In this document: piece after piece, positions 1 to 50,073 of the stretch
Numbering within the stretch: position 1 is the first letter of the stretch
Layout of the letters: the number at the start of each line of letters is the position of its first letter
NCBI GenBank assembly: GCA_022450395.1
Contig: JAKUQE010000001.1
Coordinates: forward strand, 1-50,073
Direction of reading: 5' to 3'
Length of the DNA: 50,073 bases
From: Dehalococcoidia bacterium
Lineage (GTDB): Bacteria > Chloroflexota > Dehalococcoidia > Lucifugimonadales > UBA3495
The notes under the pieces: generated by a model
Told to the model about the DNA's origin: nothing
What the model saw: only the letters and a program-made list of their open reading frames with translations
The model's database searches: none
Program-made: the position numbers and the translations under genes

Positions 1-171
1 CAACGCCGCTACCACAAGGCCCTAAGCAACGTGACCCCTGATGACGTCCTGAACGGAAGACGAGAAGAGATCCTGATCAAGAGAAGGGAGGTGAAAGCTC
101 AGACCTTAGCCCAACGCAAACGCTACAACCGCCTGCTCCGGGAGTCCCAGAACGCCGCCATTTCCCCTTGA
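1..171 (+). mobile_element. IS transposase C-terminal fragment (DDE integrase type, IS3/IS481-like), truncated by window edge
   Basis: Frame 1 reads QRRYHKALSNVTPDDVLNGRREEILIKRREVKAQTLAQRKRYNRLLRESQNAAISP*, typical of the C-terminus of rve-type transposases (RYHxALxNVTPxDVxxGR). Confidence 0.8.
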
Positions 172-182
172 TCTCCCCTTAA

Positions 183-201
183 CAAAAGTGTCCCACTTTT
201 G
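183..201. repeat. Short inverted repeat CAAAAGTG-TCC-CACTTTTG, possibly part of the IS right end
   Basis: Perfect 8-bp arms just downstream of the transposase stop codon. Confidence 0.4.
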
Positions 202-664
202 CTGGTTGCCAACACCTACAAAGCAAGGGAACTACCTGGGACAACGCAGATATGGAGACAGCGCGCAGGGCCATTAAAGACCTCGATGATCTTCTTCGAC
301 CCGGGTAGCGTGGTCTTCCCCACCTCCCGATACCCATATTTCGTTGGCCTCCGAGATTAGACCCATGGGCATCGATGTGCGAACGCGGAAGTTGGCCTAT
401 GTGACCTATCGGACGGAGAAATGGGCAACAATCCCGGAGAACGCTACTCAGGGCCTCAGCCGGTATACAACAAGCGTAGTAGTGGGTGACCGGGCCACCG
501 GGTGGCGAGGCCCGAATCCGATTATTCGTAGCCTGCGCGCGGCCTATCTCGTGGCTACCGATGCCCAGGACAGCCCAGGCGGTGTTGAATGGGCCGATGG
601 GGGCAGGGCATCGTCGCTCCGTCCGGCACCGGTATTCTCCGAAAGCGATATAAACAGCCATTAA

Positions 665-691
665 AAGCCCCGGTAATATCAGCCGGGGCTT
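665..691. terminator. Hairpin AAGCCCCGG-N9-CCGGGGCTT, terminator-like
   Basis: Perfect 9-bp GC-rich stem with a 9-nt loop in a region lacking convincing ORFs. Confidence 0.45.
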
Positions 692-832
692 CCCATTTCG
701 AACGCAGTGTAGAACGCTGAGTCTGGTTAGCACACAACCCATATGTGGTGTATAAGGGCCACCTAGCCGGTGCGGCCCCCGGCCAGAGGGGCCCTTTGGT
801 GCCATGACGACCGTGCCTAGCTACACAAAAGG

Positions 833-861
833 TTGATATACTGTTAACAGTAGAATATAAT
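833..861 (+). promoter_or_regulatory. Sigma70-type promoter TTGATA-N17-TATAAT with an internal 14-bp palindrome TACTGTTAACAGTA (839-852)
   Basis: Near-consensus -35 and -10 boxes with 17-bp spacing. ATG of the downstream small ORF lies 7 nt after the -10 box. Confidence 0.7.
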
Positions 862-867
862 TGCAAG

Positions 868-1032
868 ATGGTTAAGGGCGGCTGGACCAAGAATACCAAG
901 GTAGCAGCGGTTAGGCTGGACCTTCCCGTATATGAGCGGCTGATTGAAGCGGCCCGGCGTGAGGGGCTTAACCTCAACGATTACCTTAAGGCCATGGTCC
1001 AAGAGCGTCTTACAACGGAGGCCGAGTTATGA
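868..1032 (+). CDS. Small RHH/CopG-like protein (54 aa)
   Basis: MVKGGWTKNTKVAAVRLDLPVYERLIEAARREGLNLNDYLKAMVQERLTTEAEL*; strand-helix-helix pattern; 4-nt ATGA overlap with the recombinase start. Confidence 0.6.
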   Translation: MVKGGWTKNTKVAAVRLDLPVYERLIEAARREGLNLNDYLKAMVQERLTTEAEL

Positions 1033-2610
1033 GGGAAAAAACCGCAGCGATATGGTGGCGGGTATCCACCGACGACCAACGGGAAATCAGCCCGGACACC
1101 CAGATTGGCGAGGCCCTGGCCCTGGCCGAGCAAGAGGGCTACAGCGTCCCTCCGGAGAACGTTATCGGCACCGACTGGAGCAGTCTTTCGGTGTGGGACA
1201 GTCCTACTATGGGCCAGATCAAGGCCTTGGTACAGGGCCGGGCCATAACCGCTATTTTCATGTACGACGCCGACCGTGGGCCTGCCAAACCGGCCAACCG
1301 GCTGATGTTCCGGGCACTCTGCGAAGAGAACGGCGTGGCTGTCCGATGCTGTCACGGTGAGATAGCCGGCGGAGAAATGGGCGAGCTGATGGAGTTCATT
1401 TCCGCCTGGAGTAAGGAAAAACAGGTCCGCCGTGCCCAGCAAGGAGCGAAGGATGGGTTACGGGACCGGGCCAAGAAAAGGGGCCTACCTACTAATGGGA
1501 TTGCCCCACTGGGCTACCATTTCCGCTACCAAGACCTCAACGGCAAGAAGATACCCGTATGGAACCGGATACCGACTACCCGGTGGCGCAAATGATATGG
1601 CGGCTGGCCCTGGAGGGTTGCCCCATGGGCCGGATAAGCCTGGAGCTATCCGCCCAGGGCATACCGGCACCGAAGGGTGGTGCCTACTGGAATCCCAGCA
1701 CTATAGCCCGCATACTCAAGAACCCCGTCTACGGTGGCCGCTATTACTCACTCCGCGAGACAGCAAAAACCCCTGTTCAGCGGCGCAAGGTGGACTCCTA
1801 CAGGTCGTCGGCCCAACCACTCCCCTTCGACGCTTGGCATTGGCTGGAGAACTTCCCTATTATGTCCCCCGTAGTATCTTGGGCCGAGTGGGAAACGGTG
1901 CAACGGCGGCTGTCCCAGAACAAGGCCGATGCCACCCGAAACGCCAAGCGCACCTACTGGCTTCGGGGAATGGTGTCTGCTCCGAAGACGGCAGGCGTCT
2001 GGTAGGCCACTTCAGCAAGGGCATCTACCGTTACGAATGCCCCGGCAAGCGAGGGAAGATCGGCGTTCCCAAGTGTGGGTGTCCGAACCTCCTTGGACCA
2101 GAGCTTGAGGGCCGGGTGTGGACCGAGGTTGCCGATTTCCTCGGAAACCCTGATATCTTCCAGGCCGAAATGGACCGGCGAGTGCATGGTCAAGAAGGCC
2201 AAGGGGCTGAGGCCGAGCGTAAGATTGCGGACCTTAATCGCCGCCTCGCCGACGTTGACCGCCGGGAGACCGAGTTGGTGGCCCTACGGTTGCGGGATGC
2301 GGTCTCTGAGGTAGCTCTGGACCGCAACGCCGCCCTGTTACGGGTCGAGCGGACTCACCTGACCGAGGAAATGGAGCGGCAGCGGGAAACCATGTCCACC
2401 CTGGAGCAAGGACAGGCCGCCGTCGCATCCTTGAAAGCCCTGAGAGAGCATATGTATCACCGGCTGGACTCCGCGACCCCGGAGGACCGCCGCACTGTCC
2501 TGGAGGCCCTGGAGACTCGCGTGACGGTCGGAGTTGGTGGAGTCTTGGAGGTCTCGATTGGCATCCCCCAGGGGGTGGCCGATTGTGTCCAGCGGACCCA
2601 GGGCCAGTAG
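1029..2610 (+). pseudogene. Large serine recombinase, split over three frames (two apparent frameshifts near 1559 and 1970-1980)
   Basis: ORF 1029..1595 has a resolvase N-terminus (AAIWWRVSTDDQ...). ORF 1559..2005 has a recombinase domain (GIPAPKGGAYWNPSTIARILKNPVYGG). The tail of ORF 1432..2610 has a zinc ribbon and coiled coil (YRYECPGKRGKIGVPKCGCP...). All three are collinear. Confidence 0.8.
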
Positions 2611-2840
2611 GGCGGCGCCCCCTCCCCCTCGTAGCACCAGCCCCAGAGGACCAGGGCCCCTCGCTGCTCGGCGTAGACCGCAAGCTCCTGCGCAATGCGT
2701 GTTTTGCCAACTCCCGGCTCGCCGGCAAGCATGACGATTCGGCCCTGGCCGGACATAGAATCATCGAGGGCTGCGGTAAGCTCGGCCATCTGCTGACGGC
2801 GGCCGATGAAACGACTGCCGTGGGAAAGAGACTGCGACAT
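2600..2840 (-). pseudogene. N-terminal fragment of an AAA ATPase of the LuxR/adenylate-cyclase-associated type, truncated at the recombinase 3' end
   Basis: MSQSLSHGSRFIGRRQQMAELTAALDDSMSGQGRIVMLAGEPGVGKTRIAQELAVYAEQRGALVLWGWCYEGEGAPPYWPWV: Walker A GEPGVGKT. The reading then runs into antisense of the recombinase gene. Confidence 0.7.
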
Positions 2841-3200
2841 GCGGCCAGTATAGCCTCGTCGTCTGCGGGGTTCCAGGGCCAGGCTGATGTCGGGTGCTTG
2901 CTTAGCTTGAAGGATTCGGAGGTAGGTTAACGTGGTGGCACAACCGTCGTTACGACATTTGAGGGGCTCTCCGGCTCCTCCCGATACCACCAATACTTAG
3001 ATTCTCATCTAGCTCAGCAATGCTCAGGATGCACTTTATCACTTGAAACGGAGGCTTGTCACCACCAAGCACGCACACTATTGTTTCATAGTGTCATGAA
3101 CCCCGAACACCGATTAAGATTTAGGCCCGAAGTAACCCCCACCGGGACAGCATTCCGTCCGGCAACATCCCGCTGGCCTACTCAATGCGCGGAACCACCA

Positions 3201-5252
3201 TCAGCCCAACCGGGGCACGATGGGCAGGTCCCGGATCCGGGTTTTGGTGGCAGCGTAGACCGCGTTGCCGATAGCGGCGGCGATGGGGACGATCCCTGGC
3301 TCGCCCGCGCCGGTGGATGGGGTTGTGGAGTCACCGGACATCACAATCTCAATCTCCGGGGTGTCGTTGATGCGCGGTACACGGTACCGGCTCAAGGCCG
3401 GGTTCAACAGCCGCCCGGAATCGAATTCCACTATTTCCCGTAGCGCGGTGCCCATGCCCATGACGATGGACCCCTCCATCTGATTGCGCACGCCTTCAGG
3501 GTTGACGACCAAACCGCAGTCGATGCCGGCCACGACTCGTTGTACTCTTAGGTTCCTTCTTCGCACGGCAACCTCCACACATTCAGCCACGAAGCTGCCT
3601 GCATCGTAACCGATGGCGACACCGATGCCCACGGAGGAATCGTTTCGGCGAGATTCCCAATCAAAGCGGTCAGCGGTCTGCCTGAGGACTCGGCTTAGGC
3701 GCGGATGGGTCAGATTCATGAGCCGAAGCTCCACGGGATCCATGTTGAGAGTGGCCGCGATCTCGTCGATATGAATCTCCCGGGCAAAATGATTCGCCGC
3801 GCAACCAAGCGACCGGTAAGAGCCGGTTCGCAGGGGCGATGCAGAATCCGCCACGGATATGCGCACGTTCGGGGTGTTGTAGGGGGTATCCGCCCCCCGC
3901 TGCCCACGTTGCGGGCGGTCGCCGGTGTGATACGCGGTGTACTCCCAGGCCACGATCTGTCCGTCGGCGTTGAATCCGCTGCGAATCTCAAAGAGCGCCG
4001 CGGGACGCACGGTGCCCCACATGAACTCTTCCGACCGGCTGTGGGCCACGCGAACCGGCCGGCCCGCTGCTTTAGCGAGGACAGCCGCTTCTTGTGCCAC
4101 CCCAACGGTGCCCTTGGTGCCAAAGGAGCCGCCGACCTCGGGAGCGATGACTCGTATCTGGTCTTGACTCATGTCCAACGCTTGAGCCAGTTCGTCCCGC
4201 ACTACAAAGGGGGCCCGGTCGCCGGACCAGACCGTTAAGTTCCCACCATCCCATGACGCAACCGCGGTGCTGGTCTCCATGGGAACATTGGCGACGTGGG
4301 GAACAAAGTAGCTGCCCTCTAAAACATGGTCCGCCTGGGCGAACCCCTCCGCCGGCGAACCTTCCTCTCGAAGAACGATCATCTCCTTGGCCTTCTCTTT
4401 CAGTGCGGCTGGGAAGTCTGAGTCGGATGGGAGGTTCTGTTCTTCTTGCCAGCGAACCCGTATAGCATCGACAGCTTGTTCGGCGGCATCTTCGCGCTCG
4501 CACACCACGCCGACGAAGTCGCCATCTCGTACCAGCATGACAAAGCCGGGCACGCGTTCGGCTCCGGCGGTATCGATCTGCTGGGGACGGGCGCCGTAAG
4601 AAGGGGCGCGCAGCACTTTACCGTGGAGCATGCCATCGACAACGATATCCTGCGAGTACTTGGCTTGGCCGGTAACCCGGTCCAGGGCATCGGTGCGAGG
4701 CGCGTCTTTGCCCATGAAAACGAAGTCCTCGGCGCGCTTGGTTGTCGTGTCTTCGGGGATAGGCAGCCGGAGGTCTTTGCCTTGCAGTAGCTCAGCGTAG
4801 GAGACTCTGCGGCTAGGCTCGCCGCTTATGAAAACGTGGCCCTCGCTAGTAGCCAGGCTGGCCTCGTCCACGGCCCAGTGCTCGGCGGCCAGAGTCACGA
4901 GCGCGCCCCTTGCCGTCGCGGCGGCCCGCCGTAGCTGGATCCCCACCGTCATCGTGGATACGCTGCCAACGGTTCCCCGGTCCCAGGGCACCAGATCGGT
5001 GTCGCCCAAAATTAGGCGAACCGAATCAAGGGGGAGGTCCAGCTCGTCGGCGATAGCTAGGGAGAACCCGCTGCGGATACCCTGGCCGTATTCAACTTTG
5101 CCCGAAAATGCGATGGCGCCGCCTTGCCGGTCCATCATCAGCAAGGTTGCCTCCGGTCCAGGGGCCTCGCGAAGTTCCAGTTCGCCCGCCCATTGGGGAG
5201 GGCCGGTGACGACGAGCGCGGCATCCTCGTGAAGTTCGCTAATGGTCGTCAT
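3201..5252 (-). CDS. Molybdopterin-binding subunit, xanthine dehydrogenase superfamily, isoquinoline-1-oxidoreductase-beta/nicotinate-dehydrogenase-like
   Basis: Start at MTTISELHED (TAATG overlap with the upstream gene). VEYGQGIRSGFSLAIADELDLP lies N-terminal to the APRTDALDRVTGQAKYSQDI domain. C-terminal TGAGEPGIVPIAAAIGNAV carries the putative catalytic Glu. Confidence 0.85.
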   Translation of the reverse strand: MTTISELHEDAALVVTGPPQWAGELELREAPGPEATLLMMDRQGGAIAFSGKVEYGQGIRSGFSLAIADELDLPLDSVRLILGDTDLVPWDRGTVGSVSTMTVGIQLRRAAATARGALVTLAAEHWAVDEASLATSEGHVFISGEPSRRVSYAELLQGKDLRLPIPEDTTTKRAEDFVFMGKDAPRTDALDRVTGQAKYSQDIVVDGMLHGKVLRAPSYGARPQQIDTAGAERVPGFVMLVRDGDFVGVVCEREDAAEQAVDAIRVRWQEEQNLPSDSDFPAALKEKAKEMIVLREEGSPAEGFAQADHVLEGSYFVPHVANVPMETSTAVASWDGGNLTVWSGDRAPFVVRDELAQALDMSQDQIRVIAPEVGGSFGTKGTVGVAQEAAVLAKAAGRPVRVAHSRSEEFMWGTVRPAALFEIRSGFNADGQIVAWEYTAYHTGDRPQRGQRGADTPYNTPNVRISVADSASPLRTGSYRSLGCAANHFAREIHIDEIAATLNMDPVELRLMNLTHPRLSRVLRQTADRFDWESRRNDSSVGIGVAIGYDAGSFVAECVEVAVRRRNLRVQRVVAGIDCGLVVNPEGVRNQMEGSIVMGMGTALREIVEFDSGRLLNPALSRYRVPRINDTPEIEIVMSGDSTTPSTGAGEPGIVPIAAAIGNAVYAATKTRIRDLPIVPRLG

Positions 5253-5722
5253 TACTCTCCTCCTTTCTGGGCGAGCCGCTCCGCGGCTGCCTTGGCCGCC
5301 TGCAGGATACGCACGTACGTGCCACAGCGGCAGATGTTGCCGGTCAGAGCCGCTCGGATCTGCCGATCGTCGGGCTGGGGGTTGCGCGATAGCAAAGCTA
5401 CCGTACTCATGATGAATCCCGGCGTGCAGAAAGCGCACTGGAACGCCGTGTGTTCGACGAATGCCTCTTGAACCGGATGGAGATCGCCGCCCTTGGCCAG
5501 ACCTTCGATGGTGGTAATCTCACACCCGACCGCCGAATCCAATGGAGTGATACAAGAGTTCTTCGCCTCGCCGTCGATCAAGACCGTGCAGGCCCCGCAA
5601 TCTCCGTCGCCGCACCCATATTTGGTGCCGGTCAAGCCCAGGTCGTGGCGCAGGACGGCGAGTAGAGTTGTCTCCTCGTCCACGTCCACCTCGTACGATT
5701 TTCCGTTTACCAATAGTTCCAT
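5252..5722 (-). CDS. [2Fe-2S] subunit of a molybdenum hydroxylase (CoxS/XdhC-type)
   Basis: YGCGDGDCGACTVLIDG and CAFCTPGFIMS...GNICRCGTYVRI iron-sulfur motifs. AGGAG precedes the ATG at 5722. Confidence 0.92.
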   Translation of the reverse strand: MELLVNGKSYEVDVDEETTLLAVLRHDLGLTGTKYGCGDGDCGACTVLIDGEAKNSCITPLDSAVGCEITTIEGLAKGGDLHPVQEAFVEHTAFQCAFCTPGFIMSTVALLSRNPQPDDRQIRAALTGNICRCGTYVRILQAAKAAAERLAQKGGE

Positions 5723-5894
5723 CGATAGCAACTCCTCTGTACGGGTTAAAAGCTCAGGGGAATGGGGTTACAGCCACGATAATGTTGATCGATCGACGGT
5801 AGTATAGCCTGTTCTCAACACTATCGGCTAATAAGGTTCGCCCGATCCGAAGACGTGAGCAGGACCGAACGAAGTGGGGACGATCGTTCCTCTG

Positions 5895-7250
5895 TTACTG
5901 GAACTGACGGAGTTGCTTCTGGGTGATTAAGACGACGGCCGATACGAGAAGCATCAGCCCGGCCAGGATGCCGATAGCGACTTGACCGCCGAAATATTCG
6001 GCTACCAGGGCCGCAGGCAAAACGCCCAAAGGCATGAGCCCAAAGTTCATCATGAACACGCTCCATACCCGGCCGCGGTACTGTTCCTCGGAGATTTCCA
6101 TCACCAAGGCTTGGTTCAGCGCCCTTCGGCCGGCGTCTCCCAGGCCGAGAAGAACCATGAGTCCCAAGGCAATAGCGTATACCGGGAAGATGGATACTAG
6201 CAGCAAAGCGATGCCGGTCATAAAGCTTCCCGCGATGAGCAACAGCCCCCGATGAAACCGGCCCAGTCCGGCGATAAACAGTGAGCCGATCAAGGTGCCT
6301 AATCCCATGAGGCTCACCAATAACCCCATGGCCTCCGGTCCTTTGTGGTATATGTCCACCACGAATACCGGCAGCAAGAACCTAAATGGCATGGCCAGCA
6401 TGGTCGTGGCCAATCCCAGGCATAACAAGACAAGGACCATGCGGGTACGCCGGATGTAAGAGAGTCCGTCCTTGATGTCGCCAAGCATCGTCGTTCTTTT
6501 GCCGGTGGGCTCCGCGGTGGATTTGGGGAGCAATCCAGTTAATAGCATCGCACCCACCAACATCCCGCCGATGACGTAGTACACGCCATCCGGACCTATC
6601 AGCGCGTAAAGTCCCCCCGCTAGGGCCGGCGCCATCAGCGTGGTCAAACTCATGCCGGCCGCGTTCAGGGCCATGGCGTTGCCCAGCTTCTCTTTGCCAA
6701 CCAACTGAGGGATCATGGCTTGCCGGGCCGGCATCAGCAGCGCCATGAGGGACCCATGGACTATCGACGCGCCGAGGAGGTGATACCACGTGATGCTGCC
6801 CACAGAGATGGAAATGGCGATGAACACCGCAAGTATGGCTGCGCCGCCTTGCCCAAGCTGAACGATGCGCTTGCGCTCAATCCTGTCGGCCAGTGCTCCG
6901 CCAAACAGCGCAAGGACCAATATGGGGAGCGCGGTGGCGGCGTTGACCAGCCCAAGGACAGCGGCGTTCTGGTTTGTTAAGTCGTAAACCAGGTAACCTC
7001 GGGCCATCATCTGCATCTGCATGGCCCCCATCATCACCATCATTCCAAACCAGAAGTTGCGGAACTGCGTGTTTGACAGGGAGTCGAATGTTTGTTTCCA
7101 GCCCCTCTTTGTGGCCCGGCGTGCCGGCCGGGCTGCTGTGACCGGCCCAGGAGCGGGGGGCTCTGGAACGTTCACGGTTCGGTCCGATGTCGGGGTCTCG
7201 TTCTCCACTCCGACGGTTGGCGCCTGGGTTTGGGGTCTTTCAGTCTGCAA
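5895..7250 (-). CDS. MFS transporter
   Basis: 451 aa, multiple hydrophobic helices, GALADRIERKRIVQLGQ loop, NTQFRNFWFG N-terminus. Confidence 0.85.
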   Translation of the reverse strand: MQTERPQTQAPTVGVENETPTSDRTVNVPEPPAPGPVTAARPARRATKRGWKQTFDSLSNTQFRNFWFGMMVMMGAMQMQMMARGYLVYDLTNQNAAVLGLVNAATALPILVLALFGGALADRIERKRIVQLGQGGAAILAVFIAISISVGSITWYHLLGASIVHGSLMALLMPARQAMIPQLVGKEKLGNAMALNAAGMSLTTLMAPALAGGLYALIGPDGVYYVIGGMLVGAMLLTGLLPKSTAEPTGKRTTMLGDIKDGLSYIRRTRMVLVLLCLGLATTMLAMPFRFLLPVFVVDIYHKGPEAMGLLVSLMGLGTLIGSLFIAGLGRFHRGLLLIAGSFMTGIALLLVSIFPVYAIALGLMVLLGLGDAGRRALNQALVMEISEEQYRGRVWSVFMMNFGLMPLGVLPAALVAEYFGGQVAIGILAGLMLLVSAVVLITQKQLRQFQ

Positions 7251-7487
7251 GCAAAGAACGTCCTATCGAAAGGTGATGGTATCTAGATCAGTAGCGAGGA
7301 AGCCAGATTATCAAGCCGCGCCGCAGAGGGGTACTTGCTGGTGGTCCAAGTCGGCAGGAGCGTTGCTTACTCTGACGACCATGGTGACCCTCGGTTACGA
7401 TGAAGTATATCTTAAACTTAAATAGTAATAGCTATATAAAATACTATTCTATGATATTGTCTGTAGCGTAATCTTGTCAAGGGACGT

Positions 7488-7546
7488 GTAGCTGTTCCAG
7501 TCTCGAAATCTTCCACAAGATTTCGGCTTAAATTTCTTGCAGCTAC
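7488..7546. other. Nested inverted repeat, possible structured RNA or cruciform
   Basis: Outer arms GTAGCTG (7488-7494)/CAGCTAC (7540-7546). Inner perfect 9-bp stem CGAAATCTT-CCAC-AAGATTTCG (7504-7525). Confidence 0.4.
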
Positions 7547-7793
7547 CGATCGGCGCGCGGGGTGTTCGACCTCAGAGTTAGAGTTTGAAACCATCCCACC
7601 CTCAGCGAAGCCGCCGTCGACGAATCAAACATGGATAGAGTCGAATTCTTGTAGGTGACAGCCACAACCAATTGCGTTAGACTACCACCGATTCGTAATA
7701 ATGCCTCCTGATACCGCCGTCAAGAGATCCACGTTGAACAGAGCGGCATTCAACCGGTCATCAGTAAACAACTGCACAGGAATGTATAGGAAG

Positions 7794-8618
7794 ATGGCTG
7801 ACAACACTCAGGAAACTTCGACTCCCGACTACACGATGGGATATGAAGACAGTGCTGTGGAGCGTCTCAGTCGATTTACTGCCGAGACAGACGCCGCTTA
7901 TCTGATGGCGCATCTGGAGCCAGGCATGCGGTTGCTTGATGTCGGTTGTGGTCCGGGCAACATCTCAGTTGGTCTCGCGAGTGCGGTGGCCCCCGGCGAA
8001 TTCCACGGAATCGACATGAAGGAGTCCCAGGTCGAGCTAGCGATAACGGCAGCCAACGATGGTGGACATTCCAACGCCCGCTTCCAAGTCGCCGATGCGT
8101 TATATCTCCCATTCCCGGACAACCACTTCGACGCGGTCCATTGTCACTCCTTCTTGATGCACGTCCCGGACACAATGGCTGTTCTTGCCGAGATCAAGCG
8201 CGTACTAAAAGAGGGAGGGGTTCTGGGGGCACGAGAGCCAATAGTCGAGAAATTCTTCATTGAGCCTGACATCGGCCACCTGAACAAATTCTGGGCAATA
8301 TTTTCGGCTGTGATGATTGCCAACGGCGGCCATACTGATATGGGTAAAGAGCTGCGAGCAAGATTCAGCGAAGCAGGATTCGTCAAAGTAGTAGCTACTG
8401 GGGCATTGGAAACTTGGGGTTCCCCTTCCGAGACGGCTACCTTAGCAGAGTACGTAGAGTACGTGATGAGAGGAACCGTCGATGACCAGGCGATCGCCCA
8501 TGGGATCACGACTAAGGATGAAATCGATGCGTTACAGGAAGCCATGGAGGTGTGGAAGGAAGATCCCGGCGCTTTCGCCGCTTTCTCCTGGGGTGAGTGC
8601 CTAGGCCGTAAACCTTAG
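7794..8618 (+). CDS. Class I SAM-dependent methyltransferase
   Basis: LLDVGCGPGNISVGLA motif I; FDAVHCHSFLMHVPD; VLKEGGVLGARE. Confidence 0.88.
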   Translation: MADNTQETSTPDYTMGYEDSAVERLSRFTAETDAAYLMAHLEPGMRLLDVGCGPGNISVGLASAVAPGEFHGIDMKESQVELAITAANDGGHSNARFQVADALYLPFPDNHFDAVHCHSFLMHVPDTMAVLAEIKRVLKEGGVLGAREPIVEKFFIEPDIGHLNKFWAIFSAVMIANGGHTDMGKELRARFSEAGFVKVVATGALETWGSPSETATLAEYVEYVMRGTVDDQAIAHGITTKDEIDALQEAMEVWKEDPGAFAAFSWGECLGRKP

Positions 8619-8685
8619 CCCTTTGTGCCTCGAATAAGTCGGGCTTTCTTGCGATCAGGCTCCGGGCGAGTAGGCCGGGAGGACT

Positions 8686-9069
8686 TTACTGCTGACCGCG
8701 AAGTTCAAAACTGCACTCTAGAGAGAACTGGCCTTCTCTGCCGCTCATATTCGTCAACTTGCATCTGATGGTCCCGGCAGCCTGGACATCCAAAATCACT
8801 TTTTCCGGCTCCGAGCCGCCGTCAACCGTTGTGCCGTAAAGGAATACCCACTCGCTGTCTTCCAGCCTAAAGAACTCCAACTTCTTTCGGGTAGATCTTC
8901 CACCTAACCCAGCAGGGTCCTCTAACCCATTCGTCGAAGTCTCAGGAAGCGATGTGGTAACGATTATCTTTCCTGGGCCGTTGGCCTGGACTACCTGCTC
9001 CAAATGGTCGCTCATCATGTCAGCGGCGCCAGGATCTGGGAATGGCAGCAGATATCCACTGACGCTCAT
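8686..9069 (-). CDS. Hypothetical protein (127 aa)
   Basis: Uninterrupted ORF between the methyltransferase and molybdopterin-subunit genes; no family recognised. Confidence 0.5.
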   Translation of the reverse strand: MSVSGYLLPFPDPGAADMMSDHLEQVVQANGPGKIIVTTSLPETSTNGLEDPAGLGGRSTRKKLEFFRLEDSEWVFLYGTTVDGGSEPEKVILDVQAAGTIRCKLTNMSGREGQFSLECSFELRGQQ

Positions 9070-9100
9070 CTTAGGCCGCCTAATGGGAACAGTGGCGAGG

Positions 9101-11335
9101 TCACTTTTTATTCAGCGCGGCCAGCACTTTCTCCGACGTGATGGGCAGGTCTAGAATCCGAACCCCCACGGCGTCGAATATGGCGTTAGCGATTGCCGGC
9201 GCCACCGGTGGCAGGGGTTGCTCTCCGATGGTTTTCGCCCCAAAGGGGCCATTGCCCCCGGGGGAATCTACCAGAACCGTTACCAGTTCAGGTATGTCCT
9301 GGATATTTGGCGTCTTCACGTCGCCCATGCTGAGGGTCGAGATATGTCCTTCCTCGGACAGCAATTCCTCCATCAGGGCAAACCCCACCCCTTGGATCAC
9401 CGCCCCGTCGATCTGTCCTTGATGCGTGATCGGGTTGTGGATAGTTCCTACATCGTGAGCCGTCACGAATTTTCGCAGCTTTACCTCTCCGGTCTCCGGG
9501 TCTACGGTGACCTCGGCCACCTGGGCGCAGAAGCAAGTCACGTCCGGCTCTTTGGACTCCGTGGTCTTGGAGAATGAGATGTGCTCTCCGGTGGCGGCGA
9601 CGACTTTGGAGGCCAACTCCTGTATCGAAACTCCACGTTCAGCGTCGCCCTCAACGAAAACTCGGCCTCCCCGGAACTTGATCCGTTCTTCGGGCCAGCC
9701 GTAGAACTCGGCAGCCATGAGAGTGAGGTGGTTGCGGACACCTTCGGCGGCTCCCAGGGCAGCGCCGGTCCCGCCTACGCTGCTGCCGCTTCCAGACCCG
9801 CTGTCGGTGGGCCCGCCGTCCGTGTCCATCTGAACCGCCCTCACATCCTCCACCGGGATGCCCAAGTCCTCCGCCACGACCTGCCGGCCGACGGTGTGAA
9901 TACCCGTGCCCGTTTCCGGCACCAACGTGTGGTAGATTACTTGGGCATTCTCGTCCATCGTCACCTTCGCCGAGTAGACGCTTTGTCCCTGGGGGCGTTG
10001 GCCCAAGGATATGCCCCGCCCAACATATGGCCCTGGTTTTGGAGAACCCCAATCGGCAGCCTCGGCAACCGCCTTCAATGTCTCCTCTCCCCGCACGTTG
10101 TTGTAATGGGCTCCGGTAGCACACATCTGGCCATCACGAACCACATTCTTAAGCCGCAATTCGTACGGGTCTATGCCCATCTCCCGGGCAATCATGTCAG
10201 TATGAGATTCCACCGCGAACGCCACCTGGGGCTGTCCCGGCGCCCGATAGGAACCGCAGGGCACGTTGTTGGTGTAGATCATATAGCTGTCGATCTTAAA
10301 ATTAGGTATGTGGTACTGTCCCCCGGCAGCATCGCGGCTGCCTGCCAGACCGGGACGGCCTCTGAAGCCGCAGTATGCTCCCCCGTTGTACACTACCCGG
10401 CTTTCCCGCGCCACGAATGTTCCGTCGTTCTTTACGCCGGTCTTGATGGTGATCACGGACGGATGTCTTGGGTTGCCGGCCACCAGCTCTTCGATATAAC
10501 TCATAATCATCTTTACCGGCCGGCCGCTGCTCCGGGACAGGAAATAGGCCAACGGCACGTTCATCGCCGGGGACTTTCCACCAAAGTCGCCGCCGATACC
10601 ACATGGGTTGACTAGGATCTGGCCCTCGGATAATCCCAGCGCGTCAGCCAACTGTCTTCTCAAGGTGTAGGGAACTTTGTTGTTCGCCCAGACCTGGACA
10701 CGCCCGGCATCGTCGATGTCCACCACGCAAGAATAGGGTTCCATGTAACCTTGGTGTACCCATGTGGTGGAAAAGGTATGTTCGAAGATCTGGTCCGACT
10801 CACTGAATCCCTGTTCCATGTCCCCGCTGGACCATGTTGAATGGTTCACGATATTGCCCTGGGGCTGGACGGGACCCGAGGAACTCTCGAAAGTGGGCGA
10901 GCCGGCGTGCACCAGGGGCGCTCCGGGTTCCATGGCTTCAACAGGGTCGAATACAGCGGGCAGAGGCTCATATTCTACGTCGATCATTAGGAGGGCTTCT
11001 TCCGCTAGGTCGGGGTCGTCGGCTGCCACGGCCGCTACCTTCTCTCCCACGAATCGAACCTCATCCTCGGCTAGCAGCGGTACGTCGCGCACGCTCCTTC
11101 CGATCCGCATGCCCAGGGTGTCTTGACCCGTGATGACGGCGTGGACGCCCGGCATCGCCAGTGCCTTCGATGCGTCGATCTTGACTAATTTGGCGTGAGG
11201 AAAGGGACTTCTCAACACCTTGCCCCAGATCATTCCGGGCAACGTAACGTCGGCGGAGTATTGAAAATTGCCCGACACTTTATCGGGACCTTCCTGCCTG
11301 GTAACCGGTTTTCCCACGACTTCATATGTCGTCAT
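9101..11335 (-). CDS. Xanthine dehydrogenase family protein, molybdopterin-binding subunit (CoxL-like)
   Basis: VGKPVTRQEGPDKVSGNFQYSADVTLPGMIWGKVLRSPFPHA; GGDFGGKS; GSYRAPGQPQ; C-terminal GAKTIGEQPLPPVAPAIANAI. Confidence 0.9.
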   Translation of the reverse strand: MTTYEVVGKPVTRQEGPDKVSGNFQYSADVTLPGMIWGKVLRSPFPHAKLVKIDASKALAMPGVHAVITGQDTLGMRIGRSVRDVPLLAEDEVRFVGEKVAAVAADDPDLAEEALLMIDVEYEPLPAVFDPVEAMEPGAPLVHAGSPTFESSSGPVQPQGNIVNHSTWSSGDMEQGFSESDQIFEHTFSTTWVHQGYMEPYSCVVDIDDAGRVQVWANNKVPYTLRRQLADALGLSEGQILVNPCGIGGDFGGKSPAMNVPLAYFLSRSSGRPVKMIMSYIEELVAGNPRHPSVITIKTGVKNDGTFVARESRVVYNGGAYCGFRGRPGLAGSRDAAGGQYHIPNFKIDSYMIYTNNVPCGSYRAPGQPQVAFAVESHTDMIAREMGIDPYELRLKNVVRDGQMCATGAHYNNVRGEETLKAVAEAADWGSPKPGPYVGRGISLGQRPQGQSVYSAKVTMDENAQVIYHTLVPETGTGIHTVGRQVVAEDLGIPVEDVRAVQMDTDGGPTDSGSGSGSSVGGTGAALGAAEGVRNHLTLMAAEFYGWPEERIKFRGGRVFVEGDAERGVSIQELASKVVAATGEHISFSKTTESKEPDVTCFCAQVAEVTVDPETGEVKLRKFVTAHDVGTIHNPITHQGQIDGAVIQGVGFALMEELLSEEGHISTLSMGDVKTPNIQDIPELVTVLVDSPGGNGPFGAKTIGEQPLPPVAPAIANAIFDAVGVRILDLPITSEKVLAALNKK

Positions 11336-11443
11336 CTCGCAACTTCCTCGCCATTGAGCTTTGCCCCAGTATAGCAGTAGGGGCCGAGGCCGTCACAATG
11401 CCCCCGGAGACGTGTTTGCCGCGGCGTCTTTCGGTGGGTATCA

Positions 11444-12160
11444 TTGCTGTTGTCTAAGATAGGTTCCCCCGAGGAGAAGCAGGTAGTGGTAGAGAAAAAG
11501 GGTACAGCGTTGTTGATGGTCTTCGTTGACATCGACTCCGAGCACGACGCGGACTTTAACGCCTGGTATAACGATGAGCATATCGGTGATCTGCTGAAGT
11601 TCCCAGGTTTTTTGAACGCCGCCAGATATCAGGCACTGAAGGGCGGTCCCCGCTATTTGGCTATGTACGAACTGGAGTCGGTGGGAGCACTTCAATCCGA
11701 GGAATACTTGGATTTCCGCCGCAATCCTTCGGAGTGGACCCAACGAATCGCGCTTTCGACCAAGGGTCGTAACCTTTCCCGTATCGTCTGTACCCAGATC
11801 TATCCCAAAGAGAACGACTCCCACGTGCTGGGCCGGGGCATGGCTCCGGCCATCCAGGTAGGCCGGATGGAGGTCCCCGCGGAGATCGAGGCCAAGTACA
11901 ACGAGTATTACGACAATGTACGGACGCCGGCCAACTTGGAACTTTCAGGGTGCATCGCTGTCCGCCGTTACCACGCGGTGGAAGGTGGCCCCAAGTATAC
12001 GACGGTGTACGAATTTGAACATGAGACCGTGCCCGAGAGTCAGGCTTGGCGGACCCGTAGCGCCCAGGACGGGATGCACGATTACATCGGCGGCACCTAC
12101 GGCCACGCACCGGGGTCGCCTGGGGTCTACCGCCGCATATTTCCAAGTAGGACTTTCTAA
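11444..12160 (+). CDS. Hypothetical protein with two EthD/dimeric alpha-beta-barrel-like halves
   Basis: FVDIDSEHDADFNAWYNDEHIGDLLKFPGFLNAARYQALKGGPRYLAMYELES, echoed by EIEAKYNEYYDNVRTPANLELSGCIAVRRYHAVEGGPKYTTVYEFEHE. TTG start. Confidence 0.65.
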   Translation: MLLSKIGSPEEKQVVVEKKGTALLMVFVDIDSEHDADFNAWYNDEHIGDLLKFPGFLNAARYQALKGGPRYLAMYELESVGALQSEEYLDFRRNPSEWTQRIALSTKGRNLSRIVCTQIYPKENDSHVLGRGMAPAIQVGRMEVPAEIEAKYNEYYDNVRTPANLELSGCIAVRRYHAVEGGPKYTTVYEFEHETVPESQAWRTRSAQDGMHDYIGGTYGHAPGSPGVYRRIFPSRTF

Positions 12161-12204
12161 AAAGGTGCAAACTAGTACATCATCCAGTTAACCGTGATGG
12201 ATGC

Positions 12205-12330
12205 AACTCACCCCCATCCCTTCGTCCTTCCACCGAAGGATCAGGGCAGGCTCTAACCTTCCCCCGTCGAGGCGGAAGGGATTTGTCCTCGCCCCCGTTA
12301 CGAGGGAGAGTTAGAGAGGGAGGGCTGGTC
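12205..12330. repeat. Intergenic repeat-like sequence with imperfect palindromes
   Basis: CACCCCCATCCC..CCTTCCCCCGTCGAGGCGGAAGGGA...CCCCCGTTACGAGGGAGAG; resembles low-complexity C-rich/G-rich bacterial intergenic repeats. Confidence 0.4.
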
Positions 12331-12395
12331 CATGCATCAAAATCATCTAGAAACAGTACTAGGTCTAATAAATAATCTATGGAGGTAGTCAGCCC

Positions 12396-13295
12396 ATGAC
12401 GACTGTAGGGAGCGGAGAATACACCTACGAATTGATTGAAAGTTGGGCCAAGTTGCCCGCGGGTGAAACCTTTGGCATGGTGAGCGCCGTGGCAACCGAT
12501 TCTCAGGACCGGGTATACGCCTTTCAGCGAAAAGATCCGCCGATAGTGGTTTTTAACCGCGACGGTAGTTACGTGGGTTCATGGGGACTGGGCGCGATCA
12601 CCAATCCCCACGGAATATTCATCAAAGACGACATCGTTTACGTGACCGATCGCGAGGACTCGGTTTGCCTGCGGTTTACGTTGGACGGCAAGCCTTTGCA
12701 AGTCATTGGAGAGCGGGGCGTTCACTCGGACACCGGCTGCGAAGTGCCAGGCACATTGGTACCCAGGGCTGCCGGTCCCTTCAACTATCCGGCGGAGTTG
12801 GTGCCCTCGCCGTGGGGTGACATGTACGTGGCTGACGGATACCGGAACGCCCGGGTACACCGGTTCGCGGCCAACGGTCAACTCAAGGCGTCTTGGGGAG
12901 AACCCGGTAAAGGCGGCGCGAACCAGTTCCACTTGGTCCATAGCATGATGGTCGGCGCTGACGATCTGCTGTACGTCTGTGACCGGGAGAATAACCGCAT
13001 TCAGATCTTCGACCGGGATGGAGAATTCGTTGGAATGTGGACCGATCTGCTGAGACCGATGGACATCTCTCAGAGTCCGGATGGTGTCTTCTGTATCAGC
13101 GAAGGCGGCAACGACGCCCGTCAGGGTCACACCACCGACACCGACTCGCGGATCAGCCTGATGAATAAAGAAGGTACTCTGTTGGCCCGATGGATAATTC
13201 GAGGTGGCCACGGCAGTTGGATAGACGCCAACGGAGACATCTACGTGGGCGTGCCGGATGGTGTAGGAGTTGATAAGTTCGTGCGCCAAGGTTAA
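12396..13295 (+). CDS. NHL-repeat/6-bladed beta-propeller protein
   Basis: Repeated D-x-x-D-R-V/VHRF/IQIFDRDGEFVGMW strands: VATDSQDRVYAFQRKDPPIVVFNRDGSYVGSWG, YVADGYRNARVHRFAANGQLKASWGEPG. Confidence 0.85.
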   Translation: MTTVGSGEYTYELIESWAKLPAGETFGMVSAVATDSQDRVYAFQRKDPPIVVFNRDGSYVGSWGLGAITNPHGIFIKDDIVYVTDREDSVCLRFTLDGKPLQVIGERGVHSDTGCEVPGTLVPRAAGPFNYPAELVPSPWGDMYVADGYRNARVHRFAANGQLKASWGEPGKGGANQFHLVHSMMVGADDLLYVCDRENNRIQIFDRDGEFVGMWTDLLRPMDISQSPDGVFCISEGGNDARQGHTTDTDSRISLMNKEGTLLARWIIRGGHGSWIDANGDIYVGVPDGVGVDKFVRQG

Positions 13296-13339
13296 TCGAT
13301 CATAAATCAATATCGTAGACCGTTGAACGGATCAATCGC

Positions 13340-14497
13340 ATGAGCCAAACCCTATTGATCGAGGACCAGCAAAGCTGGGACCGCGCCGCTGTGGCGTTGG
13401 CGTCGGAGCCTTTGCTGGCCTTGGACACCGAATCCAACAGCTTGTACGCCTACCAAGAGCAGGTTTGCCTGATCCAGATCTCGGCTGGTGAGGACATTTT
13501 CCTGCTGGACCCATTGGCCGTCACCGACCTGTCCGCCTTGGGAAGTCTGTTGGCCAACCCTTCGATAACCATAGTTGCCCATGGCTCCGACTACGACGTG
13601 CGGTGCCTGCATCGGGACTACGGGTTTACGGTTAGGTCCCTTTTCGACACTGAGTTGGCGGCGAGATTCCTGGGGCTACCCAGGACGAACCTGTCCTCGG
13701 TGCTCGAGGGCATCCTGGGAGTGGGCATCCCCAAAAGCCGGGCTTTACAAACCTCGGATTGGGGCCGCCGGCCTTTGAGCCAACCAGCGATGGATTACGC
13801 GGCGGGTGACGTGCAGTACCTGCCGAAATTGGCCGGTGATCTGCAGGGGCGTCTGGCAACACTTCGGCGTCTGGATTGGGTTACGGAGGAATGTCAAAGG
13901 CTGGAACGGGTCCGCCAGTCGCCTCCCGATCCGCCGGAGACGGCGATGCTGCGCGTCAAGGGGAGCAGCCGGTTAGGCCCCCGTGACCTGGCGGTGCTTA
14001 AAGAGCTATTCCTCTTTCGGGAGGAGGAGGCGAGGCGGATGGACTGTCCGCCCTTCCGGGTGTTGACCAACGAGGCGTTGCTCACCCTGGCCGGCTCACC
14101 GGATCTGGACCTTCATCAGGTCCGCGGCCTACCCGGCGGGATAGCGAGACGTTCGGGAGGCCTGATCCGGGAAGCGATACAGCGAGGAAAATCCGGGCCT
14201 GAATTGCTTCGGCCGGCGCGGGCCAGGGACAATCCCTGGGGACCAGAATCTAATGCCAGGTTGCGATCGCTCAAAGGATGGAGGACGCGGCAGGGAGCTT
14301 CGCTGGACTTGGATCCGGCGTTGATCTGGCCCGCCGCCAGCCTGGAGCGTTTGGCCCTTCACTGGAATGGATCGGCTGCCCAATATCTAGACGGTGGAGC
14401 GCACGAGGTGCGTGATTGGCAACGCCGGGAGTTTTCTCAAGAACTCCAAACAGCCCTGGTTCAAGCCTATGAAGCGGAAGATGGCGGTTCGGCTTAA
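13340..14497 (+). CDS. rnd: Ribonuclease D
   Basis: LALDTESNSLYAYQEQVCLIQIS (DEDD ExoI), HGSDYDVRCLHRDYG, DYAAGDVQYLPKL (ExoIII), followed by an HRDC-like C-terminus. Confidence 0.9.
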   Translation: MSQTLLIEDQQSWDRAAVALASEPLLALDTESNSLYAYQEQVCLIQISAGEDIFLLDPLAVTDLSALGSLLANPSITIVAHGSDYDVRCLHRDYGFTVRSLFDTELAARFLGLPRTNLSSVLEGILGVGIPKSRALQTSDWGRRPLSQPAMDYAAGDVQYLPKLAGDLQGRLATLRRLDWVTEECQRLERVRQSPPDPPETAMLRVKGSSRLGPRDLAVLKELFLFREEEARRMDCPPFRVLTNEALLTLAGSPDLDLHQVRGLPGGIARRSGGLIREAIQRGKSGPELLRPARARDNPWGPESNARLRSLKGWRTRQGASLDLDPALIWPAASLERLALHWNGSAAQYLDGGAHEVRDWQRREFSQELQTALVQAYEAEDGGSA

Positions 14498-14750
14498 TCC
14501 CCTGACTCACTTTCGCTCTGAGGCTGCTCAGCCGCCGAGGACGGTCATCCTCACGCGGGGCTGGCGCTCATTGCTGGCTTACTAAACCCAGATTAAAGAA
14601 TAGCTGTTTGTCCTCGGTATCTGTTTGCTTGATCTTTGGCAGATATCAGCGGACACAACTGATGTAGTGGAAGGGTGCGTTTGAGAGTTCGCAGAGAACG
14701 CTCTTTGAAATAATCCTGATCGGGCAACCGGCAAAGTAAGGTGGTATTTC

Positions 14751-15761
14751 ATGAAATTCGGAATCTACAGTTCCATCGCCAACCCGCCTCTCGGAGAGGA
14801 CCTGCCCAGATGCGTGGACGAAGTTATAGAAGAGGCACGCTTGGCCGAGCAAGCCGGATTCGACTCGTGCTTTTTTGGGGAACATCATCAGGACAGGGAT
14901 GGGTTCCTCCCGTCGCCGTTGATCGTATGTACCGCCGTGGCGGCTTCCACCACCACATTAAGGGTGGGCACATCGGTGATTCTGTTGCCTTTGCACGATC
15001 CCGTCCGCCTGGCCGAAGATGTGGTCACCTTGGACATCATCTCTAAGGGCCGGATCACCGTTGGGGTTGGCTTGGGCTACCAACCGGCCGATTTTCAGGC
15101 GTTCGGCATCACGATGTCGGACCGGGTAGAACTGTTTGAGGAAAAGATCGAGATTCTGCGCAACTGCTGGTCGGGCCAGGAATTCTCGTATGAAGGCAAA
15201 CACCACAGCATTAAAAACCTAAGGGTACGGCCGGACACGGTGCAAACACCCCATCCTCCCCTTTGGATCGGCGGAGGGGCGCCGGTGAGCGCGCGGCGAG
15301 CCGGTACTTTGGGGGACGCGTTTGTTTCCACGCCCAGCACCACGCTGCAAAACACTTGCCGGTTGATAGACCAGTACCGCCGGTCAGCCGAAGCCGCGGG
15401 CAAAAAGCCGGAAGTCGTCATCATGCGGGACGCCTGGGTGGCGGGCTCCAGAAAGGAAGCGGAAGAGGTTTACGGCCCTGAAGTTCTGGCGGCGTACCGG
15501 TACTATTGGCAGAATGGGCTATCCGAATTCAAGTCCATAAAAGATGAATCCGAATTGACCCTCGATCGAATCGCCAAAGACCGTTTGATCCTAGGTGACC
15601 CAGAAGAATGCCTGACTGAATTTCAAAGATGGCAGGAAGCGACCGGCGCCGAGACCTGTCTGCTGCGGCTGAGGCACGCCCATTCGGGAGGACCGTCCCA
15701 CGGCCAGATCATGAAAACCATAGACCTGATCGGAGATCGAATAATCCCGTATTGCGATTAA
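14751..15761 (+). CDS. LLM class flavin-dependent oxidoreductase
   Basis: FDSCFFGEHHQDRDGFLPSPLIVCTAVAASTTTLRVGTSVILLPLHDPVRLAEDVVTLDIISKGRITVGVGLGY. Confidence 0.92.
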   Translation: MKFGIYSSIANPPLGEDLPRCVDEVIEEARLAEQAGFDSCFFGEHHQDRDGFLPSPLIVCTAVAASTTTLRVGTSVILLPLHDPVRLAEDVVTLDIISKGRITVGVGLGYQPADFQAFGITMSDRVELFEEKIEILRNCWSGQEFSYEGKHHSIKNLRVRPDTVQTPHPPLWIGGGAPVSARRAGTLGDAFVSTPSTTLQNTCRLIDQYRRSAEAAGKKPEVVIMRDAWVAGSRKEAEEVYGPEVLAAYRYYWQNGLSEFKSIKDESELTLDRIAKDRLILGDPEECLTEFQRWQEATGAETCLLRLRHAHSGGPSHGQIMKTIDLIGDRIIPYCD

Positions 15762-15820
15762 TGGGACAGATGGGAGTCTCGGCGGAATGCTACGGCTCTC
15801 AGCCGCGGAACAGGCATGGC

Positions 15821-15846
15821 AGAAGCCCCGGTTTACCGGGGCTTCT
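15821..15846. terminator. Bidirectional terminator hairpin between convergent genes
   Basis: AGAAGCCCCGG-TTTA-CCGGGGCTTCT, perfect 11-bp stem with a 4-nt loop. Confidence 0.75.
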
Positions 15847-15921
15847 GTCTATCATGCTGCCTAGAGTATGGTTCGTCTGCCCTAGACGCGGGTTTGGGAC
15901 TGTTGGTGGTTGTCGGGGTCT

Positions 15922-16872
15922 TTAACTGATCTGCTTGGCGATGAAATCCGTAACCACCTTTACAAACTCATCTACCTCCGAGCCTGCCTCCCTAGCCCAG
16001 CCGTGGCCCTTTCCTTGGAAGGGTACTAGGTGGGCCTTGCCCCCGGAGCCGTTGTAGGCGGCGACAAATCTCTCGGACGCTTCGATCGGCATTACGTCGT
16101 CTTCCGTTCCGTGCATGACCAATGCCGGGGGTAATGTCAGCTTCTCCCCCCGGTTGATGATATTCAAGGGAGTGGATTCGTGCATCGCTTCGTCGCCCTG
16201 GAAGAACATGTGATGCTTTTCCAGCAACTCTGTTTTGCCTGCGGCCTTGGCGATCTCGTACCTGAGGTACGGTTCAATGACCGGCCAACATGAGATCATC
16301 CAGGCCAATCTGGCGTCGTCCGGGGACGAACCTTCCAGGGGAAGGGCCGAATATCTGGGATCATCGATGCGCATGGCGGCCAGGGGGAGGGTGTGTCCGC
16401 CGCTTGAGTAGCCGATCCCGCCCACTGCATCCGAGTCACCGTTGAAATCGCCGGCATGGGCTTTGACCCAACGGACGCCATAATGAATGTCCTGGATCTG
16501 TATGGGGTATGGAAAGCCGGCCCCCACCCGCTGGCCGATGGAAGCCACAACCAGTCCGGTGGCGGCCAATGGCTTGCTGGTGGATGCGTAATCGGTGTGG
16601 TCTTTGTCGGTCCAGGCCCCACCATGGATGCTCAAAAGCATGGGGAAAGGGCCAGGGCCTTCGGGCTGGTAGATCCGGACCTGACGGGTTACGCCGCCGA
16701 CGTTGAGGTACTCCAGGTCATGTTCTCGTACTTCGTAGGAAGCCGAAGGGTCGTACCTATATGCCTTTTTGGCAGTCAAAGGGCTATCTCCTCGTAAGAT
16801 CTGTACTTCCCGGATCAATCTGGTTTCCCGAATCTGTGCCGCATCGGGTTGACGCAAACCATAAGACGGCAT
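15922..16872 (-). CDS. Alpha/beta hydrolase (esterase/lipase, HGGAW type)
   Basis: LLSIHGGAWTDKDH oxyanion motif; GGIGYSSGGH nucleophile elbow; C-terminal ALVMHGTEDDVMP. Confidence 0.85.
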   Translation of the reverse strand: MPSYGLRQPDAAQIRETRLIREVQILRGDSPLTAKKAYRYDPSASYEVREHDLEYLNVGGVTRQVRIYQPEGPGPFPMLLSIHGGAWTDKDHTDYASTSKPLAATGLVVASIGQRVGAGFPYPIQIQDIHYGVRWVKAHAGDFNGDSDAVGGIGYSSGGHTLPLAAMRIDDPRYSALPLEGSSPDDARLAWMISCWPVIEPYLRYEIAKAAGKTELLEKHHMFFQGDEAMHESTPLNIINRGEKLTLPPALVMHGTEDDVMPIEASERFVAAYNGSGGKAHLVPFQGKGHGWAREAGSEVDEFVKVVTDFIAKQIS

Positions 16873-16930
16873 CTTGAGTGCGTCGATCTCAATAAAAGGC
16901 CGGAATCACTTCCTTAAATCCACGCAACTA

Positions 16931-17326
16931 TTACGCGGTCATCACTTCCAAAAGATGGCCGTTGAGCTCGCGAAAATATAGGGCCTTGCCCCCGCGGCGG
17001 TCCCCAACCTTACCGTCGGTGTCAGTGGTGGGCCCGCTGCCGTACACCAGGCCTTTGGCCTTTACCCGCTCGAAGATACCGTCGAACTCCTCATCCGAGA
17101 CGTGGAAGGCGTAATGATGGCTTTCCAGCTTTTCCGGCACGAAGTGGAGGATGTCACGGGTGTGTTCGTCGTCGGCGAAGTCGATAGTCAGGTTCTCGTC
17201 GATGGGCACCTGGGCGAAGTGCCCCTCGACCGGCTTGACCTCGAGACCGAAGATCTCGGCGAAGAGCTGGGCTGAGGCGAGCTTATCCTTGGACGGAACG
17301 ATAACGTGGTCTAACTTGATCGCCAT
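16931..17326 (-). CDS. VOC (glyoxalase/bleomycin resistance) family protein
   Basis: MAIKLDHVIVPSKDKLASAQLFAEIFGLEVKPVEGHFAQVPID ... LYFRELNGHLLEVMTA. The upstream part of the 189-aa ORF overlaps the neighbouring gene region and is dropped. Confidence 0.85.
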   Translation of the reverse strand: MAIKLDHVIVPSKDKLASAQLFAEIFGLEVKPVEGHFAQVPIDENLTIDFADDEHTRDILHFVPEKLESHHYAFHVSDEEFDGIFERVKAKGLVYGSGPTTDTDGKVGDRRGGKALYFRELNGHLLEVMTA

Positions 17327-17373
17327 GAGGAGCCTCCCTTTAGCCTGAATCGATGAATGCTGATTATTTGACC

Positions 17374-19686
17374 CTACGTCCCGTTCTTGGCCCAAAGAGC
17401 TTCCAGAACGTTGCCTGGAGACATGGGCAGTACGTCCATGCGGACGCCGATGGCGTTGTGGATGGCGTTGGCCATAGCGGCCATGGGAGGCACGATGCAT
17501 ACTTCACCCACTCCCCGTATCCCGAACGGATGGCCCGGATTCGCGATCTCCACGATCACCGTGTCGATCATCGGCAGATCCAAACTGGTGGGCATGCGAT
17601 AGTCCAAAAAGGACGAGTTGTCCATAACACCCGACTTGTTGTAGACGTACTCTTCGTTAAGGGCCCAACCGATGCCCTGAACTACTCCACCCTGGATCTG
17701 CCCTTCCACGTAACTGGGATGAATCGCCTTTCCCACGTCCTGTAGAGCAGTGTAACGGAGGACAGCAACCTTGCCGGTTTCGGGGTCAACTTCCACGTCC
17801 ACGATGTGCACGGCGAAGGAGTTACCCACGCCCGCCGGGTTCACGTTGCCCCGGCCCACCACCGGACCACCGGTGCCGATCAGCCGGCCCGCAAGCTGTT
17901 TGAAAGTCAGTTTCAGCTCCGAGTCGGACTTGTGGGAAGCCACGCCATCGGTGTACTCCACGTCGTCGGGACTGACGTCCCATATACGCGCGGCCCTCTG
18001 AATGAGTTGCTGTTTGATATCGGTCGCCGCTTCATAGCAAGCCCAGCCGGATTTGAAGGTCGCGCCGCTGCCGGCGCTCAAGGATGTGTACCCTACGGAG
18101 TCAGTGTCGCCGATGGTCGGATGGACGTCCTCGGCGGGAAGTCCCAGGACCTCGGCCACTTGCATAGCCATGGACGCCCGGCTTCCGCCGATGTCCGGCG
18201 AACCTTCAATCAGGCTCACGGTTCCGTCGGCATTGACACTGGCGGTGGCGCAAGCCGGCCCGGTTCCGTTGAACCAGAACCCGGCGGCGATGCCCCGACC
18301 CCGGTTCGGGCCCTCCAGGGGAGCCTTGTAGTGCTCGGTATCCATAGCTGCCGCCAATGTTTCCAGATAGCCCACTTTCTGTAACACCGGGCCGGGGATG
18401 CGGCGGCTCCCTTCTTTGGAAGCGTTCTTCGTCCGGAATTCCAGCGGGTCCATCCCTAGCTTTTCGCAGATCTCGTCGATGACCGATTCGGCGGCGAAGG
18501 CGGCAGCGGGCACGCCGGGGGCGCGGTAGGCGGCGGCTTTGGGTTTGTTGACCACCACGTCGTATCCTTCGATCCTCCCGTTGGCGACGTTGTATGGCGT
18601 CATGACGCACTGGCAAGCCTGGTTGATGGGAGACCCGGGGAACCCGCCGGCTTCGTACATCATGGTGATGTCAGCGGCGGTAATCATCCCTTCTTTGTTG
18701 GCCCCAATCTTCACTCTGATGTAACTGCCTGAGGTCGGTCCCGTCGCTTCGAACACTTCCGCGCGGCTCATGGAGACCTTCACCGGGCGGCCGGTTTTCT
18801 TGGAAAGCACTGCGGCCACCGGCTCTAGATAGATGACCGTTTTGCCCCCGAATCCTCCGCCGATCTCCATGGGAATCACTTTGATCTGGGAGACCGGGAC
18901 GCCCAGAACCAAGCCCGTAAGGTCTCGTATCTGGAAGTGGCCTTGGCTGCTGCACCAGATGGTCAATTTGCCGTCTTCTCCCCACATAGCGGTTGCGGAG
19001 TGGGGCTCGATGTAACCCTGGTGCACGGTGGCGGTACGGAATTCCCGCTCCACGACTATGTCGGCATCTTTGAACCCCTGTTCGGTGTCTCCCAACTCGA
19101 AGAAGAAGTGGTTGGAGATGTTGGTGGCTTTTTCTGTATCGTCGTCGTCGCGCAGCCCGCCGGGACGGATGTTGGCGTTTTCTAGGTTGGCCAACCGCTC
19201 GTGCAATATCGGGGCATCATCCTTCATGGCTTCCAACACGTCGGTAACGCCCGGCAGCACTTCGTAGTCCACGTCTATGAGAGAGATTGCGTGTTCGGCC
19301 AGATGGAGGCTGGTCGCCGCGATGGCGGCTACCGCGTGCCCCTTGTACAGGGCTTTTTCGCTGGCCAAGCAATTGTTGCTTATCCACTTGGGGTTGGCCA
19401 TGGCGCCTTCGCCCAAGTCGGCTATTCTCCCCCTGGGCTGGGAAAAATCCGCGGCGGTGACCACGGCCTCGACGCCCGTCAGAGCCAAGGCCCGGCTGGC
19501 GTCGATGGACTTGATTCGGGCGTGAGCGTGGGGACTGCGTAGAATCTTACCGTGGAGCAGTCTGGGAAGAGTGATGTCCGCGCTGTAACGCGCCCGCCCG
19601 GTTACTTTGTCGTTGCCGTCGTGGCGTATGGGCCTCGTGCCCACCACGTTGAATTCCTGGTTGGAAAGTACCACCATATCCTTCAC
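17374..19686 (-). CDS. Xanthine dehydrogenase family protein, molybdopterin-binding subunit (CoxL-like)
   Basis: GTRPIRHDGNDKVTGRARYSADITLPRLLHGKILRSPHAHARI; GGGFGGKT; AAYRAPGVPAA; GVGEVCIVPPMAAMANAI. Confidence 0.92.
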   Translation of the reverse strand: MKDMVVLSNQEFNVVGTRPIRHDGNDKVTGRARYSADITLPRLLHGKILRSPHAHARIKSIDASRALALTGVEAVVTAADFSQPRGRIADLGEGAMANPKWISNNCLASEKALYKGHAVAAIAATSLHLAEHAISLIDVDYEVLPGVTDVLEAMKDDAPILHERLANLENANIRPGGLRDDDDTEKATNISNHFFFELGDTEQGFKDADIVVEREFRTATVHQGYIEPHSATAMWGEDGKLTIWCSSQGHFQIRDLTGLVLGVPVSQIKVIPMEIGGGFGGKTVIYLEPVAAVLSKKTGRPVKVSMSRAEVFEATGPTSGSYIRVKIGANKEGMITAADITMMYEAGGFPGSPINQACQCVMTPYNVANGRIEGYDVVVNKPKAAAYRAPGVPAAAFAAESVIDEICEKLGMDPLEFRTKNASKEGSRRIPGPVLQKVGYLETLAAAMDTEHYKAPLEGPNRGRGIAAGFWFNGTGPACATASVNADGTVSLIEGSPDIGGSRASMAMQVAEVLGLPAEDVHPTIGDTDSVGYTSLSAGSGATFKSGWACYEAATDIKQQLIQRAARIWDVSPDDVEYTDGVASHKSDSELKLTFKQLAGRLIGTGGPVVGRGNVNPAGVGNSFAVHIVDVEVDPETGKVAVLRYTALQDVGKAIHPSYVEGQIQGGVVQGIGWALNEEYVYNKSGVMDNSSFLDYRMPTSLDLPMIDTVIVEIANPGHPFGIRGVGEVCIVPPMAAMANAIHNAIGVRMDVLPMSPGNVLEALWAKNGT

Positions 19687-19795
19687 CTCTTACGGGAGTA
19701 ATATTTTCTGGGACCTAGAGATTCGACTCAGGCCGAGCCTGAAAAACCGTTTTGGCGGCTTTGACCGCCCATTTACCTCAGAAATCGAGCTAGTT

Positions 19796-20947
19796 CTAGC
19801 TGTCCGTTGAATCAGGAGGCTGATAATCCGGGTCGATGTACGCTTCCTCGGGCATCAGACTAGTTTTTCCTTTTTTGGCCAGCTCTTCCTCGAACCGCTG
19901 CCGGATAGAGGGGTCCTCGTCTGGAAACTCGATCTGGTCACGGAGCCTATCCTCGATCTTTTCCGCCCAACCCTCGAACTGCACCGGCGGATGAAACGCC
20001 AGGTACCGGGCCGATCCTTCCCCGACGTTGAAGTGTTGGTGGAACCAACGGTTTGGCGGCACGAACAGGCTTGCCTCTTGCCACGGGAATACTATCTGCT
20101 CCTTCCCCTCCTCCCACATTATGGAATACCCCTCCCCATCCGGGATCACGATGACGAAAGCCGGCCCGTGCCGGTGGGCTTTTTTGTAGGTGCGTTCGCC
20201 GAAGACCGACATGTGGGCGGCCATCTCTGAACCGGGAAATTGAACGTAGACCGCCCTGGTACCGATGCCTCGCATGGTATGCGCGGCGAGCTTATCCCAC
20301 GCCCGCATGTCTGGGAAGAAGTTGCCGAACCAGATGTCCCTGACGCCCCAAGTGAGCTTGGCATCAGGAATCTGGGCGGCGATGGCCGCGGAGTAAAACT
20401 CCTGCTCGCCCGTGTTGAGGCGATCGGCCACTTCGTCTGACTTAGTGAAATAGAACTCTGGGTCAGCCAGAGTGGCCATAACCAGAGGAAGGCAGTTGTA
20501 GTGCAAGAGCCGTGCCGGCCGATCACCTTGTACGTTGGTGAACTGATGAGTATGCCCTCGTGGGATGAGGAACATACTGTGCTTCTGCCACTCGAAGGTT
20601 TTCTTGGGGCCGCTTCCCGCTATCGTGGTAAGTCCTCTGCCCTCAACGACGTACACTACTTCGTCAAGAGCAAAAGTCATCGCCGGGAGTGTTTTGCCCG
20701 GAGGGATCTCGGTTACCCGAATCTCCGACATTCCTTCCGACCCCATCATTTCAAGAAAAGCCGCGTTGCACTCGCGCTCCGGCCACCAGCCCAACTCTAT
20801 GGTCCGCAGGTCCTCGATGAAATATCCTTTATGGATCGGAATACCGATGGATGACATCCATCGCCGGTAGGGCCAAGGACGCGATCTAACGTAGTTGGAC
20901 GCTATATCGGCAATGGCCGCCGGGATGGTCTCTTGTGTTTCTACCAT
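19796..20947 (-). CDS. Bicupin, gentisate-1,2-dioxygenase-like
   Basis: Two cupin-like segments: EVVYVVEGRGLTTIAG...HSMFLIPRGHTHQFTN and KKAHRHGPAFVIVIPDGEGYSIMW...ASLFVPPNRWFHQHFN. Confidence 0.75.
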   Translation of the reverse strand: MVETQETIPAAIADIASNYVRSRPWPYRRWMSSIGIPIHKGYFIEDLRTIELGWWPERECNAAFLEMMGSEGMSEIRVTEIPPGKTLPAMTFALDEVVYVVEGRGLTTIAGSGPKKTFEWQKHSMFLIPRGHTHQFTNVQGDRPARLLHYNCLPLVMATLADPEFYFTKSDEVADRLNTGEQEFYSAAIAAQIPDAKLTWGVRDIWFGNFFPDMRAWDKLAAHTMRGIGTRAVYVQFPGSEMAAHMSVFGERTYKKAHRHGPAFVIVIPDGEGYSIMWEEGKEQIVFPWQEASLFVPPNRWFHQHFNVGEGSARYLAFHPPVQFEGWAEKIEDRLRDQIEFPDEDPSIRQRFEEELAKKGKTSLMPEEAYIDPDYQPPDSTDS

Positions 20948-21071
20948 CAGCCCTGTTCCTCTCTCTATCTTGCCTATACCTGGCTCGGCGGAGTTCCTTC
21001 ACTGGCAGTCAGATCGGTTGACATAAAGCAATCAGAAAATCAGTGTTAACGGTCCTAATCGTGGGTGGGTG

Positions 21072-22136
21072 TTACATCCAGCGGGCGAACGCCCAGCCGC
21101 CCCCGGTGCCGGCGGGGCTGCGGTACACGGGAACATAGTCCAGAATCTCCATATCCAGGTGCTCAGTAGCTCCGGAGGCGACTATCCAATTTCGAATCTC
21201 AGAGGCCGCCGAGTTGAGCCGGTGGCGCGGCAGGTTGTAGAGCTGTTCCGGGTCCTTCTCTTGCATCCCTTTGAGCGCCATTTGGTCCAACTCTTCGTCC
21301 ACCACAAAGTGGCTCAAGCCGCCTGACGCGATAACGGCAACCCGCTTGCCGGTGTCCCAGGACTCGATGGCCCCTCGCAGGGCGCGGCCGATGTTGAATG
21401 CCCGCTTGGTGGTGGGCTGGTTGGGCGGGTAGATGTTCTGGAACAGGGGCACGATGGGTATGGGGCTGTTGTTCATGATTCGTTTGATGACGAAGGAGAA
21501 CCCGTGGGGCATGGTAAAGGGTCTTGGAGGGGTTTCTTTGACGAAGCTACTCTCCCCGCCGTGTACCGAAGGATACAGTCTGGCTACTGAACCGCCATAG
21601 TCCGCTCGGAACCGGCGGAACTGAGCGACGTCAACTTCTGCCTCCATCATGTACTCGATGATGTGACGGCCCAGGCCTGAATCTACCGGTACATCCATTT
21701 CCACGTCGCCCCAGCCCGCGGCCAGCGCCTGGGCTATGGGGGAATCAGATCCTTCTCTGTTGTACGGCATCAGAGGATAGTTATCGCCCCAAAATATGGA
21801 GTACGTGGGCATGTTATCTTCGAACAGAAGCTCATCTTGGTCGTCGCTGATGATAACCGCCACGTCGGGAGCGGCCTCTTCTAAAGTCTGGGTTAACGTT
21901 GCGATGGCTTTCTGGATAGCCTTGTGCTTGGCTTCGAACTTCTCTAGGGAAATGTGCTTAGGAATGTTGGGGTCGGCGCGCTCCAGTAGCTCCTCGTAGG
22001 AACACAACTCGCCATCGGGCACTGAAACCAGCTCAGGATTGTTCTTGTCCGCTTCTCCCATCAGATGCCAGTATTGAGGGTCCAAGCTTAGCATCGGAGT
22101 GTGTGAAGTGCCCAAACCTAGCACTAATTCCGCCAT
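21072..22136 (-). CDS. LigB-type class III extradiol dioxygenase catalytic subunit family protein
   Basis: LGLGTSHTPML; PDVAVIISDDQDELLFEDNMPTYSIFWG; RVAVIASGGLSHFVVDE. Confidence 0.85.
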   Translation of the reverse strand: MAELVLGLGTSHTPMLSLDPQYWHLMGEADKNNPELVSVPDGELCSYEELLERADPNIPKHISLEKFEAKHKAIQKAIATLTQTLEEAAPDVAVIISDDQDELLFEDNMPTYSIFWGDNYPLMPYNREGSDSPIAQALAAGWGDVEMDVPVDSGLGRHIIEYMMEAEVDVAQFRRFRADYGGSVARLYPSVHGGESSFVKETPPRPFTMPHGFSFVIKRIMNNSPIPIVPLFQNIYPPNQPTTKRAFNIGRALRGAIESWDTGKRVAVIASGGLSHFVVDEELDQMALKGMQEKDPEQLYNLPRHRLNSAASEIRNWIVASGATEHLDMEILDYVPVYRSPAGTGGGWAFARWM

Positions 22137-22297
22137 GTTTCAGCCTCCCGTACAGACCGCTGTATTTCAGCCATGATTCCTTAAGGCGGACGATTTCCAC
22201 ATCGTGGCGTCTGGTCCCTTGCAGTTTACCAGTAACGGCGCTGGGTGCGAAGGGCTGGCAGCGTCAATCTATATCCCAAAGGAACGTATTGCAAGGC

Positions 22298-23314
22298 TCA
22301 TTTGAAAGCCGGCATCACTTTTTCGGTCAGAAGCCGCATGGAGTTAAGCACTAACTCTTGAGGTATCTGGCCGCCGAAGTTCAAGTCGAGCAGAAAGCCG
22401 GTTACCCCCATCCGGTCCCGAAACTCTCCCAGCCGGTCAATCATCTCTTCGGGAGAGCCGTACGCCATCCGGGTCTCTCTCACCTCGTCGTAGTGTTCAT
22501 GATCGTATTTCGCCCGAGCCGCTCGTTGTTCATCACCCGCCTCTCCGTACTCCCGCATCAACCGGCGGAAGTCGTGAAGGGTGCTTTCCTTAGGCTCATC
22601 GTGGGCAAGTTGGGACGTTTCTCCCACGTAGGCCGGGATGCGCACCAGGGCTTGGGGATCTCCGGGGTGACCTGCTTCTACCCAGGCCTTTCGGTAGGCT
22701 TTTAGGGGCTCCTCAAACCAGTTTCCCATGAACCACAGCAGGAGGGGGAGTCCCCGCTTGCCCAGCGCCGGAATACCCTCAGCCGCCGCGGTGGCTACCC
22801 AGATGGGCGGATGGGGTTGCTGGACCGGCTTCGGAGCTACGATGACGTCGTGAAAGCTATGGAACTTTCCTTCGTAAGAGAAAGTCTCGTTGTTGAAAGC
22901 CTCTAGAATGATGTCTAACGACTCGTCGAACCGGGCCCGGCTTTCCGAGTAAGGGATGTTGTAGCCGTTGTAGAATTTTGTTATCCCGCTGCGCCCCACG
23001 CCGAAATCGAACCGTCCCTGACTGATCTGGTCCAGCATGCAGGCCTCTTCCGCCGACCGAAGAGGGTTGCTCAGCGGCAAAACCTGAACCGCCAAGCCGA
23101 TGCGCATCCGCTTGGTGCGCATGGCGATGGCGCTGGCCATCAGCATCGGAGACGGGAGGATGGAGGCCCATGGCCGAAAATGCTGTTCCACCATCCAGAC
23201 CGAATCCATGCCCAGAGCTTCCGCTTGGTCTACCTGCTCAAAGGTGTCGGCGAAGGCCTGGGCGTGGCTTTTCCCTTCTTTTACGTAGCATTCAGTCAAG
23301 AATCCGAAATTCAT
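22298..23314 (-). CDS. LLM class flavin-dependent oxidoreductase
   Basis: GMDSVWMVEQHFRPWASILPSPMLMASAIAMRTKRMRIGLAVQVLPLSNPLRSAEEACMLDQISQGRFDFGVGRS. Confidence 0.92.
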   Translation of the reverse strand: MNFGFLTECYVKEGKSHAQAFADTFEQVDQAEALGMDSVWMVEQHFRPWASILPSPMLMASAIAMRTKRMRIGLAVQVLPLSNPLRSAEEACMLDQISQGRFDFGVGRSGITKFYNGYNIPYSESRARFDESLDIILEAFNNETFSYEGKFHSFHDVIVAPKPVQQPHPPIWVATAAAEGIPALGKRGLPLLLWFMGNWFEEPLKAYRKAWVEAGHPGDPQALVRIPAYVGETSQLAHDEPKESTLHDFRRLMREYGEAGDEQRAARAKYDHEHYDEVRETRMAYGSPEEMIDRLGEFRDRMGVTGFLLDLNFGGQIPQELVLNSMRLLTEKVMPAFK

Positions 23315-23378
23315 TATCGAAATCTCCGAATCTGGATCGAAGACCAGAAAGAGTTGGTCTTCGGCCGGGTTAGGGTGC

Positions 23379-24557
23379 TTAGGGCCAGAGTTGTTCGCTG
23401 GCGATCCGGGCTCCTTCCGCCATCGATCTCATTTTGGCCCAGGCGATTTCCGGGTAGACCCGGTTTCCGTAACCGCAGTCCGTGCCCGCTATGACGTTCT
23501 CCCGCCCCATGATCCTGGCATAGGTCAGGATGCGGTCGGCCACCAACTCCGGCGGCTCTATCGTTGTTGTTTTATGGGCGACGACACCGGGGATGAATAT
23601 CTTGCCGTCGGGCAATTTCACATCCTCCCAAAGCTTCCAGTCCAACTGATGGCGAACGTCCGCGGCTTCTATCGAATACGCCCCGGCATTCACCTTGAGA
23701 AACAGGTCAATGACATTCTTAAGGGGAAGGTCGGTTGTATGGGGAGAATGCTGGCTTCCCCAGCACATATGGAAGCGAACCTGGTCTTCTGGAACGTTCG
23801 TTAGGGCATAGTTCGTGGCCTCAACGCGCATCTCAACATGTTTCCGGTAACCTTCTATGCTCAAGGGAGGGTTGGGAAAGCCATATCTGGTCACCATCGA
23901 AGGATCATCTATCTGGAGGACGAATCCGGCCTCAACTACTGCTTCATACTCACCCTTGAAAAAGTCAGCCAGTGCGTGGAAAAACTCCTCCTCCGTCTGG
24001 TAATACTCGTTCCACAGGAAGTGGGACAACCAGCCGGGACTGAGTACTGGGAAGAAAAAATCTTCTAAATCGGCACCGGCAGCAGAGATGCCTGCCTTCA
24101 CAACTTCGATCTCGTGCTTGATAGTTCCTTGTCCCAGATACTCCAAGGGGCCGGTAACCGCTTCGCGCTGCGTGGCAGGTTGGAAGGTAACTCCGGGCAT
24201 CGGGGTGTTGCCAATGGCATCGTAAACCGCGAAGAATTCCCTGAATTCGGGCATACACCTTTCCGGCTGGTTGGTGAGTATCCACGCCGGCTTGTCGACG
24301 GTTACCGGAATCAATTCAACTCCAGTCGTGCGGCCATCGTAGTACCGTTGGTCGCGAGTCTTCCAGAACTCACCGTCGCTGTGGATGTCATTTTTCAGCT
24401 CTACTTGCTTGCTCACCATCTCCGTCACGCCGAATCTCACCAACTCATCATGCTTCCCTTGGTCACCGGTTCGGGCTGCGATGATTTCTTCCATGTTGCT
24501 GGGATTGGGCAGTCTGCCCGCGTGGGTCGTAAGGATTCTATCGGTACTGCGCTTCAT
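23379..24557 (-). CDS. MetE C-terminal-domain-like protein (COG0620-type), paralog 1
   Basis: MKRSTDRILTTHAGRLPNP; zinc-ligand-like FHMCWG, YSIEAADVRHQ, AGTDCGYGNR. Confidence 0.88.
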   Translation of the reverse strand: MKRSTDRILTTHAGRLPNPSNMEEIIAARTGDQGKHDELVRFGVTEMVSKQVELKNDIHSDGEFWKTRDQRYYDGRTTGVELIPVTVDKPAWILTNQPERCMPEFREFFAVYDAIGNTPMPGVTFQPATQREAVTGPLEYLGQGTIKHEIEVVKAGISAAGADLEDFFFPVLSPGWLSHFLWNEYYQTEEEFFHALADFFKGEYEAVVEAGFVLQIDDPSMVTRYGFPNPPLSIEGYRKHVEMRVEATNYALTNVPEDQVRFHMCWGSQHSPHTTDLPLKNVIDLFLKVNAGAYSIEAADVRHQLDWKLWEDVKLPDGKIFIPGVVAHKTTTIEPPELVADRILTYARIMGRENVIAGTDCGYGNRVYPEIAWAKMRSMAEGARIASEQLWP

Positions 24558-24623
24558 GTTCCTGACTCCTTGATCCTCTGGCCGGCCTGATGGCCTGGAT
24601 GCGAAAAAGGGAATTGATTCGCC

Positions 24624-25807
24624 TTAACCCCACAACTGTTTCGAGGCAATCTGGGCGCCTTCCGCCATCGACCTCATTTTGGCCCAAGCTATATCCGGGT
24701 AGACCCGGTTTCCGTAACCGCAGTCCGTGCCCGCTATGATGTTCTCCCGCCCCATGATCCTGGCATAGGTCATAATCCGGTCGGCCACCAACTCCGGCGG
24801 TTCTATCGTTGTTGTCTTATGGGCGATGACACCGGGGATGAATATCTTGCCATCGGGCAGTTTCACATCCTCCCAAAGCTTCCAGTCCAATTGATGGCGC
24901 ACGTCCGCCGCTTCGATGGAATAGGCTTGGGCATTGACCTTTAGTAATAGATCTATGACATGCTGGAGTGGGATGTCGGTGGTATGAGGCGTGTGCCAGC
25001 TTCCCCAACAAGTGTGATAGCGGACCTTGTCTTCCGGGATATTGCTGAGGGCGTAATTCGTCGCTTCGATCCGCAATTGGGCGTGCTTCCGGAACTCTTC
25101 CACGCTGATGGGCGGGTCGAACAGGCCGAACTTGTCACACAGTCCCGGATCGTCGATCTGAAGAATGAATCCGGCGTCAACCACCGCCTCATAATCTCCC
25201 TTGAAGAAATCCGCCATGGCATAGACATACTCTTCTTCCGTTGTGTAGAACTCATTCCACAAAAAGTGCCCCAGCCAGCCCGGTCCTAAGATTGGGAAAA
25301 AGCAATCATCTACATCAGCCCCGGCAGCCGCTATCCCAGCTTTGACCACTTCGATCTCGTGCTTGATCGCCCCTTGTCCCCGGTATTCCATGGCGCCGGT
25401 GATAACTCCCCGCTCCGTTTGGGGTGGGACGGTGACGCCCGGCATTGTGGAATGTTTCCGTTGGCGTTGTACACCTCGTAGAACTCCCGAAACTCGGGCA
25501 TGCGCCGTTCCTGCTGAAAAGAAACGATTGATGGGGGCTGACCGGCGGTCACCGGCTTCATCTCGATGCCCGTCGAACGGCTGTTGTAGTAGATCCGGTC
25601 GCGGGCCTTCCAAAACTCGCCGTCGCTGTGAAGGTCGTTTTTCAGGTCGATCTGCTTTCGCACCAATTCGGTGATGCCAGCCGTCACTAATGCGTCGAAC
25701 TTTTCTTGGTCTCCGCCGGCGCGAGCTTCCATGATTTCGGCGATGTTGGCAGGATTGGGCAGCCTACCCGCATGGGTTGTAAGGATTCTATCGGTACTGC
25801 GCTTCAT
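24624..25807 (-). CDS. MetE C-terminal-domain-like protein, paralog 2, split by an apparent frameshift near 25440-25450
   Basis: N-terminal half in ORF 25331..25807 (MKRSTDRILTTHAGRLPNPANIAEIM...VYNANGNIP) and C-terminal half in ORF 24624..25613 (MPGVTVPPQTERGV...GTDCGYGNR); collinear with paralog 1. Confidence 0.82.
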
Positions 25808-25867
25808 GCTGCTGACTCCTTAATCCTCGCGGGCCGGTTCGATGACGTGAACGGGTGCTGTGTAGTA

Positions 25868-27031
25868 TTAACCCCATAGCTGTTTCGTGGCGATCTGGGC
25901 TCCTTCGGCCAAGGCATGAAACTTGGCCCAGCAGATCTTGGGGTGGCCCACCCTGGTTCCCAGTCCGCAGTCCGTCCCGGCGATGACATTTTCGCGCCCC
26001 ACCAGCCCGGCGTATTTCACGATGCGCTCAGCTACCAGCTCCGGATGTTCGATAAAATCGGTGGCGTGGCCCACCACGCCTGGTATAAGCACCGTCCCTT
26101 CAGGCAGTTTAACATCCTCGAATACCCGCCATTCGTGCTCGTGCCTCGGGTTTGAAGCTTCGATGGAGTACCCCCCGACCTGAACCTTCAATATCAGGTC
26201 TACGATGTCCCGCAGGGGGATGTCGTACAGGTGAGGACCGTGGTAGCTACCCCAGCACACGTGGAGGCGCATCCGGCCGGCCGGCAACCCACGGAGGGCA
26301 TGGTTGAGGGCGTCCACCCTTAGCTCCGCGTACTTGCGGTATTCGGCGACATTCAGGTTGTTGTGGATCTGCCAGCCGTCTCCCAGGTCCGGATCGTCGA
26401 TCTGCAGCAAGAAGCCGGAATCGACGATCGCCTTGTACTCTTCATGCATGACATCGGCGATGGCGAAGAGGAACGACTCGTCGTCGGGATAGTGTTCGTT
26501 CTGCAGCCAATGCTCGATGGTTCCCGGCGCGATGGCCGGTAAGAAGCTCTCTTCCACGGCGACCCCTTGGAGGGCCGGTTTGAAATTTCCTATGTCCGAC
26601 TGCACCGACGCTTGGCCGGTGTAGGACAGGGGGCTGATGCAGGAAACCAACATCCGCGCCAAGCCCGTGGGTCGCTGGCGTCCTCCGGGAAAACCGGTGG
26701 TCTCGTCGAAGTACCCGGGAAACTCCGAAACGTCGCGTCCGGCTATTCGCGACGCGTAGGCCCGGGAAGGCCGCGTCTCCAGCCCACCCATGCGTTCTTG
26801 TACATAGTCGGAGAAGCCCGTTTTACTCAGCTCTCCGTCGTTGACGATGTCGATCCCGGAGTCAACTTGCTGCTTTACGATGTCCGCGACGCCGCTCTGC
26901 AGCCGCCTAGCCAGGTCCACCTCGTCGTAGGGCTGTCCGGCGCTTTTCGCGCCGACGATCTCCCTGAGGCCCTCGGGCCGGGGCAAGCTGCCGGCATGAG
27001 TGGTGAGAATCCGGTCCGTGCTACGTTTCAT
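25868..27031 (-). CDS. MetE C-terminal-domain-like protein, paralog 3
   Basis: MKRSTDRILTTHAGSLPRPEGL; LHVCWGSYHGPH; YSIEASNPRHEHEW; AGTDCGLG. Confidence 0.88.
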   Translation of the reverse strand: MKRSTDRILTTHAGSLPRPEGLREIVGAKSAGQPYDEVDLARRLQSGVADIVKQQVDSGIDIVNDGELSKTGFSDYVQERMGGLETRPSRAYASRIAGRDVSEFPGYFDETTGFPGGRQRPTGLARMLVSCISPLSYTGQASVQSDIGNFKPALQGVAVEESFLPAIAPGTIEHWLQNEHYPDDESFLFAIADVMHEEYKAIVDSGFLLQIDDPDLGDGWQIHNNLNVAEYRKYAELRVDALNHALRGLPAGRMRLHVCWGSYHGPHLYDIPLRDIVDLILKVQVGGYSIEASNPRHEHEWRVFEDVKLPEGTVLIPGVVGHATDFIEHPELVAERIVKYAGLVGRENVIAGTDCGLGTRVGHPKICWAKFHALAEGAQIATKQLWG

Positions 27032-27078
27032 GCACCTTTCTCCCTGATGTTAGACGTGTGCTTGAGTTCTATCTGTGA

Positions 27079-28218
27079 CTAACCCCATAGTTGTTCGGTG
27101 GCCAATCGAGCGCCTTCGGCCATGGCGCGGAATTTTGCCCAGACAATCTCAGGCTCCACCTGATAGTTGGTCCGGGCGAAGGTGCCGAACCCGCAGTCGG
27201 ACCCGGCGATGACGTTCTCTTTACCCACCAATTCGGCGTAGCGGACGATGCGTTGGGCTACCAGTTTGGGATGCTCGATGTAGTTGGTGGTGGAGTCCAG
27301 CACACCGGGGATGATGATCTTGCCGTCGGGAAGCTTGACGTTCTTGAACACCTCCCATTCGTGCTCGTGGCGCGGATTTGCCCCTTCGAAAGAGAAAGCT
27401 TGAGGACGGGCTTTAAGTACGGCGCCGAGGATTTCCTCAATGGGGATGTCCCGATGGTGGGGTCCTTCGTAGTTGCCCCAACACAGGTGCATCCTGACTG
27501 CTTCAGGCGGTATGTCCGACAACGCATGATTAAGAACCTCAATGTTGGCCTCGGCGATCTTCACGAAATCCTGGTTGCTGATCTCCGGAAACATCAAGTG
27601 GCGGGCCATCGCCAAGTCCGGGCAGTCCACCTGAAGCAGAAAGCCAGCTTGGTGGATAGCGTTATACTCTTCTTTCATCACGTCGGCCAACCGCGCCAGG
27701 TAGGCTTCCCGGGTCGGGAAGTACCGATTCAGCAAGAAATGGGCTATGACCCCGGGCGACGCCGCGGTCATGAATGCTTCCGCTGGGGGAGATGCCGACA
27801 CGGCAGCTTTGAAATTGGCGATGTCTCTTTGCACCGCCTCCCGGTCTTTCCAGTCGATGGGACCGTCACAGGCGGGACGGGACACCGTAGACGGACGTGG
27901 TAGACGGGCGATGGCCTCTGGAAAGTCGGCCCAATCCGACCGGGCGGTTGCCGAGCCTTCGCCCTCAAACCCGGTCAGCCGGTGCCTGACGTAGGTTGAG
28001 TATCCTACTTTGCCCTGTTCGCCGTCGCTGACCACGTCCACCCCGGAGTCAACCTGTATCTTGACCACCTTGGAAACCGATTCCCGGACGAGGCTTTCAA
28101 ACTTCCCTTGGTCGGGCAACTCACCCTTGTCGAATTCCTCCAGCATGGCCGACAGGTCCATCGGCCGGGGCAGACTGCCGGTATGAGTGGTGAGAATGCG
28201 ATCGATGCTGCGTTTCAT
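27079..28218 (-). CDS. MetE C-terminal-domain-like protein, paralog 4
   Basis: Start at MKRSIDRILTTHTGSLPRPMDL; MHLCWGNYEGPHH; FSFEGANPRHEHEW; AGSDCGFG. Confidence 0.88.
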   Translation of the reverse strand: MKRSIDRILTTHTGSLPRPMDLSAMLEEFDKGELPDQGKFESLVRESVSKVVKIQVDSGVDVVSDGEQGKVGYSTYVRHRLTGFEGEGSATARSDWADFPEAIARLPRPSTVSRPACDGPIDWKDREAVQRDIANFKAAVSASPPAEAFMTAASPGVIAHFLLNRYFPTREAYLARLADVMKEEYNAIHQAGFLLQVDCPDLAMARHLMFPEISNQDFVKIAEANIEVLNHALSDIPPEAVRMHLCWGNYEGPHHRDIPIEEILGAVLKARPQAFSFEGANPRHEHEWEVFKNVKLPDGKIIIPGVLDSTTNYIEHPKLVAQRIVRYAELVGKENVIAGSDCGFGTFARTNYQVEPEIVWAKFRAMAEGARLATEQLWG

Positions 28219-28394
28219 AGTCGTACTCCAAGGAGAAGGCTTCGCCGTCTGATCCAGTTGAGCGCAGATTGTACCACGGCTGGTTTTCCGGGTCTCTGGA
28301 TGGTCGCCGTTGACACTATCAAGCGCCAAAAACTAACATTGACCATCGTGAGCCCGCGAGGCTTAGACCCACCTATAAACCAGGAGGACTCGCC

Positions 28395-29486
28395 ATGCCG
28401 CCAGCCTTTCGCGCCGACCAAGTGGGCAGCTTGTTGCGCCCGGAAAAACTGCTGGACGCACGTGCGCTCCACCAAAGAGCCCAGCTGGACCGGGATGGAT
28501 TAACTCGAGCCGAAGACGAGGCTATTCTCCAGGTCCTGGAGATGCAGCGTCAGGTGGGGATGGATGTCTTCACCGACGGTGAGTACCGGCGTACCGAGTT
28601 CCGCAGCGTTTTCGCCGACGCGGTTGGGGGCATGGTGGAGATCGCTCCGGCGGAGCAAGCGGACCCGCCCCTTGGCGGGGTTAATCCGGTCAAGTTGATA
28701 GGAGACAAAGTAGAAAGGCTCCGGCGGCTAACGGCTCACGAGTCAGGCTTCTTGAACCAACATGCGGAAGCCCCGATCAAGATTACCTTGCCGTCGGTCA
28801 GCCAGATCGTGAGTTCATTCTACCGGCGCGGGGTAGGCGAAACGGCGTATCCGGATACCGCGGCCTTGTATCCGGACATCATAGCTATACTGCGCCAAGA
28901 GATAGAGGACCTGGTGACTGAAGGTGTCTCTTACATCCAGATCGACGCACCCCGCTACACCTATTTTGTGGACGAGCGTTGGCGGCAGCGGTTCAGGGAT
29001 CAGGGTGAAGACCCTGATCTGATCATAGATAAGTGGATCGATGCGGACAATGCTTCGATATCCGGAATCAAATTACAGGGGACGACCCTAGCGATGCACC
29101 TTTGCCGGGGTAATAACCGGGGTGCTTGGTTTGGCGAGGGTGACTACTCCCCTATAGCCGAGAAGATTTTCAACGGCATAAACATCGATCGATTTCTCCT
29201 GGAATTCGACAGCGATCGCTCCGGAGGATTCGAGCCCTTAAGGTATGTACCCAGAGATAAGACGGTAGTGCTGGGATTGATAACCACTAAAACCGGACCT
29301 CCGGAAGAGATCGACGAACTGCTCCGCCGCATAGAACAAGCGTCACACTACTTTCCCATGGAGAATCTGTCCATCAGCCCCCAGTGCGGCTTCGCCACCT
29401 TCTTCGAAGGCAACCCCCTGTCGTGGCAGCAGCAACGCCGCAAGCTGGAACTGGTGGTGGAGACGGCGCGGCGGGCGTGGGGATAA
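28395..29486 (+). CDS. MetE C-terminal-domain-like protein, paralog 5 (divergent subfamily, opposite strand)
   Basis: MPPAFRADQVGSLLRPEKL; DVFTDGEYRRTEF; MHLCRGNNRG; FLLEFDSDRSGGFEPLR; ISPQCGFA. Confidence 0.88.
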   Translation: MPPAFRADQVGSLLRPEKLLDARALHQRAQLDRDGLTRAEDEAILQVLEMQRQVGMDVFTDGEYRRTEFRSVFADAVGGMVEIAPAEQADPPLGGVNPVKLIGDKVERLRRLTAHESGFLNQHAEAPIKITLPSVSQIVSSFYRRGVGETAYPDTAALYPDIIAILRQEIEDLVTEGVSYIQIDAPRYTYFVDERWRQRFRDQGEDPDLIIDKWIDADNASISGIKLQGTTLAMHLCRGNNRGAWFGEGDYSPIAEKIFNGINIDRFLLEFDSDRSGGFEPLRYVPRDKTVVLGLITTKTGPPEEIDELLRRIEQASHYFPMENLSISPQCGFATFFEGNPLSWQQQRRKLELVVETARRAWG

Positions 29487-29625
29487 CCGGTTGTTTCGGA
29501 GACAGACCCAGTTCGCAAAGCCGAGCTTGGCTTATCGAACTAGATGAGCCGCCTTAGAGGCCGCCAGGTCTTGGAGCGATTGAGAAACAAGGCCCGGGGC
29601 TCGACATGCTCACCACGAACGTAAG

Positions 29626-29652
29626 AAGACAGGCTCGTCCCGAGCCTGTCTT
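29626..29652. terminator. Bidirectional terminator hairpin between convergent genes
   Basis: AAGACAGGCTCG-TCC-CGAGCCTGTCTT, perfect 12-bp stem. Confidence 0.75.
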
Positions 29653-29694
29653 AGGACTCGTCTAACCCGCTTCAAGCGATTTGAGATATCGGGC

Positions 29695-30468
29695 CTACAT
29701 CACCGAATAGCCACCGTCCACGGTGATCACGGCTCCGGTCACGTAGTCCGAGGCGCGGCTGGATAGGAATACTACCGTGCCTTGCAGCTCCTCCGGCTCT
29801 CCCCAACGCCCGTAGGGGATGCGGCGGCTGATCAGGTCGTACCGGTCCGGCTGGGTTGCCGGCACCGCGGCCGTCAGATCGGTCATGAACCAGCCGGGCA
29901 ATATCGCGTTGGACTGGATGTTGTCCTTGGCCCAAGCAACGGCCAGGCTCTTGGAAAGCTGCACCAGACCTCCCTTGCTGGAGGAATAGGGGGCCCCGCT
30001 GCCGCCGCCCCCGAACAGGGAAAACATGGAGCCGATGTTGATTATCTTTCCGCCGCCCTGGCTTTTCATGTGGGGGTAAACGGCCTTGGCGGCTAGAAAG
30101 CCGGCCCGTAGGTTCACGTCCATCACCTGGTCCCACTCGTCCGCCGCTAGGTCCTGGGGTTCCTTGCGCAAGGTCATGCCGGCGTTGTTCACCAGGATAT
30201 CCACCCGTCCATAGACTTCGATGGTTTGAGCCACCATGTTGCCGATATCGGCTTCCTGGCTAACATCGGTGTTCACGCCGGTGGCTTTTACCCCCAATGC
30301 TTGGATCTGGCTCAGCGCCTCCGACGTCTTGTCAGTGTTGCGGGCGGCCACGACAATGTTTGCGCCCGCGCCGGCCAGCCCCAGGGCCATGGCCAAGCCC
30401 AATCCACCGTTGCCGCCGGTGACGATGGCCACTTTGCCGCTTAGGTCAAATAAGTCCGATGGTTTCAT
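29695..30468 (-). CDS. SDR family oxidoreductase
   Basis: VAIVTGGNGGLGLAMALGLAGAGANIVVAAR; NNAG; active-site YSSSK; C-terminal DYVTGAVITVDGGYSVM. Confidence 0.93.
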   Translation of the reverse strand: MKPSDLFDLSGKVAIVTGGNGGLGLAMALGLAGAGANIVVAARNTDKTSEALSQIQALGVKATGVNTDVSQEADIGNMVAQTIEVYGRVDILVNNAGMTLRKEPQDLAADEWDQVMDVNLRAGFLAAKAVYPHMKSQGGGKIINIGSMFSLFGGGGSGAPYSSSKGGLVQLSKSLAVAWAKDNIQSNAILPGWFMTDLTAAVPATQPDRYDLISRRIPYGRWGEPEELQGTVVFLSSRASDYVTGAVITVDGGYSVM

Positions 30469-30678
30469 ATCAACCTCTGGATCCGGGTCAGGATATGTCC
30501 AGCGCGTATTGTGACATTGGGAGACTCTTAGATGTCTCGAAAATATCTACTCATGCTTTCGTGAAGCTGGTAGCCGGCCGCGTTCCAAAATCCGGTGGCC
30601 CAGGGATGGTCCTTTTCCACCAGGGCGGTGATTCGGTGGCAGCCTTGCTCCCCCATCCATTTCTCGGCGGCGTCAGCC

Positions 30679-33359
30679 TTAGGGTTGTCGCAGATTATAT
30701 ATGAACTCCAGGTCGCCGATTCTAATTCTCACCTTGTTTTCACGGGCGTTGACTTCTCCCAGCATGGCGTTGGCTTGTTGCAGTGTGGCGGAGTTTCTGA
30801 AACCGGTGTTGATGCCCTGCACCAGGAGACTTTCCAAGTCGCCGATCTCGCCGAGCATATCGTTGGCCTCGTTCTGATTGGGCTGAGCTCGCCGCTCCTT
30901 CACCACGTCAGTTCTGAAGGCATTACCCAGGGAGTTGATCCCGGCGATCATGGCGTTGGCTTGATCGAGCTTGGCGGAATCGTTGGTCTGGGCAAATTCC
31001 AGCTCAATGGTTAGCCACTGGATGTACTTTTTCAGGTAGGTTGTACCCTGAAGTTGCAGGGTTTGCAACCGGGAGGGCGGTGTGAAAGTGTCCATCTGAC
31101 TCAGCAGCGATTCAGAGTCGGATACGAGACCTTCAGCGGTAGCGATCCGTTGGGATGAAGAGCCTGTGCTCTGAATGGATTCCGAGCGGCGGGAGGAGAT
31201 TCCATCTACCTCGGTGATGATGCCGGTCAGGAGATGCAGATATACTTCCTCCCGTTGCTGCTCAAGCTCCAGAGTCAGAAATTGGATGTATCGGTCCAGG
31301 AAGGCAAGCTCCTGAAGTTGAAGCGCGTTCAGGCTTGGTGGCGGTGGAGCGTCTAGTAATCGCCCCACCAACGTTTCAGCGTCTGCCACCAAGCCCTGTT
31401 TGGCCGTCACTCGCTGCCCGGCAGGCGCTCCACCCTGAATGTCCTCGGCCCTGAGCCGGGAGATCGAGTCTATCGAGCTGATGATGTTTCCGAGAAATAC
31501 CAGGTATTCCTGGTCCAACAGGTGCTCTAATTCAAGGGCGAGCAACCTGACGAACCGTTCCATGAAGCGTATGGCATCATCCTGCAGAGGCTGCAATTCC
31601 GGCGGTGGGGACAGGTTTCCTATTCGGGTCAGTAGACCCTCGGCGTCGGCGGACAGGCTTCTCTTGGTTACCACCCGTTCCGCAGGCGTGGCGCCACTCG
31701 CCAGATCCATGGACCTGCGGTCTCCGATGGACGCTTTGGCTGACATGATTTCGTTGAGGCCTCGGATGTATTCGGCGATTCGAGTTCGCTCCGGATCTTC
31801 CCAACTCTTCAACCATAGGGTGAATTGCTGCTCAAAAGCCAGGTATTCGACCCCAACGATCTCGGAAAAAACCTCGGACAAAGTAGCGCCTTGTCCCATC
31901 CGCGTCATCATGTCTATCGGGGTGGATGTTCCGTAGGTTTCGGCAAGGTATCGCACCGCCATGTGTGACTGGGCGTATTGCAGGTCGATTCGGTCTTCTT
32001 CGGTTTGGCTGTTCCAGGCGTCTTGATCTTCCAGGTTGGTCAGGGCTAACAGGTTGCCCGAGCGGGCGGCGTTTTTGGCTATACCGGCACTGCGGTACAA
32101 CGGGTGTTTGGTGGCGTTAGCCCGCTTTCCGGAGACGTTGATAAGGTACTCGTAGTACGTGGCGGTGCCTTCGTTAAGCCACGATGGCAAGTCCACCGGG
32201 CCGACTGTTTCGGAAAGAGCCAAGTGAACATATTCGTGGGTAAGCAAACGCTGGATGCCGGTGAGCAGAGAGTCGGTGTGCATGTAAATACCCGAGTCTT
32301 CACCGGCGATGCGGTAGTATCCATCGGCAAAACCCAACGTCGACCCGGCGCTCTCGCTTACCTGTTTTAGAAGCTCCAGATCGGCTACCAGGTAGATGGT
32401 TGGGGTCTGGTCGCTCTGAAGACCAGAAAGGCGGCGTAGACTATCGGTCACCAGCTTCAGGTGGTCTTGAAGGTCAACGGTAAGGGCTCCGGGCACGTCG
32501 CCGGTGTAATAGGTGTTTGACCGTGGACCTTGGTAAAGACGAAATTCGAGGCCTAAGGTCTTGGAGCCGATGGGCGTCAGGGTTAGCTGGTTCACCGGAT
32601 AGGTCAATGTCGTGGCCGTGTCTTCTTGGGTCACCCGGACCGTCCATGCCCCCGGCCGGTCTCTGGTGCCGACGCGGCGCCAACTGGCGCGGCCCTGGGC
32701 ATCGGCGTACAAGCGGCGCTCCGTTACCGGATTATCGTTGGCATCGGTGAGATAGCTTTCGTACTCGGTGACCCACTCCGCCGGCTCCCGGATGGGTCGA
32801 AGAACTGGACCGTCACCCTTTCCCACGGGTCGAGTCCTTGTAAGGTGAAGAAGGCATCACGCCCGGAATAAGGTTCAGCCGGCTCGATGGCGAGTGAAAA
32901 TACCTGGGGCTCAAGAGTGCCGCCGGGTTCGGTTGGCGTGGGTCCTGGGCCTGCTTCCAGAGGTACACTCGTAGGAGTAGGCGTGGGAACGAGGGTTGGA
33001 ACCCGGACGTGAACGGGTGTGGCGGTGGGCATGGGTGCCGGGGTAGGCAGGGGAAGGGGAGTAGCTGGAGGCGCGAGTGTTGCCGTAGGCAGAGGGAGGG
33101 GCGTAGGGGGAGGCACAGTAGCGGCCGTGGCCTGCGGTGTGACCGTGGCTTGGGGTAGGGACGCGGCGGTGGGGTTGATCTGCGCCGGGGGGATAGGCTG
33201 GGACGTAGGCGTAGCCACCGGAGCCGGGAACGCCGTCGTTGCCGCAACGGTTGGAACAGCCTGTTGGGTAGTCGATTCAGGTGTTGCGTTTGGCTGGGAG
33301 CACCCCGTCAACGCGAAAAGCGCCACGGCGGCCAGGGCGGCGGTCAGGCCCAATCTCAA
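30679..33359 (-). CDS. Lipoprotein with Pro/Thr-rich linker, gluzincin (peptidase MA-like) domain and C-terminal tandem repeats; apparent frameshift near 32785-32795
   Basis: ORF 32724..33359: ALFALTGCSQP lipobox, (T/P)-rich linker, ...LDPWERVTVQFFDPSG. It continues in ORF 30679..32826 EPAEWVTEYESYL...LLTHEYVHLALSE...LPSWLNEGTATYYEY. Confidence 0.75.
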
Positions 33360-33548
33360 GGCTTACTCCTGATCAGACTGAACAACCAGTGCCGCTCAGT
33401 TGGTGGGAATGAAGGCGGAGCCTATATGTGCCAGTGTATGGGGAGCCCCTTATCTATGTCAAAGACGCGGCGGGTGGTCTAGCGCCTGTGGCCCTTGGGA
33501 AGGTCCCGTGATAGGATAGGCGCGGCCGGTCCCGGAAGTTTAGGAGGA

Positions 33549-34661
33549 ATGGCAATGGCATCGGAAAAGATTCGCTTGGGAGTTATCGGAGCCAACATAA
33601 GCGTAGGATGGGCCCACCGGTCCCACCTGCCGGCGCTGCTGGCCAGTCCGGAATTCGAACTGACCGCGGTTTGCACCACGAAGCGGGAGAGTTCCGAAGA
33701 GTCGGCGGCCAAATTTGGCGCCCGCATGGCCTTCCATGACCATAACGAGATGCTCGCAAGCCCCGAGATAGACGCCGTGGCCGTCGTTGTGAGGGTGCCT
33801 AACCATTACGATTTAACCAGGGACGTATTGAACGCCGGGAAGCACGTTTACACCGAGTGGCCTTTGGGGGCCACCCTGGACGAAGCCAAGGAACTGGCTG
33901 AATTGGCCCGGTCCAAGGGACTGCAGGCCATGGTCGGGCTTCAGGCTCGGGCGGCCCCGGCCATGTTGTACATGAAGGAGTTGGTGGAGTCGGGTTACGT
34001 CGGTGAGGTGATGTCCTGCCATGTGAGCCTGATCCGCGGCGGCGTCCTGGAACGCACGTCGGGACGTACCTGGCAGCGGGACGATAGCTTGGGAGCGACG
34101 ACCCTGACCATTGCCTGCGGACATACCATTGATGCTCTCAGGTTCGTGGTGGGGGATTTCAGCGACGTTTCTACCGTCGTGTCCACCCAGGCCCCACAAT
34201 GGTATGAGACGGACACTCAACGGATGGTGGATGTTACCGCCCCGGACAACATCCTGGTCAGTGGAAAATTGGACAATGGCGGGGTGGCTTCGGTACACGT
34301 GGCCGTAGTGCCGATGAGCGACAGCGGATTGCGCATGGAAATCTACGGCCGTGAAGGGACGTTGGTGGCCGACTCGGACGACTCGCCCCAGTTGGGCGAC
34401 GTGCGGCTAAGGGGAGCCAAGACGGGTGACGCCGGCCTGCAGGACCTGGAGATTCCGTCGCGACACGTTTACGTGCTTGAGGGGATGCCCAAGGGAGCGC
34501 CCTACAACGTGGGGCAGATGTACTACCAGTTCGGCCAGGCCATCAAGTCCGGTACTCCCTGCGAACCCAACTTCGACACGGCGGTTGAGCTGCACCGGTT
34601 CCTTGACGCCATCCGTGAGTCGTCGGATCAGGGACGTCAGGCCGCGGTTCCCTCGGCTTAA
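33549..34661 (+). CDS. Gfo/Idh/MocA family oxidoreductase
   Basis: IRLGVIGANISVGWAHRSHLPALLASPEFELTAVCTTKRES; VEWPLG-like KHVYTEWPLGATLDEAKEL. AGGAGG immediately upstream of ATG 33549. Confidence 0.9.
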   Translation: MAMASEKIRLGVIGANISVGWAHRSHLPALLASPEFELTAVCTTKRESSEESAAKFGARMAFHDHNEMLASPEIDAVAVVVRVPNHYDLTRDVLNAGKHVYTEWPLGATLDEAKELAELARSKGLQAMVGLQARAAPAMLYMKELVESGYVGEVMSCHVSLIRGGVLERTSGRTWQRDDSLGATTLTIACGHTIDALRFVVGDFSDVSTVVSTQAPQWYETDTQRMVDVTAPDNILVSGKLDNGGVASVHVAVVPMSDSGLRMEIYGREGTLVADSDDSPQLGDVRLRGAKTGDAGLQDLEIPSRHVYVLEGMPKGAPYNVGQMYYQFGQAIKSGTPCEPNFDTAVELHRFLDAIRESSDQGRQAAVPSA

Positions 34662-34686
34662 AGCCTATTTGAATACCCAATATTGT

Positions 34687-34745
34687 GGTTCGACAAGCTC
34701 ACCAGGAACGGGAAGAAAACCGTTCGCCCGGAGCTTGTCGAAGGG
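34687..34745. repeat. Intergenic palindromic repeat (GGTTCGACAAGCTC...GAGCTTGTCGAAGGG)
   Basis: Outer perfect 12-bp arms TTCGACAAGCTC/GAGCTTGTCGAA plus inner AACGG/CCGTT. A degraded relative (CTCGACATGCTCACCACGAACG) lies at about 29601-29622. Confidence 0.65.
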
Positions 34746-34798
34746 CCGGGACTTCTCCTTTCCAAGTTTTCGGATAGGCACCTAGTCCCGATAGATTG

Positions 34799-35272
34799 TC
34801 ACTGGCGTCTCCGCCGGTTCCGCCTGCTCATTGTACGGTGCCGGGTCGTCGTTCTGTCCCGAAAGTGGGTGATCACCGGGAGGATGACCTCGGCATAGAG
34901 ATGGGTCTTGCCCCTGATGTGGTAACCCAGCCATTGGGTATATGCCTGGATGCCGGTGGCCTTGGGCTGCCATTCCACCGTCCACAACGTGGTGTCGTCC
35001 GCCGATTCGAATAGATCGATACGGTCAGCCCATTTGGACTCTTGAGCCCTCATGACGCGCCGGCGCGGATGTTCGTACTCGCAACGCCAGGTGGGGTCAT
35101 CCTCGCTGGCGCCCTTGAAGATGTAGATTTCCCCTTCTTGTTCAACCAGTTCGCCGTGTTTCTCTTCTAGAGATTTCAGGTTAGCCGACCCGCCGTCGGT
35201 GTAGCCGGTGACATGTTCGTATACCTGTTCAAGGGGTCCGGTAACGGTGATCTGGAATTTGTATGTAGGCAT
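34799..35272 (-). CDS. SRPBCC-like protein
   Basis: MPTYKFQITVTGPLEQVYEHVTGYTDGG...RIDLFESADDTTLWTVEWQPKATGIQAYTQWLGYHIRGKTHLYAEVILPV. Confidence 0.6.
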   Translation of the reverse strand: MPTYKFQITVTGPLEQVYEHVTGYTDGGSANLKSLEEKHGELVEQEGEIYIFKGASEDDPTWRCEYEHPRRRVMRAQESKWADRIDLFESADDTTLWTVEWQPKATGIQAYTQWLGYHIRGKTHLYAEVILPVITHFRDRTTTRHRTMSRRNRRRRQ

Positions 35273-35295
35273 TTGGCTCTTCGGTCACTCCCGCT

Positions 35296-35460
35296 AACGC
35301 TGCGTTTGGCCCATTTTACGCCAGTATGCGCCAGATACAATCCCCATTCCGAATCTTCCGATTCCCCGCCCAGTATGCCGCGTGGTAGAATCCGGGCGTA
35401 ACTCGGACAGGAGGTCCGGAGGCATGGAGCAGCAACTTGGATTCGCCACCGCCCCGGACG
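35296..35460 (+). repeat. Copy A of duplicated promoter plus 5' coding module of the alpha/beta hydrolase gene
   Basis: GGCCCATTTTACGCCAG..GCGCCAGATACAATCCCC..TTCC....GTGGTAGAATCC.GGCGTAA.TC.GACAG.AGGTCCGG..GCATGG.GCAGCAACT; repeated at 37337-37510. Confidence 0.85.
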
Positions 35461-37211
35461 GGGTCAGTATCTGCTATGCCACGGTGGGTGAAGGGCCGCC
35501 GCTGGTTAAAGCGCCCAACTGGCTCAGCCACCTGGAGTACGACTGGCGCAGCCCGGTCTGGCGGCACTGGTGGGAAGAATTGGCCCGGAACCACCGCCTC
35601 ATCAGGTTCGATCAACGGGGCATCGGATTATCGGATTGGAACGTGGAAGATATGTCCTTCGACGCTCGAGTCAGCGACTTGGAGACCGTGGTCGACGCCC
35701 TGGGCCTGGAAACGTTTGCTCTCTTGGGTATTTCTCAAGGCGGATCGGCCGCGGCCGAATACTCGGTGAGGCATCCTGAAAGAGTTAATAAGCTGATAAT
35801 CTACGGAAGTTTTGCCGTTGGGAGTTCTAGGCGCAACGAGACACCGGAGCAAACCGCAGAGAGGGAAGCTCTTATCACGCTGATGAGGGTTGGTTGGGGA
35901 AGGGAAAATCCCGCTTACCGGCAGGTTTTCGCCACCAATTTTATGCCGGATGCAACTGCCGAGGACATGGACTCGTTCAACGAGTTGCAGCGAGCGTCTG
36001 CTTCTCCGGAAAACGCGGTTAGGACAACTCGTGAGACGGCGCAGATCGACCTGAGGAACCGGATGCCCCAGATAACTGTTCCGACTCTGGTATTGCATGC
36101 TCGGGAAGACGGCCAGGTCCCCTTCGAGTTGGGACGTCAAGTGGCCGCTCTGATACCCGGAGCGCGGTTCGTCCCATTAGCCAGCAAAAACCATATTTTG
36201 CGGGAAGATGAGCCTGCATGGCCAGTTTTTCTATCCGAAGTTCGGGGTTTTCTCGGCGTCGGCGAGTCTGACGCCCAGTCTGCTGTTGCCCCCGGCCCGT
36301 CACAGCTCGCCAGCGTTTCGGTATCAACCGAGACCGGTGACGAGGCAGAAGCTCATACTCTAATCTCGGGAATGGACGAGGTGTCTCTGAGACGCTTCAG
36401 CGTGGTTCCCGGCTACTCAAAATTCGACGAGGTTACCCGCAACGTGTTGAAGGATGCCCGTCAGAAAATCGCCGAGGGCATAGGCCAACCCACGGGCAAG
36501 CGGGAAAACCACCTTTTTTGGGCGGCGCCGGGCAGCGGGAAGACCTATTTCGCGGTTCAGACCGTCGCCTCACTCCCCGGTAACGTTCGCTACCACGAGT
36601 TGAACCTGGCCAAGCTGACCGAGCCGGAATTCCTCGCCGGACTTCGTGAGATGGATGATTTCACCGACCCGTGCCTCTGCTTGATCGATGAAGTCGACGC
36701 CAAGCCCGAAGAGGTGTGGCCCTACGAAGTCTTGCTTCCGTATCTGGACGCCGCTTTGGAGCGAAAGGCCCGGTTCGTTTTCGTCATGGCGGGGAGCTCG
36801 GGCTCCAGCGTCAGCGAGATGAAACAGAGGATCGCCTCCCGGCCCAAGGGGACCGACATGCTGAGCCGCATCCCCGATGGCAACGAGTACCAGATCCCCG
36901 CCATGGGGGTGGGCGATCGGGTCCTGGTGGCGCTCAGCCAGTTCCTGCAGGCAGGGAAAGAGGCCGGCAAGGAAGTGCAGTCTGTGGAGAAGCTGGGGCT
37001 CTACTTCGTGGCCACCACACCCCGCCTGGCCAACGCCCGCCAACTGCGGGAGTTCGCGGTACGTGCGGTGGAACGCATGCCTCTTGGAGAAGACCGGATC
37101 AAGTACGATCACCTGTTCGGGGCCGGAGACCCAGAGAACAAGACCTTTTGGGCTCAATCTTCGCCGGTGGCCGGGGACCTGGCAAACCGCTATGTGGCGG
37201 TGCGGGAGTAG
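35424..37211 (+). CDS. Fusion protein: N-terminal alpha/beta hydrolase and C-terminal AAA+ ATPase
   Basis: MEQQLGFATAPDGVSICYATVGEGPPLVKAPNWLSHLEYDW; GISQGG nucleophile elbow; Walker A WAAPGSGKTYF; Walker B CLCLIDEVDAK; FVFVMAGSSGSS. Confidence 0.85.
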   Translation: MEQQLGFATAPDGVSICYATVGEGPPLVKAPNWLSHLEYDWRSPVWRHWWEELARNHRLIRFDQRGIGLSDWNVEDMSFDARVSDLETVVDALGLETFALLGISQGGSAAAEYSVRHPERVNKLIIYGSFAVGSSRRNETPEQTAEREALITLMRVGWGRENPAYRQVFATNFMPDATAEDMDSFNELQRASASPENAVRTTRETAQIDLRNRMPQITVPTLVLHAREDGQVPFELGRQVAALIPGARFVPLASKNHILREDEPAWPVFLSEVRGFLGVGESDAQSAVAPGPSQLASVSVSTETGDEAEAHTLISGMDEVSLRRFSVVPGYSKFDEVTRNVLKDARQKIAEGIGQPTGKRENHLFWAAPGSGKTYFAVQTVASLPGNVRYHELNLAKLTEPEFLAGLREMDDFTDPCLCLIDEVDAKPEEVWPYEVLLPYLDAALERKARFVFVMAGSSGSSVSEMKQRIASRPKGTDMLSRIPDGNEYQIPAMGVGDRVLVALSQFLQAGKEAGKEVQSVEKLGLYFVATTPRLANARQLREFAVRAVERMPLGEDRIKYDHLFGAGDPENKTFWAQSSPVAGDLANRYVAVRE

Positions 37212-37225
37212 GCCGGTTCACCAGG

Positions 37226-37335
37226 CTACAGCCCGCCCAACTCCTCCACGGTTCCGTCTACGTAAAGGATACCCAGGGCGGCCAGGGCGGTTTGCCGTAT
37301 CTGAGCAGCCTGGGACCTGTCTCGAAGAGAACCTA
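37226..37335 (-). pseudogene. Duplicated 3'-terminal fragment of the halogenase-like gene at 39161-40804
   Basis: CTACAGCCCGCCCAACTCCTCCAC.GT.CCGTCTACGTA.A.AATACCCAGGGCGGCCAGGGCGGTTTGCCG matches 39161-39270 nearly base for base. Confidence 0.88.
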
Positions 37336-37336
37336 T

Positions 37337-37510
37337 GACGCTGATCTAGGCCCATTTTACGCCAGGACGCGCCAGATACAATCCCCGTTCCTGAATCACC
37401 TTCGTGATTTTCGATTCTCCGTCCTGTCTCCCACGTGGTAGAATCCCGGCGTAATTCAGACAGTAGGTCCGGCTGCATGGCGCAGCAACTCGGGATCACC
37501 CCGCACCGGA
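37337..37510 (+). repeat. Copy B of the duplicated promoter/5' module (encodes MAQQLGI before homology ends)
   Basis: Aligns to 35296-35460 with one ~18-bp insertion; homology to the hydrolase ends around 37510. Confidence 0.85.
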
Positions 37511-37872
37511 TAGCGCCAGCAACTGCTAAGTATAGACCCCGTTATTGGATGCACGGCTGGTCAACACTTGCTAGAGTCCGATCACTTTCGGGAGTCCATT
37601 CCACGCCAGATTCCATGGTCCCACTCGGCCGGTTTGGCCGACAGGTGCAGCAATTCGACCCTGTAGAGGTAGTACTGAAGTGTGCCGCGACTAGCCGGTT
37701 CATGGATAAGGAAAACAAGACTCTGCACCAGGAGCCATTTTCGGACACCCTAGCTGGATTCCGTCGGACGCATTATGCATTGGTAACTCATAGTGGATTG
37801 GCTTCCGTAGTTCGCCTAGCAATCAGAAATTAACCTTGGGCTAGAAGAGAGTCCGCGTCCGCAAAGGACGTA

Positions 37873-39134
37873 ATGGTCCTGGCTAATAATTGGAACAACG
37901 TCGAAGATCCTTTTCTGGGATCTGGGTTGATGACTCTAGTCAGAGTTGCATACGAGCATTTTCCCTACCAAGAGCAGCTAGCTGACCTGATTCCTAGGTA
38001 CCTAATGATTTTAACTAAAACGAATCCAACTGACCCCTTGCTGGACGTACAAGATACCTTCAAGAGCAAGACGGGACTCAGCATCGAAGAGTTCATGAAG
38101 ATTGGGGTCTCGTTTTATTCTGGGGCGCTTCAATACGCTTCATTTGAACGTGGCTTTATCGAAGGTACCGAGGAGGAAAAACTAAAGCCTTTGCTCACCT
38201 CTGAAAAGGTTGACGCTTTTCTTAATGCCGTCGCCGCTGACTTCCCGACGTTTCGACGCCTTTGCTTGCAGGAGGAACAGGAGGCCCCAGGAGCCGGTAA
38301 ATGGGTTTTCAATTCCTTAATAAGTAGGCCAGTCATTATCCTTCCGGACGGGCGCTTCTGTGTTCCCGTTCCCCGGTTGTTGATCCATCGGATTACTAAG
38401 GGCATCTACTATGACTTGCTGGAGGCTTATTCTACTCCTGGTGACAACCCATTTCTTGCTTGGTTCGGTCACGCTTTCGAGGAGTACGGAGGTTTCATAC
38501 TCCAAAAAGCATTGGACCAGACAACAGTCTACCCGGAGCCTGCGTACGGAAGCTCTGTAAGACATGGTCCGGACTGGACGATACTTGGGGAGGACATTGG
38601 CCTTGCCATGGAGTTTCGCTCTTCACGGGAGCCGAAGATCGTTAGGAGTACAACAGAACGGGACGAAGTAATTAACCGAGTGCGCCGAGGATTGGTTGGG
38701 ATTCTCAGGCAATTCCCGGCAAAGATTAGGGCCATTCTCGATGGCTCAGCAGGCTTACCCGCATCCGGGGTAAGTGAGCTTGTGCCCGCCGTTATTACCT
38801 TAGAATCCTGGCACCCTGAAGGGCTCACAACTGACTTAATTAGAAGAGAGTTGCAACAGGAAGGGACGGATCCTGGGCGCTTTCAGCTGATGTCGATAAG
38901 GGACTTAGAGTGGTTACTGACCTGGGCCCAAATCGAGCCTCCGGCTATTGTTCTTCGGGATAAGCTCTCCGACCCTGCCCTGGTGATATGTCTGTCAGCC
39001 AATACCTGCAAAAGCGCGCCGATGACCAGGGTTTATCATTCCCGCGGCGGATACTCAAGGATGTAGCTGATGCATTCTTTGACGAGTTCACAAGTAATGA
39101 CGACCCAGCCGTAGACAAATCAATCTTTGAATAG
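37873..39134 (+). CDS. Uncharacterised protein with a possible PD-(D/E)XK-like nuclease motif; apparent frameshift near 38990 extends the C-terminus
   Basis: ORF 37873..39066. FGHAFEEYGGFILQKAL...YPEPAYGSSVRHGPDWTILGEDIGLAMEFRSSREPKI resembles E...DW...E-x-R/K nuclease-fold cores. An alternative frame from about 38988 encodes MSVSQYLQKRADDQGLSFPRRILKDVADAFFDEFTSNDDPAVDKSIFE*. Confidence 0.5.
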
Positions 39135-39160
39135 ACTTGGATCAGGCCATCCACCTATAT

Positions 39161-40804
39161 CTACAGCCCGCCCAACTCCTCCACTGTCCCGTCTACGTAG
39201 AGAATACCCAGGGCGGCCAGGGCGGTTTGCCGGATCTGGTCGGCCTGGGACTCGTCTCCTAGAGAAATTAATCCGTCCAGCAATTGGTCCACGGTTTTCT
39301 CACCGTCGATCTGAGAAACCAAGGCGGCGATCAGCCCGCTGCATGGTGTGCCCTCGGGCTGGCTGACCGTAGTCAGGACCGTCCCCCAGACGAACTCTCC
39401 AGCGCCCAGCACCGGTTTTCGCTGGGTTAGTGTTCCAGGGGCAAGCCGGGGGATGGCGGTCATTATCGGGTCTCCGGTATCGGTTCCGGAGCGCGCTGCT
39501 TCCCATCTCACCCGCCGCCTTTCCCGCTCCGACTCCACCTGGCGAACGCTGGAGGCGAACTCTAGGGGAGCTTTACCCTGCTCCAGGACCGCCCGTTCGT
39601 AGCCTCGGGGAGGTTGGCCGGCCACTGCCTGAATAAATGCCTGACGGGGCGTAAAGTTTCCGGCGCCTTCCAGCAGGCGGCGTGCCTCCCAAAAATAAGA
39701 GTCCGACGTAAGGTTGCTGGAGTAAAACAACCGGGCCATCTCCCGGAAGTGGCTGTACTCTTTCAGGTATAGCTCATGGTAGGCGGCGGCGGCGGGCTCG
39801 GCTATCTCGGCATCTTTGAGCGCCGAAGTTACATAAGCCGCGGATAGGATGCCGGACATCAATGCCAAGTGGACGCCCGAGGAAAACAAGGGGTCCACGA
39901 AGCAGGCTGCGTCCCCCGCCAGCACGTAGCCGTCCCCGGCCACCCGTTCGCATACGTAGGACCAATCCTTAACGATGAACGGTCCGGACTCCAACTGGGC
40001 TTCCCGAAGCATTCCGGAGGTGTGCGGCGCTTGGGCCACTTGGGCTTGGAGGAATTCGCCTAGACCTCCTTTGCTGATCTCCGACTGGCCGGTGGAGCTA
40101 TCCACCACCGCTCCCACGCTGGTCCAGCCGGTGTGCAGTGGTATGCTCCAAAGCCAGCCGTTGGGATATGCCTCGATGAAGATGTTTGTCTCGTCGGGAG
40201 AAGGCAGGCGCTGCGCTCCGGAGAAATAGCCGTATACGGCCAGGTTCTGGAAGAAAGAGTCCCATTGCCGCAGGTTCAGGTCCCTGGCCAGGATGCCCGT
40301 CTGGCCGCTGGCATCCACTACGTACCGGCACCGGACCGTGGCGGTTTCGCCGGTGTCAGATCGGTATCGGACGCCGGTGGCTTTCCCACTCTCCCACAGC
40401 ACCTCCACCACCCGGTGGCCTTCTCGAACGTCCACTCCATGGGCGCGGCTGTTTTCCAGTAGCAGTTGATCGAACTGGGGACGCCAGACCTGATAGGAGT
40501 GAGGATTGCGTTGGTTGGTTTCCTTGAAGTACCAGCTCCAAGGAGCGGGGTCCGTCCCCCACACCATGGTAGCTCCCCACTTTTTCAGAAAACCGGCGGC
40601 TTCCACGGCGGGAAGCACGCCCAACTCTTCAAGCACAGGGATACTGGCCGGCAACAGCGACTCGCCGACGTGCTCCCGGGGAAATCTTTCCCTCTCTAAC
40701 AGAAGCACCCTGACTCCCTGCCGGGCCAACATGGTCGCCGACGTGCTTCCCGCCGGCCCGCCGCCAATGACCACAACTTCACATGAATGCTCAGCTGTGG
40801 TCAT
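39161..40804 (-). CDS. FAD-dependent oxidoreductase, flavin-dependent halogenase-like, with a C-terminal wHTH/PqqD-like extension
   Basis: VVVIGGGPAGSTSATMLARQGVRVLLLERERFPREHVGESLLPAS; GWLWSIPL (GWxWxIP); GDAACFVDPLFSSGVHLA; C-terminal LIAALVSQIDGEKTVDQLLDGL. Confidence 0.85.
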   Translation of the reverse strand: MTTAEHSCEVVVIGGGPAGSTSATMLARQGVRVLLLERERFPREHVGESLLPASIPVLEELGVLPAVEAAGFLKKWGATMVWGTDPAPWSWYFKETNQRNPHSYQVWRPQFDQLLLENSRAHGVDVREGHRVVEVLWESGKATGVRYRSDTGETATVRCRYVVDASGQTGILARDLNLRQWDSFFQNLAVYGYFSGAQRLPSPDETNIFIEAYPNGWLWSIPLHTGWTSVGAVVDSSTGQSEISKGGLGEFLQAQVAQAPHTSGMLREAQLESGPFIVKDWSYVCERVAGDGYVLAGDAACFVDPLFSSGVHLALMSGILSAAYVTSALKDAEIAEPAAAAYHELYLKEYSHFREMARLFYSSNLTSDSYFWEARRLLEGAGNFTPRQAFIQAVAGQPPRGYERAVLEQGKAPLEFASSVRQVESERERRRVRWEAARSGTDTGDPIMTAIPRLAPGTLTQRKPVLGAGEFVWGTVLTTVSQPEGTPCSGLIAALVSQIDGEKTVDQLLDGLISLGDESQADQIRQTALAALGILYVDGTVEELGGL

Positions 40805-40849
40805 TTAGCTTCTTCAGAATCGTTCAAGGCCCACGGGCGCCAATCTGAG

Positions 40850-42118
40850 TTATTGAGACGCCTCGTCCGGCGTTGGATCGATAGACTCGCCGGTGGCGGG
40901 GTTGACTTCGAAGGGGCCGGGTAGCTCCAGTTCCTTGGCAATCTCGCGCACCGCTGGGATGACTTCCTCTCCCATCAGGCGCAGGCTGCGCATGGCGTCG
41001 TCGTGGGTCATTGCCCCGTCGCCGTCCCAGAAAAAGATGCTGCCGGGGCGGATGTACTCCAGCACGTGGCGAATCTTGGGTATGACGGTTTTGGGCGTTC
41101 CGCAGATGATGGTGTAGTCGGCGATCTGCTGCTCGTAGGGACGGCCCAGCACACCGGCGACTCCGCCGCCACCGCCACGAGCCGCAGTGGCGACTGCCTG
41201 AGTGGGCAGAACTCTTCTCCGCGAAGTGAGGCCGGGCAGATTGACCAGCGCCGGGTTAACGGTGCCTTCGTTGCCCTCCAGGAAGGGGTTACTGGGTCCT
41301 TGAATGTACTTCCTTCCGGTCGCCTCGGCCAGTTCCTCGGTCTCGTCCACGTGGACCTTCCACAGGTATCCCAGATTTTGAGGACCTGATTCGTAGCCGT
41401 GTTCGGCGGCGGTGTCGTGGTAAAGCTGAAAGGCCTGTTTAGTGGGTGCTAGTTCCGTGGCCAGCATGATGTAGGGGATGCGCTTCTCGGCCGCCCACAT
41501 GAGGGAGTCCCTGCTAACCACGCCGGGCAGCCAGATGGGGGGATGGGGTTTCTGGTACGGTTTGGCCCAGGGATTGACGTGCCGGTAATTGTAGTGCTTG
41601 CCCTCCCAGCGGAAGGGACCGGGAGTGGTCCAGGCCTTTATGATGAACTCATGGGCTTCTTGGAACCTCTCCCAGTTGTAATGGGGTTCAATGTTGTGGG
41701 ACACGCTTTCCCGTCCGGTGCCGCGCACCCAACCGGAAACCAGCCGGCCATGGGAAATCATGTCGATCATCGACAGTTGCTCCACCAGCCACAGCGGGTC
41801 GTCCCAAATGGGAATGATGTTCCCCAGGAGAACGATCTTGGCACGTTTCGTGATTCGGGCCAGGATGGACGCCTCGACGTTCATGGCGCCGCCCATGCAG
41901 AAGGCGGTGTTGTGATGCTCGTTGAGCATCAAACCGTCGAAACCCATTTCCTCGGCGTAGATCTTCTCGTCCAAGTACCGGTTCAAAAGGCCGGCCGCCA
42001 AGATTGGATCAAACATTTCGTTGCTGACGGTAAGATCCATGATGGGTTTTCCCGTCGCCCCATAGAACCCAGTTCGTTCGTCTTGGTAAGGCCTTTCGGT
42101 GAAATAGCCTATGAACAT
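40850..42118 (-). CDS. LLM class flavin-dependent oxidoreductase
   Basis: EEMGFDGLMLNEHHNTAFCMGGAMNVEASILARITKRAKIVLLGNIIPIWDDPLWLVEQLSMIDMISHGRLVSGWVRG. Confidence 0.92.
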   Translation of the reverse strand: MFIGYFTERPYQDERTGFYGATGKPIMDLTVSNEMFDPILAAGLLNRYLDEKIYAEEMGFDGLMLNEHHNTAFCMGGAMNVEASILARITKRAKIVLLGNIIPIWDDPLWLVEQLSMIDMISHGRLVSGWVRGTGRESVSHNIEPHYNWERFQEAHEFIIKAWTTPGPFRWEGKHYNYRHVNPWAKPYQKPHPPIWLPGVVSRDSLMWAAEKRIPYIMLATELAPTKQAFQLYHDTAAEHGYESGPQNLGYLWKVHVDETEELAEATGRKYIQGPSNPFLEGNEGTVNPALVNLPGLTSRRRVLPTQAVATAARGGGGGVAGVLGRPYEQQIADYTIICGTPKTVIPKIRHVLEYIRPGSIFFWDGDGAMTHDDAMRSLRLMGEEVIPAVREIAKELELPGPFEVNPATGESIDPTPDEASQ

Positions 42119-42196
42119 CTTCCTCTCCTTCCGGTCTCACCGGAGAGCCAAGTCAGCGCGATTATAACACCGCCGATTTCAGGTAGGACCGGCCGA

Positions 42197-42997
42197 TCAG
42201 GCCGCTAGAAACTCCTTGACCAACTGAAGGAATTCCTCGGTTTTCTCGATCTCCGGATGGTGGCCGCAGTTGTCTATGACGGCCAGCCTCGAACCTTTGA
42301 TATTCTCCTGATAAACCTGTCCGGCGCTCAACGGCACGATGGCATCTTCCTTGCCCCACACCACCAAAGTTGGGAGAGTTTTAAGCCGGTGCAGTAGATG
42401 GGACAGACCGGGATAGTGCATGTAGGGCCGCCAACTCATCCGGGAGGCCTCCTCCCTAGCAACTTCCCATCTCTCGACCAGTTCGGGTGTGGGCTCGTCG
42501 GGGCAGATGGTGGAGAATTCGGACGTGGCGTCCGGGTCGAGAATCCCCTTTGAGATGAACTCTTTGGCCACCACCAAGAACATGTCGAAAATCTCTCCAG
42601 TGGGAGGCCGAATGCCGGCGGGGCCCACCAGGATCATCTTTTTAAACGTTTGCGGGCTCATGGTCGCCATTTCGGCCGCCAGCCATCCTCCCAAGGAGAT
42701 GCCCATCAGGTTAACCCGGTCTAATCCCAGGTCGTCCAGCACCTCCAGATACCATCCCGCCATGTCCCGAATATTCATGATCCACTCTTGCCGCACAGTT
42801 TCGCCGAAGCCGGAGTGGGACGGGATATAGAGGGTGTAGTCTTGGGCCAGAGCCTGGTGGTAATTCAGCCAGCCGGGATGCCCCAACTCGTCGTGGAGGA
42901 TGAGCAAGGGGTCACCGTCTCCCCCCTTCACCAGTTGAACGGCGCCGCCGGCTGCTTCCACGATCTCTTCGCTCCAGATCTGAGCACTCGTGGCCAT
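42197..42997 (-). CDS. Alpha/beta hydrolase
   Basis: PLLILHDELGHPGWLNYHQALAQDYTLYIPSHSGFGET; LMGISLGGWLAAEMA; LPTLVVWGKEDAIVP; NCGHHPEIEK. Confidence 0.9.
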   Translation of the reverse strand: MATSAQIWSEEIVEAAGGAVQLVKGGDGDPLLILHDELGHPGWLNYHQALAQDYTLYIPSHSGFGETVRQEWIMNIRDMAGWYLEVLDDLGLDRVNLMGISLGGWLAAEMATMSPQTFKKMILVGPAGIRPPTGEIFDMFLVVAKEFISKGILDPDATSEFSTICPDEPTPELVERWEVAREEASRMSWRPYMHYPGLSHLLHRLKTLPTLVVWGKEDAIVPLSAGQVYQENIKGSRLAVIDNCGHHPEIEKTEEFLQLVKEFLAA

Positions 42998-43235
42998 ATT
43001 AGTGTTTCCTCCTGAAAGTGGGTGTTCCAACAGCCCCATTCGCTGGGGCTGCCCGGAGCGTAAAAACGCTGGTGCAGCGCCTCGCTCACCATACCAGGCA
43101 TGATAGCACGAGCGGCGTGATATTTGTGGGGAAGTAACCGAAATGTTCGACTTGAATCGATTGGTCCGATTTAAGCATCCCATGATTGACCCGGGATCAT
43201 AAAGAGACCAGGTTTGCCCAAAGAGACGTCGCCGG

Positions 43236-44630
43236 ATGGCTGGAATGATGTTAAGGGAAATATGTTGGGCGTGGCACAGGCGTGCCGGCGTGGCCCTTGC
43301 CGGCTCGGCTTTGATAATCGCGTGCGGTGGCGCCGCTCAGCCGGGTGACTCCGCCGCGACCCCGGCGGAGTCACCCGCCGCCGCCGCAACGGCTGTGCCT
43401 TTCGTTAGCACGTCATCATCCTCGGCCACAAAAGGCCCGAGCCCGGCTCCAGACACGATCTCCTCGAATCCTCAGTCACCAACAGCGCGGGCAGCCGCGG
43501 CATCTCTTCAGGACACTCCAACCGCAACTCTCCCTAAACGGGGCCGCGTGGTGATCCCGGAAGGGGATTTCCCTTTGGTCGATACCAGCCTCCATAGCGT
43601 GTCTCTGTCCGACATATTGTTTGACACCTTTGGCGGGTCGCCGCGCTTTCTGCCATTGGATAGGGCTAAAGAAGATAGGATCCTGGCTCTCCGGGACGCG
43701 ATCGTACCCATTCTCCATCCGGAATACGGGGCGGCGGGAGATCTGTCTTGGATGAAGGACGATAGCTTGGTCATGGGTTACGTCTCGGGAGAAGACGCTT
43801 ACGCTTATCCCATCAATGTGCTGAACGCCCACGAAATCGTCAACGACGTGATCAACGGCGTCCCCGTGCTCATTACTTACTGCCCTCTGTGCTTCAGCGG
43901 CGTGGTATACCAACGAGATTTGGACGGGACACTGTTGACCTTCGGCAATACCAGCGCCCTGTACCAGTCTGACTTGGTGATGTACGACCATCAAACGGGC
44001 TCTTACTGGTTCCAGGTTGCGGGAGAAGCCGTGGTTGGCGAGTTGACGGGCTCCCGCTTGAATCTATTGCCCTCTTCCACGATGACCTGGGGGGAGTGGA
44101 AGCGCTTGTACCCGCAGACCCAACTGCTGACGGGAATAGAAGGTGCGCCGACAATGTTCAACAGCAGGCGATACTCCAGGGGTTTCGGCGGAGATTATCA
44201 GGGCCGGATCAACGATGAGCAGTTCATTTTTCCGGTGGATGAAAAGAAACTGGATCGACGTTTGTCCGCCGGGGAGATAGTTTTGACGGTGGAAGTGGGC
44301 GGCGAGGTAACCGCTTTTCCCCTGGACATAATCGGAGACGGTGTTGTGAACGACCAAGTGGGCACCGAGCCGGTGGCGGTCTTTATCCGGGCCGGTGGCG
44401 GGGCCGTGGGCGCGTTCTCCCGGGTGGTCGACGGCAAAACACTGACCTTCGAGTATCGGCAGGACCGTCAAGTTTTCGTTGACCGGGAGACGTCCAGTAT
44501 CTGGGACGCGGCGGGCCGGGCTACCGGCGGTCCGATGTCCGGTGCCCAGTTAAAGCGGGTGAATACCCGCCGTGCCTTCTGGTTTTCCATCGCCATCGCC
44601 CTTCCCGGCGTTGACGTTTACACCCCCTGA
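43236..44630 (+). CDS. DUF3179 domain-containing lipoprotein
   Basis: Lipobox-like LAGSALIIACGG; YPINVLNAHEIVNDVINGVPVLITYCPLCFSGVVYQRDLDG; TGSYWFQVAGEAVVGELTGSRLNLLPSSTMTWGEWKRLYP. Confidence 0.88.
   Translation: MAGMMLREICWAWHRRAGVALAGSALIIACGGAAQPGDSAATPAESPAAAATAVPFVSTSSSSATKGPSPAPDTISSNPQSPTARAAAASLQDTPTATLPKRGRVVIPEGDFPLVDTSLHSVSLSDILFDTFGGSPRFLPLDRAKEDRILALRDAIVPILHPEYGAAGDLSWMKDDSLVMGYVSGEDAYAYPINVLNAHEIVNDVINGVPVLITYCPLCFSGVVYQRDLDGTLLTFGNTSALYQSDLVMYDHQTGSYWFQVAGEAVVGELTGSRLNLLPSSTMTWGEWKRLYPQTQLLTGIEGAPTMFNSRRYSRGFGGDYQGRINDEQFIFPVDEKKLDRRLSAGEIVLTVEVGGEVTAFPLDIIGDGVVNDQVGTEPVAVFIRAGGGAVGAFSRVVDGKTLTFEYRQDRQVFVDRETSSIWDAAGRATGGPMSGAQLKRVNTRRAFWFSIAIALPGVDVYTP
43342..43377. repeat. 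Perfect 15-bp inverted repeat inside the DUF3179 coding sequence
   Basis: CGGGTGACTCCGCCG-CGACCC-CGGCGGAGTCACCCG. Confidence 0.8.
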
Positions 44631-44754
44631 CAAAGCGGATTTTGAGGCTGTCTCGTGCCCCTGGCGCCATTGGATTTTCTTGACACCCCCTAGGGATTGT
44701 GATAAGTTTCGCACGCCTAAATCCTGGGATTTTGTGGGTGTAGAGGAACGATTT

Positions 44755-46782
44755 ATGGTGCCGATAATTCTGGCAATTGTGGCGGGTGGCGTGGCTCTCC
44801 TGTTTGCTGCCTTCACCGCTATACGAGTACTCAAGGCCGACCAGGGCAACGAACAGGTACGAGCCATTGGCGACGCTATCCGTGAAGGATCCAACGCCTT
44901 TTTGCGCCGGGAATATATGGCCTTGGTCCCCTTCGTGGTCGTCGTCGCCATTGTTCTGGGCGTATTGATCGATTGGCTGACCCTGGGAGAAGTGATTCCC
45001 AAAACAGCTATATCCTACCTTGCGGGTACGATTTGCTCGGCAGTTGCCGGATTGGTGGGCATGAGCGTAGCCGTGCGGGCAAACGTGAGGACGGCAACTG
45101 CCGCGATCCAGGGTCTGAACCCGGCCTTGCGGATAGCCTTTTCCAGCGGCACGGTGATGGGCGTGACGGTGGTTGGGATCGGCCTTCTGGGTGTGACCAT
45201 CCTGTACGCCATCTTCCAGGACATCACGGTGGTGGCGGGATTCGGCTTCGGCGCCAGCTCCATAGCCCTGTTCGCCAGGGTTGGAGGGGGCATCTTCACC
45301 AAGGCCGCCGACGTGGGGACAGACCTGGTGGGCAAGATCGAGGCGGGCATACCCGAGGACGACCCCCGGAATCCTGGCGTGATCGCCGACAACGTGGGTG
45401 ACAACGTGGGCGACGTGGCCGGCATGGGCGCCGATCTATTTGAGTCCTACGTGGGTTCAATCATCGCCGCTATCGCCTTGGCGGGCGTAACTTCCTACAA
45501 TGCCGGAACCGCGATGTTGCCGCTTCTTCTCGCCGCCGCGGGCATATTGGCGGCCATCTTGGGAACCTTTGTCGTGAGAAGCGGGGAGCGTGCTGATTTT
45601 GGCCAGTTGCTTTGGGCCCTACGACGGGGAATCTTTGCCTCAGCGATACTGGTGGCGATCTTCGCCCTGATCATCGTTCTGGTGATGGATAGTCTGGAAC
45701 TGAAACTGTTCTGGATCATCCTCGTTGGCCTGGTGGCCGGATTAGTGATTGGGTTATCCACCGAATACTACACTTCTTACGACTACGCACCGGTCAGGCA
45801 GATCGCGGAGAGCACTCAAACGGGAGCCGCCACGGTCATAATCAGCGGTATCGCAATCGGGATGATCAGCACCATTATTCCGTTGATAGCGATCGCGGTG
45901 ACTATATTAGTCGCCTTCGAGCTGGCTGGCTTCTATGGAGTGGCCCTGGCAGGTGTTGGGTTGCTGTCCACCCTTGGCATCACCCTGGCCACCGACGCGT
46001 ATGGCCCGGTAGCGGATAACGCCGGGGGTATCGCCGAACAGGCCGGGTTGCCCCCGGAGGTGCGGGAGCGGACCGACGCCTTGGACGCTCTGGGCAACAC
46101 CACCGCGGCCACCGGCAAGGGGTTTGCCATCGGTTCCGCTGCTCTAACATCATTGGCGCTGCTGGCCGCGTATGCGGTGGCGGCAGGCCTCGGCGAGAGC
46201 GGAATCAATCTGCTGACCCACACCACGCTGGTTGGTCTGTTGATCGGCGCCATGCTGCCTTTCGTGTTTTCGGCCCTCACCATGAAAGCGGTGGGGAGAG
46301 CCGCGATGGCGATCGTGAACGAGGTGCGCCGCCAGTTCCGGGAAATTCCCGGGATAATGGACGGCACGGGCAAGCCCGACTACGCCCGATGCGTGGATAT
46401 CAGCACCAGTGGCGCCCTTAAAGAGATGATTGTCCCCGGATTGATGGCCGTTGTGGTACCCATCGCCACCGGCTTCATCTTGGGCCGCGAAGCTCTGGGG
46501 GGGCTGTTGATCGGCGCGGTGGGTTCCGGGTTTATGCTGGCGATAATGATGGCCACCGCCGGCGGGGCATGGGACAACGCCAAGAAGTACGTGGAGTTGG
46601 GAAACTACGGGGGAAAGGGCTCCGATGCCCACAAAGCCGCCGTCGAAGGAGATGTGGTGGGAGACCCGTTCAAGGATACCTCCGGGCCGTCCCTGAACAT
46701 ACTTCTCAAGTTGATGGCCATCGTTTCTCTGGTCTTTGCTCCGGTGTTCCTAAAGGTTACTCCCCTGATCGACCTGATATAG
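44755..46782 (+). CDS. hppA: Membrane-bound ion-translocating pyrophosphatase
   Basis: GGGIFTKAADVGTDLVGKIEAGIPEDDPRNPGVIADNVGDNVGDVAGMGADLFESYVGS; TDAYGPVADNAGGIAEQ; DALGNTTAATGKGFAIGSAALTSLAL. Confidence 0.96.
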   Translation: MVPIILAIVAGGVALLFAAFTAIRVLKADQGNEQVRAIGDAIREGSNAFLRREYMALVPFVVVVAIVLGVLIDWLTLGEVIPKTAISYLAGTICSAVAGLVGMSVAVRANVRTATAAIQGLNPALRIAFSSGTVMGVTVVGIGLLGVTILYAIFQDITVVAGFGFGASSIALFARVGGGIFTKAADVGTDLVGKIEAGIPEDDPRNPGVIADNVGDNVGDVAGMGADLFESYVGSIIAAIALAGVTSYNAGTAMLPLLLAAAGILAAILGTFVVRSGERADFGQLLWALRRGIFASAILVAIFALIIVLVMDSLELKLFWIILVGLVAGLVIGLSTEYYTSYDYAPVRQIAESTQTGAATVIISGIAIGMISTIIPLIAIAVTILVAFELAGFYGVALAGVGLLSTLGITLATDAYGPVADNAGGIAEQAGLPPEVRERTDALDALGNTTAATGKGFAIGSAALTSLALLAAYAVAAGLGESGINLLTHTTLVGLLIGAMLPFVFSALTMKAVGRAAMAIVNEVRRQFREIPGIMDGTGKPDYARCVDISTSGALKEMIVPGLMAVVVPIATGFILGREALGGLLIGAVGSGFMLAIMMATAGGAWDNAKKYVELGNYGGKGSDAHKAAVEGDVVGDPFKDTSGPSLNILLKLMAIVSLVFAPVFLKVTPLIDLI

Positions 46783-46990
46783 CCGGCCGACTGGAGTCTA
46801 TCCCAACATCAAGCGGCGTAGTTCGCGCCGATCACATCGGGGGTACCACGAACGGGAGAAGTTCGCTGGGTCTGGGTTGAGCGATCGCCAGCCGCACCGC
46901 CATTACTGTTGGGGATCTCGGTCCTCGATGGCAACACCTTGTTTGATAGGCTCAATATAGTGGCCTAATCCTGCTGCTCTTGGTGGAGAA

Positions 46991-47006
46991 GGGGGGGTGC
47001 CCCCCC
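46991..47006. repeat. GGGGGGGTGCCCCCCC palindromic element
   Basis: Seven G, TG, seven C in an intergenic region. Confidence 0.6.
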
Positions 47007-47153
47007 AAGAACTACATTTTTCAGATAGGCTTAAAGCCACCGCAAGCGTGGCCCGGCTGATGAAAGTGGTTAACCAATCATTAGCTTCCCACTTTAGTAG
47101 CCTTAGTAGCTGAACGTGGACAAGCCAACGGCTGCGACGTAATATCACCCATC

Positions 47154-47357
47154 ATGGTCAGCGACCGCCGCGGACTTCGGATCGAACGCCTCGTCGCCGA
47201 ATCAGAAGATGCAGTGGGCCGATAGGAATGGGATGCCGTTCGTCAGGCTGCCCAAGCTGTACTAGCCTTTGATCCTGAGAACAGTGATGCCATAGCTTAC
47301 CCAGACGCGGCCGGCCGAGCCAGCACAGGCGGACCTCATCGGATACTATCGCGGTAA
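47154..47357 (+). pseudogene. Degraded N-terminal TPR-like fragment of a cyclase/AAA/TPR family protein
   Basis: MVSDRRGLRIERLVAESEDAVGR*EWDAVRQAAQAVLAFDPENSDAIAYPDAAGRAS with an in-frame stop. Confidence 0.45.
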
Positions 47358-47381
47358 TTTCAAGATTCCGAAACGCCGGGT

Positions 47382-49114
47382 GTGACGGAAGGCTGGTATA
47401 GGTTGTCGATTCCCAGATTGCGCGCTGTTTCACGCGCCGTTTCACGCGCCGTTTCAATCGTAGGCATTTTAGCTGTTTGTGCCCTGGTGGTATCGGCTTG
47501 TGCGGTGACAGATATCAACGAAGCTCCCACTACTGAGATTCCGTCCAATGCCGCAACTACGCCCCGTTCAACCCCGACACCCCGACCGACCCCGGCCCCA
47601 ACGTCAACACAGGCCCCCAAACCTGGACTTAACCGAGACGACGCTGTGACCATAAAGTTGGGTGAAACAGTGGGATCTAGTTTCTCCATTCTCTACCCGG
47701 ACATTCACTTTTACACAGTGCAGTTAGAAGAGGGAACCACCTATACCTTCGATATTACGGACACGCTGCGTAGATCGAGCGTAAGCATCGCTGACTCCGG
47801 ATCTGAAACCCTGGCAAGGAACACCGATTCGGGCGGCAACCGCGTTTCCAAGATCGTATGGACGCCGCCAAGGAGTGATACCTATTTCGTGACGGTGATC
47901 GGCTCGTACACTAACAGATATACATTGACCATTACGGGGGGGAGACTGCCCGTGCCTCGGCGCCTGCTCAGACCACCACGCCGGACGTCTCCTCCACGGC
48001 ATCGCGGTTGGCGCCTTCAATCACCTTTGTCTCGGTGAGTGCGGGTGGTGGCCACACCTGTGGCCTCACAACCAGCGGCGCCGCCTACTGCTGGGGCGGA
48101 AACACCTACGGCCAGTTGGGCGGCGGCTCTACAAACGACGGCCAGACGACGCCGATAGCTGTCACCGGGGGGCTCATTTTCGAATCGGTGAGCGCTGGCC
48201 GTCAACACTATTGCGGGGTTACGCCCGACGGCGCCGCGTACTGCTGGGGTATCGGAGACGAAGGCCAACTCGGCAACGGCTCGAAGGACAACCAGCTGAA
48301 GCCGGTGGCCGTCTCAGGCGGGCTTACCTTCGCATCGGTGAGCCCGGGTTTTGGTCACACCTGCGGCGTCACCAACAGCGGCGCCGCCTACTGCTGGGGC
48401 GGCAATTGGGGAGGCCAACTTGGCAACGGCTCGAGGGACAGACAGACGACTCCGAGGGCAGTCTCGGGAGGGCTGGCCTTTGCCTCGGTATTCGCGAGCG
48501 GTGGCCACTCCTGCGGAGTCACGACCAGCGGAGCCACCTACTGCTGGGGTGGAAACGCCTACGGACAGATCGGCGATGGTGGCGCCTCAAGGGGTGACAA
48601 CCCGACGACGCCGGTGGCCACATCGGGCGGACTTGCTTTGGCCTCGGTGAACGGGGGTGTCAATCATACCTGCGGTGTCACAACCAGTGGCGGCGCCTAC
48701 TGCTGGGGTTGGGAGTACTCTGGCCGCCTGGGCAATGGCACGGACGATAACACCAGCCAAAGGTCGCCGGTGGCAGTCTCAGGAGGACTCACCTTTGACT
48801 CGGTGAGCCTCGGTGAGTTGCACACCTGTGGCGTCGCGACCAGCGGCGCCGCCTATTGCTGGGGATTGGGCGATGATCGGCTAGGCAGCGACTTGACGGA
48901 CTTCAAGGCGACGCCGGTCCAGGTGACCCCAGTGGCAGTCTCGGGCGGCCTTGCCTTCGCCTCGGTGAGCGCGGGTCTCAGACACACCTGCGGCCTCACA
49001 ACCAGCGGCGCCGCGTACTGCTGGGGCATTGGAGGCCAAGGCCAACTCGGCAACGGTTCTAAGAGTTCCCAGACCACGCCTGTGGCCGTCGCGGCTCCGG
49101 CCAGCGGGCAATAA
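47382..49114 (+). CDS. PPC-domain plus RCC1-repeat lipoprotein, split by a frameshift at a G7 tract (47936-47942)
   Basis: ORF 47382..48038: signal/lipobox LVVSACAVT, PT-rich linker, PPC-like DIHFYTVQLEEGTTYTFDI. ORF 48008..49114: seven HTCGVTTSGAAYCWG..GQLG repeats. The downstream frame upstream of 48008 reads GGETARASAPAQTTTPDVSSTASRLAPS. Confidence 0.8.
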
Positions 49115-49157
49115 CGCCTTACCACTAACCGGCGACAGTGGTTTCCTAAAATGAGAG

Positions 49158-49340
49158 GCCATTACGGCCCGAATCGGCCTGGACCTGCTGCGACTACGCC
49201 TACATGTTAAGAGAGCGCGATGCCGAAGGAGCCCGGACCAAGGCCATCACCCTGCCGGACGAGTCCCTGGCCATTTCCAGGGAGCTGGGTATGCGGCCCT
49301 TGATGGAGCGGGTGCTGTCTCGGCGGGGCTTAATTGATCG
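49158..49340 (+). pseudogene. C-terminal remnant of a TPR-containing ATPase/adenylate-cyclase-type regulator
   Basis: ...RPESAWTCCDYAYMLRERDAEGARTKAITLPDESLAISRELGMRPLMERVLSRRGLI, a characteristic C-terminal stretch of this family. Confidence 0.6.
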
Positions 49341-49546
49341 AGTTCCAGATGTGACTATGCGCCGTCCACTGATCCACTCACGGGCCTAATGGCAGGGGAT
49401 CCCCGAGCAAATCAGCCGTGGACAAATACAGTGTCCTAACGAACTGGAGCGCTCATTGGACATCGCTAAGGGGGACTGCCAGGACTGGAGTTCGCCCACA
49501 GCGGGGGCATCGTCCAGCAGGTCTTGAAACCGGGCAACGTGTGGCT

Positions 49547-49573
49547 TAGTGACAGCCAGCCCGGCTGTCACTA
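49547..49573. terminator. Hairpin TAGTGACAGCC-AGCCC-GGCTGTCACTA downstream of the hemerythrin-like gene
   Basis: Perfect 11-bp stem with 5-nt loop, 3' of the minus-strand gene ending at 49602; no obvious U tract. Confidence 0.5.
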
Positions 49574-49601
49574 TCACCCATTGGCCGCTCGATTCTTACC
49601 A

Positions 49602-50073
49602 CTATGCGATCCGCGCCCGCACCTTGGCCCACATCGCCGGCTCCATGACACTTTCAGCTGTCTGGGTCATGCGTTGGAAAACCTCGGGCGGTGCATCCGC
49701 CTTTAAGCGCTTGAGGACCACGGAAATTTCATCTGGGTTGTAACTGGCGCACATCGCGGGTAAAAATTCGCCCCTCGTGCGTCCCGGAGGAATGTCCCTG
49801 GCGATCGCCGCGCGAATTGCGATTAACTCTGAGTCGGTAAAATTGTCCCAGAGGACCTTTTGCAGCTCCGTTTCCTCACGGTACAGGTGGCCTAGATACA
49901 TCCCAACGTACGCGTTGAATCGCTCATGCAACTCTATTCCCAGCGCCACCCGTTGGGCCTCGCCGGTGTTTTTGATTCGGGTTCCCAGTTGATCGCGGAG
50001 ATCGATCAACTGTTCGTCCTCTTCATGGTCTTCGGTGAATCTGGCCGTGATGCCTGGAAGTTTTCTCTCCAGG
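49602..50073 (-). CDS. Hemerythrin-like (HHE) domain protein, 5' end outside the window
   Basis: Frame is open to the window edge: LERKLPGITARFTEDHEEDEQLIDLRDQLGTRIKN...ELHERFNAYVGMYLGHLYREETELQKVLW. Confidence 0.6.
   Translation of the reverse strand, partial: LERKLPGITARFTEDHEEDEQLIDLRDQLGTRIKNTGEAQRVALGIELHERFNAYVGMYLGHLYREETELQKVLWDNFTDSELIAIRAAIARDIPPGRTRGEFLPAMCASYNPDEISVVLKRLKADAPPEVFQRMTQTAESVMEPAMWAKVRARIA

Follow-up and report, generated by a model that had tools for sequence, protein, structure and literature searches.

The window, by which we mean the whole 50,073-nt stretch of contig JAKUQE010000001.1 analysed here, contains a slot between an SRPBCC-like gene and a halogenase gene that is occupied by two successive units, with the following features:

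34799..35272, minus strand: SRPBCC-like gene (ORF of 157 aa), left neighbour of the slot
35297..35476, plus strand: module copy 1, intergenic/promoter region with hydrolase codons 1 to about 17 (76.6% identity to 37338–37528)
35424..37211, plus strand: alpha/beta-hydrolase–AAA gene, intact, 595 aa (Pfam Abhydrolase_1, 3e-17; AAA, 6e-5)
37226..37331, minus strand: halogenase 3'-end fragment, copy 1, final ~35 codons and stop (88.7% identity to 39161–39266)
37332..37337, no strand: junction of about 6 bases between the halogenase fragment and module copy 2, with no detectable microhomology
37338..37528, plus strand: module copy 2, the same intergenic region with a decayed, frameshifted hydrolase start (76.6% identity to 35297–35476)
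37529..37590, no strand: 62-base stretch before the GapS1-like pseudogene, matching neither the unit 1 body nor G035:C71 better than shuffled sequence does
37591..39134, plus strand: GapS1-like pseudogene carrying a GGAG ribosome-binding site of its own, with TAA at 37831–37833 and a −1 frameshift at ~38984 (76–78% protein identity to G035:C71)
39161..40804, minus strand: FAD-dependent halogenase-family gene, intact, 547 aa (Trp_halogenase, 1e-42), whose 3' end is the genuine right bookend

The SRPBCC-like label is taken over from the earlier note as an assumption, and profile searches of this gene returned no Pfam or NCBIfam match. Halogenase matches were found in 33 of the 59 genomes searched, the window's own genome included.

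Self-comparison of the window, which the earlier note had proposed as a dot plot, recovered both repeat pairs described there at essentially the same positions. The module pair aligned over 192 columns (E 5e-34), copy 2 carrying 11 inserted bases and lacking one base relative to copy 1, and its homology takes in the first 53 nt of hydrolase coding sequence, beyond the ends first given (35460 and 37510). The halogenase 3'-end pair, both members on the minus strand, gave an E value of 6e-33, with homology beginning approximately at the halogenase stop codon. Both pairs are real and well beyond chance. Edge comparison revealed no significant extension of either pair, nor of the halogenase pair beyond the stop codon. 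The first halogenase fragment and the second promoter copy had been described as abutting with no gap; they do adjoin, with about 6 bases between the fragment end at 37331 and the module start at 37338. The junction has diverged.

The units are thus arranged as module, body 1 and halogenase end followed by module, body 2 and halogenase, so that two head-to-tail copies share both ends and abut at a novel junction; such an order of repeats, with the copies abutting, is characteristic of head-to-tail duplication. The interiors, however, are not homologous as in a tandem duplication: the two bodies are unrelated, as the earlier note had observed, and copy 2 keeps only ~17 hydrolase codons. Since the bodies are unrelated, either one body was replaced or the copies derive from different alleles, and plain duplication alone would not account for the locus. 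An artificial origin, with contigs of two strains joined as an assembly or library chimera in this metagenome-assembled genome, is very unlikely. The genome is a draft (78.6% complete, 359 contigs), but the junction lies outside both shared repeats, the longest exact matches between the copies (18 and 29 nt) are shorter than a de Bruijn join would need at the usual k, and the bin contains no alternative copy of module or halogenase. The position of the junction and the shortness of these matches also make a simple repeat-induced misassembly appear unlikely.

In the unit 1 protein, the motifs GISQGG, a candidate Asp (HAREDGQV), NHIL, APGSGKT and CLCLIDEVD are legible in the sequence. An AlphaFold2 model (mean pLDDT 83) comprised two mostly confident lobes connected by a low-confidence linker (residues 281–303), and the best 50 matches listed in a fold search with this model all fell on the hydrolase half. 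Comparison of the AAA part with the sequences of solved structures gave nothing better than E 0.1 (best E 0.11). Against the G223 homolog, the gene showed differences of 143/92/310 by codon position, a pattern that points to constraint. The score of unit 1 against NF058673 was 75.9, for a cut-off of 800.

The AAA part (~290 aa) was present in 3 other genomes among 250 of the order and at 20 loci in the genome collection. A hydrolase preceded it in the same frame at nine of the 20, and at one of these nine a cyclase domain lay upstream of the hydrolase; other loci had as N-terminal partner a receiver domain, ~73 unassigned residues or a 258-residue N-terminus without a Pfam domain, and the remaining ones encoded long proteins with STAND-type ATPase, TPR or cyclase domains. 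Because the hydrolase–AAA architecture recurs in many distant genomes, the fusion is recurrent and was not built at this locus; the gene is an unusual one, and a bystander to the genome change. As a family, the AAA part (window 36336–37208; L094–L113) was seen with hydrolase, cyclase–hydrolase, receiver and STAND/TPR partners, and its hosts included Chloroflexota, Deltaproteobacteria, Actinobacteria, Gemmatimonadetes and archaeal-labelled MAGs. A paralogous hydrolase in the window's own genome (L025, G000:C257) carries a class III cyclase-like C-terminus in place of the AAA part.

Unit 2 retains the promoter region and ~17 codons of the hydrolase, frameshifted by the 1-base deletion, and module copy 2 is, judged by its sequence, a decayed hydrolase start. 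The DNA at 37591–39104 aligned with L024:1219–2733 (G035:C71), the home of an intact 521-aa gene in a genome of another family of the same order. This alignment includes the GGAG ribosome-binding-site-like motif, and the first ATG of the relative corresponds to ACG in the window. The unit 2 gene is ~1.5 kb long, starting near 37603–37615 and ending at 39134, and is interrupted by the in-frame TAA and by a 1-base deletion at 38984, the only two clear disabling lesions relative to the G035 gene. The window copy is therefore a pseudogene. The earlier note had taken ORF 37873–39134 for the gene of unit 2; ORF calling instead gave 37873–39066, a stretch internal to the pseudogene. Differences between the unit 2 and G035 genes were distributed 94/53/207 by codon position, concentrated at third positions, from which we infer that both lineages were still functional while they diverged and that the window copy died recently.

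The intact G035 relative matched NF047931 GapS1, which we take from its NCBIfam name to be an anti-phage family, at 6e-14 over profile positions 43–273. Its score of 51.7 bits is far below the family cut-off of 320 bits, so that membership of GapS1 is not indicated and "GapS1-like" is the strongest label allowed. At 1e-6, relatives of the unit 2 gene were found in nine of 250 order genomes (its own included), the close ones in the window and G035 only; within its own family the gene had a single relative, of 30% identity, in G223. No GapS1-like gene was found in viral contigs, plasmids yielded only relatives of 21–29% identity, and a phylum-wide sample of 400 genomes added just one, at 26%. 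Searches for a hydrolase-body remnant in 37529–37590 and for a remnant of the AAA end before 39161 gave nothing beyond shuffles.

To place the slot in context, we compared it with related genomes. Module DNA had no second copy in its own genome and was absent from 49 further family genomes. Among the family genomes compared, only G006 and the window have the SRPBCC-like ortholog beside the halogenase, and G006, in which the flanking genes stand in the same order as in the window, is the one informative relative on which the slot survey rests. Its flanks read Gfo/Idh-like, SRPBCC-like, halogenase, luciferase-like, hydrolase, DUF3179-like and pyrophosphatase, all of these labels except the profile-supported halogenase being presumptive in both genomes. 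The G006 slot holds a cyclase-family gene (340 aa), which also stands after the halogenase in G224, G018, G003 and G019; neither the module nor either window cargo was present in the G006 slot, and no remnant of the cyclase-family gene was found in that of the window. In G015, the gene directly after the halogenase (L067, G015:C108, 5217–6203) begins with a cyclase-family start (MTTKHIPTEEEVL) that continues in frame into the interior of what we take, from reading the sequence, to be a MutY-like protein. At this junction the GC content rises from 0.60 to 0.68, and the contig ends 1 kb further on; it is possibly a rearrangement at a short GAAGAAGTCCTGG match, or else a misassembly.

The earlier note had proposed a cargo-exchange hot spot in which the conserved start module and the halogenase end are fixed bookends, with genes swapped between them and driven by the reused promoter/N-terminal module. 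The SRPBCC–halogenase slot does have three different contents (window unit 1, window unit 2 and G006), and the G015 gene joins the usual cyclase-family start to a MutY-like body. However, the third content, unrelated to the others, comes without the module, which is unique to the window genome, and the G015 junction, near a contig end and with its jump in GC, is possibly misassembled. The protein of unit 1 is a complete and recurring one, module copy 2 has its hydrolase start out of frame, and cargo 2 is dead and has its own ribosome-binding site and start region. No further module copy and no third cargo between the bookends were found, and the comparison of family genomes gave no set of strains or species in which these bookends enclose varying cargos. 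The module hot spot is not supported, and we consider it hardly credible. It is also very doubtful that the slot at the halogenase 3' end is a gene-body exchange site, at which incoming genes repeatedly replace the body of a resident gene and leave the promoter and opening codons in place; it would be exemplified by the window, where a GapS1-like body follows the hydrolase start, and perhaps by G015, where a MutY-like body follows a cyclase-family start.

Other repeats were observed in the window. Four tandem genes, methionine-synthase-II-like by our reading of the sequence, lie on the minus strand at 23379–28329; of these, 24624–25613 looks like a frameshifted copy whose N-terminus departs from its neighbours, with 74% DNA identity to the next gene. 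An RCC1-like repeat protein with strong internal repeats is encoded at 48008–49114.

The remaining part of the earlier proposal, tandem duplication of the segment between the SRPBCC–hydrolase intergenic region and the halogenase gene followed by a change of body in copy 2, fits the sequence; duplication plus replacement is supported and probably correct. Our preferred explanation, to which we give a probability of about one half, is a segmental tandem duplication of ~2.04 kb, after which the hydrolase–AAA body of copy 2 was replaced by a foreign GapS1-like gene that has since decayed. The duplication, from 35297 to ~37336, would have covered the promoter region, the hydrolase–AAA gene and the terminal 106 bases of the halogenase gene on the opposite strand. 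Copy 1 would have stayed intact, while in copy 2 the hydrolase–AAA body between about codon 18 and the halogenase stop codon would have been lost, its place being taken by a horizontally acquired GapS1-like gene of anti-phage type with its own ribosome-binding site. This gene would have been functional until recently, its frame now being lost. The duplicated sequence would have no special role beyond marking the site of the event. The frameshifted start kept in module copy 2 belongs to the hydrolase of unit 1, which means that this copy, or else the allele behind it, formerly carried that gene. A foreign origin of cargo 2 is suggested by its lower GC content (0.508 versus 0.584 for the window), together with its close homolog in G035 and its lone distant relative within the family. 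Duplication is favoured by the other tandem duplications in the same contig (23.4–28.3 kb and 48.0–49.1 kb).

We infer that the duplication came first, and in this genome, and that the replacement was a one-step coupled insertion–deletion, as in homology-facilitated illegitimate recombination. This process uses homology at one end and an illegitimate junction at the other, often with 3–10 bp of microhomology. Coupled insertion–deletions of such size are among its products (PMC3240628), and a related model exists for Vibrio arrays (PMC5361080). The absence of remaining microhomology at the junction counts against our preferred explanation, and the lower divergence of the halogenase copies (11%) than of the module copies (23%) counts against duplication in situ.

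These two levels of divergence would be expected if two diverged alleles stood in tandem, a resident module–GapS1–halogenase arrangement and a fragment of a related strain consisting of module, hydrolase–AAA gene and halogenase 3' end, which is possible, if rather unlikely. End joining could have turned the fragment into a circle that then integrated through a single crossover; alternatively, it could have entered by homologous recombination on one side and illegitimate recombination on the other, either way giving the observed order. In E. coli, circularised linear fragments are documented to enter by single crossover, leaving duplications of 109–950 bp (PMC3240628). The halogenase copies also show a synonymous lean, with 8 of 12 differences at third positions, a pattern somewhat more in keeping with two functional alleles of different strain origin. 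The codon test against a neutrally decaying halogenase fragment was, however, not significant (P 0.03–0.18), no strain with either single allele is known, and the module is missing from the 49 other family genomes searched. In-situ duplication is favoured over integration of a fragment from a divergent strain.

Reciprocal loss would yield the same end structure with no replacement step: a larger segment containing both the hydrolase–AAA and GapS1-like genes would have been duplicated, copy 1 then losing GapS1 and copy 2 the hydrolase. This is improbable, as it requires two independent deletions, both ending within a few bases of gene edges; moreover, only 14 bases lie between the AAA stop codon and the halogenase fragment, too few for a GapS1 remnant, and a hydrolase remnant is undetectable in the 62 bases before GapS1.

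The locus looks like an ordinary kind of genome change, comprising duplication, gene replacement and decay. It provides one clear case in which duplication, uptake of a foreign defence-type gene and decay would be combined in an uncultured Chloroflexota lineage, and it means that what looked like a promoter-reuse hot spot no longer counts as a novelty. The recurring AAA output domain, with its hydrolase, receiver, cyclase and STAND partners, may merit more attention than the bookends.

Comparison with known systems revealed partial likeness in each case. Like the LipJ/Rv1900c-type hydrolase–adenylate cyclases, the unit 1 protein combines an N-terminal alpha/beta-hydrolase domain with a signalling output, but this output is an AAA ATPase rather than a class III cyclase C-terminal domain, and its NF058673 score falls below the cut-off. 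The likeness of unit 2 to the GAPS1 anti-phage system (PMC12774648) lies in the profile match of the intact G035 relative, the window copy being a pseudogene. The sequential displacement arrays of type VI secretion effector–immunity modules in Vibrio cholerae, for which homology-facilitated illegitimate recombination has been proposed (PMC5361080), and rhs C-terminal displacement share with the window a constant 5' anchor, a variable body and consecutive remnants of earlier alleles. In contrast to these systems, the window shows one event only, its leftover gene is dead, there is no polymorphic toxin, its constant 5' module has no other copy, and no cargo variation between strains is shown. 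Ordinary tandem gene duplications in which one copy decays have in common with the window a head-to-tail arrangement, here of 2 kb, with one intact copy and one frameshifted remnant, except that the decayed copy in the window would additionally have taken in a foreign gene.
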